Part shown: in pieces, positions 1 through 64,000 of the stretch
How positions within the stretch are numbered: position 1 is the stretch's first letter
Layout of the letters: each line of letters starts with the position of its first letter
DNA from: an uncultured Rhodospirillales bacterium
Lineage (GTDB): Bacteria; Pseudomonadota; Alphaproteobacteria; RF32; CAG-239
Assembly: GCA_902763185.1 (NCBI GenBank)
Contig: CACWQT010000009.1
Location: forward strand, 1-64,000
Reading direction: 5' to 3'
DNA length: 64,000 nt
Translations under genes and position numbers: made by a program
Notes under the pieces: generated by a model
What the model was told of the DNA's origin: nothing
Database searches by the model: none
The model's input: only the letters and a program-made list of their open reading frames with translations

Positions 1-82
1 CATTCCGAACTCGGCCGTTAAACCTTTCATCGCCTATGGTACTTCGTCTTAAGACGCGGGAGAGTCGGTAGCTGCCAGTTCC
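1..82 (+). rRNA. rrf: 5S ribosomal RNA, 3' part
   Basis: The first ~82 bases match the conserved 3' two thirds of bacterial 5S rRNA: CATTCCGAACTCGGCCGTTAA (loop B/C region, split here for length) is followed by the helix IV/V region with GGTACTTCGTCTTAAGACGC and a GGGAGAGTCGGTAGCTGCCAG end. The 5' part lies outside the window, so this is the distal end of an rRNA operon read on the plus strand. A strong terminator follows at 119-149. Confidence 0.9.
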
Positions 83-118
83 TCTAATCACTATATATCT
101 CCCTTTCTCCTCCTCCTT

Positions 119-149
119 AAAATCCCCCAAGCTCGCTCGGGGGATTTTA
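119..149 (+). terminator. rRNA operon terminator
   Basis: Hairpin CCCCC-A-AGC-TC-GCT-C-GGGGG flanked by AAAAT and ATTTTAC, about 37 bases after the 5S gene. The inner sequence AAGCTCGCTCGGG recurs in the terminator at 1019-1049. Confidence 0.8.
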
Positions 150-216
150 CTTTAACTAAATTTTATTTTTTGATACCTATGATGCAAATAAATAAACACT
201 CAAAGGAGAATTGAAC

Positions 217-996
217 ATGGTTTCTATCGTAGGTATGGTTCGTTATTCGGTGGCAGCGTCATTTGCTTTTCCCGATAGGTCAGATGTCAAGCACAAAGTG
301 TTTGAAGAACCGTATTTCTCAGAGCGTTTGGCAATGTTTAAGGGCATCACACTCAAGAGCTTTGCCGGACAGACTTGTAAGGATTTTGTGCTTCTGGTGT
401 ATCATTCTTCGGCAATGCCGAAAGATAAAAGAGCTATTTTTGCCAAGCTTGAAAAAGAGTATCCGTTTATGAAGAACATCTTTATTAAAGGGGCTAAACT
501 GGAATTACCCAAAAAATTTCAAAGAAAACGCATTATGACTTTCCGTATTGATAACGACGACGGTATGCCGGAGGACTTTATCGCTAAGCTTAAAGAGATT
601 TATGACAGCAAAAATCCGTATTATAATGATGTGGCGTTTTCAATACCTAAAATGCGTAAGCTCGCTCACATCGGTGAAGATGAGTTTCAAACCAATGATT
701 CGCTGTTTATCTCGAATTCTATGGGCTTGGCTTATTTCTCTACCGAGGGTAAAAATGTGATGGATTGCGGAAACCACCGCCTTGTGCCATATCACTACCG
801 CATGATGTGCATTGATGGCATGGGCGGTTTGCAGATTATCAACGGCACGAATGTCGCCAACAACTTCCGCAAGCCGCACTACAAGCAAACTGAGCCGTCG
901 TATTACACGACAAATCAAATGTGCGAACTACTGAAATCCGAGGGCTATCCGGAATTAGATATTCAAGATATTCCTATTCTGCCTGAACCGTGCTGA
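217..996 (+). CDS. Putative rhamnosyltransferase-like glycosyltransferase
   Basis: 259-aa soluble protein with no signal peptide. The layout resembles the putative rhamnosyl transferase family (PF11316): an N-terminal VRYSV strand, a region with a RLAMF / TLKSFAGQT / DFVLLVY pattern around residues 35-60, and FRIDNDDGMP near residue 110, which supplies the DxDD-type acidic motif expected to hold the nucleotide-sugar and metal in GT-A folds. I chose ATG 217 over an upstream TTG at 211 because AGGAG (204-208) gives 8-nt spacing to 217 and only 2 nt to 211. It stands alone between two terminators, just downstream of an rRNA operon. The substrate cannot be inferred; family assignment is moderate. 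Confidence 0.6.
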   Translation: MVSIVGMVRYSVAASFAFPDRSDVKHKVFEEPYFSERLAMFKGITLKSFAGQTCKDFVLLVYHSSAMPKDKRAIFAKLEKEYPFMKNIFIKGAKLELPKKFQRKRIMTFRIDNDDGMPEDFIAKLKEIYDSKNPYYNDVAFSIPKMRKLAHIGEDEFQTNDSLFISNSMGLAYFSTEGKNVMDCGNHRLVPYHYRMMCIDGMGGLQIINGTNVANNFRKPHYKQTEPSYYTTNQMCELLKSEGYPELDIQDIPILPEPC

Positions 997-1018
997 TAAA
1001 AGCATAATATATTAACAA

Positions 1019-1049
1019 AATTCCTCAAGCTCGCTCGGGAGATTTTTTC
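1019..1049 (+). terminator. Terminator after glycosyltransferase gene
   Basis: Imperfect hairpin TCCTC-A-AGC-TC-GCT-C-GGGAGA followed by TTTTTTCTTT. The same AAGCTCGCTCGGG core as the rRNA terminator upstream suggests a duplicated sequence. Confidence 0.6.
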
Positions 1050-1279
1050 TTTTATATGCTGAAATGCGCGTATTAGCTAAGCAAGAATGTAATCTTTGAG
1101 AAAATGTCGGGGTATTCGCTTTTTACAAATTTTGCCGTTACGAATAGTTTTTTCTTGCTTTTTGTGGAAATTTGTTTAGTATCTTGCTTGCAAATCACAT
1201 TATGAAGATATAATTAGAAATTGGTTCTTTGTTTTAAGCAAAGAATACATATATCAGTAATCATTTAATTTAACTTTTA
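1050..1279 (+). promoter_or_regulatory. Leader of the orphan cassette
   Basis: A 230-base noncoding stretch. A possible sigma70 promoter is TTGCTT (1155-1160), 16 bases, TAGTAT (1177-1182). A small hairpin TTCTTTG/CAAAGAA sits at 1225-1245, and the last 30 bases before the gene are almost only A and T with no Shine-Dalgarno sequence. The promoter and hairpin are read by eye. Confidence 0.4.
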
Positions 1280-1993
1280 ATGCAAGCCGGAGAGAACCTC
1301 TGCTCGTTAAAGTCGAGAAACAACTGCATTATGAGACGTAAAATTGTTGACATCTACAAAGCGTTACGCCATTTCAACGTAACGGCTGAGGAAGTGCGAG
1401 ACATTGCCGAAGGCTATCGCTACTGGATTGCCAATCCTTTCGAGAGCCAGCCGCCTTTCAACACAGTCTACTTATTGGATGGCAAGATGTATTCTTTACC
1501 GTATCCTGACGGTCTCTTAAAAGATCAATTTGTCGGCATCGAGATTGGATGCATTGTCTATCTGAATCAATACATCTGCGGTGTTACGCAAGATGTATTG
1601 GGAACGAGTACCGCCACTATCAAAAATCGTCTTGCCAAGAAGTTTGAAGCGCTCAACCAATTTAAGTTGAGATTGCCAACTCGCTATGAAGCCAAAGTTT
1701 TGGCAGAAAAGACGGAAGGTAACACGAAATTGGTTGGGATTGTTTTCAACAAGTATGGCAATGTATGGATTACGCCTAATCCTGACCATCCGGAAAGGAG
1801 TTTTGCAACAGTCAGAGAACGTGGTGCCCGTCCGCATAAGCCGTCTGAGAATACACGGGCAACCTTGTATCTGGTGACCGATCCTGATGATGAGCAAATC
1901 TTCTATGGCGAAGTTAATGAGTATGGCGTTCCGACACCGGAGACTCAGGATGTTTATACCAAACTTGGTTGGTCAAACATTAAAACGTTATAG
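1280..1993 (+). CDS. Orphan hypothetical protein, no Shine-Dalgarno
   Basis: 237-aa soluble protein I do not recognise. It has an N-terminal helical segment, a central tract with Tyr and Ile (residues ~80-110) and a charged C-terminal half with several YG and NxDxP turns. Start choice is open: ATG 1280 follows an A/T-only leader ending ACTTTTA, like other orphan genes here, whereas the in-frame ATG at 1331 begins MRRKIVDIYKAL and reads like a natural N-terminus. Neither has AGGAG. The stop is 2 bases before the next ATG (1996), so the two are probably co-translated. Base composition is slightly richer in G+C than the flanking genes. Confidence 0.65.
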   Translation: MQAGENLCSLKSRNNCIMRRKIVDIYKALRHFNVTAEEVRDIAEGYRYWIANPFESQPPFNTVYLLDGKMYSLPYPDGLLKDQFVGIEIGCIVYLNQYICGVTQDVLGTSTATIKNRLAKKFEALNQFKLRLPTRYEAKVLAEKTEGNTKLVGIVFNKYGNVWITPNPDHPERSFATVRERGARPHKPSENTRATLYLVTDPDDEQIFYGEVNEYGVPTPETQDVYTKLGWSNIKTL

Positions 1994-1995
1994 CT

Positions 1996-2529
1996 ATGGG
2001 AAAGATTAAAAATTTCTTCAGTAAGTGGTTTGATGAAGAAGTTGGGTTGTGTATTCTCCTCTTTCTTGTTATCGCCGCGGTCATAATCGGCGTTGAGAGC
2101 TTGCTCTTTTGGATTGGCGGATTGTTCCCGTCAGTTCCGAACTTAGGTCTTACGATTGATGCCGTTCTCTTTATGTTACTTGTTTTACCCGCTTTTATCG
2201 GGGCAGGATTGACTAATCATAGGGGAAATGGCAACATCCTTGTGGGATTGCTGGCAATCATGGGAATTTATATTTCCGTAGTCTGGTATTTCCACGCAGG
2301 CATCTTGGTCGGATGTATTGTTCTGCTTTATTTAGCTATCTGGCGGTTGCACAAAAGCGGTGCTGACACGTTGTGGCTTGGTTGCGGAGCATACAGCTAT
2401 GTGTGCTATGGTATCGGTGCATACTGTGCGATGATTTTCAACGGGTTTGAGCCGGCGATTAACATCTCAGGTATCGTTACACTCTCGGTTGCGGCAATAT
2501 GTATCTTGTTTATACCTGCGAGTGAATGA
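1996..2529 (+). CDS. Orphan multi-pass membrane protein
   Basis: 177-aa protein starting MGKIKNFFSKWFDEE and then holding about five or six hydrophobic helices (roughly residues 17-40, 52-75, 78-98, 100-120, 128-150 and 155-175). The cytoplasmic N-terminus is basic and amphipathic. I know no family for it. It begins 2 bases after the stop of the 1280 gene without an SD and is followed by a 29-residue membrane peptide gene, so the three probably form one transcript ending at the 2675-2713 terminator. It could be a small transporter or an immunity-like membrane protein; there is no direct evidence for either. Confidence 0.65.
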   Translation: MGKIKNFFSKWFDEEVGLCILLFLVIAAVIIGVESLLFWIGGLFPSVPNLGLTIDAVLFMLLVLPAFIGAGLTNHRGNGNILVGLLAIMGIYISVVWYFHAGILVGCIVLLYLAIWRLHKSGADTLWLGCGAYSYVCYGIGAYCAMIFNGFEPAINISGIVTLSVAAICILFIPASE

Positions 2530-2546
2530 ACGTTAAACATTAAAAC

Positions 2547-2636
2547 ATGGACACAGTAGTAATTATTCTTATTATAGTACTTGCTATTTTTGCTATAGCG
2601 CTTATGGCGCGATGGATGGCCTACAAGCTTCCATAA
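2547..2636 (+). CDS. 29-residue single-pass membrane peptide
   Basis: A short reading frame beginning MDTVVIILIIVLAIF and ending MARWMAYKLP with TAA at 2634-2636. It is one uninterrupted hydrophobic helix with a short basic, Trp/Tyr-containing C-terminal end, the shape of many small regulatory membrane proteins. It starts 17 bases after the preceding stop, after an A/T-rich leader (CGTTAAACATTAAAAC) with no Shine-Dalgarno, like the other orphans, and lies inside the same transcript before a strong terminator. The position and composition support it; expression is unproven. Confidence 0.5.
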   Translation: MDTVVIILIIVLAIFAIALMARWMAYKLP

Positions 2637-2674
2637 CGGCTGATGCTTTTGATTACGATGTATAAACTTTAAGA

Positions 2675-2713
2675 AAATCCGCTTGGGGCTAACAACCTCA
2701 AGCGGATTTTTTA
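2675..2713 (+). terminator. Terminator of the orphan cassette
   Basis: AAAATCCGCTTGGGG and CCTCAAGCGGATTTTTT form a stem of about 15 bp, with G-U pairs, around a CTAACAA loop, ending in a T run. It closes the 1280-2636 transcript. Confidence 0.85.
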
Positions 2714-2778
2714 ACGAAAATTTATTTTTTAATGCTGCATAATCACCAATGTAATCAGGACTATTTTATGGTGAACTA

Positions 2779-3165
2779 ATGGAGACAAGAAAATTTATTG
2801 CAGCGGAGAAAAAGCGTTCAGGAAAGTGTAATTGTGCGCAAGCGGTGACTACAACATATTGTGATAAGTGCGGTATTGATGAAAAGCAAGCGATGAATAT
2901 CGGCCATGCATTTGCTGTCGGTATGGGTAATATGGAAGGAACTTGCGGAGCAATTGTCGGTGCCGGAGTGGTCTTAGGATTGGTTGAAAAGGATAAAATC
3001 AAATCGCAAAAAGGTATGCGGCAAATTATGGAAAAATTTCAAACCAGAAATTGTGCAACACAGTGTAAATTGTTGAAAGGTATCGGGACAGGATGTGTGC
3101 TGAGAGAATGTCCGGATTGTGTGGCAGATGCATGTGAATTTTTAGAAGAATTGATTGATGATTAA
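2779..3165 (+). CDS. C_GCAxxG_C_C family redox protein
   Basis: 128-aa cytosolic Cys-rich protein. It shows the family landmarks: KCNCAQAV near residue 17, CDKCG near 33, GMGNMEGTCGAIVGAGVVLG around 55-75 (the CGAxxGA core) and paired Cys further on (NCATQC, GCVLRECPDC). The family is thought to bind a metal or Fe-S centre and is common in anaerobes; its substrate is unknown. The start ATG overlaps the stop of a three-codon reading frame (ATG GTG AAC TAA, 2768-2779) that has its own AGGA at 2757-2760, suggesting translation coupling. It is a lone gene after the orphan cassette terminator. Confidence 0.75.
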   Translation: METRKFIAAEKKRSGKCNCAQAVTTTYCDKCGIDEKQAMNIGHAFAVGMGNMEGTCGAIVGAGVVLGLVEKDKIKSQKGMRQIMEKFQTRNCATQCKLLKGIGTGCVLRECPDCVADACEFLEELIDD

Positions 3166-3241
3166 AAGTTAATGCTATTTTAAGAGAATCGGATATATCC
3201 TACAGCAATGTTTAGGATAAAAATATAAAAAGGAGTGAGAT

Positions 3242-4006
3242 ATGGCTGATACATATACAATCAATGGCAAAAAATATACAGTAGAAGTCAAAGGCGACAG
3301 AACATCTACCACGCAGACCTTAGTCATTAACGGGCAAGAAATTAAATTGGCACCTGCTAAAGACAGAAACGGTAAATCGTCAATGAATATGCAAATTCCA
3401 ATGCCGAACAAGGAAGAATATAATGGTCCTTATATGGATGAAATTTATGCGGTAATGGCTGAGCGTAAAGCTAGGGGCGTTGCAACCAGAGCTGAGGAGT
3501 TGGCTGTTTATCAGCAAGATTATAATAATATGTTGAAAGCAGAATTTTTGGCGCGTGGCGAATCTGAACTAGATGCCGAGCAACAAAAACTTACGTTAAC
3601 GGCAAAACAGCTTGAAGGTAAGGAAGCACTCCCTGATCTTAAAAAGAGATTTCCTTGGGCTTATGTTGGAAAAATGAGTGTCGCAAAAGATACAGCAGCT
3701 CAGTTGTGGGATAAAGAAGCCAGATTTCGGATGGAATGCCGTCGTCAATTGATTGAAGTTAAAAAGGACACAATGTTTGATGATATGCGTCGTATCGGCA
3801 ATAAGAATGTTATTGTGGATCAGTTAGCGTTGCAAAGAAAGGCTTCCGATGCAAGAGGGAAAATCGGTGGTGAAATCGTTTTGGATAAAGATACAGAGCG
3901 TTTGATTGTTGCGGCAGAAAAGAAAAAGACGAAATCCAAGGCTGCGCCGAAACGCACCAAGCAAACCGAAATGCCGGATATGTCCGCAAATTATGATCGT
4001 GCATAA
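3242..4006 (+). CDS. Hypothetical protein with basic C-terminal tail
   Basis: 254-aa soluble protein with no signal peptide. The first 40 residues look like a small beta sandwich (TYTINGKKYTVEV and TLVINGQEIKL repeat the same NGK/NGQ turn), the middle is helical and charged, and the last 35 residues are Lys/Ala/Pro-rich (EKKKTKSKAAPKRTK), typical of nucleic-acid-binding tails. AGGAG at 3231-3235 sets the ATG at 3242. No family recognised. It has its own terminator. Confidence 0.7.
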   Translation: MADTYTINGKKYTVEVKGDRTSTTQTLVINGQEIKLAPAKDRNGKSSMNMQIPMPNKEEYNGPYMDEIYAVMAERKARGVATRAEELAVYQQDYNNMLKAEFLARGESELDAEQQKLTLTAKQLEGKEALPDLKKRFPWAYVGKMSVAKDTAAQLWDKEARFRMECRRQLIEVKKDTMFDDMRRIGNKNVIVDQLALQRKASDARGKIGGEIVLDKDTERLIVAAEKKKTKSKAAPKRTKQTEMPDMSANYDRA

Positions 4007-4030
4007 TTAAAGATAGTGTTGGCGCGATGA

Positions 4031-4065
4031 GAATCCTTGAGACTTGTAAGTTTCAGGGATTTTTT
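4031..4065. terminator. Bidirectional terminator
   Basis: AATCCTTGAGACT and AGTTTCAGGGATT pair around TGTA, with a T run after the hairpin. It lies between the convergent 3242 gene and the GNAT gene at 4066 and can serve the plus-strand gene best. Confidence 0.7.
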
Positions 4066-4503
4066 TTATAACTCTTTTACCATGCGGATAAAGTTAACGC
4101 CTTTTTCTTCAAACAAATCACTGTCTTGGGAGAATCCGAGTTTTTCATAAAATCCGACAACAGAGAGCATCGCGTGCATAACGATACGCGAGTAACCGAT
4201 TTTTTTAGCCACAGATTCGGCATATTCTATCAACTTTTTACCGATACCTTCGCCTTGGTGCACGACGTCTACGGCAACTTGCATGACGCGAATTTCTTCA
4301 TCATCAATCGGGGCTAGAATCAGACCGCCGATAAGTTCACCGGTGCTGTTATCTATACAACCGATATGCAAGAAATTTGCTTCTTCTTCACGATACGAAT
4401 CTAAGAACTTTAATCCTAAAGGCTGTAATAAAATCTTATAGCGCAAATCTAACAGCTCTTTATAGCGACTTGAGCCAAATTCTACATCAATACACTTAAT
4501 CAT
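4066..4503 (-). CDS. GNAT family N-acetyltransferase
   Basis: 145-aa protein with the GNAT fold: MQVAVDVVHQGEGIGKKLIEY (split family motif A, here V-x-x-x-x-QGEGIGK) holds the acetyl-CoA pyrophosphate, followed by YSRIVMHA and VGFYEKLGF (motif B). The longer upstream frame is rejected because GGGAGG lies just before the ATG at 4503 (MIKCIDVEF). Members near this type acetylate small amines or protein N-termini; substrate unknown. It is divergent from lepA. Confidence 0.8.
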   Translation of the reverse strand: MIKCIDVEFGSSRYKELLDLRYKILLQPLGLKFLDSYREEEANFLHIGCIDNSTGELIGGLILAPIDDEEIRVMQVAVDVVHQGEGIGKKLIEYAESVAKKIGYSRIVMHAMLSVVGFYEKLGFSQDSDLFEEKGVNFIRMVKEL

Positions 4504-4653
4504 AACAGCCTCCCAATTAAAGCAAAATAATTTTATGTTATACATTAAAGCATATTTTTGAGAGAGTTGCAATAGTAAAGTGTAAAATCTGTTGCGTTGT
4601 TCTAAAATATGCTTTATGAGTGTAGCTATATTTAATGTATCAGGAAGAAATTA

Positions 4654-6456
4654 ATGCAAGATTTAGCAAAAATCAGAAACTTTGCCATTATTGCGCATAT
4701 TGACCATGGAAAGTCAACCATTGCGGATAGAATTATTGAGCGGTGCGGCGGTTTGGAGAGCCGAGAGATGACCGAGCAGGTGCTTGATTCTATGGATATT
4801 GAACGCGAACGTGGAATTACGATTAAAGCGCAGACGGTTAGGCTTAAATATAAAGCAAAAAACGGGGAAGATTATTTGCTTAACTTGATTGATACACCGG
4901 GACACGTGGATTTTTCATACGAAGTGTCGCGGTCTTTGGCCGCTTGCGAAGGCTCGGTTTTGGTGGTAGATGCAACGCAAGGGGTAGAGGCGCAGACGCT
5001 TGCTAATGTGTATTTGGCAATAGATAACGACCATGAAATCGTGCCGGCACTTAATAAAGTTGATTTGCCATCAGCAGATGTGGAAAAAGTTAAGCAACAG
5101 ATAGAAGATGTTATCGGAATCGATGCAAGTGAGGCGGTTGAAACTTCCGGCAAAACGGGGTTTGGTATTGATAATTTATTAGAGGCGATTGTTCATAAAT
5201 TGCCGGCACCACAAGGAGATAAAGACGCACCGCTTAAAGCTTTGTTGATTGACAGTTGGTATGACTCGTATCTTGGAGTAGTGATATTGCTTCGGATAAA
5301 AGACGGGAGTTTAAGGAAAAAGCAGGTCATCCGGATGATGAGCAATAATGCAACGTATTCTATTGATAAGATTGGTGTGTTCACGCCCAAAATGCAAGAT
5401 GTGGAAGAACTCTCTGCCGGTGAGGTCGGGTTTATTACCGCCAGTATTAAAAGTGTGGGGGATTGCCAAATCGGTGATACGATTACGGATAATAAGAGAC
5501 CTTGTGATAAGCCACTTGCTGGATTTAAGCCTTCGGTGCCGGTGGTGTTCTGTTCTATCTTTCCGGTGGACAGCAGTCAATATGAAGCGCTTAAGGATGC
5601 GCTTGCCAAATTAAAACTGAATGATGCGAGTATTGATTATCAAAATGAAAATTCGGCGGCTTTGGGATTGGGATTCCGTTGCGGTTTCTTAGGATTGTTA
5701 CATATGGAGATTATCCAAGAACGAATCGGTCGTGAATTTGATTTGGATATTATAACCACAGCGCCCTCGGTTGCTTATAAAATCAATATGACAAACGGCA
5801 CGGTGATAACGCTTCATAATCCGGCGGATATGCCTGATTTGTCAACGGTATCTTCAATTGAAGAACCAATGGTCAGAGCTACAATATTAGTGCCGGATAA
5901 TTATTTGGGTGCGGTGTTAAAACTCTGCACGGAGCGTCGCGGTGTGCAGAAGGAATTAACTTATGTCGGGTCTCGGGCAATGGTGGTTTATCAGATACCG
6001 CTTAATGAAATCGTATTTGATTTTTATGACAGGCTTAAGTCTATTACCAGCGGATATGCCAGTTTTGATTATGAATTGACGGATTATGAGGTGTCTGATT
6101 TGGTTAAGGTTCAGATACTTATTAATGAAGAGCCGGTGGATGCGCTAGCTTTCTTGTGTCACAGAAGCGAGGCCGAATCGCGCGGACGACAGATTTGCGA
6201 GCGGTTAAAAGATTTGATACCGAGGCATTTGTTTAAGATACCGATACAAGCGGCAATCGGTGGCAGAGTGGTCGCGCGTGAAACGATTTCTGCGATGCGT
6301 AAAGATGTGACGGCAAAGTGTTATGGCGGTGATGTGACGCGTAAACGGAAGCTTTTGGATAAGCAGAAAAAAGGTAAGCAACGGATGCGCCAATTCGGCA
6401 AAGTGGAAGTGCCGCAATCGGCGTTTATTGAAGCGCTTAGAATCGGTGATGACTAA
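4654..6456 (+). CDS. lepA: Elongation factor 4, LepA
   Basis: 600 aa, the usual length. The ribosome-binding GTPase promotes back-translocation or late 30S assembly. It shows G1 AHIDHGKST, the RGITIKAQT switch I, DTPGH (G3) and NKVDLP (G4), then LepA-specific domains with [14 protein letters not shown] and a C-terminal [17 protein letters not shown]-like basic region typical of LepA C-terminal domain. AGGAAG precedes ATG 4654. Its stop overlaps the stop of the convergent 6453 gene by 4 bases (CTAA). Confidence 0.97.
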
Positions 6457-7193
6457 TCCGCAGCTTCAACTTTAAATCGTTTAATTGAAGTGGCCTTAGC
6501 TAGAATTTTATCTTGTTCATAGTCGTTAGGCATTGTTTTTTGGCGATATAAGGTGCGCAAGGCAATGCCATATTTTCCAAAAGCTTGTTTGAATTTTGGT
6601 TCATCAGAATTTGGGTAAGGGATTTCCGAAAGCATAGCGTTGATTGTTTTTTCTTTTTTTTGTTCTGCTTCATCTGAAAAGGCCGGGGCGATAACAAAAT
6701 CATCGTCATCATCAATATTATATTGTGCGGCTTTTTCTTTTATCCGGTTTAGTTCTTCTTCTGAAAGTTGCGGTGTTGTAGGTGTTTCAACGACAGGTGC
6801 AAGGGGAGTGTCAGTTGTTTCTGCTGTATTGATGATAGGCGAGTCCTCTTTTATGGTATTGGCTTGTTGTTTTGTCGCGATTGTGGTTTTCTTATCTTTA
6901 ATTTGAGGCACTGGTTTAGCGTCAGCTATTTCTTTTAGTGGTTTCTTAGTGACAGGACGCGTAAGTTTCTCTGTAGCTTTAATTTTATTTTTTGAGGGTG
7001 GAGTTTGGGTATTATTGACACGTGTTTTTTTATAGCGAGGCTGTATGGAATCCAAGTTGTTTATAGCGGTGTTTTCTTGGTAGGCGCTACCAGGAACAAA
7101 AAAAGCATATTGCCTTTCAATGTTATCAGCAGATGATTGATGATATATAAAAAAACTGGACAAGACCAGACAGATGATGTAAAAATATCGCAT
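6453..7193 (-). CDS. Secreted hypothetical protein
   Basis: 246 aa. The N-terminus [19 protein letters not shown] is a signal peptide with probable cleavage after SSA-DN. The mature part is low complexity, rich in Thr, Lys, Pro and Glu up to about residue 160 (for example a [15 protein letters not shown] stretch), then a short conserved-looking C-terminal helix pair ([35 protein letters not shown]). It may be a periplasmic spacer or adaptor protein. AGGAG precedes the ATG. It is divergent from the 7236 gene across a 42-base gap, which suggests shared regulation. Confidence 0.7.
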
Positions 7194-7235
7194 AAACGTC
7201 TCCTATGGTGACATCGGTTTTGGGAGTTATTATAA

Positions 7236-7970
7236 ATGAGAAAAGTTTTTTTTGCATTAATTTTTGTTTTCTTTATGCAATGCAGTAGCGCAAAGGCGGA
7301 TGATTTGAGCACATATCGTCAAGAGTGTTTAGACTTTATCTCGCGTCCTAAAGTTGAGGTTTTCGGTTCCTATGGGAATTTGCGGTATAATTATGATAAG
7401 GACTCCACTTATTTAACGCAAGAACAAGAAAAAAAGATCAAAGCATATTCCTCTGAAGATGCACAAATAGAGCTGAAGGTTCTCGGGTTAACTAAGATGC
7501 AGGACACGGTTGATTTTAAGGCTGAATTTACACAATTAGCATTAAATAAAGGATATGTTTGCCTTTATCCGGAGAGTATTCAAGTCAGTATAGATTATTA
7601 TTTACCGACAATTTATATTGCCAGTGAGCTAGAAAAAGGAACATGTCTTTATGATGTTACACTTCGCCATGAGCGGACACATGCACAAATATATATAGAA
7701 GCGCTGGATTACTTTTTGCCACGGTTAAAAAAATATGCTGATGCATTGTTTGATAATATCGGTGTTAAAGTTATCACTAAGGGAGAATCGGTTGATAATG
7801 CTATGGCTGATTTGAGTAAGTCATATCATGATGCGGTGCAAAAAAGAATTGATGCTTGGTATAAAGCAGTTGAAAAAGAGCAGCTAAAGATGGATACGAT
7901 TGACCAGTATAAACTTGAAAGTCGCATTTGTCAGGAAATTGAAGCAGCAGAAAACGCTGAAGAATTTTAG
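7236..7970 (+). CDS. Periplasmic HExxH metalloprotease-like protein
   Basis: 244 aa with a signal peptide (MRKVFFALIFVFFMQCSSAKA). The segment LRHERTHAQIYIEAL places HERTH at residues 145-149, a zincin HExxH motif on a predicted helix after a beta-like LPTIYIASEL strand. The C-terminal third is helical and charged. A third zinc ligand could be a Glu in the GESVDNAM region, but I cannot fix it. GGGAG at about 7219 supports the start. The paired divergent gene (6453) is also secreted. I do not recognise a named family; similar Zn-dependent DUF proteases exist. Confidence 0.6.
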   Translation: MRKVFFALIFVFFMQCSSAKADDLSTYRQECLDFISRPKVEVFGSYGNLRYNYDKDSTYLTQEQEKKIKAYSSEDAQIELKVLGLTKMQDTVDFKAEFTQLALNKGYVCLYPESIQVSIDYYLPTIYIASELEKGTCLYDVTLRHERTHAQIYIEALDYFLPRLKKYADALFDNIGVKVITKGESVDNAMADLSKSYHDAVQKRIDAWYKAVEKEQLKMDTIDQYKLESRICQEIEAAENAEEF

Positions 7971-8635
7971 CAATTAAAATCTTCTTTTAAGCCCATAATA
8001 CACTCTTCTATCCCTTTATAGGCGCTATCTATAAAATCCATGTCTTTGGCTGAGTTGTTTTTGTAATAAATGCGAACGGTAGTCATACCGATTTTTTTAG
8101 CATATTCTAAATTGGAATAGCTGTCGTCAACAAAAATACAATCTTGCGGAGTTAATCCTATTTTTTTACAAAGTTTGGCATAGACATCGGAGCTTTCATT
8201 CTTTTTATATACGTCAAAATCCTCTACAGAATAGAACCTGTCTTTAAAAAATTCGTAAATGCCGATGTGTTTTAAGATTTGTTCGCAAATATCGCGTGAA
8301 GATGTTGAAAATACATATTGCGGGCAATTAATACTCTTTAATTTGTTTAGGAGGTTATCGTAAGGTTTAATCATAGAAATTAAGCTACTCTTATAATTAT
8401 GGTAGGATTTGTATAAATCTTTGTGCGGAATTCCGTATTCTTTGGCAAAAATTTCCAGTCCGTCACGATAAATCTCATACGACTCTTTTACTTTTTGGGT
8501 CGCGGAATCAAAGTCCAGCGGTAAATTAAATTCTTTTATGGCGGCAAAGGCGGTTGCCTCATTTAATTTGTTTTTATAATCTTGTGTTTCAAAATATAGG
8601 GTATTGTCTAAATCCCATATAATACTTTTTGCCAA
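7967..8635 (-). CDS. HAD-family pyrimidine 5'-nucleotidase-like phosphatase
   Basis: About 222 aa. HAD motif I is SIIWDLDNTLYF near the N-terminus (nucleophile and acid/base Asp), motif II is VFSTSSRDI, motif IV is CIFVDDSYSNLEYAKKIG. The helical cap between residues 20 and 90 and the order of motifs match the YjjG/SDT1-like pyrimidine nucleotidase or haloacid dehalogenase subclass I group. I favour the TTG start at 8635, because GGAG lies 6 nt upstream and the HAD motif then begins at residue 4; an ATG at 8653 has no SD. The stop overlaps that of the 7236 gene by 4 bases. Confidence 0.75.
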   Translation of the reverse strand: MAKSIIWDLDNTLYFETQDYKNKLNEATAFAAIKEFNLPLDFDSATQKVKESYEIYRDGLEIFAKEYGIPHKDLYKSYHNYKSSLISMIKPYDNLLNKLKSINCPQYVFSTSSRDICEQILKHIGIYEFFKDRFYSVEDFDVYKKNESSDVYAKLCKKIGLTPQDCIFVDDSYSNLEYAKKIGMTTVRIYYKNNSAKDMDFIDSAYKGIEECIMGLKEDFNC

Positions 8636-8653
8636 TTTATTTCTCCATATCAT

Positions 8654-9072
8654 TTATTCGCGAGGTATCATAAAGTGATATAATGAGAAGGTCAATATTT
8701 ATGTCAAAAAAAGTCGAATTCTTTTTATTTTAAAAGTTGTGAGTAAAAGTAAATTAAATTTTGCCCCCCCTTTATGGGCTATTTAAAAAATTTTTTTTGT
8801 TTTATTTTTAGAGGGATATGTTTTTTATGTGCAAAAATCAGGGGAGGTGACTTGTAAAAATTAAGTAAAAATTTTAAGGTATTTTTCAGTCGGATGGTTG
8901 AGGCAAAAAAAATTTTTCACAATATCTTGTATGTCTTTACCATTTTTTAACACAATATCTTGTATTGTGCGACTCACAGCGAAAAACTTGGTCAAACAAA
9001 AATGATACGGTTGAACGATTAAAAAAAGAAGGGTTGGGCAACCGAAAAATGAGAAGAAGGGAAGAATAAAAA
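8654..9072 (+). promoter_or_regulatory. nrdD upstream region with two NrdR-like boxes
   Basis: A 419-base A/T-rich noncoding stretch upstream of nrdD. Two near-identical palindromic words, CACAATATCTTGTAT, start at 8918 and 8951, 33 bases apart (about three helical turns); the second extends to CACAATATCTTGTATTGTG. They match the NrdR box pattern acaCwAtATaTwGtgt, and paired boxes with this spacing are the known NrdR arrangement, repressing ribonucleotide reductase genes when dATP is high. A C7 tract lies at about 8763. I see no clear FNR site and no gene in the stretch. Confidence 0.7.
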
Positions 9073-11133
9073 ATGGCAAATAATGAGTTGCAAATGCCGA
9101 TGGGAAAAAAATATAAAATGCCGTTTAAGAGCATCACAAAAAGAGATGGAACATTAGCGGATTTTGACAGTGAGAAAATATATAATGCCATTTCACGCGC
9201 AGGTGAGAGCACAGCAGAATTTGATGCAAATGACGCATGGCTTTTGACAGCTCAGGTGATGAAAATTTTATCACATAAATTTGACGAATCCTTACCTTCG
9301 GTTGAAGATATCCAAGATGTTGTAGAGCAAGTTTTAATTTCTGAAAACTATTTCCAAACCGCAAAGGCTTATATTTTGTATCGTGATAAGCGTAACAGAA
9401 TGCGTGGTGATGGTAAGACCGTTATTGATGTTGAAAGCTCGGTTAACGAGTATTTGGAGAATTTGGACTGGCGTATTAAGGAAAATGCCAACCAAGGTTA
9501 TTCTAACGGCGGTTTGATTCTTAATGTTGCCGGCAAGGTTACGGCTAACTACTGGCTTTCTCACGTTTATCCGGCAGAAGTTGGTGAAGCACATAGAAAC
9601 GGTGATATTCATATTCATGATTTGAGTATGTTAGCTGCATATTGTGCCGGTTGGTCTTTAAAGAATCTGTTGCGTGAAGGTTTTAACGGTGTTCCGGGGA
9701 AAGTTGAAGCAGGTGCACCGAAGCATTTAAGTTCTGCTGTTGGGCAAATGGTTAACTTTATGGGGACACTTCAAAATGAGTGGGCCGGTGCGCAGGCCTT
9801 TTCTTCGGTTGATACCTATTTAGCTCCGTATATTCGTAAAGATCATTTGACATACGAGCAAGTTGAACAAAGTATGCAAGAGTTAATTTATAACTTAAAT
9901 GTTCCTTCTCGTTGGGGGTCTCAGACGCCGTTTACAAACTTTACGTTTGACTGGGTATGTCCGGAAGATTTACGTGAGCAAAAGCCGATTATCGGTGGTG
10001 TTGAACAAGATTTCACCTATGGCGATTTAGGAGAAGAGATGGCAATGATTAACAAAGCTTACATCAATGTTATGATGGGTGGCGATGTTAAAGGGCGTCC
10101 GTTTACTTTCCCAATTCCGACATATAATATGACATGGGATTTTCCGTGGGAAGATAAAAATACGGAATTACTGTTTGAAATGACAGCAAAATACGGTTTA
10201 CCTTATTTCCAGAATTTCTTGAATTCTTCATTGAAACCAGGGCAAATCCGCTCAATGTGTTGTCGTTTGCAACTTGATTTAAGAGAGCTGTTAGCTCGTG
10301 GTAATGGTCTTTTCGGTTCAGCTGAGCAAACCGGTTCGGTTGGTGTTGTGACCATTAACTGCGCACGTTTAGGTTATGTTTATAAAGGCGATGAAGCTGG
10401 ATTGTTTGCCAGAGTTGATGAACTAATGAATATTTCAAGGACTTCGCTTGAAATTAAGAGAAAAGTTATTCAGCGCCTGATAGATAACGGTTTGTTCCCG
10501 TTCACAAAGAGATATTTGGGAACTTTAAGAAACCATTTTTCGACCATTGGTGTTAATGGTATGAATGAGATGATTAGAAACTTCACTAACGATGAGCACA
10601 ATATCGCGGATGCATGGGGACAGGCATTTGCCGAAAAATTCTTAGACTTTGTGCGGGATCGTTTGGTTAAGTTTCAAGAAGAAACTGGACATATGTATAA
10701 TTTAGAGGCGACTCCGGCAGAAGGTGCAACAACTCGTTTTGCCAGAGAAGATAAAAAGCGCTATATGGGGATTATCCAAGCAGGAACTCCGGATGCGCCG
10801 TTCTATACAAACTCTTCTCAGTTGCCGGTTGGTTATACAGATGATCCGTTTGAAGCTTTAGATTTGCAAGCAAAATTGCAATCTAAATATACGGGCGGTA
10901 CGGTGCTTCACTTGTTTATGAATCAACGTATTTCGTCTGCAAAGGTTTGCCGTGATTTCGTTAAGAAGGTATTAGCTAATTACCGTCTGCCGTATATCAC
11001 GATTACGCCGACATTTTCCGTATGTCCTAAACACGGATATATTGCCGGTGAGCATGAATTCTGCCCGATTTGCGATAGAGAAAAGAAAGCGGAGAAGGCG
11101 AAAAATCTTGCAAAAATGCAAAAAGTGGTGTAA
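9073..11133 (+). CDS. nrdD: Anaerobic ribonucleoside-triphosphate reductase, body
   Basis: 686 aa. N-terminal ATP-cone (ITKRDGTLADFDSEKI, residues ~17-105) for allosteric dATP control, then the class III reductase barrel with NGDIHIHDLSMLAAYCAGWS and SVDTYLAPY. Near the C-terminus, CPKHGYIAGEHEFCPICD (about residues 656-673) is the structural zinc site. The protein stops right after it: the glycyl-radical RVxGY segment that normally follows is missing and is encoded by the next, in-frame gene at 11161. AAGGGAAG precedes the ATG. The upstream NrdR-like boxes fit the gene. Confidence 0.93.
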   Translation: MANNELQMPMGKKYKMPFKSITKRDGTLADFDSEKIYNAISRAGESTAEFDANDAWLLTAQVMKILSHKFDESLPSVEDIQDVVEQVLISENYFQTAKAYILYRDKRNRMRGDGKTVIDVESSVNEYLENLDWRIKENANQGYSNGGLILNVAGKVTANYWLSHVYPAEVGEAHRNGDIHIHDLSMLAAYCAGWSLKNLLREGFNGVPGKVEAGAPKHLSSAVGQMVNFMGTLQNEWAGAQAFSSVDTYLAPYIRKDHLTYEQVEQSMQELIYNLNVPSRWGSQTPFTNFTFDWVCPEDLREQKPIIGGVEQDFTYGDLGEEMAMINKAYINVMMGGDVKGRPFTFPIPTYNMTWDFPWEDKNTELLFEMTAKYGLPYFQNFLNSSLKPGQIRSMCCRLQLDLRELLARGNGLFGSAEQTGSVGVVTINCARLGYVYKGDEAGLFARVDELMNISRTSLEIKRKVIQRLIDNGLFPFTKRYLGTLRNHFSTIGVNGMNEMIRNFTNDEHNIADAWGQAFAEKFLDFVRDRLVKFQEETGHMYNLEATPAEGATTRFAREDKKRYMGIIQAGTPDAPFYTNSSQLPVGYTDDPFEALDLQAKLQSKYTGGTVLHLFMNQRISSAKVCRDFVKKVLANYRLPYITITPTFSVCPKHGYIAGEHEFCPICDREKKAEKAKNLAKMQKVV

Positions 11134-11160
11134 TATATTATAACTGTGAAAGGGAGAACA

Positions 11161-11391
11161 ATGAGCAATATTATTAATATTGAAGATGTTAAATTAGACG
11201 ATTCTGAAAGACAACCTTGCGAAGTATATACCAGAGTTATGGGATATATTCGTCCGACTACAGAATTCAACGTTGGTAAAAAGGGCGAATTCAATTCCAG
11301 AGTATGCTTCTGCGAAGATAAAGCTGTTATGGGTTGCGAAGCACGTGAGTGTGTTTGCAAGACTGAAACAATGGCATTGGCAGCAGAATAA
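11161..11391 (+). CDS. Stand-alone glycyl-radical domain of NrdD
   Basis: 76 aa. EVYTRVMGYIRPTTEFNVGK (residues ~21-40) is the NrdD C-terminal glycyl-radical motif, with Gly28 the likely radical site, and KKGEF follows as in full-length NrdD. It is in the same reading frame as nrdD, separated by one TAA and 27 bases, and has its own GGGAG before ATG 11161. So it is probably made as a separate polypeptide that docks on NrdD, like GrcA on pyruvate formate-lyase. The last 25 residues are Cys-rich (CFCEDKAVMGCEARECVC), extending past the usual NrdD end. Stop-codon readthrough is an alternative. Confidence 0.85.
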   Translation: MSNIINIEDVKLDDSERQPCEVYTRVMGYIRPTTEFNVGKKGEFNSRVCFCEDKAVMGCEARECVCKTETMALAAE

Positions 11392-11426
11392 AATTTATTT
11401 TAATTTAGTAACTTTTTGGTTGTTAA

Positions 11427-12128
11427 ATGAGCTTAATTAGAATCGGCGGTATTGAGAGATTCAGTATCGTCGATTTTCCAAATCAGATGGCCGCTGTTGT
11501 TTTTATGCAGGGGTGTCCGTGGCGGTGTCCTTTTTGTCATAATGCACATTTGCAAGACGTTAATGCCGAAACTAATATTTCTTGGAATAAATTTGTAGAT
11601 TTTCTTAAACAGAGAAAAGGGGTATTAGATGCCGTGGTTTTCTCCGGCGGAGAGCCTTTGGTGCAACAAGGTCTTAAAGATGCTATTGAGGAAGTCAAAG
11701 ATTTGGGTTATAAGATAGGGCTCCATACCGGCGGCTATTTACCGGAGCATTTTAAGGCTGTTTTAGAGCTTGTAGATTGGGTCGGATTTGACATTAAAGC
11801 TCCTTTAGAAGCTACCCGTTATAAAGAGATAACAGGGGGCATTGCAGATGTTAAAAAAGTTAAAGAGTGTTTGCAAATTTTATGCGACTCCCAAAAAGAT
11901 TTTGAGTGTCGGACAACATGTGATCCGCGCTTTTTAAGCATTGAAGACATATATACGATCGCCGATACATTAAAAGGTATGGGGGTTAAAGAATATTACT
12001 TACAAAAATATCGGCGGATTCCAAGTGACACGGATACCAGTGAAGGGCAATGCTTGGCATTGGTTGAAAATGATGAGCTTAATGAATATTTGAAAAACAC
12101 GTTTGATATTTTTGATGTTCGGAAATAG
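11427..12128 (+). CDS. nrdG: Anaerobic ribonucleotide reductase activase (radical SAM)
   Basis: 233 aa. QGCPWRCPFCHN near residue 29 is the CxxxCxxC motif binding a 4Fe-4S cluster and SAM; FSGGEPLVQ is the SAM amino-group GGE motif. It generates the glycyl radical on the NrdD system. The gene lies 35 bases after the separate radical-domain gene, consistent with one operon: nrdD, radical domain, nrdG. Related activases act on pyruvate formate-lyase; the neighbourhood decides for NrdG. Confidence 0.9.
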   Translation: MSLIRIGGIERFSIVDFPNQMAAVVFMQGCPWRCPFCHNAHLQDVNAETNISWNKFVDFLKQRKGVLDAVVFSGGEPLVQQGLKDAIEEVKDLGYKIGLHTGGYLPEHFKAVLELVDWVGFDIKAPLEATRYKEITGGIADVKKVKECLQILCDSQKDFECRTTCDPRFLSIEDIYTIADTLKGMGVKEYYLQKYRRIPSDTDTSEGQCLALVENDELNEYLKNTFDIFDVRK

Positions 12129-12143
12129 TAAATCTTTTTAAGT

Positions 12144-12181
12144 AAAAGGAGCTTTCTATTATTTGTAGATGGCTCTTTTTT
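12144..12181 (+). terminator. nrd operon terminator
   Basis: AAAAGGAGC and GGCTCTTTTTT pair, with one bulged G, around a long A/T-rich loop, 15 bases after the nrdG stop. Confidence 0.55.
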
Positions 12182-12214
12182 GTTGATAACCTTGCAATTT
12201 GCGGGATTTTTTGT

Positions 12215-12242
12215 TTGCTAAAAAATATGGGTGTGCTATATA
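12215..12242 (+). promoter_or_regulatory. Probable gyrB promoter
   Basis: TTGCTA, 16 bases, TATATA, 40 bases before the gyrB ATG. It is the best sigma70 match in the 153-base gap. Confidence 0.5.
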
Positions 12243-12263
12243 GTTAAAAGATAAGTAATTTAA

Positions 12264-14720
<2,457 letters not shown>

Positions 14721-14741
14721 GGTAAATTATAGTTTCAAAAT

Positions 14742-14767
14742 AAAAGGGCGCTTTGGGCGCCCTTTTT
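14742..14767 (+). terminator. gyrB terminator
   Basis: AAAAGGGCGC, TTTG loop, GGCGCCCTTTTT: GC-rich stem and T run 21 bases after gyrB. Confidence 0.85.
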
Positions 14768-14783
14768 GATGTGATAAAGATTA

Positions 14784-15158
14784 TCAATAAATGGATCTTT
14801 TAACAAAGAAATAAACCATTCCTAAAACTAAAGCAAAACAGATAAAAGCTAAAAATTTGCTCTTTTCATAATTTTTATATGTCTTCCACATACCGATTAC
14901 ACAAATCGCCGAATATGCTATTAAAGTTAAAAATAATGCAGTATAGCAACAAAAATACGGTAAAGTGGTTGCATTATTGTGAACAAAAGAAAAACTTGAC
15001 ACAGCAACGCTTAAAAAGCTTTTATCATAGTTAACGGATTGTAACAGTTTTATGTGGAATAAGTTGGTTAAGAAACCAATGACTGTTAATCCTAAAACAG
15101 AGAACTTCCAAAAAGCCTCAGATAAAGAGCATTGTCCATAAAAAAAACGTCCAAGCAT
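14784..15158 (-). CDS. Small membrane protein
   Basis: 124 aa with three hydrophobic helices (residues ~18-36, ~68-92 and ~101-120) and a short cytosolic N-terminus, MLGRFFYGQCSLSEAFWKF, whose Cys/Trp-containing start recalls small membrane DUFs of the DUF805 type. That resemblance is weak. AAGGAG before ATG 15158 is clear. It may be a distal member of the minus-strand run that starts with the metallopeptidase. Confidence 0.6.
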   Translation of the reverse strand: MLGRFFYGQCSLSEAFWKFSVLGLTVIGFLTNLFHIKLLQSVNYDKSFLSVAVSSFSFVHNNATTLPYFCCYTALFLTLIAYSAICVIGMWKTYKNYEKSKFLAFICFALVLGMVYFFVKRSIY

Positions 15159-15186
15159 GATTTACTCCTTAAATTGTAGGGTTGTA

Positions 15187-16914
15187 TTAAAAGTAACTTA
15201 CAATATTTTTGTATTTCTTCAAGCCTAATTTTTTCTTGGTTGCGGAAATATATTCGTGCAGTTCATTCCATTCCGTGTTTGCTTCAATATAGCGACGGGC
15301 TTTTTCGGGCGATTTTGATAGTTGAATATCTATCACTTTGGTTAAAAGCTCATAAATTGTCGGGCTTATTTTTTCAAACACGATGTGGAGCAACTTATTT
15401 TCATCAAAGAAAATTGCGCCGGTTTTGAGTAAGGCATTGAATTCAATTAAATCAACAATTTTATAAGTTTCAGTCGGGAATATCGGTTTTGCCGGCAGCA
15501 ACAATCGTTTGGTAATCCACGAAGTGTAGATTTTCTTTAGCTGCTCTTCGGTGATAATCCCTTGTTTAACATACTCCGGCATAAAGGATATAGATACCGA
15601 ATCGGCTTTGTTTTCTTCAATAATTGATTTGCAAATGCCGGGGGAATTTTGGTATTCGCTGGTCGGGCCTAAAGTATGACCGTTTTCATGACCGATAACA
15701 AAAATGTGATCTGCATCCAAGTCATAGTATTTATGAAAATCAGGATGAAGAAAAGTGTTTAAATATTTTTGCGTTCTTTTGGTATCTTGGCTTAAGCGGA
15801 CTTGGCGGTGATATACATTGCGTCTGCCGCCGCCGGTTTTAACAGCCAATTTATCATTGTTGGGTAGGTTTTGTGCAACGGTTATTCCGCCACGGCATTG
15901 AGCATAATCTCCGGTTAATGCGGCTAAATCAACATCAACCATATTTTGGTTAAGTTTTTTGGTAGAACTGATAGATTGTGTATATTTATTAGCAAAAGGC
16001 ATTAAGCTACTTAGTTTGGGCATTGTATCCTTAAAGCTCAGCAATAGTTTAGTGCCTTCTTGATTAACAATGCCGACGCGCGCACCAAGCATATCTTTGG
16101 CGATGACTTCAATGTTATGTTGGCGGATAAGTGCGGTTAGTTCTTTATTTTCCCAAACAGTCGGCGTTAATTCGTCATCATAATTTTCACGGCTTATAGT
16201 AAATTCCAACGGGGTGTCTTGCATCATGGCCCAGTGTTTGTCCGCAAGCATGTCCATGTCCAGATTATTTTGTAAGAGAGCTTGCGCCTGCCAAGATAAA
16301 AATTCTTTGAATAAGTCATTGGTGCAATAGTGGGCGGCAACTTCAAGTTCATTTGCCATTTCTGAAAATTCGTCTTTAAAGTATTCGGTATAGTCAATGG
16401 CTTTTAGTTTGTTTTTATCACGTCTGACCATAGTGCGCGCAGAAAGAATCTGGGCGATTTCTTTAATTTCCCCTGCCTTGAACATTTTTAATAGAATTTG
16501 ATGAAATTCCGTAACGCTTAAATCTTCAGGATAAAAGTTTTTGCCAGCAGGCGTAGTTAAACCCTTAAATACGGTAATCGGTTCATGGTCAATACCGTTA
16601 AGTCCGGCAACACCGTTTAGGGAATTAAATAATTTAAGAGATAGTGTTGCGCGTTCATCACCGGCTTTTGAGGCGTCAATCAAAGCCTGTTTTTGAGCTA
16701 AATTTAGGGAATTGTCTTGCTCCAACGCAACATTATTTAATATCTGTGCGGCTTTAACCAAATGCTTTAGTGCTTTTTTATCTCCTTCATCTAAGGCAAT
16801 ATAAGCCGGAAACTTTTTAGAGATGAGCGTGATTTTGCTTGTTTCTTTGCCGGTCATCTTTTTTAGTTCTTTTATGGAGTAATTTAATTTGTAACCGTTA
16901 TATGTCTTCATCAT
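15187..16914 (-). CDS. M49-like (dipeptidyl peptidase III-type) metallopeptidase
   Basis: 575 aa, no signal peptide. HENGHTLGP at residues 409-417 supplies a zinc-binding HExxH, and IIEENKADS at about 431-439 supplies the third ligand Glu in an EExKAD box. DPP III proper uses HELLGH and EECRAD, so this is the shorter bacterial variant (HExxHGLGP plus EEAKAD). Such enzymes release dipeptides from oligopeptides. It begins with AGGAG and ATG 16914, overlapping the end of the 16898 gene by 17 bases, so the two are translationally coupled. The cytosolic location is inferred from the absence of a signal. Confidence 0.7.
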   Translation of the reverse strand: MMKTYNGYKLNYSIKELKKMTGKETSKITLISKKFPAYIALDEGDKKALKHLVKAAQILNNVALEQDNSLNLAQKQALIDASKAGDERATLSLKLFNSLNGVAGLNGIDHEPITVFKGLTTPAGKNFYPEDLSVTEFHQILLKMFKAGEIKEIAQILSARTMVRRDKNKLKAIDYTEYFKDEFSEMANELEVAAHYCTNDLFKEFLSWQAQALLQNNLDMDMLADKHWAMMQDTPLEFTISRENYDDELTPTVWENKELTALIRQHNIEVIAKDMLGARVGIVNQEGTKLLLSFKDTMPKLSSLMPFANKYTQSISSTKKLNQNMVDVDLAALTGDYAQCRGGITVAQNLPNNDKLAVKTGGGRRNVYHRQVRLSQDTKRTQKYLNTFLHPDFHKYYDLDADHIFVIGHENGHTLGPTSEYQNSPGICKSIIEENKADSVSISFMPEYVKQGIITEEQLKKIYTSWITKRLLLPAKPIFPTETYKIVDLIEFNALLKTGAIFFDENKLLHIVFEKISPTIYELLTKVIDIQLSKSPEKARRYIEANTEWNELHEYISATKKKLGLKKYKNIVSYF

Positions 16915-17977
16915 GGGTAATCTCCTTTATTTTGATTTTATAAAAATACATATCAGGTGCATCAAACAGCGGATTGATGCCTGTTTTTTCTTTTAGTATA
17001 TAAAACGCTTTCAGAGGGTTGTCCAGTAATTTAATATCTTCAGGAAGTAAAAGAGCGTTGCGGCTCTGATATACAAAACGAAGCCCTTCGTCTTTATTAA
17101 ATCGGGTAGCGGTTTGAGGTGTCGTTTTCATATCGGAAGTTAAAAGGTAGACTTTATTTATAGTGTCTTCTTTGGGTAAATCAGCTTTGGCATTGATTAT
17201 GTTTTGCTTGAGCGAAACGGTTGTATCAAGCGCGCAAGATAAATTGTTTTCTTTTGTTTTCAGGCACAAACGGATGTTTTGTAAAAAGAGGTTTTGGCTT
17301 GTAAAAGGCGGTTCTTTATTTAAGAAAACAAAATCTTTTAGGATGCGTTCATGTGTTGAGATAAATGATTGCAAATTTTGGCTTTCTTCTTCCAATGTAT
17401 TTTCGGGGCGCGGTAATGGGGGAAAGGTATTTTTTATAAAATTCTTAAGGGCGGGAATTTCTTGTATTTTTTTAGTGTGTTTGTAGTTTAGAGTGCGTGG
17501 AAAGAGCTTGTTTTTTATAATATGCTGAGCGGCAATTTTTGTGTCGTTTGCTATAATAACATCAGGTGCGTTTGCGGTGGAATTAAATTCAGCTTGCGGC
17601 AGAAAAATTTTTATGAGGTTTCGCAGAGAATCGTTTTCACTTATGTTTGGCGCAAGGATAATGTTGTATTTTTGTTGTGGTAGTTTTGATAAGGCTAAAG
17701 CAATGGTGGTTGCATTTTCCTGATTAAATGTTTGGGGAATAATAAGGGCAGCGGTATTATTTTTTTTATCGGTAAAGAGGTAAACAATATCGGCGTTGTT
17801 ATACCATAAATTGAGATGCTTGATTGATTGGTAATCTGTAAGAGATTGGTCAGAATGGTTAAGAGAGGTGTTAAATTGCCATAAATTGAGGGTAATAAAA
17901 AACAGACTAAACAGGATAAGGAGCAATCTTCTTATCTTTTTTTGTCTTTCCTTTTTTTTATCTACATAGATGAGCAT
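16898..17977 (-). CDS. Membrane-anchored hypothetical protein, possible AMMECR1-like end
   Basis: 359 aa. A basic N-terminus and one helix (residues ~17-37) anchor it, with the remainder outside. The part at residues 60-130 reads as alternating strands and helices. The C-terminal stretch with ALLLPEDI, KAFYILKEKTGINP and MYFYKIKI resembles the end of AMMECR1 domains, in which LLPQV is followed by a KAGL helix. That similarity is by eye and weak; if right, the N-terminal part could be MEMO-like, as in known MEMO-AMMECR1 pairs. It overlaps the M49-like gene by 17 bases. AGAGG supports ATG 17977. Confidence 0.55.
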   Translation of the reverse strand: MLIYVDKKKERQKKIRRLLLILFSLFFITLNLWQFNTSLNHSDQSLTDYQSIKHLNLWYNNADIVYLFTDKKNNTAALIIPQTFNQENATTIALALSKLPQQKYNIILAPNISENDSLRNLIKIFLPQAEFNSTANAPDVIIANDTKIAAQHIIKNKLFPRTLNYKHTKKIQEIPALKNFIKNTFPPLPRPENTLEEESQNLQSFISTHERILKDFVFLNKEPPFTSQNLFLQNIRLCLKTKENNLSCALDTTVSLKQNIINAKADLPKEDTINKVYLLTSDMKTTPQTATRFNKDEGLRFVYQSRNALLLPEDIKLLDNPLKAFYILKEKTGINPLFDAPDMYFYKIKIKEITHDEDI

Positions 17978-17980
17978 TTT

Positions 17981-18613
17981 CTACCTCTTGGGGCATTTGA
18001 TGCCACATTTTTCCATATTGGCGCGAGATAATTTTATAATTGCGTTTTCTAAATCAGTGAGAATCGGTTCATCTATTTCTTTGATAAGGGGTTTCTTCTG
18101 GGAGGCCATTTTATAATATTGTGCGCCGTTTTCACATAATTTCCAATAGCGCACATCTCCGTCTTTATACTGATTGGCTTGTAAGTTTGCTTCTAATTTA
18201 TCAAGGGCAGAGATGATTTTTGCCTCTATGGTTTTCTTTTTTTCATATTCTTGGTAAAGAGCATAAATTTTTTTGTTTAACGGAAAAGGGAGCAATCCTT
18301 TCAGTTCGTTTATTGCCAAAGTTTCTTTTTTTTGTTTTTCAACTTTTAATTCCGGATGTGTGAGCTGATTTGCAGCAGTATAGTCTCCGGTTTTCCCTTC
18401 GGCGATGTCATGAACGAGGGCCAGCTCCAACATTTTGGTATAGTTAACCGGTGTTTTCAGATATGGGGCGATGAGCATTACTAAAAAGGAAAGCTTGAAA
18501 ATATGCATGGCATCATTTTCTTCAGAGCCATCAAAAAGCAGTAAATCTCTCTTAACGACACAAACTTCTTCTAATGCTCGCATAAAATTGATAATTTTAT
18601 CAATTCTTTTCAT
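17981..18613 (-). CDS. HD-domain phosphohydrolase (HDDC2/YfbR-like)
   Basis: 210 aa. The ligands of an HD domain are visible: H at ENDAMHIFKLS (residue ~37), HDIAEGKTGD (residues ~68-77) and LDKLEANLQA (~137-146). The HDxAE...GD pattern and helical composition match HDDC2/YfbR 5'-deoxynucleotidases, which dephosphorylate dNMPs. The last residues, CGIKCPKR, are unusual. It lies directly upstream (3-base gap) of the 16898 gene and downstream of serS, so serS, HD, 16898 and M49 may be one operon. Confidence 0.75.
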   Translation of the reverse strand: MKRIDKIINFMRALEEVCVVKRDLLLFDGSEENDAMHIFKLSFLVMLIAPYLKTPVNYTKMLELALVHDIAEGKTGDYTAANQLTHPELKVEKQKKETLAINELKGLLPFPLNKKIYALYQEYEKKKTIEAKIISALDKLEANLQANQYKDGDVRYWKLCENGAQYYKMASQKKPLIKEIDEPILTDLENAIIKLSRANMEKCGIKCPKR

Positions 18614-18632
18614 CGCTTTCCTTTAGATTTGA

Positions 18633-19925
18633 TTATTTTGCATTTTTGCCGATAAACTTTTTACCACCCATATATGGTTGCAAAGCCGTAGGAATTGCGA
18701 TAGAACCATCGGCTTGTAAATTGTTTTCCAAAAAGGCAATTAACATACGCGGCGGTGCAACAACCGTATTATTTAGCGTGTATGCAAAATACTTTTTGCC
18801 ATTTTTACCGGCAACGCGAATTTTCAATCGGCGTGCCTGCGCATCACCTAAAGTGGAGCAAGAGCCTACTTCAAAATATTTCTTTTGTCGTGGCGACCAT
18901 GCTTCTACATCGCATGATTTGACTTTTAAATCAGCTAAATCACCAGAGCAGCACTCTAAAGTGCGTACCGGAATGTCTAATGTGCGGAAGAAATCAACGG
19001 TATTTTGCCATAATTTATTATACCATGTCATGTGGTCTTCCGGTTTGCAAATAACAATCATTTCCTGCTTTTCAAATTGGTGAATCCGATATACACCGCG
19101 TTCTTCTATGCCGTGAGCACCTTTTTCTTTGCGAAAACATGGTGAGTAACTGGTTAAGGTATAGGGCAATTCTTCTTCGGGGATAATTTGGTCAATAAAT
19201 TTACCAATCATTGAGTGCTCTGATGTGCCGATTAAATATAAGTCTTCGCCTTCAATCTTATACATCATTGCATCCATTTCGGCAAAGCTCATTACACCGT
19301 CAACGACTTGAGAACGTATCATATAAGGGGGCACACAATATGTGAAGCCTCTGTCAATCATAAAATCTCTGGCGTAGGATAGAACTGCCGAGTGTAAACG
19401 AGCTATATCGCCTTTTAGGTAATAGAAACCGTTTCCGGCAACACGACGTGCGCTATCCAGGTCAATACCATTTAAGGATTCCATTATTTCGGTATGATAG
19501 GGAACGGTAAAATCAGGAACTTTGGGCTCACCAAAACGCTCTATTTCTACGTTTTCAGAATCATCTTTGCCCACAGGAACGGATGCGTCAATGATGTTGG
19601 GAATAATCATCATACGCTGTTTAATTTCATCTTGCAGCTTTTCCTGAGATGCTTCAAGTTCTATTATTCTATCACCAATTTTTTGGCTTTCTGCTTTAAT
19701 GGCTTCTGCTTCATCTTTCTTATTTGCGCTCATCAGTGCACCGATTTGTTTGGATATGTTGGTTCTTTGAGCGCGCAAAGCCTCTATTTCGGTAATGGCG
19801 GCACGATTTTTTTTATCTAAATCAATTACTTCATCAACTAAAGGTAATTTTTTATTTTGGAATTTCTTTTTTATATTTTCTCGAACAATATCGGGATTTT
19901 CCCGTATTAACTTTATATCTATCAT
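18633..19925 (-). CDS. serS: Seryl-tRNA synthetase
   Basis: 430 aa. N-terminal tRNA-binding coiled coil (residues ~25-105, with RAQRTNISKQIG), then the class II core: TSEHSMIG, motif 2 SPCFRKEKGAHGIEERGVYR and motif 3 NNTVVAPPRMLIAFLEN. It charges tRNA-Ser. AAGGAG stands 7 nt before ATG 19925; an upstream TTG at 19946 is rejected. First gene of the minus-strand run. Confidence 0.97.
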   Translation of the reverse strand: MIDIKLIRENPDIVRENIKKKFQNKKLPLVDEVIDLDKKNRAAITEIEALRAQRTNISKQIGALMSANKKDEAEAIKAESQKIGDRIIELEASQEKLQDEIKQRMMIIPNIIDASVPVGKDDSENVEIERFGEPKVPDFTVPYHTEIMESLNGIDLDSARRVAGNGFYYLKGDIARLHSAVLSYARDFMIDRGFTYCVPPYMIRSQVVDGVMSFAEMDAMMYKIEGEDLYLIGTSEHSMIGKFIDQIIPEEELPYTLTSYSPCFRKEKGAHGIEERGVYRIHQFEKQEMIVICKPEDHMTWYNKLWQNTVDFFRTLDIPVRTLECCSGDLADLKVKSCDVEAWSPRQKKYFEVGSCSTLGDAQARRLKIRVAGKNGKKYFAYTLNNTVVAPPRMLIAFLENNLQADGSIAIPTALQPYMGGKKFIGKNAK

Positions 19926-20021
19926 ATAGCCGCTCCTTTTACTCAATTAATTGTTTCATAATTGATACACTAAATAAAATTAAAAACAATAGAAAAGTGC
20001 AAGACAAGCACAAACAAAGAG

Positions 20022-20423
20022 CTATTTGTTTTTGCTTCGGAGTGCTTTTTCGCGTGCTTTCTGAGCCTTTTCGGAAATGGTCTCTTTTTTAGTTTGTGCT
20101 TTTGGAGCTGACGGCTGTTCATTTTTTAGGGCGGCAGCATAAGTGCGAATGATTTCGCTTTCGTCACCAGTTGTTTCGGTGTATTTAATTTCACAAACAT
20201 AGAGTTGTTTAATTTTGCTTAATTTATGGATGGCTTCTACATCAAGTCCGGCAACAAGTATAATATCTTCTTTGGTGCGATTAAGTTTTAATACGCCGCC
20301 TAATTGGTTTAGTGAAAAAGTAGCGTTACGAGGTGCCGGTTCTTTGGCGTAGATTAATATCATTATTTCGCCTTTATTGTTTTCCACTAGTTCATATACA
20401 TCACGCGGAGAAATTTTGCTCAT
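20022..20423 (-). CDS. Hypothetical protein with basic tail
   Basis: 133 aa. A compact alpha/beta N-terminal part (residues 1-90, with EIMILIYAKEP and EDIILVAGLD strands) is followed by a Lys/Ala/Glu-rich C-terminal helix (KKETISEKAQKAREKAL). AAGGAAA before ATG 20423. The family is unknown. Gene direction and the gap fit a separate transcript. Confidence 0.6.
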   Translation of the reverse strand: MSKISPRDVYELVENNKGEIMILIYAKEPAPRNATFSLNQLGGVLKLNRTKEDIILVAGLDVEAIHKLSKIKQLYVCEIKYTETTGDESEIIRTYAAALKNEQPSAPKAQTKKETISEKAQKAREKALRSKNK

Positions 20424-20569
20424 GATCTTTTCCTTAGTTTGCTCTAATTTCTTTAGAGAGTAAGGGATAATTATTTAAGAATCCGTTTAATTTGGTAAAA
20501 ATAATATTTCAGAGTGATGAAAAAGAGATAACTTGCCAGAAAAAGCACTTTAAAATATCAAATAATGTC

Positions 20570-20598
20570 TTGACATCTAGTGATAAAAACATTTATAT
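20570..20598 (+). promoter_or_regulatory. secE-nusG promoter
   Basis: TTGACA (20570-20575), 17 bases, TTATAT (20593-20598), a near-consensus sigma70 promoter 58 bases before secE. Confidence 0.75.
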
Positions 20599-20655
20599 AT
20601 TCCTAACGTTTAACGGCAATTAAACTTTGATTGCCTCTCGTGTAATTTTATTTAA

Positions 20656-20859
20656 ATGGTTAGAGTTATGGTGAAAACAAGTCCGATACAATTTTTTAGG
20701 CAAGTTAAACAAGAAGTTAAAAAGGTTACATGGCCTTCAAAAAAAGATGTTATGCGTGCAACGATTATGGTTATGATAATTGTAGCTATCGCGTCAACGT
20801 TATTCTTTTTTGTAGATATGTTTTTCGGCGCCATAGTCAGTGCCATATTCAAATATTAG
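20656..20859 (+). CDS. secE: Preprotein translocase subunit SecE
   Basis: 67 aa, the usual short alphaproteobacterial form with one membrane helix. The conserved cytosolic segment FFRQVKQEVKKVTWPSKKD precedes the helix (residues ~35-60). It stabilises SecY in the SecYEG channel. Two ATGs (20656 and 20668) lack a clear SD; I keep the first. nusG begins 10 bases after its stop. Confidence 0.92.
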   Translation: MVRVMVKTSPIQFFRQVKQEVKKVTWPSKKDVMRATIMVMIIVAIASTLFFFVDMFFGAIVSAIFKY

Positions 20860-20869
20860 GAGTTTTTAG

Positions 20870-21403
20870 ATGACTGCACGTTGGTATGTTGTTAATGTTT
20901 ATTCCGGCTCAGAGAAAAAAGTTGCGGAATCTATTCGTGAACAGGCTGTTTTGAAAAAAATGGATGATCGCATTTTAGAGGTCTTGGTACCGACAGAACA
21001 AGTTGTTGAAGTGCGCAAAGGGCAGAAAGTCAATGCAGAACATAAGTTCTTTCCGGGATATATTTTGGTTAAAATGGAAATGAGTGAAGATGCTTGGCAT
21101 GTGGTTAAAGATACGCCTCGTGTCAGCGGCTTTTTGGGTAGCCATAACAAACCGCAACCGATTACCGAACGTGAAGTTAAGCGTATTATGGAACAAATTG
21201 AAGAGGGAATTGAACGTCCGACAACACAAGTTTACTTTGAGGTAGGCGAGCAAGTTCGGGTTAATGATGGTCCGTTTGCTTCGTTTGTCGGTGTGGTTGA
21301 AGAAGTAGATACCGAGAAATCTCGTTTGAAGGTTTCTGTTTCTATTTTCGGGCGTTATACACCGGTTGATTTGGAATTTAATCAAGTAGAAAAAGTATCT
21401 TAA
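20870..21403 (+). CDS. nusG: Transcription termination/antitermination factor NusG
   Basis: 177 aa. NGN domain starting ARWYVVNVYSGSEKKVAESI, with FFPGYILVKM and VSGFLGS, then the KOW domain VNDGPFASFVGVVEEVD. It binds RNA polymerase and links it to Rho or ribosomal S10. AGGAG before ATG. Unlike the usual order, rplKAJL does not follow; a terminator and a convergent gene do. Confidence 0.97.
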   Translation: MTARWYVVNVYSGSEKKVAESIREQAVLKKMDDRILEVLVPTEQVVEVRKGQKVNAEHKFFPGYILVKMEMSEDAWHVVKDTPRVSGFLGSHNKPQPITEREVKRIMEQIEEGIERPTTQVYFEVGEQVRVNDGPFASFVGVVEEVDTEKSRLKVSVSIFGRYTPVDLEFNQVEKVS

Positions 21404-21426
21404 TTTCTTGATTGATAAGTTAAAAA

Positions 21427-21453
21427 TAAGGACGTCGTTAGGCGTCCTTTTTG
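21427..21453 (+). terminator. secE-nusG terminator
   Basis: AAGGACG, loop TCGTTAGG, CGTCCTTTTT. It overlaps the last codons of the convergent HD gene. Confidence 0.75.
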
Positions 21454-22250
21454 TTTAGAATAAATTGGGTTATTTCCTGTTTAAATATTTTAGCATCAGA
21501 CTTTTTCCAATAAGGGGAGAAAAATCTGAACAATTTTTCAATAATTCCCAGTTTTTCCAAAAAAGTAAAAGAGCTTTGATAATTTACATCGTATATCCAA
21601 GCCATAATCAACAGAGCGTGGTCGGCAAAACTATGGATATCAGTTTTGTTAACGGAACGGTGCGCCATAAAATCTGTTAACGCTTTCGGTGTGATTGTTT
21701 TGTTATAGGGGGTAGCAAAATTATGCGGAACAAAAAAGACACATTTCATTTGTGAAAAGTTTGTTGCTAGCAAATTGAAATTAGCAATTTTGTCGGCGTC
21801 ACGGACTAAAAAGGCTATTTTTTGAATATGTTTTTGTTCGGTGGAAGATAGTTGTTGATAATCTTTATCTTCATATAGCCTTTCAATTAAATGTCCGTGG
21901 TGTTTGATGGGAAGTGTTACATCATTTTTGTTGAATAGGGGGTGATGAGCTAAAAATTCTGCACCGGCAACCCCATGGTCTATGCGATTACCCTTTTCTA
22001 TTTCCAGTATTTCAGCGAACCGACTGACATCATGGAGCAAAACAATAGCTTGGTAGTAACTGATTTCTTCTTTTGTGCATTTTGCAAAATACGGCTCGTG
22101 TCTTAAAATATATGTTCCGGCGCCTAAAACCTGATAGGAATGTTTTATCTTTTCGTCCATAAAAGCTTTTTGATAGTCGGTGTGTGCCAAAGCGTATTTT
22201 TCTTGGTATTCGTGGTCTAGGATTTTTTTTGCTTCAATTAAATAGGTCAT
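21438..22250 (-). CDS. HD-domain phosphohydrolase
   Basis: 270 aa, mostly helical. HD-domain ligands: KIKHSYQV (residue ~37), LLHDVSRF (~73), then IDHGVAGAEF and KHHGH around residues 90-117 and RDADKI at ~150. The extra His/Asp set resembles the HD-GYP-like or general HD hydrolases acting on nucleotides, but the substrate is unknown. The C-terminal 60 residues (FLEKLGIIEKLFRFFSPYWKK) are aromatic. It is convergent with nusG and shares its terminator region. Confidence 0.75.
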   Translation of the reverse strand: MTYLIEAKKILDHEYQEKYALAHTDYQKAFMDEKIKHSYQVLGAGTYILRHEPYFAKCTKEEISYYQAIVLLHDVSRFAEILEIEKGNRIDHGVAGAEFLAHHPLFNKNDVTLPIKHHGHLIERLYEDKDYQQLSSTEQKHIQKIAFLVRDADKIANFNLLATNFSQMKCVFFVPHNFATPYNKTITPKALTDFMAHRSVNKTDIHSFADHALLIMAWIYDVNYQSSFTFLEKLGIIEKLFRFFSPYWKKSDAKIFKQEITQFILNKKDA

Positions 22251-22304
22251 TTCTTCCTCTGATTTGTTTATAAAGAGTATAGTTCAAGAGGATAAATAAA
22301 ACGT

Positions 22305-22338
22305 AAAAAAAGGAATTTCTTTTTAGAAATTCCTTTTT
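22305..22338 (-). terminator. rpsU terminator
   Basis: AAAAAAGGAATTTC, loop TTTTTA, GAAATTCCTTTTT: a strong symmetric hairpin read from rpsU on the minus strand and placed so it could also stop plus-strand transcripts. Confidence 0.85.
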
Positions 22339-22358
22339 GAGTATCTATTAAATTCTTA

Positions 22359-22565
22359 TTAGAATCCTTCAGTATCTAAGCGCTTACGCAACTGTTTTCT
22401 GGATCTTCTGATAGCCTCAGCCTTGCGACGGGTCTTCTTTTCAGAATTCTTTTCATGACAACGGCGGAGCTTCATTTCACGGAAGATACCTTCACGTTGC
22501 ATCTTCTTCTTTAATATTTTCAAAGATTGCGCTACGTCATTACCAATAACAGTAACTTGAACCAC
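22359..22565 (-). CDS. rpsU: 30S ribosomal protein S21
   Basis: 68 aa, basic: [20 protein letters not shown] then a helical [17 protein letters not shown] tail. S21 helps 30S subunits bind mRNA. The first 40 residues are the standard S21 core; the C-terminal extension fits the alphaproteobacterial type. Separate transcript with terminator. Confidence 0.95.
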
Positions 22566-22660
22566 TTAAATCACCTCTTTTCTTGTATCTAATTGTTAAA
22601 AGCTGGAGTCTTTATATCATACTTTTTTTAGATTGCAACAGAAAAACGCAAAAAAATTGT

Positions 22661-23005
22661 TTAGCTTTTGCGAAACTCTGCAACGCTGTTCCACATCTTT
22701 TCCAAATTATAAAATTCACGAACTTCAGGGCAAAAAATATGCACGATAACGTCAAAAGCATCAATTAAAACCCAATTTGCTTTTTCTTCACCTTCTGAAG
22801 AATTCGGATAACCGTTGTTTTTAAGTTCGGTTTTGAGTTTATCGGCTAATGATGCAACATGGCGGTTAGATGTGCCGGAAGCAATAACCATAAAGTTTGC
22901 AATAGATGTTTTGCCTTTAAGGTCAATGGTGACAATATCTTGGGCTTTGTTATCGTCCAAAGTTTTTTCAATGAGTTCTAGTAATTTTTGGTCTGTATTC
23001 ATCAT
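22661..23005 (-). CDS. rsfS: Ribosome silencing factor RsfS
   Basis: 114 aa. IVTIDLKGKTSIANFMVIASG and SSEGEEKANWVLIDAFDVIVHIF are the RsfS (Iojap) hallmarks. It binds L14 and blocks subunit joining during starvation. AAGGAG before ATG; a second ATG follows immediately. It is downstream of obgE, with a 9-base gap, as in many genomes. Confidence 0.95.
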   Translation of the reverse strand: MMNTDQKLLELIEKTLDDNKAQDIVTIDLKGKTSIANFMVIASGTSNRHVASLADKLKTELKNNGYPNSSEGEEKANWVLIDAFDVIVHIFCPEVREFYNLEKMWNSVAEFRKS

Positions 23006-23014
23006 TACTCCTTT

Positions 23015-24136
<1,122 letters not shown>

Positions 24137-24150
24137 TTATGCTTGTCAGA

Positions 24151-24408
24151 CTATTCTGCCGGAACAACAGAAACATAAGTTCTGTCATCGGCTTTGGTCT
24201 TGAATGCAACTTTACCTTCTGCTGTAGCAAAAATGGTGTGATCTTTACCCATACCAACATTTTCGCCGGGGTGGAATTTTGTTCCGCGTTGACGAATAAT
24301 GATGTTGCCGGAGATTACAGATTCACCGCCAAACTTCTTTACACCTAAACGACGTCCGATAGAGTCGCGTCCGTTTGATGAGCTACCGCCTGATTTCTTA
24401 TGTGCCAT
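24151..24408 (-). CDS. rpmA: 50S ribosomal protein L27
   Basis: 85 aa: [20 protein letters not shown] and the [12 protein letters not shown] segment are diagnostic. Its N-terminus reaches the peptidyl-transferase centre. There is no N-terminal propeptide of the Firmicutes type. AGGAG precedes ATG 24408. It lies 20 bases after rplU. Confidence 0.98.
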
Positions 24409-24428
24409 TTCTAATAACTCCTATTTTA

Positions 24429-24728
24429 TTACTTACACAAATCGGTAATTTTTACGATTGTGATGTTTTGTCTGTGTCCGTTTTTACGACGGTAATTTTG
24501 TCTTCTCTTTTTCTTGAAAACAATAACTTTAGCGTCTTTTGCTTGTTTAACAATGGTTCCTTTAACGCTTGCACCTGCTATAAACGGAGTGCCAACGGTC
24601 TCATCCATTGCTAAAACCTCGTTAAAAATTACTTCACTTCCAGCGTCACCAGCAATCTTTTCGATTTTGATAACATCGTTTGATGTCACTTTGTATTGCT
24701 TGCCGCCTGTTTTAATTACTGCATACAT
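24429..24728 (-). CDS. rplU: 50S ribosomal protein L21
   Basis: 99 aa. MYAVIKTGGKQYKV begins the protein, and FKKKRRQNYRRKNGHRQ is the rRNA-binding loop. I use ATG 24728 with AGGTGG upstream; a longer frame to 24773 adds unlikely residues. The promoter is at 24772-24799. L21 and L27 form the usual rplU-rpmA pair. Confidence 0.97.
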   Translation of the reverse strand: MYAVIKTGGKQYKVTSNDVIKIEKIAGDAGSEVIFNEVLAMDETVGTPFIAGASVKGTIVKQAKDAKVIVFKKKRRQNYRRKNGHRQNITIVKITDLCK

Positions 24729-24771
24729 TTTTTCCACCTGTTTTGTTGATTTAAACATAACTTTTTCGTGC

Positions 24772-24799
24772 AATATACAGAAGTTTTTTCAAGAGTCAA
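24772..24799 (-). promoter_or_regulatory. rplU promoter
   Basis: Minus strand TTGACT, 16 bases, TATATT. It is 44 bases before the rplU ATG and gives a short leader. Confidence 0.6.
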
Positions 24800-24822
24800 T
24801 AAGAATCTGTTAAAATTTTAAA

Positions 24823-25356
24823 TTAATTTAGTTTTTGTTGTTCTTTTAAGCGACGAAACAGGCGCGGCTGCATAAAACGTCCTTGCCAAAGACCGCGTCT
24901 GTGTTGTTTAGCTTCGGTTTGTTCTTGGCGGTAAGGCGTTTCTAAATAGGTTATGGCGTGACCGCTTAAAACCATTTCGCGGTTGATATCTGTGTTTCCG
25001 ACATAGCAAGTGCATAAGTCGCGGTCATATTGGTCTTTTTTATGGATACGGCAGGTGATTTGTTGATTGCTGATGAGGCCTTGCAGGTATTTAGCAGAAG
25101 TTATGCCGCAAGGATAAATTTTTTTGTGTTTGTCTTTACACTGTTGAACATATTCCGGTGCATCAATGCCCATTAAACGAATGCGGTGGCTGCCTATTTC
25201 CAAACTATCTCCATCAATAACTTTGGCCGGGGTTAATGCGGTGGTTTTAATTTCATTTGTTGAGATCTCTTCTGCCGTACAGGTAAAAAAGGCACATGCC
25301 AGTATCAGAAGTAACAGAAAAAACAGGCTGTTATTTAGTGTGTATATTTTTGACAA
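24823..25356 (-). CDS. Secreted thermonuclease (SNase-like)
   Basis: 177 aa from a TTG at 25356 (GGGAAG upstream), with a hydrophobic signal segment (LFFLLLLILACAFFTC) and the SNase domain: VIDGDSLEI, HRIRLMGIDAPE and KDQYDRDLCTCYV carry the metal and phosphate ligands (Asp, Arg, Glu, Arg). The enzyme hydrolyses DNA and RNA to 3'-mononucleotides outside the cytoplasm. The TC/LAC stretch could make a lipobox, so lipid anchoring is possible. Confidence 0.85.
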   Translation of the reverse strand: MSKIYTLNNSLFFLLLLILACAFFTCTAEEISTNEIKTTALTPAKVIDGDSLEIGSHRIRLMGIDAPEYVQQCKDKHKKIYPCGITSAKYLQGLISNQQITCRIHKKDQYDRDLCTCYVGNTDINREMVLSGHAITYLETPYRQEQTEAKQHRRGLWQGRFMQPRLFRRLKEQQKLN

Positions 25357-25434
25357 TTTTCTTCCCAATCACGTTGTTTATATGTAGTCTCTTAAGTAAA
25401 GTATATACTCACATTTAATTAAAGGTTAGTTAGC

Positions 25435-26535
25435 GTGCAAAAAATATTTTTTAAATCGTTGATGGTTATCGGCTTAGTAGGCAGTGTGGCGTCTTGTAAC
25501 GCGCCATGGTTAGAAGGACAAGCCGGTGAAGAATATGTTTATGAAGAAGATGTAACTCTTGCTTCTTACGAGGATACATATGTAGAGCCAATTGAGCCTG
25601 CTCCGGTGTTTAATGAAACGCCGACTGAGGCTGCAAAAGTTTATAATAAGCGTGTTCCGCCGCTTAATACGGTAATTGTCTGCAGAGATAAGCAGTGTGC
25701 TCCGGCAGAGCTTTCGATGTCTAAAGAATATATCTTTAATTCTTTGGCTCAGTTGATAGATAATAATTTGGATGAAACGGCATTGTTGTGTGAGGCCAAT
25801 GCACAGGCACATGTCTGCGTTAATCCGTATTTAACAGTTCCGGCAAAAGTCGGTGTTACGCCCGCATATGTCTATTTTGACGGTGTAAAATTGGTTGATG
25901 GTTCAAGCGTTAAAGGCAAAACGGCTCTTAATCTGGCGCTTGCCTATAATTTGAGCTATAACGGACAGACGCCGACGGTTTGCAAACCGGATAACTCTAT
26001 TTTGTATGTTAAAGGTAATAATGACATAGTCTTGAATGGTAACGGATTTAAGTGCGAGATGACAAGTGTCGGCACCACGACTATTCGCATTATGTTTAAT
26101 ATTGATTACATCGATGTGGATTACGGATATATAGGTGGATACTACTCTATCGGGTTGTCCGGTCCTGCTAATGGCGGTGGTTCGGGTTATGGTATGATTC
26201 GTCTTGTTAAAGAAGTTAAACCATTAAAGCCGGTTGTTGGTTCAAAACAACCAGAAGTTAAGGAAGCGGTTGCGCCGAGTCAGCCTGTAGCAGTGGTTCA
26301 GCCTTGTGTCGGTGTTCAACCATGTTATCAACCGGTTCCAGTGGTTCAGCCGGTTGCCGTAGCTCCCAAAATGCCAACGGTTGATGTTCATGTAAATGTT
26401 TCTACATCTGATCAACCAACGGTTGCGCCAAAGGCTGTGTATGAAGCAACTGATACTCATACGGTTGTTCATCCAAGTGGATCAAATCAACCAAGTCCTG
26501 TTTATGTAGACGATTTAGATGACTATATGAAATAG
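25435..26535 (+). CDS. Surface-type lipoprotein with Pro/Val/Gln repeats
   Basis: 366 aa from GTG 25435 (AAAGG upstream). A short signal MQKIFFKSLMVIGLVGSVASC gives a lipobox VASC with lipidated Cys21. Residues 80-245 look like a beta-rich domain with four Cys (VICRDKQC, ALLCEANA, HVCVNP) that may form disulfides. The C-terminal 120 residues are low complexity, with VQPC / PVVQPV repeats. No known family. It may be an outer-membrane structural or adhesion protein. Confidence 0.7.
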   Translation: MQKIFFKSLMVIGLVGSVASCNAPWLEGQAGEEYVYEEDVTLASYEDTYVEPIEPAPVFNETPTEAAKVYNKRVPPLNTVIVCRDKQCAPAELSMSKEYIFNSLAQLIDNNLDETALLCEANAQAHVCVNPYLTVPAKVGVTPAYVYFDGVKLVDGSSVKGKTALNLALAYNLSYNGQTPTVCKPDNSILYVKGNNDIVLNGNGFKCEMTSVGTTTIRIMFNIDYIDVDYGYIGGYYSIGLSGPANGGGSGYGMIRLVKEVKPLKPVVGSKQPEVKEAVAPSQPVAVVQPCVGVQPCYQPVPVVQPVAVAPKMPTVDVHVNVSTSDQPTVAPKAVYEATDTHTVVHPSGSNQPSPVYVDDLDDYMK

Positions 26536-26575
26536 ACTTGACATTTTGGTTTTTATGTGGAAATTTATTTATATC

Positions 26576-26609
26576 AAAAAGCTTCAGATAATTGTTTGAG
26601 GCTTTTTTT
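26576..26609 (+). terminator. Lipoprotein gene terminator
   Basis: AAAAAGCTTCA and TTGAGGCTTTTT pair with one G-U around GATAATTGT, followed by a T run, 40 bases after the lipoprotein stop. Confidence 0.8.
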
Positions 26610-26635
26610 GGTGAGGCATTAAAGGATAAAATAAA

Positions 26636-27295
26636 ATGGATAAAAAGTTTGTTATCTCGCTAATCGGTGCCCCTGCATCAGGAAAGGGGTATATTGCATC
26701 ATCTTTGGTCAATGAATTACAAACAAAATATCATATGGCAGCCAATGATATCAAAGATATTTCGGTAGGCGAGATGATCCGTCGAGAAAAGAAAGCGAAT
26801 ACGCCGTTGGGCCAAGAGTTAGCGGCAAATATGAAAGAGGGCGGATTGGCACCGGATCGTATTGTTAATAAGATGTTATTGAAAGCACTTGATGAAGTTA
26901 ATGCCAAAGTGCTTATTTTGGATGGATATCCGCGCACGGTCGGGCAAGTAAAGACCTTTGATAAGTTGATGGAAAATTACAGCAGTGCGGTTATTTTCCG
27001 CGATACACCCAAAGAACTTATTTTAGAACGCGTTAAAAATCGTCGAATTTGCGAAAAGTGCGGTAAAGCGCATGATGTCGGAGACGGCATTTGCACAGAT
27101 TGCGGTGGTAAATTGGTCATGCGAAAAGATGATAGCGTTTTACCGGAGCGCTTGGCTGAATATGAGGAGATGACAAAGCCTGCGGTAATAGAGCTTAAAA
27201 ATGAAGGCAAAAATTTCTTTTGGTATGAAGGAACGGCAGAAGGCGAAGATATTGCCGAATCTTTTTTGAAAGCAAATGAAAAATATTTAGCTTAA
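26636..27295 (+). CDS. adk: Adenylate kinase with zinc LID
   Basis: 219 aa. P-loop GAPASGKG (a G-to-A variant of GAPGSGKG), LDGYPRT and the NMP-binding region, and a LID holding CEKCGKAHDV and CTDCGG, four Cys for structural zinc as in Gram-positive-type Adk. It interconverts ATP+AMP and 2 ADP. AAAGGA precedes ATG. The A at the P-loop and the shorter core suggest it could be a paralogue rather than the only adk. Confidence 0.87.
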   Translation: MDKKFVISLIGAPASGKGYIASSLVNELQTKYHMAANDIKDISVGEMIRREKKANTPLGQELAANMKEGGLAPDRIVNKMLLKALDEVNAKVLILDGYPRTVGQVKTFDKLMENYSSAVIFRDTPKELILERVKNRRICEKCGKAHDVGDGICTDCGGKLVMRKDDSVLPERLAEYEEMTKPAVIELKNEGKNFFWYEGTAEGEDIAESFLKANEKYLA

Positions 27296-27305
27296 GATTT
27301 TTTAT

Positions 27306-27794
27306 TTAGGCGGCGTGGTTGCCAAATGATGCGCGGAGGTTGCTATGCGTAATGGCAATTGCTAAAGCGTCAGATGAATCATTGTTTTTTGGCGCACAAC
27401 CTGGGAGCAAAATCTTTACCATAGTTTCAACTTGTTTCTTATCAGCTCTGCCGACGCCGGTTAAGGCTTTTTTGATTTTGTTCGGTTCGTATTCATAAAG
27501 CGGAATGTTATAAAGTGCGGGCATTAAGAATACTACGCCTCTTGCCATACTTAATTTTAATGAAGTTTCAGGGTTCTCATTTAAGAAGGTAATTTCAATA
27601 GAGGCTTCATCCGGTTTGTAAGTTTCAATCACTTTGGTAAGTTCGTTAAAAATCGTATGCAGCCTTTGGGATAAGCCGTCTTTGGCTTTAGTTGCAATAA
27701 AACCGTCTGCCACATAAGACAGACGGTTTCCATTGACATCAATTATGCCCCAACCGGTAGATGATATACTCGGGTCAAGACCTAAAATCCGCAT
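27306..27794 (-). CDS. ruvC: Holliday junction resolvase RuvC
   Basis: 162 aa. MRILGLDPSISSTGWGIID carries the first catalytic Asp; ASIEITFL, KKALTGVGRADKKQV and SSDALAIAI give the remaining acidic residues (Glu, Asp, Asp). It cuts junctions bound by RuvAB. Its ATG shares one base with the yebC stop (TAATG), so the two are coupled. Confidence 0.97.
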   Translation of the reverse strand: MRILGLDPSISSTGWGIIDVNGNRLSYVADGFIATKAKDGLSQRLHTIFNELTKVIETYKPDEASIEITFLNENPETSLKLSMARGVVFLMPALYNIPLYEYEPNKIKKALTGVGRADKKQVETMVKILLPGCAPKNNDSSDALAIAITHSNLRASFGNHAA

Positions 27795-28549
27795 TATTCA
27801 GCCTCTAGTTCTGCCATAATGTTTTCGGCGATATCGGCATTGTGATAAACGTGCTGAACGTCTTCATCTTCTTCTAATGCGTCAATAAATTCCAAGAACT
27901 TCTTGGCGGTTTCCAAGTCCGTAATTTCTGTTTTTACGGTCGGTTTCCAATCAAGACGTGAAGCAGAAGGTGTGCCGAATTTCTTTTCCAAAGCGTCAGT
28001 TACGGCTGACAAATCATCCGGCAATGTTTCAATGGCGTGAATATCATCTTCGGAAATTACCTCGTTGGCGCCTGCCTCTAAAGCTTCTTCAAACATCTTG
28101 TCGGCGTCTGCCACAGCTATCGGGTATTCAATGTAACCGATACGTTCAAAGTTAAATGATACAGAGCCGGTTTCCCCCATGGTTCCGCCACGTTTACCGA
28201 AAATGGCGCGGACATTACTTGCCGTGCGGTTCTTGTTATCAGTTAAAGCCTCAACAATTACGGCAACTTTGTTTGGTGAGAAACCTTCATAACGCATGGT
28301 GGTAAAATCTGCACCGCCGGCAACTTGAGTTGCTTTGGCAATAGCGCGCTCAATGTTATCTTTCGGCATACTTTCGGCGCGTGCGGCTTGAATAGCTAAC
28401 CTTAAACGAGGGTTTTTATCCGGTTCCGGTAAGCCGCTTTTGGCAGCAACGGTAATTTCACGAGCAAGTTTAGCAAATACGCGTGCCTTTTTGGCATCTT
28501 GTGCGCCTTTACGATACATAATATTTTTAAATTGGGAGTGTCCTGACAT
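27794..28549 (-). CDS. yebC: YebC/PmpR family transcriptional regulator
   Basis: 251 aa. MSGHSQFKNIMYRKGAQDAKKARVFAKLAREI and the YEGFSPNKVAVIVEALTDN core are typical. It acts as a DNA-binding regulator or translation factor for proline tracts. yebC precedes ruvC as in many alphaproteobacteria, and the pair overlaps by one base. Confidence 0.96.
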   Translation of the reverse strand: MSGHSQFKNIMYRKGAQDAKKARVFAKLAREITVAAKSGLPEPDKNPRLRLAIQAARAESMPKDNIERAIAKATQVAGGADFTTMRYEGFSPNKVAVIVEALTDNKNRTASNVRAIFGKRGGTMGETGSVSFNFERIGYIEYPIAVADADKMFEEALEAGANEVISEDDIHAIETLPDDLSAVTDALEKKFGTPSASRLDWKPTVKTEITDLETAKKFLEFIDALEEDEDVQHVYHNADIAENIMAELEAE

Positions 28550-28637
28550 TTAGCATCTCCATAAATTATAGGTTAACGTTTTTCTTTTCTATAATGCCAA
28601 GATTGAAATAGCGCAAGTTTTTTTTATATTTTTTTGA

Positions 28638-29447
28638 TTAAAAATTTGATTCTGAAACAAGCGTTGTGTCATCAAGCAAGAAAGCCGGTGTGCTTTTGCC
28701 AAAGATTTTATATTTGCGGGCTAAATCAAGGGCTTTTTTATCTTGCTTATGTTCGGCGTGCTTTTTCGCGTATTTTGAAACTCTCGGTTTTGATGTTTCA
28801 GCACTTTCGGGCATTTGCGGCTCGTTTTTAATATCTTCAGTCAGTTCGCTTTCTTTGTTTTTATCAATTTTGATTTCGGCCGGCGTTTTTAAGATTTTGT
28901 TTAGGATGTCTTGCGTTTCTTTGGAGCGGCGGGTGGTAAATACGATGTTTTGCTTATTTGCCGGAAGTTGTTCCAAAACTTTTTCAAGATTTTCAAGCTG
29001 GCGATTTTTCTTAATCAGGTTGATATCGTCTACCACTAAAATATTGATGTTTGAAATGTCCAAATTATTTTCAGCAATATTTTCCAACAACAAAGACGGA
29101 GAGGCGATAATCACATTTGCTTCCAAAGTTGAGGCGGAGTCATTATTCTCATCATTGATTTCATGATATTTGTTAAAAATGGCGAATTTATCGGAAATGT
29201 TGACCGACTCCTTAGAATCGGCGGTGATGATGAGGATATTCTGTCCCTCATTTTTAGAGATGATGTCAATTAAAGGGAAGATATAAGCACAAGTTTTACC
29301 GCAAACCGCCGGTGCAATAGTGAAGATGTCTTTTCCCTCAAGGATAGAAGGGATAACATCTTTTTGAACAGTAGTCGGCTCTTGATAACCCAAATCTTCA
29401 ATGGCATGTATGGTTTTTTCATCCAGTCCTAAATCTCTAAAACTCAT
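28638..29447 (-). CDS. Degenerate single-domain DEAD-box-like protein
   Basis: 269 aa. The N-terminal half is a DEAD-box RecA1 domain: Q motif (F-x-x-L-GL, GYQEPTTVQ), Walker A APAVCGKT, motif Ib-like SPSLLLE, motif II VVDDINL (DEAD changed to DDIN), motif III FTTRRS (SAT changed). There is no RecA2 domain; after residue 190 it becomes an acidic then Lys-rich tail. The catalytic Glu is missing, so helicase activity is doubtful. AGGA precedes the ATG. It may be a regulator or RNA-binding remnant; it is read as intact. Confidence 0.7.
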   Translation of the reverse strand: MSFRDLGLDEKTIHAIEDLGYQEPTTVQKDVIPSILEGKDIFTIAPAVCGKTCAYIFPLIDIISKNEGQNILIITADSKESVNISDKFAIFNKYHEINDENNDSASTLEANVIIASPSLLLENIAENNLDISNINILVVDDINLIKKNRQLENLEKVLEQLPANKQNIVFTTRRSKETQDILNKILKTPAEIKIDKNKESELTEDIKNEPQMPESAETSKPRVSKYAKKHAEHKQDKKALDLARKYKIFGKSTPAFLLDDTTLVSESNF

Positions 29448-29529
29448 CTTTTTTTCCTAAAATTGTCATTTATTTTGTTGGATAATAGCTCTTTTTGTTA
29501 GAGAGTCAAGGGGGATGTGGGAATGCCAA

Positions 29530-29570
29530 CAAAAAACCGTTGCCAACACATAGTCAGCAACGGTTCTTTG
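29530..29570 (-). terminator. Terminator of the 29587 orphan
   Basis: On the minus strand AACCGTTGC, a 13-base loop, GCAACGGTTTTTTG: a 9-bp stem and T run 17 bases after the orphan stop. Confidence 0.85.
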
Positions 29571-29586
29571 TTAAAGGGTTAGAGGT

Positions 29587-30102
29587 TTAGGCGTTCGTTT
29601 TGGCATTCAGCTTACTCATTGGTGGCACGTTCTTTGCGTCTAAGAGCTTGCTGAAGTGGTTGTCACCAACAGATTCAAAAAACTGTGCCATGTAACGCAA
29701 CGCACGGAAGAGTAATCTGGTATCTTCTCTTATGTTCAAGTGGCGGTGTGATCCATTCCACAAATCAACAAGTTGAGGATTGAGTGTTTCCAAATACTCA
29801 TCAATATCCTGCTCATCCGTAACCAATTGGTCTTCCAAGTCATCTGAGTAGCCTTCAAAAGTTTCCAGTATCGGCTGATAATCTTCAGCTTTTTTACCGG
29901 GCATAAAATTATCAACATCATCAGAGGCATTAGGATTCTTAATCCAACTAATCCAATCCTTGGCAACCATGTAAGCATACATGGTGTCTTCAATGGTTGA
30001 AGGAATGTCGCGAGATACAAGCAGATACATCATGTTAAGAGCCAGCGATAAGTTTTCATCATTGTCGCGAGCTTGTAATAATAAAAGTCTTGTTTGTTCC
30101 AT
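29587..30102 (-). CDS. Acidic orphan protein, no Shine-Dalgarno
   Basis: 171 aa, rich in Asp, Glu and Leu and mostly helical (LSLALNMMYLLVSRD, TRLLFRALRYMAQFF). I know no family. The start ATG follows an A/T-only leader (AATTAAAATTTTAATT) with no SD, in contrast to the AGGAG of most neighbours. A strong sigma70-like promoter (30163-30191) and its own terminator make it an independent unit between the DEAD-box-like gene and rarA. Confidence 0.65.
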   Translation of the reverse strand: MEQTRLLLLQARDNDENLSLALNMMYLLVSRDIPSTIEDTMYAYMVAKDWISWIKNPNASDDVDNFMPGKKAEDYQPILETFEGYSDDLEDQLVTDEQDIDEYLETLNPQLVDLWNGSHRHLNIREDTRLLFRALRYMAQFFESVGDNHFSKLLDAKNVPPMSKLNAKTNA

Positions 30103-30162
30103 AATTAAAATTTTAATTTATTAATATATCAGTAATTTACATTATAATTTTTTAATGCGCTC

Positions 30163-30191
30163 AAGTTAAGTGCTTTTAAGTGATGAGTCAA
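30163..30191 (-). promoter_or_regulatory. Promoter of the 29587 orphan
   Basis: TTGACT (30191-30186), 17 bases, TAACTT (30168-30163) on the minus strand, with a leader of about 55 bases. The same TAACTT -10 with 17-base spacing occurs before the 44109 orphan. Confidence 0.6.
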
Positions 30192-30289
30192 GATATTTTG
30201 TGTTTGCAGCATTAATATCAAAAATATATTTGTGCTTTAAAATCTTTATGTTATAACGAGTTCTAAGTTAACAGAGAATCTTAGATAAA

Positions 30290-31615
30290 ATGGAAGAGAC
30301 GTTATTTTCAGCACGGGTAAAAAGACCGTTGGCAGACAGACTCCGCCCGACAAAGCTTGAAGAAGTGGTTGGGCAGGAGCAGGTCTTGGGTGAAGATTCG
30401 CCTTTGGGGCGGATGCTTCAAACCGGTCGTATATCTTCGTTTATTTTATGGGGACCTCCGGGGTGCGGTAAGACAACGATTGCAAGGCTCATTGCCGAAT
30501 ATACGAATCTTTATTTTGAGCAAATATCAGCGGTGTTTTCAGGTGTTGCAGATTTGAAACGCGTGTTTCAATATGCCGAGGAAAGGCGTAAAACACAAGG
30601 CAAAGGCACATTGTTATTCGTGGATGAAATTCACCGTTTTAACAAGTCGCAACAAGACGGCTTTTTGCCTTATGTTGAGAACGGCACGGTGGTGCTTGTG
30701 GGGGCAACAACGGAGAATCCATCTTTTGAGCTGAATGCTGCGCTTTTATCGCGTTGTCAGGTGTTTGTGTTAAACAGGCTGACGGCGGAGAATTTTGAAG
30801 AACTTTTACAGCGCGCTGAGCGTGAGGAAGGGCAAAAACTTCCGGTTGATGATGAAGCGCGTGAGTTGATGAAAACGGTTGCGGATGGCGATGGACGGTA
30901 TATTTTAAACATTGCTGAGAGTGTGTGGGCGTTTGCTAAGCCAAATGAGATTTTTGATAAAGATAAATTGATGAAGATAATTCGCTCGCGCGCGCCTGTT
31001 TATGATAAAGGGCGTGACGGTCATTATAATCTTATCTCGGCGGTGCATAAGTCTTTGCGCGGTTCTGATGTGGATGCGGCACTTTATTGGGCGGGACGAA
31101 TGCTTGTTTCAGGTGAGGATCCGCGGTATTTACTCAGGCGTTTGGTTCGGTTTTCCATAGAAGATGTATCGTTGGCGGATCCCAATGCCGTGGTGCAGGC
31201 AATTGCTTGTGCCGATACATATGAACGTTTAGGGTCGCCCGAAGGGGATTTGGCGATTATGCAGTTGGTGGCGTATTTGGCAACCGCGCCCAAGTCGGCG
31301 GCCGTATATAAAGCAATGCATAAAGTATTTGATGCGGCACGAGAAACAGGTTCGCTTATGCCGCCGAAACATATTTTAAATGCACCGACAAAGTTGATGA
31401 AAAGTCTCGGCTATCATGACGGTTATATCTATGATCAAGATTTGGAAGATGGTTTTTCTGGGCAAGATTATTTTCCCGAAGAAATGGGACGGCGACGGTT
31501 TTATAACCCCGTGGATAGAGGATTTGAGCGCGAGATTAAGAAGCGGATAGACTATTTTGATAAGCTCAGAGCAGAAAAGCAACGCGAGCGGAAGAAAAAC
31601 GAAGATAAAGATTAA
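30290..31615 (+). CDS. rarA: Replication-associated recombination protein RarA (MgsA)
   Basis: 441 aa. LADRLRPTKLEEVVGQEQVL, Walker A GPPGCGKTT, Walker B LLFVDEIHRFNKSQQD, sensor ATTENPSFELN and the C-terminal DPRYLLRRLVRFSIEDV are all RarA hallmarks. It is an AAA+ ATPase acting at stalled forks. ATG 30290 has a weak AGAGAA upstream. The L7/L12-like orphan begins 46 bases after its stop. Confidence 0.96.
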   Translation: MEETLFSARVKRPLADRLRPTKLEEVVGQEQVLGEDSPLGRMLQTGRISSFILWGPPGCGKTTIARLIAEYTNLYFEQISAVFSGVADLKRVFQYAEERRKTQGKGTLLFVDEIHRFNKSQQDGFLPYVENGTVVLVGATTENPSFELNAALLSRCQVFVLNRLTAENFEELLQRAEREEGQKLPVDDEARELMKTVADGDGRYILNIAESVWAFAKPNEIFDKDKLMKIIRSRAPVYDKGRDGHYNLISAVHKSLRGSDVDAALYWAGRMLVSGEDPRYLLRRLVRFSIEDVSLADPNAVVQAIACADTYERLGSPEGDLAIMQLVAYLATAPKSAAVYKAMHKVFDAARETGSLMPPKHILNAPTKLMKSLGYHDGYIYDQDLEDGFSGQDYFPEEMGRRRFYNPVDRGFEREIKKRIDYFDKLRAEKQRERKKNEDKD

Positions 31616-31660
31616 TCGGTGAAGTTAGCAAATATTATTATAAATTAAATCTTATTAGGT

Positions 31661-31918
31661 ATGGCAGATATCAAGTTAATTGCAGAGGCTTTAGTCGGGC
31701 TTACTTCTAAAGAAGTTAAAGAATTGGCAGAGCGCCTTAAGGAAGAGTATGGCATAGAATCCGTGTATGTGCTGAAGAAGCCTGATTTTAATCCGCGTGG
31801 CTTGTATGCAAAGCAGGTGTCAGTGCAGGTAAAAGACATTATTCCGCAAAAAGGGAAAATGTTTGTTCCTAAAAAAATAGGAAAACCTTGCAAGCCTTAT
31901 GTTTCTCGTCGGAAATAA
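31661..31918 (+). CDS. L7/L12 N-terminal-domain protein with novel tail
   Basis: 85 aa. Residues 1-35 (MADIKLIAEALVGLTSKEVK and on to ELAERLKEEYGIES) match the dimerisation and L10-binding domain of ribosomal protein L7/L12, in a form closest to what I know of Bacteroidota RplL and unlike the alphaproteobacterial one. The usual Ala-rich hinge and globular C-terminal factor-binding domain are absent; instead a 50-residue basic tail (KPDFNPRGLYAKQ, KKIGKPCKPYVSRRK) follows. If the domain folds it could dimerise, bind the L10 stalk base and compete with RplL. No usable SD: AGG stands only 3 nt from ATG. Confidence 0.75.
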   Translation: MADIKLIAEALVGLTSKEVKELAERLKEEYGIESVYVLKKPDFNPRGLYAKQVSVQVKDIIPQKGKMFVPKKIGKPCKPYVSRRK

Positions 31919-31952
31919 AAAAAAGGCCTTCCAAATGGTAGGCCTTTTTTTA
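31917..31952. terminator. Bidirectional terminator between orphans
   Basis: AAAAAAAGGCCT / AGGCCTTTTTTT around TCCAAATGGT, a near-symmetric hairpin serving the convergent orphans at 31661 and 31950. It overlaps the last codons of the latter. Confidence 0.85.
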
Positions 31953-32525
31953 GACATCAGAGATTTCAGTTGCCTTGGGCATTCTCTTGTTTTTGTGCAG
32001 AGTAGGCGGAACAATGGCTCTGGTATCTGCACCTGTATCCATATTCTCGTCAGCACTTTCATCAACATCTGAGCTTTCCCAGACTTTTTTGTCCTGTTTA
32101 TAGATACCCCACTCACGGGCACCACTGATGGTCAAGAGAATACTCAAGGCAGAGAGAAGTCCGCTCCACTCCACTTCTCCAATATTGAAGAAAGGATGTA
32201 TACAGCAGTTATTAAATAAACCGCCGACGATACACCAACCGATAGTGGGAATCCACACCTTGTTGGTCAGAATACCCTTAGATGCGGTCTTTTTGCTCTC
32301 TTCTACGACCTCGCCGAGATATCTGTATTTTCTCAGGACAACGTCGCGTGCACCTCCTAATCCTAACATGATTGCTAAGGTTAGAATCAAATTTGTCCAA
32401 TCAACCGGATCACCACCGTGAAGCCACGGAAGCAATATGCAGTTGTTGAAAAAGCCAAACGCCAAGACTGCGCCGGCAGCCGGAACCCATAAACGGGTTT
32501 TCTTAATTCTTATATTCATAGGCAT
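31950..32525 (-). CDS. Tandem-duplicated holin-like membrane protein
   Basis: 191 aa with four membrane helices arranged as two copies of one unit: RLWVPAAGAVLAFGFFNNC, then P, then a helix and LGGARDVVLRKY (residues ~11-68), and KVWIPTIGWCIVGGLFNNCC, then P, then a helix and SGAREWGIYKQ (~88-145). The WxP-helix-helix-GxR unit resembles phage 3-TM holin families. The C-terminal 45 residues are acidic and polar. ATG 32525 (or 32519) has no SD. The function is unknown; a holin-like or membrane-scaffold role is inference. Confidence 0.65.
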   Translation of the reverse strand: MPMNIRIKKTRLWVPAAGAVLAFGFFNNCILLPWLHGGDPVDWTNLILTLAIMLGLGGARDVVLRKYRYLGEVVEESKKTASKGILTNKVWIPTIGWCIVGGLFNNCCIHPFFNIGEVEWSGLLSALSILLTISGAREWGIYKQDKKVWESSDVDESADENMDTGADTRAIVPPTLHKNKRMPKATEISDV

Positions 32526-32546
32526 AATTTATATGTTTCGTTTGTG

Positions 32547-32575
32547 TTTTTAGACGATAATTTTGTTTTTGTCAA
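32547..32575 (-). promoter_or_regulatory. Promoter of the 31950 orphan
   Basis: TTGACA, 17 bases, TAAAAA on the minus strand, with the start codon only about 15 nt after the expected transcription start, so the mRNA has a very short leader. Confidence 0.5.
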
Positions 32576-32653
32576 TATTTTTAATAAATAAATCTTGTCA
32601 AATCTGTTTTTGTGCATTAAGCTCTTGGCAAAATTTGTTTGAAAGATAATAGT

Positions 32654-33583
32654 ATGTCTGGTGTTGAACTGATTAAAATTAAAGCCGCAGATGACGGTAT
32701 TCGCCTTAATCGATGGTTTTTGAAGTATTATCCGGGGCTGAGTTTAGGACGATTGCAAAAGCTTTTGCGCACTAAGCAAATTAAAGTTGATGGGGCGAGG
32801 GCTGAAAGCAATACGCGCCTTTGTGCAGGACAAGAAATCAGAGTGCCGCCGCTTGATAATGAGAAAAAAACACTCGTTCATAATGTATTATCCGCAAAAG
32901 ATGAGCAATATGCGTTGAGTTTGGTGATTTATAAAGACGAGAATATTATTGTTTTAAATAAGCCGTCCGGTCTTGCCGTTCAGGGCGGAACAAATACTTT
33001 AAGGCATGTTGACGGAATGCTTGAGGCACTTAAATTCGGTAATGAAGAGAAACCCAAATTAGTGCATCGGATTGATAAAGATACAAGCGGTATTTTGGTT
33101 TTGGCAAGAAATCGTAAAATGGCAGACGTGTTAACAAAAGGGTTTAGAGAACATACACTGCAAAAAACATATTTAGCGTTGACACGTGGTGTGCCAAGGA
33201 AAGATAAAGGTGAAATTAAAGCGCCGTTAGAAAAAGTGGGCGAACGCGTGCAGGTTGTAGAATCCGGTAAGCCTGCACTGACACAATATGAAGTGTTGGA
33301 TAACGTCGGTGATAAGTATGCGCTTGTTTCTGCCAGTCCTTTAACCGGACGTACTCATCAAATCCGCGCGCATTTGGAATATTTAGGCACACCGATTTAC
33401 GGAGATGATAAATATTTTGGTGAGGAACGGTGTAAAAATAGTTTGATTGCTCATAAATTACACTTGCATGCTTATAAAATTGATTTATCTTCAATATATG
33501 GGCGTAAAATGGAAGTTTTAGCCAAATTACCGGACTATTTTAAGGAAAGTTTGAATACCCTCGGGTTAAATTTTAAGGAGTAA
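32654..33583 (+). CDS. rluC: RluC-type 23S rRNA pseudouridine synthase
   Basis: About 309 aa. N-terminal S4 domain (RLQKLLRTKQIKVDGAR, residues ~35-65), then the RluA-family catalytic motif HRIDKDTSGILVLAR with the essential Asp, and PLTGRTHQIRAHL. It isomerises uridines in 23S rRNA. I prefer ATG 32654 to a TTG at 32639; neither has a strong SD. The synteny with asmA and the ATP12-like gene continues downstream. Confidence 0.9.
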   Translation: MSGVELIKIKAADDGIRLNRWFLKYYPGLSLGRLQKLLRTKQIKVDGARAESNTRLCAGQEIRVPPLDNEKKTLVHNVLSAKDEQYALSLVIYKDENIIVLNKPSGLAVQGGTNTLRHVDGMLEALKFGNEEKPKLVHRIDKDTSGILVLARNRKMADVLTKGFREHTLQKTYLALTRGVPRKDKGEIKAPLEKVGERVQVVESGKPALTQYEVLDNVGDKYALVSASPLTGRTHQIRAHLEYLGTPIYGDDKYFGEERCKNSLIAHKLHLHAYKIDLSSIYGRKMEVLAKLPDYFKESLNTLGLNFKE

Positions 33584-33590
33584 AACCGAT

Positions 33591-35711
33591 ATGAAAAAGT
33601 TGTTAAAAGTTGTTTTGATTACACTTTTTAGTTTGTTTTTGATTGTATGCGTAGCAGGATATGTTATCTTGTCTAGGGTTGATCTCAATCAATATAAGGG
33701 AAAGATTAGCCAAATTGTTTATGATGCCACAGGCAGACAACTTGGTATCGGTGAAATTAAAATTAAACCGTCTTTCAGCCCAACGGTTGAGTTAAGTCAG
33801 GTTACATTTTCTAATGCAACGTGGAGCAAAGAGCCGTTAATGGCTGCTGTCGGTGCGGTTGATGTGAGTGTGGAATTGTTGCCACTAATACATAAAAGTA
33901 TTGTAATTAAGCGGTTTCTGATTTCTGATGCCGTGGTTAATCTTGAGGAAAATAAAGACGGTTCCGCTAACTGGGTTTTTGAGACAAAAGAAAAAGAAGA
34001 GCAACCCAAAACTAACGAAAAAACGTCTTTTAATTTTAGTTTAATCAGTGTTGCTGAAGCGGCAGAAATTGCGAAATCTGAGACATCTGAAAATAATATT
34101 CTCTCGTCTATGATAATTAAAGAAGTGGCTCTAGATAATGTTAAAATTAACTATACCGATAAAACTGCCAAGAAACAGTCCTATGATATAGAAACTTTAC
34201 GGTTAGATGAAAATGATGATAAGAATATTGATTTCATTTTTAAGGTTAATGACGGGCTTTATGCCGGTGAAGGTACGGTTGGTGCATTAACCTTACTTAA
34301 CACTGATAAGGCTTATCCGGTTAAAGCCGATTTGGAAGTAATGGGGATTAAGATTACAACGGATTTAGCGTTGTATCATGTCTTAAAAGATATCAGCTTT
34401 GCCGGAAATATCGGCGCTAAAGGATTTCTTGGCAAAGACAGTGGCTATAACGAATCGGCAGAGGTGCAAGTTAAAGGCGATTTGAAAGAAATAGCTGCGG
34501 TTATTAAGAGTATTCAAATGGCCGGAAACGTTATTACCGGCGATGTGATTGCTAAGCTTGATGGTCAAGTACCGTCTGTGAAGGCTGTGTTAAGTTCTGA
34601 TAAAATTGATATAGCCTCTTTTGCAAAATCACAAAAATCAGCATGGGCAATTTCTTTGATAAGTGAAGCAAAAGCTACAACTTTGGTTCCGGCAGAAGTT
34701 ATTCCTTATGATGCTTTGTCAGCAGTCAATGCTGATGCAGATATCAGTGTTGCTAAAATTGTTAACAACAATGCAACACTCTTAAATAATCTAAAAGTCA
34801 ATGCAAAAGTTAATAACGGCGTGGCTGTTTTAAAAGTTTTGCAGGGACAGTTGGCTAAGGGAAATATTAAAGCTGATGCGACATTGTCTGCAAAAAATAA
34901 AACTTTAGCACTTAATGCGGATATGGTTAAGGTTAATTTGTTAGAATTGATGAATGTTCTTGATGCTCAAAGTGATATGTTTCGGGTTGTTAACGGCGGG
35001 GATACTGATTTGTATATCAGATTAAACGGAGCGGGAAATACATATGCTCAGGTGGTTGACAGTCTTTCCGGACAGATTGCTTTGATTGTTGATAAATCTG
35101 CATTACATTTGGGTAATATCGGAATGATGAAAGGCGATATTATTTCTCAATTGCTTAATACACTTAAAATTACGAAAGGTAATGACGATTTGAATTTGGC
35201 TTGTGCCGTGGTTCGGGCAGATGTTAAAGACGGTTTAGCTAAATTTCCGAACGGCATTGTAGTTAATGCTGATAAATTTACCGTGGTTGCCAACGGTGAT
35301 GTCAATTTGAAGAATGATAAATTAGGCTTAAGTGTTAAACCTTTCGGTGGCAAATTGACAGATACAAATATTGCTAAAGCACTTTCTTCTTTGGTAAAAA
35401 TTACGGGGACATTGCAAAAGCCAACAGTCGGTATTGATACTGCAAATGTGGTTAAAAATGTGGTTGGTGCAACGATGACCGGTCCGGTTTATTTAGGAGC
35501 ACAAATGGCTATGGAAAATGATAGTTCACCGTGTTATACCGCATTGAAAAATACCGGTTATGAAGATAGGTTCCCTAAGTCTGATAACCTTGTAAAATCA
35601 ACAACCGATGATGCGGGTAAAGTTTTAGGTGATAGTGTTGATATGGTTAAGGATACGGCAAAAGGATTGTTGAATATGTTTTCAGGTAAAAAGAAAAAAG
35701 ATGGACAATAA
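33591..35711 (+). CDS. AsmA family protein
   Basis: 706 aa. One N-terminal membrane anchor (LLKVVLITLFSLFLIVCVAGY), then the AsmA pattern LSRVDLNQYKGKISQIVYDATGRQL and SFSPTVELSQVTFSNA. A long periplasmic beta-repeat domain follows and then a C-terminal FGGKLTDTNIAKAL segment. AsmA-like proteins move or limit outer-membrane lipids. AAGGAG is 10 nt before the ATG. It overlaps the next gene by 11 bases. Confidence 0.85.
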   Translation: MKKLLKVVLITLFSLFLIVCVAGYVILSRVDLNQYKGKISQIVYDATGRQLGIGEIKIKPSFSPTVELSQVTFSNATWSKEPLMAAVGAVDVSVELLPLIHKSIVIKRFLISDAVVNLEENKDGSANWVFETKEKEEQPKTNEKTSFNFSLISVAEAAEIAKSETSENNILSSMIIKEVALDNVKINYTDKTAKKQSYDIETLRLDENDDKNIDFIFKVNDGLYAGEGTVGALTLLNTDKAYPVKADLEVMGIKITTDLALYHVLKDISFAGNIGAKGFLGKDSGYNESAEVQVKGDLKEIAAVIKSIQMAGNVITGDVIAKLDGQVPSVKAVLSSDKIDIASFAKSQKSAWAISLISEAKATTLVPAEVIPYDALSAVNADADISVAKIVNNNATLLNNLKVNAKVNNGVAVLKVLQGQLAKGNIKADATLSAKNKTLALNADMVKVNLLELMNVLDAQSDMFRVVNGGDTDLYIRLNGAGNTYAQVVDSLSGQIALIVDKSALHLGNIGMMKGDIISQLLNTLKITKGNDDLNLACAVVRADVKDGLAKFPNGIVVNADKFTVVANGDVNLKNDKLGLSVKPFGGKLTDTNIAKALSSLVKITGTLQKPTVGIDTANVVKNVVGATMTGPVYLGAQMAMENDSSPCYTALKNTGYEDRFPKSDNLVKSTTDDAGKVLGDSVDMVKDTAKGLLNMFSGKKKKDGQ

Positions 35712-36180
35712 AAGTCGTTTTACGTTATCCGATGTCAAAAAAGGCGAGTTGGTAAATCAGCTCGTCTCTTTTGCATCAACGGATACATTGTTGTTTTTGC
35801 CAAATGATAAAACAGTTATATCGGCACTTCAATCCTTAAACGATGTTTTAAATACAGTGTATGTATTATCGCAAGGGATAGAAGTTTTACCACAAAATGT
35901 GCAACAAAATAACAGGGTTAAGCAATATTTAGAAAAACTCTCATCAGATGATGTGGTGTTTGTCTATCAAGTTGGTAAACAATTGCGTTCAGTTTTGCTT
36001 GCAATTTTGTTGAGAAGCAAAATCCTTAATTTGAGGCAGGTTTTTGATCTAGCTTTTTATGAGGAGCTTTGTCAGCAAAAAGATTGGGGAAAGACTGAAG
36101 AAATTGTTAAAAGGCAAAATGACATATGGAAAAAATTAACAGAGCTTTGTGAACAATATGATAAGAGAAGTATATCTTAA
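35701..36180 (+). CDS. ATP12-like F1-ATPase assembly chaperone, N-terminally short
   Basis: 159 aa. Residues 25-45 (SFASTDTLLFLPNDKTVISA) and 45-70, then SDDVVFVYQVGKQLRSVLLA and ELCQQKDWGKTEE (residues ~80-145) follow the C-terminal half of ATP12: a TDxLxxRA-like segment, an internal helix and the ExxQxxxWG signature. The usual first ~80 residues with the LDGRPVKTP box are absent. Family members help assemble F1 alpha subunits. The rluC-asmA-atp12 neighbourhood is consistent with alphaproteobacteria. Read through by eye, so moderate. Confidence 0.55.
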   Translation: MDNKSRFTLSDVKKGELVNQLVSFASTDTLLFLPNDKTVISALQSLNDVLNTVYVLSQGIEVLPQNVQQNNRVKQYLEKLSSDDVVFVYQVGKQLRSVLLAILLRSKILNLRQVFDLAFYEELCQQKDWGKTEEIVKRQNDIWKKLTELCEQYDKRSIS

Positions 36181-36448
36181 AATAGACGGACGTGTACAAG
36201 GTATCGGATTTCGGCGTTGGGCAGTCAATGAAGCTCAGCGTATCGGGGGTATTTCCGGTTGGGTCAGAAATGAAGATGACGGCAGTGTAGAAATTTTAAT
36301 GCGAGGAGAAGAAGATAGCATCAATGAAATGATTAAATCTTGTTATCAGGGGCCGATGTTTGCCAGAGTTGATAAAATTTCTTTTCTGCCCAAAATCACT
36401 AATTATTTTTTGCCAGCTATAACAGAGGGACGGTTTATTCGTATCTAA
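36158..36448 (+). CDS. acyP: Acylphosphatase
   Basis: 96 aa. GRVQGIGFRRW is the phosphate loop with the essential Arg, and GISGWVRNEDDGSVEI carries the catalytic Asn. It cleaves carboxyl-phosphate bonds. It overlaps the ATP12-like gene by 23 bases. A GTG at 36149 is an alternative start. No good SD, so it probably relies on coupling. Confidence 0.92.
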   Translation: MIREVYLKIDGRVQGIGFRRWAVNEAQRIGGISGWVRNEDDGSVEILMRGEEDSINEMIKSCYQGPMFARVDKISFLPKITNYFLPAITEGRFIRI

Positions 36449-36520
36449 TCCAAAGGATAATTGTTTTAAGTCAAAACAGAGTATATTTATTTTTCGGTTC
36501 AATTTTTCAGGAGAATAAAT

Positions 36521-36799
36521 ATGCGTGTTGATAAAACAGTTGAAAATGCTCATGAGTGCCAATGTTTAAATTGTCCGTCATATACCAAGACCTGTAAGAT
36601 AAAGAATAATATGCATACGCCATTAGATGTGGCAGAGCGGATAGATAATGATGAACATTGGGAATTATTGTTTTGTGCGATGGATAAAAGTAATTGTATT
36701 CATGAAAATCGCGGTTGCAAATGTATGGATTGTCCGGTGCATAAAAAATATGCGCTCAATAATGAGGATTATTGCCTGCATACTGGTGGTGTATATTAA
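36521..36799 (+). CDS. DUF2769-type Cys-rich protein
   Basis: 92 aa with two CxC-xxC-like modules: CQCLNCPSYTKTC (residues ~13-25) and GCKCMDCPVHKKYAL (residues ~67-81), plus FCAMDKSNC and a final YCLHTGG. This repeats the DUF2769 layout. The Cys set probably binds zinc or Fe-S. AGGAG lies before ATG 36521. Function unknown; the neighbour trxB suggests thiol or metal chemistry, but this is only context. Confidence 0.75.
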   Translation: MRVDKTVENAHECQCLNCPSYTKTCKIKNNMHTPLDVAERIDNDEHWELLFCAMDKSNCIHENRGCKCMDCPVHKKYALNNEDYCLHTGGVY

Positions 36800-36817
36800 T
36801 ATTGCGGCGTTTAATTC

Positions 36818-37483
36818 ATGCAAGGTAAAACAGTGGTTCAAAAAAACAGCGCGGAAAAGCATTTTTTGCGCCTATATCGGATGGTCAGAGAGCGAGAAGC
36901 ATATCTTTCCGATGAGGCAAAAATAGTGCAATATAGCGCTGTTCTCCGCTATTTCATGAGATTTCTGCAATTAAAAGAGCCATATTCGGAAACGGTTTGC
37001 TCTGTTTTGTATCAAATAGATTTGAGGTTAGGCGATATATATTGTAATGATGCATTGCACGGGCAAAATAACGGCAGATATTTTTTGGCGGCAGAGTATT
37101 ACAATCAGGCGCTTTTATATGCAAAAAAGCCTGAGGAGAAAAACAGAATCTTGAGTGCACTGAAAAATATTTATTTGTATCTTGATGATGAAGATGCTTT
37201 GGTCAGATTAGAAAAAGCAAGAGCAGAAAATTATGATGCAGAAGATAAATTTTCGGTTTATGTCAGGCTTGCGCAAAATACTGAGAATCCCTATATTAAA
37301 GCAGAGTTTCTGGCAAAAGCTCTTGATTTTGTGACTTATCAGGATAAAAATTTTTATGCTAAGTATCAGGATACTCTTGACGTTTGCAGTCGGTTGACTG
37401 TATTGTATGAGCTGACTGGAGAAAAAAATAAAGCAACCAGGGTTAGCCAGTTGCGTGAAAAAACATTAAAACTATTGAATTAG
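36818..37483 (+). CDS. Helical-repeat hypothetical protein
   Basis: 221 aa, almost entirely helical: RYFLAAEYYNQALLYAKKPE and KNRILSALKNIYLYLDDEDAL read like TPR-type helix pairs, followed by LARAxN-type helices. The start is uncertain: the ATG at 36818 has no SD, whereas GTG 36833 has AAGG 7 nt upstream. It lies 10 bases before trxB and probably shares its transcript. Protein-protein scaffolding is inferred from the repeats. Confidence 0.6.
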   Translation: MQGKTVVQKNSAEKHFLRLYRMVREREAYLSDEAKIVQYSAVLRYFMRFLQLKEPYSETVCSVLYQIDLRLGDIYCNDALHGQNNGRYFLAAEYYNQALLYAKKPEEKNRILSALKNIYLYLDDEDALVRLEKARAENYDAEDKFSVYVRLAQNTENPYIKAEFLAKALDFVTYQDKNFYAKYQDTLDVCSRLTVLYELTGEKNKATRVSQLREKTLKLLN

Positions 37484-37492
37484 GAGAGAACT

Positions 37493-38428
37493 ATGGCACT
37501 TTATACGGCTGATTTGCTGATTTTAGGTTCCGGACCTGCCGGATATACCGCAGGGATTTACGCGGCGCGCGCCGGTATCAGCGTGATGATTGTTTCGGGT
37601 AATCAAGAGGGCGGTCAGCTGACGATGACAAATAGTATTGAGAATTTCCCCGGTTTTGAGGAAATCAGCGGTTTTGAACTGATGGATAAAATGAAACAAC
37701 AAGCCATTAAACTCGGTGTGCAGTTTGTTACCGACCATATTGTTGAAGTTGATTTTGCGCACAGACCGTTTATTTGCAGTTCTGAAAACGGGCATTCATA
37801 TAAAGCGCGCGCGGTAATTGTGGCAACCGGCTCTTCAGCAAAATGGCTTAATTTGGCATCTGAAAAGAAATACTTGGGCTATGGTGTGTCGGCGTGTGCA
37901 ACTTGTGACGGGTTCTTTTATCGCGGACGGACGGTTGCGGTTATCGGTGGGGGAAATTCAGCGGTGGCTGAAGCACTTTACTTGGCAACGCTTGCTGAAA
38001 AAGTTTATTTAATTCATCGTCGGCATCAGCTCCGTGCTGATAAAGTTTTGCAGGACAGAGTATTGGCGAATCGCAAAATTGAGGTGTTGTGGGATACTGT
38101 TGTGGAAGATATTTTAGGTGTTGATGAACCCAAGAAAGTTACCGGTTTAAAAATCAGAAATGTTAATACCGATGCGTGCAAAGAAATCAATGCCGAAGGT
38201 ATATTTGTTGCGGTTGGGCACCAGCCGAATACGGAAATTTTTAAGGGCAATCTTATTTTAGACAGTAAAGGATATATTGTTACTCAAGAAAAGAGTTCTG
38301 CCACCGGAATTGAAGGTGTGTTTGCTGCGGGCGATGTTATGGATCCGAAGTATAAGCAAGCTGTCATTTCTGCCGGTAGCGGTGCTAAGGCAGCAATGGA
38401 TGCCGTAGAGTATTTGGATGAGCACTAA
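37493..38428 (+). CDS. trxB: Thioredoxin reductase
   Basis: 311 aa. FAD-binding ILGSGPAGYTAGIYAARAG, the redox pair in CATCDGFFY, NADPH-binding VAVIGGGNSAVAEAL and the C-terminal FAAGDVMDPKYKQAV. It reduces thioredoxin with NADPH. AGGAG before ATG. Its stop overlaps that of the convergent 38425 gene by 4 bases. Confidence 0.97.
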   Translation: MALYTADLLILGSGPAGYTAGIYAARAGISVMIVSGNQEGGQLTMTNSIENFPGFEEISGFELMDKMKQQAIKLGVQFVTDHIVEVDFAHRPFICSSENGHSYKARAVIVATGSSAKWLNLASEKKYLGYGVSACATCDGFFYRGRTVAVIGGGNSAVAEALYLATLAEKVYLIHRRHQLRADKVLQDRVLANRKIEVLWDTVVEDILGVDEPKKVTGLKIRNVNTDACKEINAEGIFVAVGHQPNTEIFKGNLILDSKGYIVTQEKSSATGIEGVFAAGDVMDPKYKQAVISAGSGAKAAMDAVEYLDEH

Positions 38429-39804
38429 TTAACTTTGATTTCGTATAGGCAATAAGCTCTGTTAAGGTAGTGCTTTAGGGTAAATATCAGATTAGTATTG
38501 TAATAGTTTTGTTCTCCGCACGTACGGAAAAGCAAGGTGTTTGGGTATTTTTTGATATAATCAGCAATGTCTTTAGGTTGAATGGCTTTTTGGAACCATA
38601 TTAAAAAGCGTTGAAAGGATTGAAAATCGCTAAAATCGGTCATTTGCTGATTTAGAAGCGTGATGTTGTTGTTTAAATATGGGCGGATAATGTTGGCATC
38701 AAATTGTTCAAATAAAATAACTTTTGCAGGATTGTTCTGATATAATCGGTTTAAGGCCAAAGCGCTTTCTTTGAGGTTATTTTGGTAGTTTTGCAAATAT
38801 TTGGTTTTATAAGATGAGTATGGGTTAAAAATCAATGCAAAGCTCATAAGCGTCAACGGGAGAAGATAGAGTTTTTTTGTATTGTGAGGCGTGGATACTA
38901 AAGACAGCCAATAAGAAGCAATCAGACTGATGTAGAGAAAGTGATGTTGTTGGATGCCTCCTTGATAGATACAAGTGTAAAGAAATAATTGCAATCCGGT
39001 GGTTATCATTAAAAATAAGGCGGAAATATAAGATTTTTGTTTGATTTGCAGGTATAAAGCAGAAAGTATCAGCAAACAAAACAGTGGTGCATTTAAGGGA
39101 TAAAAGGCTTTGTTCAATCCGGCATAAAGTGTGTTAAATGTCGGGGTGGCTGTGGCGGTAGCACTGTCATAACCATAAAACTGTAAGAGGAGTAGCACCA
39201 ATTCCAATAAACCAAAATTTAGGGTAATAAAAAGCGGTATAAAATTTTTGGTCTGGGCAATTTTAATGGTTTCACAGAAGAAGAACAGTCCTAAAGGTAA
39301 AGCCATAAATAAACCCAGGAGATGTGTGTTTGCCAATAAAATAATGCAAGAGAGGTATAGAATCTGATGCTTGTGGCGCTCTTTATAGAGGGATAGCGTG
39401 GCAAATAAAAAGAGTATGGTTAAGGTATAGTTACGGGCAAAATTGGAATATAATTGTAAAAATGGTGCGGATAGGGTAATGAGATATTTGAGGTAAGTGG
39501 GAAAGAGGGCAAACCGATAAAAGATAAAGAATGCCACTAGGAATAATATCAAATTTAATGCATAGAGTGAATAAGGATAGATAAAATCCGTTTTGGCAAA
39601 TGGCATTAAAAGATAATACCACAAAAACGGATGTCCCTCAGTTTTGGTTATCTCAAAAATTTGTAAGGGTGATAAATATTTGGCAATGTTCCAAGCGTGT
39701 GATTCATCAAATTGTGGCGGACAATTCCAATTAAAGTAGATACTAGCCAAAGCTAATAAACTCAATCCTACAAGATAAATATGATTACGCCTTAAGAAAT
39801 CCAT
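38425..39804 (-). CDS. GT-C fold membrane glycosyltransferase-like protein
   Basis: 459 aa with about ten membrane helices. The first loop FNWNCPPQFDESHAWNIAK holds the acidic pair DE that GT-C enzymes (PMT/ArnT type) use for metal or donor binding, followed by TEGHPFLWYYLLMP. The last 150 residues are soluble. It should transfer a sugar from a polyprenyl-phosphate donor in the periplasm. It starts 2 bases after the ychF stop, forming an operon. The substrate is unknown. Confidence 0.6.
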   Translation of the reverse strand: MDFLRRNHIYLVGLSLLALASIYFNWNCPPQFDESHAWNIAKYLSPLQIFEITKTEGHPFLWYYLLMPFAKTDFIYPYSLYALNLILFLVAFFIFYRFALFPTYLKYLITLSAPFLQLYSNFARNYTLTILFLFATLSLYKERHKHQILYLSCIILLANTHLLGLFMALPLGLFFFCETIKIAQTKNFIPLFITLNFGLLELVLLLLQFYGYDSATATATPTFNTLYAGLNKAFYPLNAPLFCLLILSALYLQIKQKSYISALFLMITTGLQLFLYTCIYQGGIQQHHFLYISLIASYWLSLVSTPHNTKKLYLLPLTLMSFALIFNPYSSYKTKYLQNYQNNLKESALALNRLYQNNPAKVILFEQFDANIIRPYLNNNITLLNQQMTDFSDFQSFQRFLIWFQKAIQPKDIADYIKKYPNTLLFRTCGEQNYYNTNLIFTLKHYLNRAYCLYEIKVN

Positions 39805-39806
39805 GG

Positions 39807-40919
39807 CTAAACATTAAATAAGAAATTCATCAAATCACCGTCTTGGACAATATAGTCTTTACCCTCGGAGCGGATTTTGCCGGCTTCTTTACAGCCTTGT
39901 TCGCCGTTATATTTAATGTAATCGTCATAAGATATGGTTTCGGCACGGATAAAACCGCGTTCAAAATCCGAGTGGATTATGCCGGCACATTGCGGTGCTT
40001 TAGAGCCTTTTAAGAAAGTCCAAGCGCGGACCTCCTTCGGGCCGGCGGTAAAATATGTTTCTAAGCCTAAAAGTGCATAACCGGCTTTAATGATTTTGGT
40101 AAGACCGGTTTCGGTTAAGCCTAAAGCTGCTAAAAATTCTTGTTTTTCTTCATCGCTCTCCAATTGTGCAACTTCTGATTCTATTTCAGCAGAAATGATA
40201 ATCGCTTTGGCATTTTCTTTTTGGGCTTTTTCAAAAACTTTTTTAGAAAAGTCATTGCCGTTTGCGGCACTTTCTTCGTCTACGTTGCAGACATAAAGCA
40301 CCGGTTTAGAAGTTAAAAGTTGGAGCATTTGATATTGTTTCCAATCATCCTTATTCTCCGGTGAAGGTGCGGCAGTGCGTGCCGGCTTGCCGGTTTTCAA
40401 GGCATCTATAATCGGCTCCATGACACGCGCGCGAACAGCGGCCTCTTTATCTCCGCCGGTTTGTGCACGCTTCTTGGTTTGTTCAAAACGCTTTTCTAAA
40501 GATTCCAAATCGGCAATCATCAATTCGGTCTCAACAATTTCAGCATCGCGAATCGGGTCAACCGAACCTTCAACGTGCGTGATGTTGCTATCTTCAAAAC
40601 AGCGTAAAACATGTATAATTGCGTCTGTCTCACGAATGTTGGCTAAAAATTGGTTGCCTAAACCTTCGCCTTTGCTGGCGCCTTTTACGAGTCCGGCAAT
40701 ATCTACAAATTCCAGTTGGGTCGGGACAATGTTTTTGGGGTGGACAATATCTGCTAATTTTTGCAAGCGTTCATCCGGCACGGCTACGCGACCGGTGTTC
40801 GGTTCAATGGTGCAGAACGGAAAGTTTGCCGCTTGGGCAGCGATAGTTTGTGTTAGTGCGTTAAAAAGTGTGGATTTGCCAACGTTTGGAAGACCAACAA
40901 TACCACAATTAAACCCCAT
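39807..40919 (-). CDS. ychF: GTP/ATP-dependent ribosome-binding ATPase YchF
   Basis: 370 aa, typical. N-terminal MGFNCGIVGLPNVGKSTLFN, DIAGLVKGASKGEGLGN, the G4 variant CNVDE (NxxE-type, the reason for ATP preference), and the C-terminal TGS domain with LKGSKAPQCAGIIHSDFE. AAGGAG precedes ATG. Normally rplY, pth and ychF are adjacent; here the orphan gene 41046 lies between. Confidence 0.97.
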   Translation of the reverse strand: MGFNCGIVGLPNVGKSTLFNALTQTIAAQAANFPFCTIEPNTGRVAVPDERLQKLADIVHPKNIVPTQLEFVDIAGLVKGASKGEGLGNQFLANIRETDAIIHVLRCFEDSNITHVEGSVDPIRDAEIVETELMIADLESLEKRFEQTKKRAQTGGDKEAAVRARVMEPIIDALKTGKPARTAAPSPENKDDWKQYQMLQLLTSKPVLYVCNVDEESAANGNDFSKKVFEKAQKENAKAIIISAEIESEVAQLESDEEKQEFLAALGLTETGLTKIIKAGYALLGLETYFTAGPKEVRAWTFLKGSKAPQCAGIIHSDFERGFIRAETISYDDYIKYNGEQGCKEAGKIRSEGKDYIVQDGDLMNFLFNV

Positions 40920-41010
40920 TTTATTGCTCCTTTATTTTAATTTATTCTATATGGGCGGTTATAGGCGATATTTTGTTTAATTGCAACATAAATAAAGTGT
41001 AATGGATAAG

Positions 41011-41040
41011 AAAAAGGCCTACCACGTGAGTGGTAAGCCT
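41011..41040 (-). terminator. Terminator after the 41046 orphan
   Basis: On the minus strand AGGCTTACCAC, loop TCAC, GTGGTAGGCCTTTTTC forms an 11-bp stem with one mismatch and a T run. It separates the pth and orphan transcript from ychF. Confidence 0.8.
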
Positions 41041-41045
41041 GTCAT

Positions 41046-41576
41046 TCAAACGAAGAAACCCATAGGCGGCTGGGGAGCATACAGCCTTTGGTAAATCTTT
41101 GGATACTGCTTCTCAATTTTCCTCTTAGCATAATCTGTCCACTCTAAGCCTCCGAATGACAGTTGCTTGATGAGGGGTTCGCTATCCATTGCTAACCAAA
41201 TGTGCTCCTGCTCAATGGTATGAGCGTTCTTGTAAATGTTAGCGATGACCTTTGCATAGACTTCCAACAAACTGGAATTTTTGCAGATTGTGGCCATTGC
41301 TCTCCATGAGAGATGCATATCCGGTATGTGGGCAATAAAACCCGCATCTTGCTCCGGATGCATGCGGTCAATATTAGCAAGAACTGCTTTCAGCATGCAT
41401 TCGCGCTCATCTGTTAGCGCAGGGTTTTCATTTTTCTTCTTGGCGGCAAGTTGCGGATTTTTGGGTAGCATTGCCTTTAATTCCTTTACTGCTTGCTCAA
41501 GAAGTTCTTCTTTTGTTGGGAGCGGCGCTTCTCTTTTGCGCTTCTGCTCCAAGATGTCCTTTGCGAAACTCTTCAT
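41046..41576 (-). CDS. Orphan hypothetical protein, no Shine-Dalgarno
   Basis: 176 aa. A basic N-terminus with Lys-rich helices (residues 1-55), then a helical middle (LKAVLANIDRMHPEQ) and a C-terminal segment with KIEKQYPKIYQRLY. No family known. The leader is A/T-rich (TTTAATTATTAAAAATT) without SD. It sits 43 bases after pth and before ychF, interrupting a set that is usually contiguous, and has its own terminator. Confidence 0.65.
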   Translation of the reverse strand: MKSFAKDILEQKRKREAPLPTKEELLEQAVKELKAMLPKNPQLAAKKKNENPALTDERECMLKAVLANIDRMHPEQDAGFIAHIPDMHLSWRAMATICKNSSLLEVYAKVIANIYKNAHTIEQEHIWLAMDSEPLIKQLSFGGLEWTDYAKRKIEKQYPKIYQRLYAPQPPMGFFV

Positions 41577-41619
41577 AATTTTTAATAATTAAATGACCTA
41601 AAAATAAGTTAAAAAACTT

Positions 41620-42192
41620 CTATTTGGTATTATGCATACCAACAAGGTTGGAATAGTGTGCAACGCCTTTTTTAATTAGTTCGTTAATTGTTGAAGCCAC
41701 AAAATCCAACTTTTCTTCTAAAACTTCCATTTCCTTTTTCGAAAAACGAGAAAGGACAAAACTTATAGTATCTGTGTGGTGTTCTTGGGGTGATCCGGCC
41801 CCGATACGGATGCGATTATACTCTAAACCTAGGTGAGAGTCAATATTTTTTATGCCATTATGTCCGCCGGCCGAACCTCCGATTTTTGCTTTGATTTTAC
41901 CTAAAACCAAGTCTTTGTCATCGTGAATAACGATAATGTTTTCAGTTGGGATTTTATAAAAAGAGGCGACTTTGGCAACCGAATTGCCGGAAAGGTTCAT
42001 AAATGTTTGCGGTTTTAAGAGGAGAACTTTTTCGCCGTCTATATTACCCTCTGCCAGCAAGCCGTCAAACTTTGCTTTATAGGGTGAAAAATTATAGCGG
42101 CTGTGGATTAAATCAGCCGCCATAAAACCAATGTTGTGGCGGGTTAATGCATATTCCTCACCGGGATTACCAAGACCGACCACCAAATACAT
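41620..42192 (-). CDS. pth: Peptidyl-tRNA hydrolase
   Basis: 190 aa. YLVVGLGNPGEEYALTRHNIGF with the catalytic His of TRHNIGF, KPQTFMNLSG and HDDKDLVLGKIK. It recycles peptidyl-tRNA. AGGTGA before the ATG. It lies 15 bases after rplY and shares its promoter and hairpin leader. Confidence 0.97.
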   Translation of the reverse strand: MYLVVGLGNPGEEYALTRHNIGFMAADLIHSRYNFSPYKAKFDGLLAEGNIDGEKVLLLKPQTFMNLSGNSVAKVASFYKIPTENIIVIHDDKDLVLGKIKAKIGGSAGGHNGIKNIDSHLGLEYNRIRIGAGSPQEHHTDTISFVLSRFSKKEMEVLEEKLDFVASTINELIKKGVAHYSNLVGMHNTK

Positions 42193-42207
42193 ATTCAGTC
42201 ACCTGAA

Positions 42208-42498
42208 TTACTTGCGCATAAAGTCAACGTGTATCGGCATATCCGATACAGGGTCAAACTGAACATCTTTGCAAACAACTTTCTCGCTCTTTTTATCTAA
42301 AGCGATAGTGATTACAGATTTGTAGAAATCAGCCAAATCTAAAGCCTTTTCCAACTCTACCGGATGCAAACTGATGTTTACAGCATCTTTTTTGCCGCCA
42401 TAAATAACAGCAGGGATACGGCCTTCTCTACGACATTGACGAGCTGCCCCCTTACCTGCTTTTTCACGCAAAACTGCATTAAATGTAATTTCTGACAT
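42208..42498 (-). CDS. rplY: Short ribosomal protein L25
   Basis: 96 aa: FNAVLREKAGKGAARQCRREGRIPAVIYGG is the 5S rRNA-binding L25 core. Alphaproteobacterial L25 usually continues into a CTC-type C-terminal domain for about 200 aa; here the protein ends at HVDFMRK, like the short enterobacterial form. No remnant of the second domain is visible downstream, where pth starts after 15 bases. AAGGAA before ATG 42498. Confidence 0.9.
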   Translation of the reverse strand: MSEITFNAVLREKAGKGAARQCRREGRIPAVIYGGKKDAVNISLHPVELEKALDLADFYKSVITIALDKKSEKVVCKDVQFDPVSDMPIHVDFMRK

Positions 42499-42521
42499 GT
42501 TTTTATTCCTTATTTCAAATT

Positions 42522-42559
42522 AAAAAACCGCCGATAACCTCCAGGGGTGCTATCAGCGG
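42522..42559 (-). terminator. Terminator-like hairpin in the rplY leader
   Basis: Minus strand: CCGCTGATA and TATCGGCGG pair with GU and small interior loops around GCACCCCTGGAGGT, followed by TTTTTT. It lies 24 bases before the rplY ATG and begins at the expected transcription start of the 42565-42593 promoter. It may be an attenuator, a 5' stabilising stem, or the terminator of pssA. Confidence 0.65.
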
Positions 42560-42564
42560 ATAAA

Positions 42565-42593
42565 CTTATAGGTCTTGTTTTAATAAGAGTCAA
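42565..42593 (-). promoter_or_regulatory. rplY-pth promoter
   Basis: TTGACT, exactly 17 bases, TATAAG on the minus strand, directly after the pssA stop. The transcription start should fall near 42558, at the base of the hairpin. Confidence 0.7.
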
Positions 42594-42601
42594 GTTTTTA
42601 T

Positions 42602-43411
42602 TTAAGCATTTTTAGGGCTTTTTTGCACCTTTTGCTCATAGGCTTTTTTATCACGTAAAAAGCTTAGGCAAGAAAAAGGAATGCTTAGCGCATATAATGC
42701 GGTTAAAATACCTAATGTCAGCGAAGTTTGCGTAAATAAGAAATGTGCAACAATCGCAACAAAAACCAATAGTGGTATCACCATTGAAGGTTTAATTTTG
42801 GCTTTTTTAAGGGAAAGCGTCGGAATCCGACTGGTTTCCAAGTAAAATACGATGCACATCCAAATACTGCAAAAGACGTGAGTTCTTAAAAAGGGTTTGG
42901 TTTCGGCTAAGTCAAAGCCCAGCAATATCGGCATAATCACCATGGCGGCGGCGGCAGGTGCGGGAACGCCGGTAAAATAATGTGACCAATATGGCGGAAC
43001 GGTTTCATCTTCAAGCATGGTATTAAAGCGGGCTAAACGAAGGGCCATACCCATTGCAAAAAGCAGGCAGAAGAACCAACCGATTTTTTTCAAATCAAAC
43101 AAGCACCATTGATACATCAGTATTGCGGGTGCTACGCCAAAGCTGATGAAATCGCTTAGAGAATCGAGTTCAGCGCCGAATTTTGATGAGGCTTTTAGCA
43201 TACGTGCGACTCGGCCGTCAAGGCCGTCAAAAAGAGCCGCTAAAAAAATAAAGAGAACCGCTCTGGTCCAGTTTTCACTGATTGCGTACCGGATGGATGT
43301 CATTCCCGAACATAGCGCCAGCATGGTCACAATGTTGGGTACAAGTTTACGAAAAGGCATTTCCGCAAACTTATCGGTAGAAAATTCTACCCCTAATTCT
43401 GTTTTTTTCAT
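42602..43411 (-). CDS. pssA: CDP-diacylglycerol-serine phosphatidyltransferase
   Basis: 269 aa. The CDP-alcohol transferase signature is complete: DGLDGRVARML-x-x-x-x-FG-x-x-LD-x-x-xD (within residues ~60-90). Eight hydrophobic helices. It makes phosphatidylserine, the precursor of phosphatidylethanolamine. ATG 43411 (MKKTELGVEF, AAAGG upstream) is preferred to the longer frame. Confidence 0.93.
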   Translation of the reverse strand: MKKTELGVEFSTDKFAEMPFRKLVPNIVTMLALCSGMTSIRYAISENWTRAVLFIFLAALFDGLDGRVARMLKASSKFGAELDSLSDFISFGVAPAILMYQWCLFDLKKIGWFFCLLFAMGMALRLARFNTMLEDETVPPYWSHYFTGVPAPAAAAMVIMPILLGFDLAETKPFLRTHVFCSIWMCIVFYLETSRIPTLSLKKAKIKPSMVIPLLVFVAIVAHFLFTQTSLTLGILTALYALSIPFSCLSFLRDKKAYEQKVQKSPKNA

Positions 43412-43602
43412 CAAATTACCTTTCTTAAATAAGGCATATACCGAAACGCAGTTTCTGCCGTATATGCCATTGTTTTTTAAGCTGTTAACGGTGCGCTGCA
43501 CGGCGTTAACGGTTGAATTTTACTCAAGGCTTAAAAAAAATACAAGTTTTATGTTGCAATTATAATTTTTTGTTTGTATAAGGTTTTCTGTTGATTGATT
43601 TT

Positions 43603-43689
43603 GCGCTTGTGGCGGAACTGGTAGACGCTGCAGACTTAAAATCTGTTGGGAGCAATCCCGTGCCGGTTCGATTCCGGCCTAGCGCACCA
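43603..43689 (+). tRNA. tRNA-Leu (anticodon TAA), CCA encoded
   Basis: 87 bases folding as a class II tRNA: acceptor GCGCTTG / CTAGCGC (one mismatch), anticodon stem GCAGA/TCTGT with loop CTTAAAA (anticodon TAA), a long variable arm TTGGGAGCAATCCC, T-arm CCGGTTCGATTCCGG and CCA at 43687-43689. Confidence 0.93.
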
Positions 43690-43728
43690 ATAAAAAAACA
43701 GGGATTTATTCCCTGTTTTTTTATTGGT
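43686..43728 (+). terminator. Palindromic terminator after tRNA-Leu
   Basis: A perfect 19-bp inverted repeat (43686-43704 and 43710-43728) with a TTTAT loop. It starts inside the tRNA CCA end (ACCAAT) and ends with ATTGGT. Confidence 0.8.
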
Positions 43729-44057
43729 AGGATAAACAGTATATCGAAGCGGCACGGGTGCCGGTTCGAACCGTAGCTCGCAGGCGGATATCAGACGCCG
43801 ATTGCCGAAAGACAAGCGAGCAAGGTCGGCGTTAAGAAAACTTTTGAAGAAAGTTTTTAGTCATTCCGGCCTAGCGCACCAATAAAAAAAGAGAGCCGTT
43901 AAGGTTCTCTTTTTTTATTGGTATAATAGATTGATAAGCGAATTGATACGGTGTTGGTTCGATTACCAGCGAAAGGCAGACGATGGTATGTCGGTCAGCG
44001 AAGCCGATGAGTGCCCTTGTGACGAAGTCACTCCGGTCTAACGTATCAATAAAAAAA
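43729..44057 (+). repeat. Degenerate tandem copies of the tRNA-Leu 3' end
   Basis: Two units follow the tRNA. Each has the T-arm 5' half (GTGCCGGTTCGA at 43758-43769; GTGTTGGTTCGA at 43951-43962), an insert of 93 or 67 bases in the T-loop, then a copy of the last 19 tRNA bases with CCA plus an A-run (43863-43890, identical to 43671-43698 over 28 bases; 44030-44057 with five mismatches, all transitions). A 20-bp palindrome (43878-43922) separates the units. The first insert contains interlaced complementary words GCTCGC/GCGAGC and ACGCCGA/TCGGCGT. Confidence 0.85.
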
Positions 44058-44083
44058 CACGGTAAGAGGTATCTTACCGTGTT
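44056..44083 (-). terminator. Terminator of the ACP-like orphan
   Basis: AACACGGTAAGA / TCTTACCGTGTT around GGTA: a 12-bp perfect stem; on the minus strand it ends in a T run that is itself the A-run of the last tRNA-end copy. Confidence 0.8.
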
Positions 44084-44108
44084 CTTGAATTAAAATGTCA
44101 AACTTCTT

Positions 44109-44438
44109 TTAGCTATTAACATTGTATGCATTAGTGAGCATAGCCTCTCCTTCAATGTATTGGTTAATTGTCACTAAAAGGGCTTTGACACTATCATTCG
44201 GAACGATCTTGCAGATATCCATGGGTAAGGTTAAATTGTGCATTCTCTGTAGCTCAATGAGGACGTTGGTTAATCGGATGTTACCCATGTTCAGATCACG
44301 AATAAAATCATAATTAAGCAACTGTTCATCAGAAGCGTCTTGCAGGTTTTTAGCTGCACAATCGTTCCCATTGTTGACATACATGATTGCATGTCGCAGG
44401 TCTTTAATAGTAATTGTTTGCTTCATCATAATATACAT
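44109..44438 (-). CDS. Acyl-carrier-like protein without the attachment serine
   Basis: 109 aa (105 from the third Met). The stretch from FIRDLNMGNIRL through TNVLIELQRMHNLTLP aligns without gaps to the ACP DLGxDSLDxVELxxxxExxFxIxIP helix II-III region, and SVKALLVTINQYIE matches the helix IV TVxDxxxYI end. The DSL serine that takes phosphopantetheine is Asn (MGNI), so it should not be charged. An A/T-only leader, no SD, and a strong promoter at 44461-44489 put it in the orphan class. Fold by eye. Confidence 0.6.
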   Translation of the reverse strand: MYIMMKQTITIKDLRHAIMYVNNGNDCAAKNLQDASDEQLLNYDFIRDLNMGNIRLTNVLIELQRMHNLTLPMDICKIVPNDSVKALLVTINQYIEGEAMLTNAYNVNS

Positions 44439-44460
44439 TTTAATTTATAAAATCCGGTGG

Positions 44461-44489
44461 AAGTTATATCTGTTTATTTGTTCTGTCAA
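44461..44489 (-). promoter_or_regulatory. Promoter of the ACP-like orphan
   Basis: TTGACA, 17 bases, TAACTT on the minus strand; leader only about 16 nt. Confidence 0.6.
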
Positions 44490-44569
44490 ATCATTTTTTT
44501 TGATTTTGTTGCAAAATAATAAATATGGAGTAATATAATGATGTATGACAAAAGCGAAAGATAAAGCTG

Positions 44570-45550
44570 TTGAGATATTTTAGATATTTAATTTTCATCT
44601 TAATGTGTTTAATGGGAAGGTCTAGTTATGCAGATAGCTATCTCGTAAATACATCTGTGTTAAATTTGCGTACATGTGCCAGTATTAATTGTCGAATTAA
44701 GGGAAAATTATTGGCTGGAGATACGGTACAAGTTGAAGAGCAATATGATTCATGGTCTAAGGTTTCTACGAAATATGGAGCAGGATATGTAGTTTCTCGT
44801 TCTATTAAAATTAAAAATGGAAAGTATGTCGAGAATACATATTTATTTTTGTTTTTGAGTGTTCTTGTTCTTTTATCTATTATCTTTTTTATATACAAGA
44901 TTATAAAATATAAACAAGAATTGAAGAAAAATAAAGAATTGATACAAACAGTTACAAGTCTTGATAGAGGTGAGCCAGCAGAATTGGATTTGATTTTAAA
45001 GTTATTGAAATCAGGTTTTTCTCCGAATTTTCTTTTTCATGATTTATATGTAACTAAAAAAAATGGTAATTTTTCCCAAATAGATTTGGTTATGTTAACG
45101 GATGTGGGGCTTATTGTTTTTGAAGTTAAAGACTATAATGGTTGGATTTATGGAAGAGGAAATGAAAGTAAATGGACAAAAGTTTTAGCGTATGGTCGTA
45201 GTAAGTATAGATTTTATAATCCAATAATACAAAATCAGAATCATATAGATGAATTAAAAAAGATAATAGAAGAAGATATACCTTTTTATTCTGTTATTGT
45301 TTTTTATGGAAATTGCAAATTAAAAGATGTTAGTTTTATTCCTAAAAGGACTTTTGTTACTAAAGGGTATAGTGTATTATATGCGTTAGATAGTATTTTT
45401 AGCGAAGCCAAAAAAATTGAATATACTGATAAAGATAGAATCATTAAACTTTTATCTGATGCCGTTAATAAAGGTAATGATTTTAATGTATCGAGACAAC
45501 ATATCGATAATATTAGAGATATGTTGGGGACTGATAGGATATTTCAATAA
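44570..45550 (+). CDS. SH3b-TM-NERD nuclease-related protein
   Basis: 326 aa. Signal peptide (MRYFRYLIFILMCLMGRSSYA), bacterial SH3 domain (residues ~22-82; SVLNLRTCASINCRIKGKLL), membrane helix (~90-112) and a C-terminal NERD domain (~130-300) with SQIDLVMLTDVGLIVFEVKDYNG, which carries the D-x(n)-ExK nuclease-like triad. The SH3 domain would sit outside and NERD inside. The base composition is much more AT-rich than neighbours. The TTG start at 44570 lacks a clear SD, so the exact start is uncertain. NERD proteins occur in DNA processing and defence. Confidence 0.7.
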   Translation: MRYFRYLIFILMCLMGRSSYADSYLVNTSVLNLRTCASINCRIKGKLLAGDTVQVEEQYDSWSKVSTKYGAGYVVSRSIKIKNGKYVENTYLFLFLSVLVLLSIIFFIYKIIKYKQELKKNKELIQTVTSLDRGEPAELDLILKLLKSGFSPNFLFHDLYVTKKNGNFSQIDLVMLTDVGLIVFEVKDYNGWIYGRGNESKWTKVLAYGRSKYRFYNPIIQNQNHIDELKKIIEEDIPFYSVIVFYGNCKLKDVSFIPKRTFVTKGYSVLYALDSIFSEAKKIEYTDKDRIIKLLSDAVNKGNDFNVSRQHIDNIRDMLGTDRIFQ

Positions 45551-45589
45551 AGAATATAATATATATGCTTTTTATAGGTGAGAGTTTAT

Positions 45590-45922
45590 ATGCATAAAAT
45601 GAACGTTAAAGAAAAATACTATAATATGCTTAAATCAGGCCAAAAGACGATAGAACTTCGGCTGTTTGATGAAAAGCGGCAGAGTATCGAAATCGGGGAT
45701 GTTATAGAATTTACCAATGCAGATAATGTGTCTGATAAGTTTTTAGCGGAAGTGGTTAATTTACATCGAACCGGTGATTTTGCGACCTTATGCCACAAGA
45801 TTAGTTGTCATCAGGCAGGTTTTGAAACAAATGAAGAATTGATAAGCTGTTTGGCAGAATTTTATACGCCGGAAAAACAAAAGCACTTTGGCGTGTTGGG
45901 GATTGAAATTAAGCGAGTGTAG
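45590..45922 (+). CDS. ASCH domain protein
   Basis: 110 aa. KEKYYNMLKSGQKTIELRLFD, IEIGDVIEFTN and a C-terminal GVLGIEIKRV strand are typical of the ASCH fold, an RNA-binding or nucleoside-deaminating domain. AGGTGAG precedes ATG 45590. It is 4 bases from the next gene, so co-transcribed with the phosphatase/nuclease-family gene. Confidence 0.8.
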   Translation: MHKMNVKEKYYNMLKSGQKTIELRLFDEKRQSIEIGDVIEFTNADNVSDKFLAEVVNLHRTGDFATLCHKISCHQAGFETNEELISCLAEFYTPEKQKHFGVLGIEIKRV

Positions 45923-45926
45923 GACA

Positions 45927-46721
45927 ATGAAGTTAAAAATAATTTTTGCCAATGTTATCCAAGGGATGATTCATATCGGTTATAATGATAAGCAAGAGAA
46001 TCTGTTTGCCGGCTTTCATCCGGAGAAGTATGTGGCGTATTTTGCGCAAGAAAAGCCGGATATTTTGTGTATGGCAGAGTGCTTGCTTGATGAGCCTTAT
46101 GGTCAAAGTCAGTTTGTTAATGATATATCTAAGGCGTGTGGGTTACCTTATTATAAGAATCTTGTTGGTGAAAAGGCGTTTTTTGTTAAAGATAAATATT
46201 ACGGACTTTCTATTTGTTCTAAATTTCCGATAGAAGATTATGAGGTTTTAAAATTGGCAAATCCCAGAATAGAGACTATTCGTCCGAACGGTGATTATTG
46301 GGTGATGCATGATAAATATATTCAAAAAGCCGGTTTACGCCTTAGTTCAGATACAAAAATTCAGCTTATTAACACGCACATGTTTCCGTTTCAGCATTTT
46401 AATAAGCATTTTTGGGATGAGGAATTTTCTGATTATCGGCGGCAATGGGCGGAAATGTTAATGCCAAATGAGCGCCAATCCGTGCTTGTCGGAGATTTTA
46501 ATACAGTAGGTATTTCTATTGAAAAGGCTTTTCCTGAGCTTGAAGTCGGGCAAAAACTGCAATCTTTGGTTAATTACGATGGTAAAAAGTATCAGCCGAA
46601 ATATCCATACGATACGCAGATTGAGTATGTGCTGGCGACAAAAGATTTTAAACTTTTGAGCGCTAAAGAAGAAATGCTTTATTCTGACCACCCGTTTTTG
46701 GTTGCTGAAGTTGAGGTTTGA
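45927..46721 (+). CDS. Endonuclease/exonuclease/phosphatase family protein
   Basis: 264 aa. EEP landmarks: FANVIQGM near the N-terminus (Asn), PDILCMAEC (metal Glu), INTHMFPFQ, VLVGDFNTV and a C-terminal YSDHPFLVA (catalytic His). The substrate could be DNA, RNA or a phosphoester. It follows the ASCH gene by 4 bases and converges with the GNAT gene at 46723 with a 1-base gap. Confidence 0.75.
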   Translation: MKLKIIFANVIQGMIHIGYNDKQENLFAGFHPEKYVAYFAQEKPDILCMAECLLDEPYGQSQFVNDISKACGLPYYKNLVGEKAFFVKDKYYGLSICSKFPIEDYEVLKLANPRIETIRPNGDYWVMHDKYIQKAGLRLSSDTKIQLINTHMFPFQHFNKHFWDEEFSDYRRQWAEMLMPNERQSVLVGDFNTVGISIEKAFPELEVGQKLQSLVNYDGKKYQPKYPYDTQIEYVLATKDFKLLSAKEEMLYSDHPFLVAEVEV

Positions 46722-46722
46722 T

Positions 46723-47217
46723 TTATCTTTCTTTTATGTATAAATCACAATAGCAATAACAACCTTTTTGAGCATAAATACATTCCGAGCAAGAGCGGTT
46801 GTGTGGGTATTTAAATTTCATTCTCTCTTTTATCAGGCAGTGCATACCAAGATGTTTCATGACCGAAGACAAGTTTATCTCTTTTTTGTCTTTGAGGCGC
46901 CAACAGCTGCAATAAAGCGGTTTATAATCTTTCGGTAATTCTGCTTCCGCTTTTTGAAGCATTGTTACAATCAATCCTTTTTTGCGGTGTTTAATGTTAG
47001 TGCATGTCCAAGTTATTTCATAGCCGTTATATTCCGATTTTTTAATCGGCAAGATTCCTGTTGCTGCGACAATTTTATTATTATACTCGGCTATCTGGTA
47101 GCGATTTTTGGTCGGATTTAATGCCCCGTTGTTTATGGCAAATAAACCAAAATTTTCTTTGAATAATTTTTCTAATTCAGCTTTGTCGGCAGGAGTGCTT
47201 TTTCTAAATATATACAT
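46723..47217 (-). CDS. GNAT-like acetyltransferase with Cys-rich tail
   Basis: 164 aa from ATG 47217. N-terminal FRKSTPADKAELEKLF and HRKKGLIVTMLQKAE are GNAT motif-A-like. A central PLYCSCWRL segment and a C-terminal CSECIYAQKGCYCYCDLY, with six Cys in 17 residues, suggest a metal site, which is unusual for GNATs. It follows the second GNAT gene with a 10-base gap; they form a pair on the minus strand. Confidence 0.6.
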   Translation of the reverse strand: MYIFRKSTPADKAELEKLFKENFGLFAINNGALNPTKNRYQIAEYNNKIVAATGILPIKKSEYNGYEITWTCTNIKHRKKGLIVTMLQKAEAELPKDYKPLYCSCWRLKDKKEINLSSVMKHLGMHCLIKERMKFKYPHNRSCSECIYAQKGCYCYCDLYIKER

Positions 47218-47227
47218 GATAATTCTC

Positions 47228-47947
47228 TTATAAATGCTTTTTGAGCTCATATTCATAAATGGTTTCCATAGGTTTAAAACCAAGCTTTTTATAGATGATT
47301 AAACCTAATTTGGAGGCGGTTAAAAGGAATTTGGTGCGTTTATTGGTTATTTCATGATTAAGGGTTTGTGCGGTGATTTCTCTTCCAAAGCCTTGTTTTC
47401 TATGTTTTTCAATTACACCAATCCAGTAAACGGCAGAATATCCGCCGCCGCGAATGACTTGAGATACCCCGACAGGTGTTTTACCTTTATAAAAGATAAA
47501 ATAGGTGGCGTATTTTTTTCCTAAATCGGTCTTAAATGATTCATAAATCGAATCAGTATCCCAGCTGTCGTATATTTTTGAGGCTATTCTTCCCCATAAT
47601 CTTAGGTCTTCTTTCGTTTTGACAGTTTGAAAAGTTAATCTTTTTGTGGTGGCAAAAGGCGTCTTTTGCTCTAAGCCGTAAACAATTGCTTTTTCGACGA
47701 ACTTTAATTCAGTCGGATATTTTTTATGTAAATTTTCTACTGAAGAGAGTAATGCGGTTCTATAGTCCTGTGTTTCTGTTAAAATGTTTTTTAAGGTGGT
47801 TTTGTTTATTTTATCAGAATAAGTCGGATTAAGACCGCCTCGGGCGATAGGAAAAGCCCACTTTACATACATCACGTTATTTTTGGTGGAACAGGCGTTT
47901 TTTCTTTTAACGCTGACTTCGTATAAATTTTCCATATATTTTAACAT
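47228..47947 (-). CDS. GNAT family N-acetyltransferase
   Basis: 239 aa. The C-terminal half is GNAT: VYWIGVIEKHRKQGFGREIT (motif A with R-x-x-G-x-G) and KLGLIIYKKLGFKPM (motif B). The first 100 residues are a separate charged domain (VSVKRKNACSTKN). GGAGG precedes the ATG at 47947, so the longer upstream frame is rejected. The substrate is unknown. Confidence 0.75.
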   Translation of the reverse strand: MLKYMENLYEVSVKRKNACSTKNNVMYVKWAFPIARGGLNPTYSDKINKTTLKNILTETQDYRTALLSSVENLHKKYPTELKFVEKAIVYGLEQKTPFATTKRLTFQTVKTKEDLRLWGRIASKIYDSWDTDSIYESFKTDLGKKYATYFIFYKGKTPVGVSQVIRGGGYSAVYWIGVIEKHRKQGFGREITAQTLNHEITNKRTKFLLTASKLGLIIYKKLGFKPMETIYEYELKKHL

Positions 47948-48002
47948 AAGTGCCTCCGATAATATTATGTGAAAGCATACTTGTTTTTTCTTAAATTTGT
48001 GT

Positions 48003-48032
48003 AAAAAAAACCGGCTATGTAGCCGGTTTTTT
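48003..48032 (-). terminator. Terminator embedded in the UPF0260 gene end
   Basis: AAAAAACCGGCT / AGCCGGTTTTTT around ATGT. On the minus strand the last sense codons (KKPAT) and the stop codon lie inside the stem-loop. Confidence 0.85.
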
Positions 48033-48554
48033 GGGTGGGTAAGGATAAGTTTCAAGCCATTGTAAATCGTATTTCTCAAAAACTTTCCTTGCATTTTGCA
48101 TTAATCGGTCATCGCTCCAGTTTTGTTGTTTCGCTGTTCTTAAGAGGGCTATCACCGCTTTTTCTTGGGTCCCATCCAGATGGACAGGTAAAGCCTTTAC
48201 CGTTTGCTTGGCTAATATTACTGATTGCGGATTACCGGTTAATAGCGGGTGATACGGCGGTAAGCCTTTCCCCTCATAGAGACGCCGATATGCACAACTT
48301 GGCGGCAAAAGCTCTAAATTCTCTTCTAACAGTTGCAAATTTACCTTTTTGCACTCGCTGTCAGTTAATTCAAAGCGTTTGTTGTAGCATGAACAAATAC
48401 CCTTTTTTAGATCAAAATACTTACATATTCGGTTAGAAAAGTGAATTACCCCGTTATCGGAGTATTTGAGCATGCAACATTTTCCGCACTTTAAGCAAAT
48501 TTGTTCCCATTGCTCGTCTGTGAGTTCAGAGAGCGGTTTTTCATAAAAATTCAT
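48015..48554 (-). CDS. YcgN/UPF0260 Cys-cluster protein
   Basis: 179 aa. LKCGKCCMLKYSDNGVIHFS, CKYFDLKKGICSCYNKRFEL and LPPSCAYRRLYEGKGLPPYH give the nine Cys of the YcgN/UPF0260 (YkgJ-like) family, thought to hold metal or Fe-S. The family is widespread in proteobacteria but of unproven function. The terminator hairpin overlaps the coding end. Confidence 0.85.
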   Translation of the reverse strand: MNFYEKPLSELTDEQWEQICLKCGKCCMLKYSDNGVIHFSNRICKYFDLKKGICSCYNKRFELTDSECKKVNLQLLEENLELLPPSCAYRRLYEGKGLPPYHPLLTGNPQSVILAKQTVKALPVHLDGTQEKAVIALLRTAKQQNWSDDRLMQNARKVFEKYDLQWLETYPYPPKKPAT

Positions 48555-48692
48555 AAGCCAGAATGATTTGTTAAATTAGCTTCTTTATAGCATGTTTGTG
48601 CATAAAATCAAGAGCCTTTATCAGAAAAATGTTTGACAGTTTTGGCAGTGTGCAGTATAGGTAGTATGTTTTAATAATTTTGTGAGGGAAAA

Positions 48693-49001
48693 ATGAAAAA
48701 GACTTTATTTTGCTTGTTAGCACTATTTGTGCTTAGTGGTTGTGAAACTGTTTCTAAATACAGCACGGCCAATGCCGGTGATTCGGTAAAAACGAGAATG
48801 CGCGCTTGCTTGGTCAGCGAAGCAACTGCTAAATTCCAAGCCGGAACACTGTTCTCTAAAGGAATTTCTGCGATGTCTGATGAGTTGGTCTCAACTTGTA
48901 TGCAAAAGCTTGCTTTGCAGTCAGCCGGTATCAGCCAAGAATCGCAATCGACAGCGGCGACGATTATACAGAATTTGCAAAATTTCGGCACCGCCCAATA
49001 A
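48693..49001 (+). CDS. Small lipoprotein
   Basis: 102 aa. Signal MKKTLFCLLALFVLSGC with lipobox LSGC and lipidated Cys17, then a helical mature part (SVKTRMRACLVSEATAKFQ) with two Cys. It fits a small periplasmic or outer-membrane lipoprotein. GAGGG before ATG. A 104-bp palindromic element begins 2 bases after the stop. Confidence 0.75.
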   Translation: MKKTLFCLLALFVLSGCETVSKYSTANAGDSVKTRMRACLVSEATAKFQAGTLFSKGISAMSDELVSTCMQKLALQSAGISQESQSTAATIIQNLQNFGTAQ

Positions 49002-49003
49002 GG

Positions 49004-49107
49004 AGGCTTGTATAGCACCGGTCATAAAAGCGTCGGCGCTCGCTTATTTACTCATTTTGTAAATCGCGCTCGCGGCGTCACTTTTAGCACCGGCACTCTC
49101 CAAGCCT
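49004..49107. repeat. Palindromic element after lipoprotein gene
   Basis: AGGCTTG (49004-49010) and CAAGCCT (49101-49107) are inverted ends. Inside, TAGCACCGG occurs twice in direct orientation (49013-49021 and 49085-49093), and the intervening 63 bases carry GCGTC and GCGCTCGC words around an ATTTAC / GTAAAT hairpin. No ORF. It may be a MITE-like insertion with a 9-bp duplication, or a REP-type element. Confidence 0.6.
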
Positions 49108-49112
49108 ATTGT

Positions 49113-49141
49113 AAAATCGCTCTTATGTAAGAGCGATTTTT
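49113..49141. terminator. Bidirectional terminator
   Basis: AAAATCGCTCTTA / TAAGAGCGATTTTT with loop TG; between the palindromic element and the Nudix gene. Confidence 0.8.
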
Positions 49142-49144
49142 AGT

Positions 49145-49558
49145 TTAAATTTTCTCTTTATGTTGTTTCAGAAAGTTCTCATTAGGGAGCATTAAAGGGG
49201 AGGGCAATTTATCCATATCGAACCATCGCCATTCGGCGCATTTATCAGGTTCCATTACTCTGGGTGTGCCGCTGAATTTATGGCAAGACATGTGCAATGT
49301 GATGTAATGTTTGTTGCTTTCTTTGAAAAAATCGTTAGTAACGCCGGCAAAGCTTATGTCTTTGGTTTCAATTTGTAGTCCTGTTTCTTCTTTGGCTTCG
49401 CGAACAGCTGCTTGTTCGTTTGTTTCGCCAAATTCCATATGCCCGCCGGGCGGACACCACGTGCCTGTTGCGTGTGTGCTTTTTCTTAGGCCCAGAAGGA
49501 CCTGGTTCTTTTCATTAAAAATGTATAATCCGACACCGACTTTGACAACTTTTTCCAT
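49145..49558 (-). CDS. Nudix hydrolase
   Basis: 137 aa. The Nudix box GGHMEFGETNEQAAVREAKE-ETGL (from residue ~38) is complete: G-x5-E-x7-RE-x-x-EE-x-G. The GTWCPPGG start and length fit the MTH2/NUDT15-like group acting on modified nucleoside triphosphates. ATG 49558 with GGAG is preferred over the upstream frame. Confidence 0.88.
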   Translation of the reverse strand: MEKVVKVGVGLYIFNEKNQVLLGLRKSTHATGTWCPPGGHMEFGETNEQAAVREAKEETGLQIETKDISFAGVTNDFFKESNKHYITLHMSCHKFSGTPRVMEPDKCAEWRWFDMDKLPSPLMLPNENFLKQHKEKI

Positions 49559-49698
49559 GATTTTCTCCGTTTTCTTTAGTGTTATCGCTTTTAAGTTTAT
49601 TTTGCAAGGGCTTTTAAGCTTGTGTAAAAGCAAATTATAATACTGCTTTTTTGTTTTTTGCTGTTACACTTAAAGCATAATGTTATGATGAGGTGTTG

Positions 49699-50631
49699 AT
49701 GAAGAGTTTAAGGAAAATTTTTTATAAAATGCTGTTTAAGTTTTTAGAGAAAAATAAGCTTAAGCGTAAGCAGATGTATATTTGTTTGTCAGAAGTCGGA
49801 ATTAAAAAATATAAAAAGCTGGCGGCTTTAAGCGCTCGTGAAACAGCTGAGAAAAAAGAATTTCCGTATTTTATTTCTATTGCATGTATTATTAAGAACG
49901 AGGGGCCATACTTAAAAGAGTGGATAGAATATCATAAACTTATCGGTGTGGAACATTTTTATGTGTATGATAACGAAAGTGATGATAATACCAAAGAAAT
50001 TCTTAAGCCTTATATTGACAGAGGTCTTATTACCTATTTGTTCTTTCCGGGTCGTGATATGCAGGATATTGCGTATGAACATTGTTCCAAGCATTTCGGT
50101 CATGAAACGAAGTGGTTGGCCGTGCTTGATTTAGATGAATTTATTGTCTTAAAACAAAGTAAGAATTTAAAAGAGTTTATGGCAGAATTTTCTGATTGCA
50201 GCCAGCTAAGTATTCATTGGATGATGTATGGAAGTTCCGAGCATAAGAAAATGCCGGTTGGCGGTGTGTTGGCCAATTTTAAGGCGCACGAGGCAAAGCC
50301 GATGTTTTCGCCTAAATCAATATTTAATCCGCGAACAGTTACTGCTTGGGGATCTCATTATATGTGGGTATGCGGTAAATGGGTTAATGAAAATAAAGAA
50401 GAGTTTGGAAAAGACAGGATATCTTGTCCGACAGCAAAAGTGCAAGTTAATCATTACATGATTAAATCATGGGAAGAGTTTTATAATCGAAAAGTTGCCC
50501 GAGGGCGTGCAGATTATTATACGTTTGGGGACGATTTGAAAGCTTATTTTGATCGTTTTGATAAAAATGAAGTAGCAGATGATTTGATGATGCCCTATGT
50601 GAACGAACTTAAAAGTAAAGGTGTGTTATAA
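49699..50631 (+). CDS. GT92-like glycosyltransferase
   Basis: 310 aa. ISIACIIKNEGPYLKEWIEYH, VYDNESDDNT and the DLDEFIVL metal motif are the glycosyltransferase-2-like/GT92 pattern; KSWEEFYNRKVARGRAD is the C-terminal piece. Such enzymes add sugars to surface polymers. I use ATG 49699, with AGGTG 5 nt upstream; GTG 49693 is possible. The end overlaps the next gene by TAATG. Confidence 0.8.
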   Translation: MKSLRKIFYKMLFKFLEKNKLKRKQMYICLSEVGIKKYKKLAALSARETAEKKEFPYFISIACIIKNEGPYLKEWIEYHKLIGVEHFYVYDNESDDNTKEILKPYIDRGLITYLFFPGRDMQDIAYEHCSKHFGHETKWLAVLDLDEFIVLKQSKNLKEFMAEFSDCSQLSIHWMMYGSSEHKKMPVGGVLANFKAHEAKPMFSPKSIFNPRTVTAWGSHYMWVCGKWVNENKEEFGKDRISCPTAKVQVNHYMIKSWEEFYNRKVARGRADYYTFGDDLKAYFDRFDKNEVADDLMMPYVNELKSKGVL

Positions 50632-51410
50632 TGCGGTGTTTCAAGCTTTTTTTTGCGATTTTATTGTTAACTGGTTGTGTAACATATCAGCATATTGATG
50701 TCCCACACAGTTTTCGCTCACAAAGGCTTGATACCGGTAAGTTTGTTATTTCTGCATGGGTAAAGGAACAGAATCCTTCGGCTCCGGTTAAGATTTATAT
50801 AGAGGGCGATGGCGGTTCTTTTGATGCCTACGGTCAGCCGACGCGTGATCCGACACCAAGGGGGATTTTAGTCAGAGATTTGGCATTTAGGGATTATAAT
50901 CCGAATGTCGCGTATCTGGCACGTCCGTGTCAGTTTAATAAAGAAGGTATATGCCAACAAAAGTATTGGACAACCGCTCGTTTTGCACCGGAAGTGATTG
51001 ATGCTATGTATTTGGCCGTAAAGGAAGTTGCCAAAGGACGTGAGATTATTTTAATCGGCTTTTCGGGCGGTGGGCAGGTGGCAGGTCTTATTGCTGCAAC
51101 TAAACCCGATTTGCATATTAAAAAAGTAATAACTATCGGCGGTAATCTTGACCATAGGACATGGACAGCTTATCATAATGTTCCGGAGTTAAGTGAATCT
51201 CTCAGTTTAACCGATTATTTGGATACTTTTTGTGCGATACCGCAACGACATTATGTCGGGCAACAGGATACGGTTATTCCGCCAACACTGATGATAAAGT
51301 CTCTCAAACAGTGTTATGTGCATGCAACCGATGTTTTCAGTGTGGTCGGTGATGCCTCACATGATAAAGGTTGGGAGAGTATTTATCCTGCCATTTGGGC
51401 AACAAGATAA
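50631..51410 (+). CDS. Lipoprotein with alpha/beta hydrolase fold
   Basis: 259 aa. Signal with lipobox LLTGC (Cys16). The alpha/beta hydrolase signs are GFSGGG (nucleophile Ser at about residue 145), DTVIPP (Asp) and GDASHDKGW (His). The start of the fold is KIYIEGDGGSFDAYG. Substrate unknown. Coupled to the glycosyltransferase by the TAATG overlap, suggesting a surface-glycan or lipid job. Confidence 0.75.
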   Translation: MRCFKLFFAILLLTGCVTYQHIDVPHSFRSQRLDTGKFVISAWVKEQNPSAPVKIYIEGDGGSFDAYGQPTRDPTPRGILVRDLAFRDYNPNVAYLARPCQFNKEGICQQKYWTTARFAPEVIDAMYLAVKEVAKGREIILIGFSGGGQVAGLIAATKPDLHIKKVITIGGNLDHRTWTAYHNVPELSESLSLTDYLDTFCAIPQRHYVGQQDTVIPPTLMIKSLKQCYVHATDVFSVVGDASHDKGWESIYPAIWATR

Positions 51411-51413
51411 TAA

Positions 51414-53318
51414 TTATTCACCTTGTTCAGGTTCTTCTTCAGGATTATGGCCTTTGAGGTTTTCTAAAAATTGGTTTTCTATCTTTAAGTATTGATCTAA
51501 AAGCCAACGAGAGCGGGATACAAAGAAAATTGTTAGCAGTAATAGCGCAAAAGTTAAGCGTGGGTTTTCGCTCAAAAATTTATGTACCACAGTGACGATA
51601 AAGAATGATGATACCAAAATCCTAAAACTGGTGAGGATAATCAATGGCAAGCGGTTGGCTTTTTTGGCCATCCAAAGTTTGTAATAGATTTTTGACGTGG
51701 GTGTTTTGTTATTAAAAAAATTGCGGATTTGTCCGGTTTTTTCATCAATGGCAGAGTAGGCTGCTTTAACAGCGGCAGTGGCTCGTGACGGCTCTTTATC
51801 ATTATTTTCGGAGCGGGGTTTGGTCGGTAGCCATGTTTGCAGTTTATCTTTGATAAATTTGGTGGTGATGATATCCCAACCAAGCAGAGCTTTTAAGAAT
51901 GGTGCCATAAACAAAAAGGTTAAAGCTGTCATCAGAATATTGGCAGGAATTCGATAAGGGATGATTGTTCGGATATAGGGGCGAATGGCTAAAGCCAGAG
52001 CAATAATGCTGTATAAAATAACCGAAAAGAGGGTTAATTGTAAAAGGTAGTTCTTAAATAAGGCACTCCATAAACGCTCTTCATTGTGGGTTACGGTGGC
52101 GGCAGAGGCGTATTTGTTGATATAAGCAATCCAGCTTTGGGGCAGATGTTTGCTTAAGAATTTATAAGCCGGATCAGCAGACTTTATCATCATCGGGGTG
52201 ATAAAGGTGGTGATAACGGATACGGCAACGATTATCGGATAAACTTTGTCGGACAACACGCCGATACTCATGCCTAATGATGCAATAATAAAGGCAAATT
52301 CACCGACTTGTGCCAGTGAAAAAGCACCGGAAATGGCGGTTTTTAAGTTTTGTCCGGAGGCAACAAAGCCGAGGCTTGCAAAGGTCACAACGCCTACCAA
52401 TACAATAACGGTAATCACAAATATCGGTTTGGCATAAATGATAAACATCATCGGGTCAACCATCATGCCGACGGATACAAAGAATACCGCACCGAAGAAA
52501 TCTTTTAACGGACGGATGGTCTTTTCGATGCGTCCGATAAGCTCACTTTCAGATAAAATTGAGCCCATTAAAAATGCGCCTAATGCAGAGGAAAATCCTG
52601 ATGAGGTGGCAAGCAATACCATACCAAAGCACAAGCTTATTGTGATTAAGAGGAGCATTTCATCAGTTAGAAGCGGTGCAACTTTGCTTAAAAATGTCGG
52701 CACCAAATATATACCGGTTACAAAACATAAGATGAGGAAAAAGATGAGTTTTAAGACACTAAGCCCCAGTTCAGAGCCGTTAATGGAATTTCCCATGGCA
52801 ATGGTCGGGAGTAACACCAACATTAAAATTCCCATTAAATCTTCCACAATCAAGACGCCGAAAACAATATCGGTAAATTTTTGTTTTTTGATGTTTAAAT
52901 CGTTAAAGGCTTTAATGATGATGGTGGTGGATGACATGGATATCATAGAACCTAGGAAAAAGCTGTCTATGGTTGACCAACCGAGAAGAAGTCCTGTGTT
53001 ATAGCCAACAAACAACATGAAGAGGATGTTGGCGTTAGCGGTTATCATTGCCGCTTTGCCGACGTTTAGCATTTTCTTAAAGCTGAATTCCAAACCTAAA
53101 CCGAACAGCAAGAATATAATACCGATGTCTGCCCATAAGGTCAAATCTTCCTTATTGCTGACGGTCGGAAACATATTAAAATATGGGCCGGCCAAGATAC
53201 CGGCAAGCACATAGCCCAGTACTAACGGTTGTTTGAATTTTTTGCATAAAAGCGTTGTAATACCGGCATAGATGGTGATTAACGTCAAGTCAACAATAAG
53301 CGAATTGATTGCATGCAT
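51414..53318 (-). CDS. CPA2-type monovalent cation/proton antiporter (KefB-like)
   Basis: 634 aa. Twelve or so helices with QPLVLGYVLAGILAGP, DIGIIFLLFGLGLEFS, SSTTIIIKAF and LAQVGEFAFIIASLG, the KefB/NhaP-like core. There is no TrkA-N/RCK domain; the C-terminus adds two or more further helices and a charged tail ending EEEPEQGE. It exchanges K+ or Na+ for H+. Convergent with the lipoprotein-hydrolase gene by a 3-base gap. Confidence 0.85.
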   Translation of the reverse strand: MHAINSLIVDLTLITIYAGITTLLCKKFKQPLVLGYVLAGILAGPYFNMFPTVSNKEDLTLWADIGIIFLLFGLGLEFSFKKMLNVGKAAMITANANILFMLFVGYNTGLLLGWSTIDSFFLGSMISMSSTTIIIKAFNDLNIKKQKFTDIVFGVLIVEDLMGILMLVLLPTIAMGNSINGSELGLSVLKLIFFLILCFVTGIYLVPTFLSKVAPLLTDEMLLLITISLCFGMVLLATSSGFSSALGAFLMGSILSESELIGRIEKTIRPLKDFFGAVFFVSVGMMVDPMMFIIYAKPIFVITVIVLVGVVTFASLGFVASGQNLKTAISGAFSLAQVGEFAFIIASLGMSIGVLSDKVYPIIVAVSVITTFITPMMIKSADPAYKFLSKHLPQSWIAYINKYASAATVTHNEERLWSALFKNYLLQLTLFSVILYSIIALALAIRPYIRTIIPYRIPANILMTALTFLFMAPFLKALLGWDIITTKFIKDKLQTWLPTKPRSENNDKEPSRATAAVKAAYSAIDEKTGQIRNFFNNKTPTSKIYYKLWMAKKANRLPLIILTSFRILVSSFFIVTVVHKFLSENPRLTFALLLLTIFFVSRSRWLLDQYLKIENQFLENLKGHNPEEEPEQGE

Positions 53319-53411
53319 AAGCTTTGTCCAAAAATGAGATGTTTGTTTGAAATATAGCGAGAACTTAGCAGAGATAAGGTTTAAGTTTGGTTAATGAAAG
53401 AGGGTGTTTTG

Positions 53412-54587
53412 CTAATTTTCTAAAATAAATTCATTGTTTTGCAGGTGACTAAAATATTCTGTGCCGCCATTATCCCAGCGGATTTTGAGGCGGTTTTGGG
53501 GAAGAAATTCAAACTTACCGCAATTGCGATATTCGTTGTTAAAGCTACAAATCCGCCCGTCTTTTTGGTCAATGAAAATATCCTCGAATCGAGGTGTTTT
53601 TAGGGTGATAAAAGGTGCATTCTCCGGCGGGGTGAAAAAGTTTGAGGCCAGCGCAAACGGAAATTCTTTTATTCGTAAGCCTCGGTGTTTTGCCTGATAG
53701 CGGAAATAGATCGTAAACAACCGTTCAGCGAGGTAGGCAAATGCTAACTTCTGCTCTGTATCACGAGCATTCACCTCATCTTTTATCTCCTCATAAAGCG
53801 GGAATAATATGCTAAAGAGCCATGTCGCATAGTCATTTAAGATCTCACGGCGGGTGATGAACATATTGGTCGGGTAAAAGCCCTCATTACCGTTTAGAGT
53901 TTCAACGGCAAAATCATACATTTCGGGATATTTCTGTTTGATAATCTCTAAAGCCTTATCTAAGTCAGAAATTACGTGCTCTTTGGCATATTGTTGATAA
54001 GCTGTTAACGGCTCTTCGTCTTTAGTGAGGTTAATCGGCTCGGAGAGCAAGATATCATGGGTGGCAAACCAGGGGAGAATGTATTTTTTCTCCATCTCTA
54101 AGTCGTGCAGAAATTCTTTTGCGAATCCTTTAAGGTGGTTTAAGCCCAAATGCCTAAAGCGCATGGAGGGAAATTCCACCATCGGGTAATGCGCGTTGTT
54201 ATTGATACATAAAAAACGGCGATAATGGAACATTCCCACAAAGGGCGCAGTGGTATTTTTCCATATCCAATAAAGCGCAGTGATTTCAGCAAAGCTGCGG
54301 TTTAGCTCAGAGATGTTATCGCCGGTGTCATCACCAATCATATTGTTTTTTAACCACGTAATCTCTTCTTCCTTAAATGTGCCTTGGCGCGAGGGCGTGG
54401 CGGCAATTTTTCTCCCGCCCTGAATGGGCGTAAAAATGTTGGTTTTAATCAATGGTGCCGGCTTATAATACACAACGTAAATATTGAGGTAATCGGTTTT
54501 ATAGATAAAGAGGGTATAAATGGCTCCAAGCAAAATAAAAACAGCAAATACAATGGTGATTGAAAATATGTATTTGCTGTTTGTCAT
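53412..54587 (-). CDS. DUF4422 glycosyltransferase-like protein
   Basis: 391 aa with an N-terminal membrane anchor (residues ~7-27). FTPIQGGR, GDDTGDNISELNRSFAEIT, YWIWKN and GMFHYRRFL are the DUF4422 signature, a putative sugar transferase family in capsule or LPS loci. The first anchor helix is unusual for this family. Weak SD before ATG. The product is likely periplasm- or membrane-bound. Confidence 0.8.
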   Translation of the reverse strand: MTNSKYIFSITIVFAVFILLGAIYTLFIYKTDYLNIYVVYYKPAPLIKTNIFTPIQGGRKIAATPSRQGTFKEEEITWLKNNMIGDDTGDNISELNRSFAEITALYWIWKNTTAPFVGMFHYRRFLCINNNAHYPMVEFPSMRFRHLGLNHLKGFAKEFLHDLEMEKKYILPWFATHDILLSEPINLTKDEEPLTAYQQYAKEHVISDLDKALEIIKQKYPEMYDFAVETLNGNEGFYPTNMFITRREILNDYATWLFSILFPLYEEIKDEVNARDTEQKLAFAYLAERLFTIYFRYQAKHRGLRIKEFPFALASNFFTPPENAPFITLKTPRFEDIFIDQKDGRICSFNNEYRNCGKFEFLPQNRLKIRWDNGGTEYFSHLQNNEFILEN

Positions 54588-54602
54588 AAACTTAATGCTA
54601 TA

Positions 54603-54815
54603 TTAGGCGATTATGTTCGGGTTGATGATATTTTCCAGCTTTTGGATTTTGGTTTTAACGTTTTTATTTTGTTTGTTTAGTTGCTGAGCTTGGAAAAAAT
54701 CTATCATTTGTTTGTTTTTCACCAATTTTGCAATATCTGATTTGACACGTCTTTCCTCAAGCTTTAGCTCGCATAGCTGGACTTGAAGTTTGTTGAAAGA
54801 ACTAATGTTAGTCAT
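54603..54815 (-). CDS. Small coiled-coil protein (DUF465-like)
   Basis: 70 aa. Two long charged helices (KLQVQLCELKLEERRVKSDI and LNKQNKNVKTKIQKLENI) and a C-terminal INPNIIA that mirrors the P-x-I-x-A ending of alphaproteobacterial DUF465 proteins. AAGGAG before ATG. Function is unproven in this family. Confidence 0.6.
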   Translation of the reverse strand: MTNISSFNKLQVQLCELKLEERRVKSDIAKLVKNKQMIDFFQAQQLNKQNKNVKTKIQKLENIINPNIIA

Positions 54816-55026
54816 CGTATTGTTGCTCCTTAAAGTTTGCGGTTAATTCCGCGATTCCTTCTTTTCACGCGCATTATACTACAATTTTGGTAAAATTGCA
54901 AGCGTTTTCGCACAAAAAACTTGAAAAAAATAGTGATAAAAGCAAAAATATGCTGGTAAATTTTTATTTATCAGGTATCTATGTGAAATACAAGAATGAA
55001 TTTATGAAAAAATAGGAATTATAAGT

Positions 55027-56112
55027 ATGACAGAAATCAAAAAAATCGGTATTTTAACAAGTGGCGGCGATTGCGCCGGTCTTAATGCAGTCGTCTCATC
55101 AGTTGTCAGCTCGGCTGCAAAGTTTGGTTGGGAAGTTTACGGTATTCATAACGGCACAGACGGTTTAACCGAATCACCTCTTTCGTATGAAGTGTTGACC
55201 GAAAATAATTTTGCGGATACGCCGTGGCCGCGGATTGCCGGATCGTATCTCGGCTCGCTTAATAAGGGCGTTAAAATGGAATCGCAAAAAGTGGTTTCCG
55301 AGCGTTTTGGTAAAGGCGTTGCCGAGCTTGGTTTAGATGCCGTTGTTGTGGTTGGCGGTGACGGTAGTATGAACATTGTCAGCAACTACTGCCATAATGC
55401 CGGCGTTAAAATGGTCGGTATTCCGAAGACAATTGATAATGACACACCATTAACACAATATTCTGTCGGTTTTAACTCTGCTTGTGAAGTTTGTGTGGAG
55501 GCAATAGACGCTCTTTGGAAAACGGCTCGTTCGCATCAACGTGCGCTTATTTTAGAGGTTATGGGGCGTGATGCCGGACATTTGGCTATGCACTCTGCTG
55601 TTGCCGGTTTTGCCGATGTTTGCTTGGTTCCGGAAATCCCTTATACCATTGACGGTATTGTTAACAAATTAAAGAGCATTAAAGCTCGTGGGCGCAACCA
55701 TGCTATTATCGTTGTTTCCGAAGGTGTTCGCACCGAAACCGGTGAAATGGTTTCTAATACCACAAATCTTATCGGCGAAAAAATCAATGGCGGTATCGGT
55801 GAATATTTAAGCGCCGCGCTTAATGCTAAATATTCCGGTTTCCAAACCCGTGTGACCAAGCTCGGTCACGTTCAACGTGCCGGTGATCCGACTGCTTTTG
55901 ACCGCGCATTGGCTTGTGCTTTCGGTGCACGTGCGGTGGAACTCCTTAAAGAAGGTCATACAGATGTTATGGTCGCTCTTGAGGGGGATCAAATTCAAAC
56001 ATATTCCCTTTCTGATGTTGTTGCTTGCGGCACTACAAAGCTTGATGCTAATAGTGTGTATGTGAGAGCGGCAGTGGAGATGGGTATGTATGTCGGTGAA
56101 ATAAAACGGTAA
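55027..56112 (+). CDS. pfkA: 6-phosphofructokinase
   Basis: 361 aa. LTSGGDCAGLNA, VVGGDGSMN and GIPKTIDNDTPLTQY carry the phosphate and metal residues. The donor-specificity positions are mixed: GGDG (like ATP enzymes) with K in PKTIDND (like PPi enzymes), so the phosphoryl donor cannot be fixed. AGGA is 9 nt before ATG. It is the committed glycolytic step and fits a fermentative life. A 370-base palindrome-rich gap follows. Confidence 0.9.
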   Translation: MTEIKKIGILTSGGDCAGLNAVVSSVVSSAAKFGWEVYGIHNGTDGLTESPLSYEVLTENNFADTPWPRIAGSYLGSLNKGVKMESQKVVSERFGKGVAELGLDAVVVVGGDGSMNIVSNYCHNAGVKMVGIPKTIDNDTPLTQYSVGFNSACEVCVEAIDALWKTARSHQRALILEVMGRDAGHLAMHSAVAGFADVCLVPEIPYTIDGIVNKLKSIKARGRNHAIIVVSEGVRTETGEMVSNTTNLIGEKINGGIGEYLSAALNAKYSGFQTRVTKLGHVQRAGDPTAFDRALACAFGARAVELLKEGHTDVMVALEGDQIQTYSLSDVVACGTTKLDANSVYVRAAVEMGMYVGEIKR

Positions 56113-56489
56113 ATTTTGGCTCCTAGAGCGGTCTTTACGGGACAAACAAAATTCATGTAGGTCTATCTACACTAAAATTTTGTTTGCCCTTAAGCCCATC
56201 TCTATTAGCTCAAAATTTCCTCGTTTTATTGTGTTGGGACTTGAGTTAGATATTAGCTTCTATCCATCTCAAATTTTCCGCCTCTATTACACGAAGGACT
56301 TCTGCAGTTATTTCGCAAAATTTTCCACCTTAAAAGGCGTCGGAACGTGGGGATTTGTGTCTTTAAAGTAGGTTATCTATTTTTATTTAGATTTTCCATT
56401 TATTAAGTCAAATTTTTTTATGATACTTCTCTTGACAAATAGCCTATAAGGGATAAGGCTATATATAGTTATTTTTTAGGAGAAATGAT
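56113..56489. repeat. Noncoding region with nested inverted repeats
   Basis: A 377-base gap. CAAACAAAATT (56143-56153) and AATTTTGTTTG (56176-56186) pair perfectly, enclosing GTAG/CTAC. Words close to TCAAAATTTCC recur near 56210, 56271 and 56317. The 63-codon frame 56180-56371 is not convincing. The last ~100 bases hold the leader of the metallothionein-like gene; AGGAG lies at about 56479. Confidence 0.6.
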
Positions 56490-56675
56490 ATGGCTAGAAA
56501 TTGTAATAATCCTGATTGTCATTGTGAAAACTGCCAATGCGGTGATAATTGTCAGTGTGGCAAAAACGGTAAAGAATGTTGTTGTGGTGAAAAGTGCAAA
56601 GGCGAAACTAAGCATAAAGAAAATTGCCGTTCATCAGAAAAATCCCAACATAAATGTTGTTGTCATAAAAAGTAA
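56490..56675 (+). CDS. Metallothionein-like Cys-rich peptide
   Basis: 61 aa with 15 Cys, nine Lys and six Glu; typical CxC and CxxC spacing (CHCENCQCGDNCQCG, then CCC, then CCCH). The first 25 residues resemble bacterial metallothioneins. It should bind Zn, Cd or Cu. AGGAG is about 7 nt before ATG. It is 21 bases before a CDF exporter gene, supporting a metal role. The alternative frame over the same bases is rejected. Confidence 0.8.
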   Translation: MARNCNNPDCHCENCQCGDNCQCGKNGKECCCGEKCKGETKHKENCRSSEKSQHKCCCHKK

Positions 56676-56696
56676 TCTCTTTTAAGGGCTGATTTT

Positions 56697-57593
56697 ATGG
56701 CAGAGCACGCACACATTGCACATCACCATCATCATGAAGTGGATGAAAAGTCGGTTAAGCTTTTACTGATTTCGTTTATTATTAATATAGGGCTTTCGGT
56801 GGTGGAGCTTGTGGGCGGTGTTTTATCTGCCAGTGTGGCGCTAATCGGTGATGCGCTTCATAATACATCAGATGCTTTTTCTATCTTGATAGCGATAATT
56901 GCGTTTAAGATCGGCAACCGCAAGGCGACGGCAAAATATACCTTTGGGTTTAAGCGTGCGGAGATTATCGGTGGTTTTGTTAATCTCATCTTACTCTTTA
57001 TTTCGGGGGGCTATCTCTTAGTTGAGGGGGTGTTGCGCATAATTCAGCCGGAGCCTATCAGCGGATTGACAATAATTATTGTTTCGGTGTTGGCATTGGT
57101 TGTGGATTTAGCAACGGCAAAAATATCTCATCATCATGCCGGTCATAATACCAATATGAAAATGGTGTTTTTGCATAACTTGGCTGATGCGTTTGGCTCA
57201 ATCGGCGTGATTGTTTCGGGGCTTGCCGTGATGTTATTTGATGTTTATCGGGTAGATGGCGCGGTTGCTATCGGTATTGCTCTTTATATGATTGTGCAGG
57301 CGATTATTTCTTTTCCGGATATTGTGCATATTTTGATGAATGCGGCGCCCGATGATGTGGATTTGGCGATGTTAGAAAAAGAAATCCTGAAAATCAAAGG
57401 GGTAAAAGGGGTGCATCATATACATTTGTGGCGTGTGAATGAGCATGAAAGTTCTTTAGAGTGCCATATTGAGGCTTGTAAAGGCAGGGATTTGTTGGTT
57501 GAGGTCAAAACCTTGCTTGCCGAGCAATTTAACATTATGCATAGCACTATAGAGGTTGAAAGCGATTGCGCTGACGGTGATTGCGAATTGTGA
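56697..57593 (+). CDS. Cation diffusion facilitator (CDF) metal exporter
   Basis: 298 aa. His-rich N-terminus (HAHIAHHHHH), six helices, transport-site motifs GDALHNTSDA (D-x-x-H-x-x-x-D) and HNLADAFGS (H-x-x-x-D), and a C-terminal cytosolic domain (GVHHIHLWRV). The residues ESDCADGDCEL at the end add two Cys. This is the ZnT/CzcD zinc-type subgroup. AAGGG before ATG. Grouped with the metallothionein-like gene. Confidence 0.92.
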   Translation: MAEHAHIAHHHHHEVDEKSVKLLLISFIINIGLSVVELVGGVLSASVALIGDALHNTSDAFSILIAIIAFKIGNRKATAKYTFGFKRAEIIGGFVNLILLFISGGYLLVEGVLRIIQPEPISGLTIIIVSVLALVVDLATAKISHHHAGHNTNMKMVFLHNLADAFGSIGVIVSGLAVMLFDVYRVDGAVAIGIALYMIVQAIISFPDIVHILMNAAPDDVDLAMLEKEILKIKGVKGVHHIHLWRVNEHESSLECHIEACKGRDLLVEVKTLLAEQFNIMHSTIEVESDCADGDCEL

Positions 57594-57658
57594 TCGCAGG
57601 TTAAATCTTTTTTAATTTAAAGCAGATAGACTTTCTTTACTGAAAGGAAAGACCTATT

Positions 57659-59422
57659 ATGCAATCTCAACCGTTTCCCAAAACAGCGTGGAAGTATTTG
57701 TTAAAAGAGTGTATCGCTCCGTTTAAGTGGGCGTTTGCGATGTGTTTGCTCTTGGTATTCGCCGAAACAGGTGTTTATAATTTGCTAAATTGGCTGTTCG
57801 GGCGGTTGGTAGAGAGCATTAAACAAGGCGCAACATCGGAGGCTTTACATCAGGTTTTGTGGTTGGTCGGGTTTATTGTTCTAGCCGATGTTATCAATAT
57901 CTTTTTACCAAAACAGGCATTGATGTATCGGCAAAAAGAGCTTTATTTTCCGATGCAAGAGCGTATTTATACTCGGGCGCTTTCATATATTTTCGGACAT
58001 TCGGTCAATTATATCATTAACAAACAAACCGGAACATTGTTGGCTAAAACCAATCAGATTAATAACTTGCAACCAACATTTTCATGCATTATTACGCAAT
58101 TTTGGTCTATCATAAGCGATATCGGCACTAAGATTGTTTTGCTTATGATGATTAATGTTTGGCTTGGTTGTCTGTTTGTATTTTGCGCCGGAGTGGTTGC
58201 CATTGTTAACTATTATGCCAATAAAACGAGTGATCGGCTTCATAATATGCAAGGTAAATCTGAATCACTGTATACCGGTTGGCTTGTTGATGCGATTGCC
58301 AATATTCGTTTGGTTAAGCAATTTAATCGTTTGGATTACGAAAAAAAGCGCTTATCAATATTATTGCAACAGTATATCCGGCTTAAAGCCAAAACAATGT
58401 TAGTGTGGTTTAGCTCTTATACGGCGGTGGGGTGTTTTGTGCATTTATGTTCCGTTACGATGTTGACTTTTGCGGTTTATTTATGGAGTAAAGCGTTAAT
58501 CAATGTTGGTGATATAGTATTTATATTGCTTACCTTAAACGGCGGTTTTATGTGGATGATGGGATTGTGTGATGATTACCGCAGGCTTGCTAATAACCTT
58601 TCGTATATTCAAGCAGGGCTTGAGCCATTTTATACGCCGCATGAGATAGAAAATGATTCTAATGCCAAAGTTCTTAGAGTTAAAAAAGCAGAGATTGAGT
58701 TTAAGAATGTCGGGTTTGCTTATCCGGAGCAGAAAAGGATTTTTGATAAGTTTAATCTAAAAATAAAAGACGGTGAAAAGGTCGGTATTGTCGGTTTATC
58801 CGGTAACGGTAAAACGACGCTGATTAACCTGTTGCAACGTGCCTATGATATTGATGAGGGGCAAATTTTAATTGATGGGCAGGATATTAAGACTGTGACA
58901 CAAACAAGTCTGCACCAAAATTTGGCGATTATACCGCAGGAAACGGTGTTATTCCACCGTAGCTTAAAAGATAATATCGGCTATGGGGTAATGGCAACGG
59001 ATAAACAAATCAAACGAGCGGCAAAGATTGCTTGTGCCGATGACTTTATCAGGGCAACACCGGAAGGATATGACTCTATGGTTGGTGACAGAGGGTGTAA
59101 GCTTTCAGGCGGTGAGCGGCAACGGATTGCCATCGCCAGAGCAGTGTTGCGTAATCGTCCGATACTTATTTTAGATGAGGCGACGTCTTCACTTGATAGC
59201 GAATCAGAAAGTATTGTTGCTCAAGCGATTGATAATCTTATGGGCAAGCAAACAGTGATTGCCATTGCGCACCGGCTTTCTACCTTAAAGAATATGGACA
59301 GGATTATTTATCTTGAAGAGGGAAAAGTTGCCGAATCCGGCACATTTGATGAGTTGGCGCGTAAGAAAAACGGTAAATTTGCTAAATTATGGCAACTGCA
59401 ACAGTTGGAGAAAAGGGACTAG
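57659..59422 (+). CDS. ABC exporter, subunit 1
   Basis: 587 aa. Six-helix transmembrane domain (residues 1-320), then NBD with Walker A GLSGNGKTT, Q-loop IIPQETVLF, signature LSGGERQRI, Walker B LILDEATSSLD and the His switch AIAHRLSTL. Canonical Glu, so both NBDs can hydrolyse ATP. The 3-base gap to the next, similar gene suggests a heterodimer. Substrate unknown, perhaps a metal complex, peptide or lipid. Confidence 0.88.
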   Translation: MQSQPFPKTAWKYLLKECIAPFKWAFAMCLLLVFAETGVYNLLNWLFGRLVESIKQGATSEALHQVLWLVGFIVLADVINIFLPKQALMYRQKELYFPMQERIYTRALSYIFGHSVNYIINKQTGTLLAKTNQINNLQPTFSCIITQFWSIISDIGTKIVLLMMINVWLGCLFVFCAGVVAIVNYYANKTSDRLHNMQGKSESLYTGWLVDAIANIRLVKQFNRLDYEKKRLSILLQQYIRLKAKTMLVWFSSYTAVGCFVHLCSVTMLTFAVYLWSKALINVGDIVFILLTLNGGFMWMMGLCDDYRRLANNLSYIQAGLEPFYTPHEIENDSNAKVLRVKKAEIEFKNVGFAYPEQKRIFDKFNLKIKDGEKVGIVGLSGNGKTTLINLLQRAYDIDEGQILIDGQDIKTVTQTSLHQNLAIIPQETVLFHRSLKDNIGYGVMATDKQIKRAAKIACADDFIRATPEGYDSMVGDRGCKLSGGERQRIAIARAVLRNRPILILDEATSSLDSESESIVAQAIDNLMGKQTVIAIAHRLSTLKNMDRIIYLEEGKVAESGTFDELARKKNGKFAKLWQLQQLEKRD

Positions 59423-59425
59423 ACG

Positions 59426-61198
59426 ATGAAATTGTTTGAGAACATACCTGATATGCGAAAAGTTCCCGAAAATCCGTTGCTGTTTATTTGGGAAGCGTTG
59501 TATGGCGTCCGTAAATGGGCGTTTGTCGGTGTGGCGTTGGCATTCGGTTTGCAACTGATGAAAGTCTATGTGACGGTGTTTTTCTCAAAGATGATTGATT
59601 ATTTTGCAAATATTACGCCGGAGGAATTTGCCTGGTCTAAAATGTGGTGGTTTTTGGCGCTTATTTTTGCTTCTTATATCGGGCAATCGGTATTTCGTAT
59701 GGTGCGTGAGCTGATAGAGGCTAATAATGTCAGAAACTTTATGGATGCTAAAATTAAACTTTTTGCGGTGGATTATTTGGCACGGCATTCAGAGAACTAT
59801 TTTTCATCACAAAAAACCGGTCAGCTTTCGCAAAAAGTTATCAATTGTGCCTTAAATGCAACAGTTGTGCATGAACATATTTCAATGTTGTATAGCAAAA
59901 TATTTTTGATTTTGATTGATTTTTTCTATGTCGGCTGCGTCAGTCTGTGGTTTTTATTGTTAGTTGTTATTTTCGGCTCAATATCATCATTTGCCTCATA
60001 TAAAGCAAGTTTGAAATATCGTGATATAAACGAAAAAGTTGATAATTTATTTGATGATTTTAACGGCGTGGTAGCAGATAGTATCAGTAATGCGCTTAAT
60101 GTCAAAGCAAACGGTAGTGAGACGTATGAGCTATCGTTTGTGAAAAAAGCATTTATAAGGTGCCGAGATGCACGTTTTATTGCTATAGATAAATTTCAAA
60201 ATAGTATTCGTATTCAGCATACATTGCTCTGTTTGTTTGAAGTTGCGTCGTTGTTGTTAATGGTTAAACTTTGGTATAACGGAAAAATCGGTGTTGGTGA
60301 TGTTACCTTGGTTTTGATGTTGATGAATACGATAATGAGCGGTTTTTCTGCTATATTAGGGAACGTATGCACAATCAATAAGATGATAGGATCTCTGCAA
60401 GCATCAATGGCACCGTTTGTGGTCAAACATGAGATTAAAGACGTGCCCAATGCTAAAAAGTTAAAGTTGAACGGTGGCGCGATAGAATTTAAGAATGTTA
60501 AGTTCGGTTATGATAAGAAGAAAGTGTTTAACAATTTATCGCTAAAGATTAAAGCCGGTGAAAAGGTCGGTTTGGTCGGTGTTTCGGGAAGCGGTAAGAG
60601 CACATTGATAAACTTATTGCAAAGGGCGTATGATATAGAAGGCGGTGAAATTTTGATAGACGGGCAGGTGATTTCTAAGGTTAAACAAGGCAGTCTGCAT
60701 GATGCGATTTCGCTTATTCCGCAAGATACAGCGCTGTTTCACCGCACAGTCAGTCAGAATATTGCTTATGGAGATTTGCACGCTAAGCAAAGTGAAATTG
60801 AAACGGCGGCTAAAAAAGCCTATGCGGATGAGTTTATTAAAGGTTTACCTAAAGGATATCAAACCAAAGTCGGGGAAAAGGGGGTTAAACTTTCGGGCGG
60901 ACAACGTCAGCGCGTGGCAATTGCGCGTGCGATATTAAAAGATAGTCCGATCTTGATTTTGGATGAGGCAACCTCGGCACTTGATAGTGAGGCGGAAAAA
61001 TATATTCAAAAAGCAATGAAGAATTTGATAAAAGATAAAACCGTGATTGCCATAGCACACCGTCTTTCCACTTTAAAAGAAATGGATCGGATTATTGTCT
61101 TAGATAAAGGAAAGATTGTTGAAGAGGGAACAATGAAGGAGTTGTTGGCACGTGGTGGAGAATTTCAGCATTTATGGGAAATTCAAAATAAGGAGTAA
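59426..61198 (+). CDS. ABC exporter, subunit 2
   Basis: 590 aa. Walker A GVSGSGKST, Q-loop LIPQDTALF, signature LSGGQRQRV, LILDEATSALD and AIAHRLSTL are all intact. It lies 3 bases after subunit 1 with identical architecture, pointing to a heterodimeric type IV exporter (MsbA/LmrCD type). Both NBDs are canonical, unlike many asymmetric pairs. The SD of the next gene overlaps its stop. Confidence 0.88.
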   Translation: MKLFENIPDMRKVPENPLLFIWEALYGVRKWAFVGVALAFGLQLMKVYVTVFFSKMIDYFANITPEEFAWSKMWWFLALIFASYIGQSVFRMVRELIEANNVRNFMDAKIKLFAVDYLARHSENYFSSQKTGQLSQKVINCALNATVVHEHISMLYSKIFLILIDFFYVGCVSLWFLLLVVIFGSISSFASYKASLKYRDINEKVDNLFDDFNGVVADSISNALNVKANGSETYELSFVKKAFIRCRDARFIAIDKFQNSIRIQHTLLCLFEVASLLLMVKLWYNGKIGVGDVTLVLMLMNTIMSGFSAILGNVCTINKMIGSLQASMAPFVVKHEIKDVPNAKKLKLNGGAIEFKNVKFGYDKKKVFNNLSLKIKAGEKVGLVGVSGSGKSTLINLLQRAYDIEGGEILIDGQVISKVKQGSLHDAISLIPQDTALFHRTVSQNIAYGDLHAKQSEIETAAKKAYADEFIKGLPKGYQTKVGEKGVKLSGGQRQRVAIARAILKDSPILILDEATSALDSEAEKYIQKAMKNLIKDKTVIAIAHRLSTLKEMDRIIVLDKGKIVEEGTMKELLARGGEFQHLWEIQNKE

Positions 61199-61204
61199 TC
61201 ATTT

Positions 61205-61702
61205 ATGCGGTTATATCACTATGCACCAAAAGAAAATACGGTCTTAAGAGACGGATTGCTTTCTATATCTAAAGGACCTCGTGATTTGAAGGCTTATGCG
61301 CATCGTGCCGGAACGGAGAAAAGGGAGGATATATTAGCTTGGCTTGATAAAACTTTTGCCGGTCGCAGTCGGGCAATTTCGTGTTTAACCGAGCCGATAA
61401 AATGGCAGGGTAATGATGCGGTGTTAAAAGCAATTGTTGACCGCTCAACATTGTTTTCATTTGAGCTTGACGGTTTGCTCAAAGACGATTTGGTTGAGGC
61501 GATTTGGTGTAAAAGCGGCTCTGATGTTGGAGGGTATAATGAACGGTTTTATCAAGTTAATCCAAATGAAATAGATTTATCACCACTCTCTTGGGAAAAG
61601 GTGGATGCCTCTCGTGATTTGCTTTATGCGGTGGTGAGGCACTATCTCATTGTCTTAAAAGACGGCTATATCCCACCAGAATATTTGAGAGAAGAATTAT
61701 AG
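61205..61702 (+). CDS. Unknown protein with YHY-type N-terminus
   Basis: 165 aa. RLYHYAPKENTVLRDGLLSI at the N-terminus recalls the LYHYTxxxNxxxIxxxGL start of ADP-ribosyltransferase-like and DarT/RNA phosphotransferase-type folds, but the remaining residues (EKREDILAWLDKTFAGRSR) match nothing I know. AAGGAG overlaps the ABC stop, so it is translated with the exporter. It may be an accessory or modifying enzyme for the transport system; only the context supports this. Confidence 0.5.
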   Translation: MRLYHYAPKENTVLRDGLLSISKGPRDLKAYAHRAGTEKREDILAWLDKTFAGRSRAISCLTEPIKWQGNDAVLKAIVDRSTLFSFELDGLLKDDLVEAIWCKSGSDVGGYNERFYQVNPNEIDLSPLSWEKVDASRDLLYAVVRHYLIVLKDGYIPPEYLREEL

Positions 61703-61710
61703 TATTGAAT

Positions 61711-61740
61711 AAAAAAGCCGTCCTTTCGGGCGGCTTAATT
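61711..61740. terminator. Bidirectional terminator
   Basis: AAGCCGTCC / GGGCGGCTT around TTTC, with T-runs on both sides; ends the ABC operon and pnp. Confidence 0.85.
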
Positions 61741-61760
61741 TGTTTTTCAAGTTATGAGCT

Positions 61761-63875
61761 TTAAGCGTCTTCACCTGTTTCTTGGTTAACACGTTTGGCA
61801 GAGAGTTTAATCTTGCCACGGTTATCAGTGCCTAAGCACTTAACCCAAATGCTGTCACCTTCTTTATAGAAATCACAAACAGAAGCAATGCGCTCGTTTT
61901 TGATTTCGGAGATGTGAACTAAGCCTTCGGTTGTGCCTAAGAAACGAACAAATGCACCAAAGTCCATAATTTTGGTGATAACACCATGATAGTTTTTGCC
62001 GTCTTCAGGAACAGCAACGATACCATTGATGATTTCAAGCGCGGCGTCCGCGTCTTTCTTATCAACGGCGGCAACATTTACCGTCCCGTCATCATCAATA
62101 TCAATCTTGGTGTTAGTCTTTTCAATAATATCACGAATGACTTTACCGCCGGTGCCGATGACTTCGCGGATTTTATCTACCGGAATTTTGATAGATATAA
62201 TACGCGGTGCGCGCGGTGAAATCTCTGCACGCGGTGCCGGTAAGGCTTTTGCCATTTCACCTAAGATATGAATACGTCCTTCATGTGCTTGAGCAAGAGC
62301 GTTTTTCATAATCTCTTTGGTGATAGATGTGATTTTAATATCCATTTGAAGTGCGGTTACACCGTCAGAAGTTCCGGCTACCTTAAAGTCCATATCGCCT
62401 AAGTGGTCTTCATCACCTAAAATATCGGTTAAGATAGCTACACGGCCATCATCTTCTTTAATCAAGCCCATAGCGATACCGGCAACAGGCTTTCTTAACG
62501 GTACACCGGCATCCATTAAGGAAAGCACGGAACCGCAGACGGTTGCCATAGAAGATGAACCGTTTGATTCCATAATATCCGATACAACACGAACGGTGTA
62601 TGGAAATTCTGATTTTTCTTTAGGCATCATCGGGTGAATAGCACGCCATGCTAATTTGCCGTGACCGATTTCACGACGCCCCGGAGAACCTAAACGACCA
62701 CATTCACCAACCGAGAACGGTGGGAAGTTGTAGTTTAACATAAAGTCTTGACGAGCTTCGTCCATTAAACCGTCAATGATTTGTGCATCTTCGCCGGTGC
62801 CTAAGGTGGTTACAACCAAGGCTTGAGTTTCACCGCGGGTGAATAATGCTGAACCATGTGTGGTCGGCAATATATCAACTTCGCAAGTAATCGGGCGAAC
62901 GGTTTTGGTGTCACGTCCGTCAATACGCTTACCGGTGGTTAATACCTTTTCACGCATAACAGAGTGCATTAACTTCTCGATAGCATCTAAAGAATAACGA
63001 ACTTCCAATTCATTTTCAGGGTCAATGGTGGCATTAACTTCTGCAGCCAATTCACCTAAACGTGTGCTACGCTTTTGTTTATCAACCTCGTTGAATGCTT
63101 CTTCATATTTGGCGCGGAAATCTTTTTCTATGCGAGCATAAAGTGCATCAAACTCCGGCGGAAATACAGGTGCCTCCCATGGTTCTTTACCTGCTTCGGC
63201 TTTTAATTCGTTAATCATATCAATGATTTTTTGGAAGCTGTCAAAACCAAACATAACTGCGTTTAACATTGTTTCTTCAGAAAGCTCGTTTGCTTCCGAT
63301 TCAACCATTAATACACCGTCTTTGGTACCGGCAACGGTTAATTCCAATTCAGAATTTTTCAACTCTTCAACTGTCGGATTCAAAACGTATTCTTTGTTGA
63401 TGTAACCAACTTTGGCGGCACCAATCGGGCCTAAGAACGGAATACCGGATACGGCCAAGGCGGCAGAAGCGGCAATCATCGCCAAAATATCGGAATCGGT
63501 TTTTTTATCATGTGCAACAGTGGTGCAGATGATTTGAACTTCGTTTTTGAAAGCATCAGGAAACAGCGGGCGGATTGGTCTGTCTATAAGACGAGAAACC
63601 AATACTTCGTGTTCGGAAGGCTTGCCTTCGCGTTTCATAAAGCCACCGGGGATTTTACCTGTGGCATAATATTTTTCCTGATAGTTAACAGTTAAAGGGA
63701 AAAAATCCTGGTCTGCTTTTACTTCTTTTGCAGCAACAACCGTGGCAATAACAACTGTGTTACCATAAGTTGCCTGAACGGCTCCTGTTGCTTGTTTTGC
63801 GATTTTACCTGTTTCTAAAACTAATTTGCGGCCGCCCCATTCTATTTCTTTGCGGCACACGTTCCAATTGACCAT
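61761..63875 (-). CDS. pnp: Polyribonucleotide nucleotidyltransferase (PNPase)
   Basis: 704 aa. Two RNase PH domains (the first with [22 protein letters not shown], the second with [15 protein letters not shown] and [18 protein letters not shown]), then KH ([16 protein letters not shown]) and S1 ([17 protein letters not shown]) domains. It degrades mRNA 3' to 5' using phosphate and is in the degradosome. AAAGG precedes ATG 63875. Upstream are two hairpins and the end of rpsO. Confidence 0.97.
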
Positions 63876-63905
63876 ATTTTTTACCTTTCCTTACTATATT
63901 CCTCA

Positions 63906-63962
63906 CCTAAGCATTATGCCTAGGATTTTGCAAATAGCGGAGCCCCATTGCCCCGCTATTTG
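63906..63962 (-). promoter_or_regulatory. pnp leader hairpins
   Basis: Two inverted repeats between rpsO and pnp: CCTAGGCATAATGCTTAGG (63906-63924) and a longer stem CAAATAGCGG/CCGCTATTTG (63931-63962). In E. coli, pnp mRNA is cut by RNase III in such a stem and then autoregulated by PNPase; the same is inferred here. Confidence 0.6.
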
Positions 63963-63975
63963 TTTCAAACATCTC

Positions 63976-64000
63976 TTACTTACGTAAATCTAACTTCTTA
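63976..64000 (-). CDS. rpsO: Ribosomal protein S15, C-terminal end (partial)
   Basis: The last 25 bases read on the minus strand as KKLDLRK followed by TAA (63976-63978), the typical S15 C-terminus. The gene continues past the window. It is placed before pnp, as in the conserved rpsO-pnp order. Confidence 0.7.

Follow-up and report, generated by a model that had tools for sequence, protein, structure and literature searches.

The tRNA-linked repeats (TLRs) of Escherichia coli, which include rtT of tyrT, have been described by Egan and Landy (1978) and Rudd (1999; both via PMC8144298). Strain K-12 carries 22 of them at ten loci, and their 3′ 18–19 bp are identical to the upstream RNA (PMC8144298). 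Although TLRs were first reported in 1978, most still lack a known function, and an early claim of a TLR phenotype was retracted (PMC8144298). RrA, RrB, and RrF, which bind both Hfq and CsrA in vitro, are read-through sRNAs flanked by two terminators, and a cut by RNase E has been proposed for such read-through TLR sRNAs (PMC8144298). The RtT RNAs, which possess a tandem G-A motif (PMC7657543), were detected on Northern blots in Actinobacillus, adjoining tRNA-Asn and tRNA-Lys genes (PMC4986893). Integrative elements that use tRNA genes as sites (phages, ICEs, and genomic islands) likewise produce a second copy of the tRNA 3′ end, starting at the T-loop, but they carry an integrase and are bound to one target, neither of which was seen with the units described here.

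Units behind tRNA-Leu(UAA)

The sole tRNA gene within the window (the whole analysed stretch of DNA, 64 kb in length, at whose edge, positions 1–80, lies the 3′ part of a 5S rRNA gene) is that for tRNA-Leu(UAA). Behind this gene, the first-pass annotation had noticed a 28-nt repeat, and the segment 43671–43698 is indeed identical to 43863–43890 (ATTCCGGCCTAGCGCACCAATAAAAAAA). The third copy (44030–44057) differs at five positions, every one a transition, and the T-arm is interrupted by 93 nt (43770–43862) and 67 nt (43963–44029), as had been claimed. When up to three mismatches were allowed, the tail 18-mer was found twice, compared to 0.02 expected occurrences in shuffled sequence, which rules out chance for the tRNA-Leu tail repeats. 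Of the two origins offered for the locus, the tandem repeat based on a tRNA end is the correct reading of the units. Not contained in that annotation were the terminators at the tRNA ends, an antisense copy of the T-arm, a conserved core in the 67-nt insert, and the presence of the same architecture at many tRNAs. The locus is composed of the following features:

43603–43689, + strand: tRNA-Leu(UAA) gene, CCA encoded (ARAGORN; Rfam tRNA, 55 bits)
43686–43728, + strand: terminator 1, palindrome ACCAATAAAAAAACAGGGA / TCCCTGTTTTTTTATTGGT, beginning within the tRNA end (19-nt arms, 100% complementary)
43743–43758, − strand: unit 1, antisense T-arm copy (94% complementary to 43657–43672)
43758–43769, + strand: unit 1, copy of the T-arm 5′ half, GTGCCGGTTCGA (exact copy of 43660–43671, 12/12)
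43770–43862, + strand: unit 1 core, 93 nt, probably a divergent three-way junction (weak match in the right register to the core model R1)
43863–43881, + strand: unit 1 tail, the final 19 nt of tRNA-Leu including CCA (19/19 identical)
43878–43922, + strand: terminator 2 (20-nt arms, 95% complementary)
43951–43962, + strand: unit 2, copy of the T-arm 5′ half, GTGTTGGTTCGA (10/12 identical)
43961–44021, + strand: unit 2 core, conserved three-way junction, type A (R1, 60.2 bits, E 2.4e-14 over the window; R1 E-values are rough, and this copy is among the model's building sequences)
44019–44031, + strand: unit 2, hairpin P4, GTGACGAAGTCAC (read off the sequence and present in the predicted fold)
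44030–44048, + strand: unit 2 tail, tRNA 3′ end with five transitions (14/19 identical)
about 44057–44082, + strand: terminator 3, inverted repeat ACACGGTAAGA / TCTTACCGTGT (from the sequence)

Each copy of the tRNA end thus continues into the palindrome of an intrinsic terminator, and the stretch 43657–43758 is self-complementary (80%, E 1.9e-17). As read from the loci, tRNA-CCA and a terminator precede the unit, which consists of an antisense T-arm (e.g., GGATTTGAACCCC), a short loop, the 5′ half of the T-arm (GGGGTTCGA), a core beginning with CTAC, and the 3′ half of the T-arm together with the acceptor strand and CCA, and ends in the next terminator. The spacing between tail repeats is only 150–200 nt.

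The flanks of the units correspond to the adjoining tRNA. The tail resembled the adjoining tRNA more closely than any other isotype in 60 of 65 cases, and in 57 of 67 cases the antisense T-arm fitted that tRNA better than it fitted 95% of the others. Tail identity per position ranges from 0.80 to 0.94 over all 19 nt including CCA, with perfect tails in 57 of 109 units. A per-position test restricted the antisense copy to the T-arm, the acceptor part being at background; this result ruled out another possibility that had been considered, a long palindrome derived from the entire tRNA end. The antisense segment and the T-arm are arranged as mirror images around the terminator, with a difference of 0.2 ± 3.4 nt and 90% of the cases within 3 nt. 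A pattern search in 136 genomes retrieved no units that lack the core.

Structure and distribution of the RNA core

Because the full T-arm-to-tail alignment (A1) was poor in its 3′ part, an alignment of 41 cores (A2) was used instead; the 41 sequences from which model R1 was built include the window copy. In A2, four helices form a three-way junction in which 87.8% of the cells pair and 13 of 16 pairs have changes on both sides. The covariation score is 0.342, as compared to 0.126 in shuffled alignments and at most 0.06 for slid structures, and the covarying helices are P2, P3, and P5. Among 81 distinct cores, most of them from other assemblies, two-sided cells numbered 134 versus 45 in shuffles, but these counts lean towards the structure because the alignment was fitted to R1. 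Helix P5 consists of Watson–Crick pairs or tandem G-A, and helix P6 contains a conserved U-G pair. Since U-G and tandem G-A would not pair on the opposite strand, a core that acts as RNA of the tRNA strand is favored. The 93-nt insert of unit 1 is, judging from its sequence, probably a divergent core: with filters off, R1 matches 43778–43821 with 7.1 bits and a rough E-value of 0.087, and a 6-bp P5 (GCTCGC/GCGAGC) is present. A hammerhead-like motif (CTGATGAG) in one copy was rejected, because it lies within a covarying stem and its sequence varies freely.

Matches to R1 occur in 137 of the 152 genomes of the family and in 15 of its 16 genera. A class-wide sample of 386 genomes contained ten positives: six belong to this family, and the remaining four are spread over three further families. 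Three of these four possess tRNA-adjacent units of the same plan, and the fourth match lies too near a contig end for a tRNA to be visible. A pattern scan of public genomes led to gut and rumen Alphaproteobacteria, including Azospirillum sp. CAG:239, and the core signature had no match in viral contigs. On the named contigs, 67 of 87 core matches are situated 51–266 nt behind a tRNA on the same strand, with 18 anticodons represented. The other 20 are mostly found at contig starts, at gaps, or in distal units; by eye, some unlinked matches were read as following a masked tRNA or as having tRNA tails that mark distal units behind cargo. The genomes are MAGs, and arrays often lie at contig ends.

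The window genome (G000) contains 14 core matches at about ten tRNA loci, with one or two per locus, and another genome (G040) has 18 at about 15 different tRNAs with the flanks matched at each. In the window genome, the 67-nt insert and its surroundings recur behind tRNA-Ser(GGA) and tRNA-Ser(UGA); tRNA-Ala is followed by units that contain a different insert. A query with a Ser unit matched all 18 genomes of the genus, some of these matches comprising the tRNA or terminator part only. A second repeat (CTTGCTYCGTAAGGCTYGCG...) has 22 copies in the window genome, with contigs C4, C5, C6, C8, C11, C15, C18, and C26 among the sites, and replaces the usual core at the T-loop position of some tRNA-Ala, tRNA-Arg, and tRNA-Lys loci (L009, L031, and L053).

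Relation to RtT and a possible function

At E. coli tyrT, tRNA-Tyr is followed by an antisense T-arm (GGAAGGATGAGAACCTTCGA), the T-arm 5′ half (GGTTCGACT; AAGGTTCGACT), the core, and AATCCTTCCCCCACCACCA. The units described here have the order of RtT, from antisense T-arm and T-arm 5′ half over the core to T-arm 3′ half, acceptor strand, and CCA. Like TLRs, which directly follow a tRNA or rRNA gene on the same strand, they stand right behind a tRNA, their tails copy its last 18–19 nt (19/19 in unit 1, 14/19 in unit 2), and they occupy several loci per genome (G000, G040), with one or two units per locus in G000 compared to the one to five that are typical of TLRs. Because of this shared anatomy with tyrT/rtT, the tRNA-Leu units are a new branch of the TLRs, of which Rfam RtT covers one branch. 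In contrast to the E. coli TLRs, they have a different core (the three-way junction with its covarying helices), a strong terminator inside each unit, cargo genes between units, and a spread over about ten (G000) or about 15 (G040) tRNA loci. The RtT model (RF00391) also holds an outer stem of antisense T-arm and T-arm 3′ half together with the tRNA tail, and shares the tandem G-A motif with P5. RrA, RrB, and RrF of the E. coli rrn operons are comparable as TLRs between two terminators whose read-through product terminates in duplicated 5S 3′ sequence, but they are attached to 5S rRNA; binding of CsrA and Hfq is on record for these RNAs.

The RtT covariance model (gathering threshold 45 bits) had no matches in the window genome and none in ten alphaproteobacterial unit loci at E-values up to 5–10, and Rfam scans of ten unit loci with lax thresholds yielded tRNA and chance matches only. 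R1 scored the E. coli rtT with a non-significant 6 bits. A profile of the E. coli core placed 9 of its 17 matches in alphaproteobacterial cores, versus at most 3 in 30 block shuffles; none of these matches is significant singly, and their number may hint at a remote link between the cores. That the RtT model is blind to the units described here speaks against the reading as TLRs, and common descent with rtT would therefore rest on the anatomy and this weak profile signal.

In two genomes from outside the class but within the same phylum, units behind tRNA-Arg and tRNA-Ser were recognized by RtT with E about 1e-5, and one in a third genome by eye; the matching of flanks thus extends beyond the class. 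Two such units (L285, 1481–1622; L288, 1411–1551) score 42 bits, just below the Rfam cut-off of 45, so that the RtT family is probably too narrowly drawn. A phylum-wide search for the pattern of antisense T-arm plus T-arm gave 28 positive genomes, mostly false and caused by the reverse strand of tRNA-Ser genes, with three real units among them (L285, L286, and L288). Rfam sX4 was seen to overlap tRNA-Ser and its trailer. In the rrnB unit of E. coli K-12 (L322, 4171600–4172200, between T1 and T2), where the upstream RNA is 5S, GGATTTGAAC / GCGGATTTGAAC resembles an antisense T-arm, and this TLR may be derived from a tRNA unit.

We consider it likely that the units are TLR-type genes for small structured RNAs, which are transcribed by terminator read-through and cut at the duplicated tRNA end. 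RNA polymerase passing terminator 1 would transcribe the unit, whose RNA would fold into the hairpin of antisense T-arm and T-arm, the three-way-junction core, and hairpin P4. The tRNA-processing enzymes could then set the 3′ end of this RNA at the duplicated tRNA end (...CCA, then terminator). The product would be a short RNA whose amount tracks the transcription of the tRNA, and might have a role as growth-coupled regulatory RNA. Some observations do not fit easily: terminator 1 looks strong, the acceptor strand of the tail has no pairing partner inside the unit, and the tail of unit 2 is decayed whereas its core is not.

The patterns described above suggest that arrays grow by tandem duplication of the stretch from the T-arm 3′ half to the core, that the core can be copied between tRNA loci with the flanks being re-matched to the new tRNA, and that recombination between the direct repeats would remove units, leaving an intact tRNA and no scar. 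It is plausible that the distal copy at tRNA-Leu is the oldest, as proposed in the first-pass annotation, but unit duplication also expands arrays.

Gene turnover and alternative origins

The first-pass annotation had proposed to compare the tRNA-Leu locus in sister genomes, and had named repeats fixed in all relatives as an outcome that speaks against its reading. The locus varies: across the genus, 1 of 14 genomes, that of the window, has units at tRNA-Leu(UAA), and different genes lie behind the tRNA. In G001, a terminator and a unit-like spacer stretch are followed by a gene of the same 109-aa family, and in G004 and G014 the window's genes at 48693 and 49693 directly follow the tRNA. This other gene content in the sister genomes marks 43730 to about 49690 as a variable island, whose genes include those for the 109-aa protein, an SH3-NERD protein, an ASCH protein, an endonuclease/exonuclease/phosphatase, and two GNATs. 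Among seven island ORFs scanned with Pfam, none is an integrase or recombinase.

Genes are also found between two units of one tRNA. At a tRNA-Pro of G017 (L055, 749–2426), such cargo consists of a MunI-type restriction enzyme, an MT-A70 methylase, and a small HTH regulator. Other loci contain ORFs of 135 aa (L043), 378 and 109 aa (L176), 266 aa (L265), and, behind tRNA-Leu, 197 aa (L162); apart from the MunI locus, cargo ORFs measure 100 to 378 aa. This cargo indicates that gene turnover at unit sites is real. Its borders are variable: they follow P2 or lie within P4, the tail, or the terminator. For this reason, we favor use of the repeats by ordinary recombination over a dedicated cassette system. 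Behind tRNA-Ser(CGA) (L114), the terminator loop contains an insertion of about 2.7 kb, which carries NUDIX- and radical-SAM-like genes and is bounded by copies of TGAACTGTCCCCGGAAAGTTGGACAGTTCA; it resembles a further mobile element, with the terminator as its target.

The cargo raises the question whether the units serve as attachment sites, at the DNA level, for an integron-like or cassette system, in which the T-loop would be the anchor, the folded single strand the site, and genes would be captured between units. Such a system would also account for the coincidence of the unit ends with the T-loop, a common crossover site. We nevertheless regard it as unlikely, because integrons have a fixed recombination point whereas the cargo borders have none, no integrase was found among the scanned ORFs of the window island, and the conserved U-G and sheared G-A pairs favor RNA. 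Moreover, homologous recombination between direct repeats of 180 nt can account for the gain and loss of cargo.

The patchy presence at tRNA-Leu, the tandem arrays, and the similarity of units at different tRNAs of one genome could alternatively reflect a selfish mini-element without a cellular function, which multiplies by copying the ends of tRNAs and keeps its structure for its own spread. In comparisons of 63-nt sequences, the nearest neighbor of a core belonged to another tRNA of the same genome in 15.5 cases versus 4.1 expected. However, it belonged to the same tRNA in another genome in 21.5 cases versus 6.9 expected, so that units are also inherited locus by locus across genera. An antisense segment (CGAAGCGGCAC) common to tRNA-Leu units of several contigs and genera (the window, G040, and L162) likewise points to inheritance at this locus, followed by loss. 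Since the core persists in nearly all genomes of the family despite easy scarless loss, we deem a functionless element improbable.

A further reading, to which we give only a slim chance, takes TLRs as self-tailoring mobile RNA elements, whose intermediate would take on the 3′ half and antisense T-arm of the tRNA where it lands, and whose repeats would then serve as a cassette site for defense genes. For example, a core RNA might become attached to the 3′ end of a tRNA and, once copied back, enter the tRNA gene by recombination.

The first-pass annotation had also offered successive integrations, with phages or islands leaving serial att scars at the T-loop of tRNA-Leu. The direct repeats of the tRNA 3′ end, which start at the T-loop, and the variable genes behind the tRNA agree with this proposal. 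The inserts, however, are not random sequence but one conserved and covarying RNA core, and units without it were not encountered. Because this core follows tRNAs of many kinds and the flanks are re-matched every time, a site-specific integrase is unfit as an explanation; the scanned island ORFs and the viral contigs provided no sign of one or of the core, respectively. As a general account, serial integration is refuted by the conserved core and very improbable; it survives for the cargo only. Duplicated tRNA 3′ ends alone are hence no proof of an integrated phage.

Simple replication slippage of tRNA end and terminator, which are duplicated together and nearly identical in recent arrays, accounts for array expansion only; it is refuted as the sole cause and hardly credible as such, because it can yield neither the antisense T-arm nor the same core at unrelated tRNAs, and because core-less units were absent from 136 genomes.

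With the units read as TLRs, a whole family of gut Alphaproteobacteria carries a second well-defined branch of these repeats. It offers a covarying core, the rule that flanks match their own tRNA, and many gains and losses, and thereby comparative data that are absent from the E. coli copies. It can now be tested whether the units give rise to an RNA that is cleaved at its tRNA-like end, how units are re-matched to a new tRNA, and whether they help genes to settle behind tRNAs.
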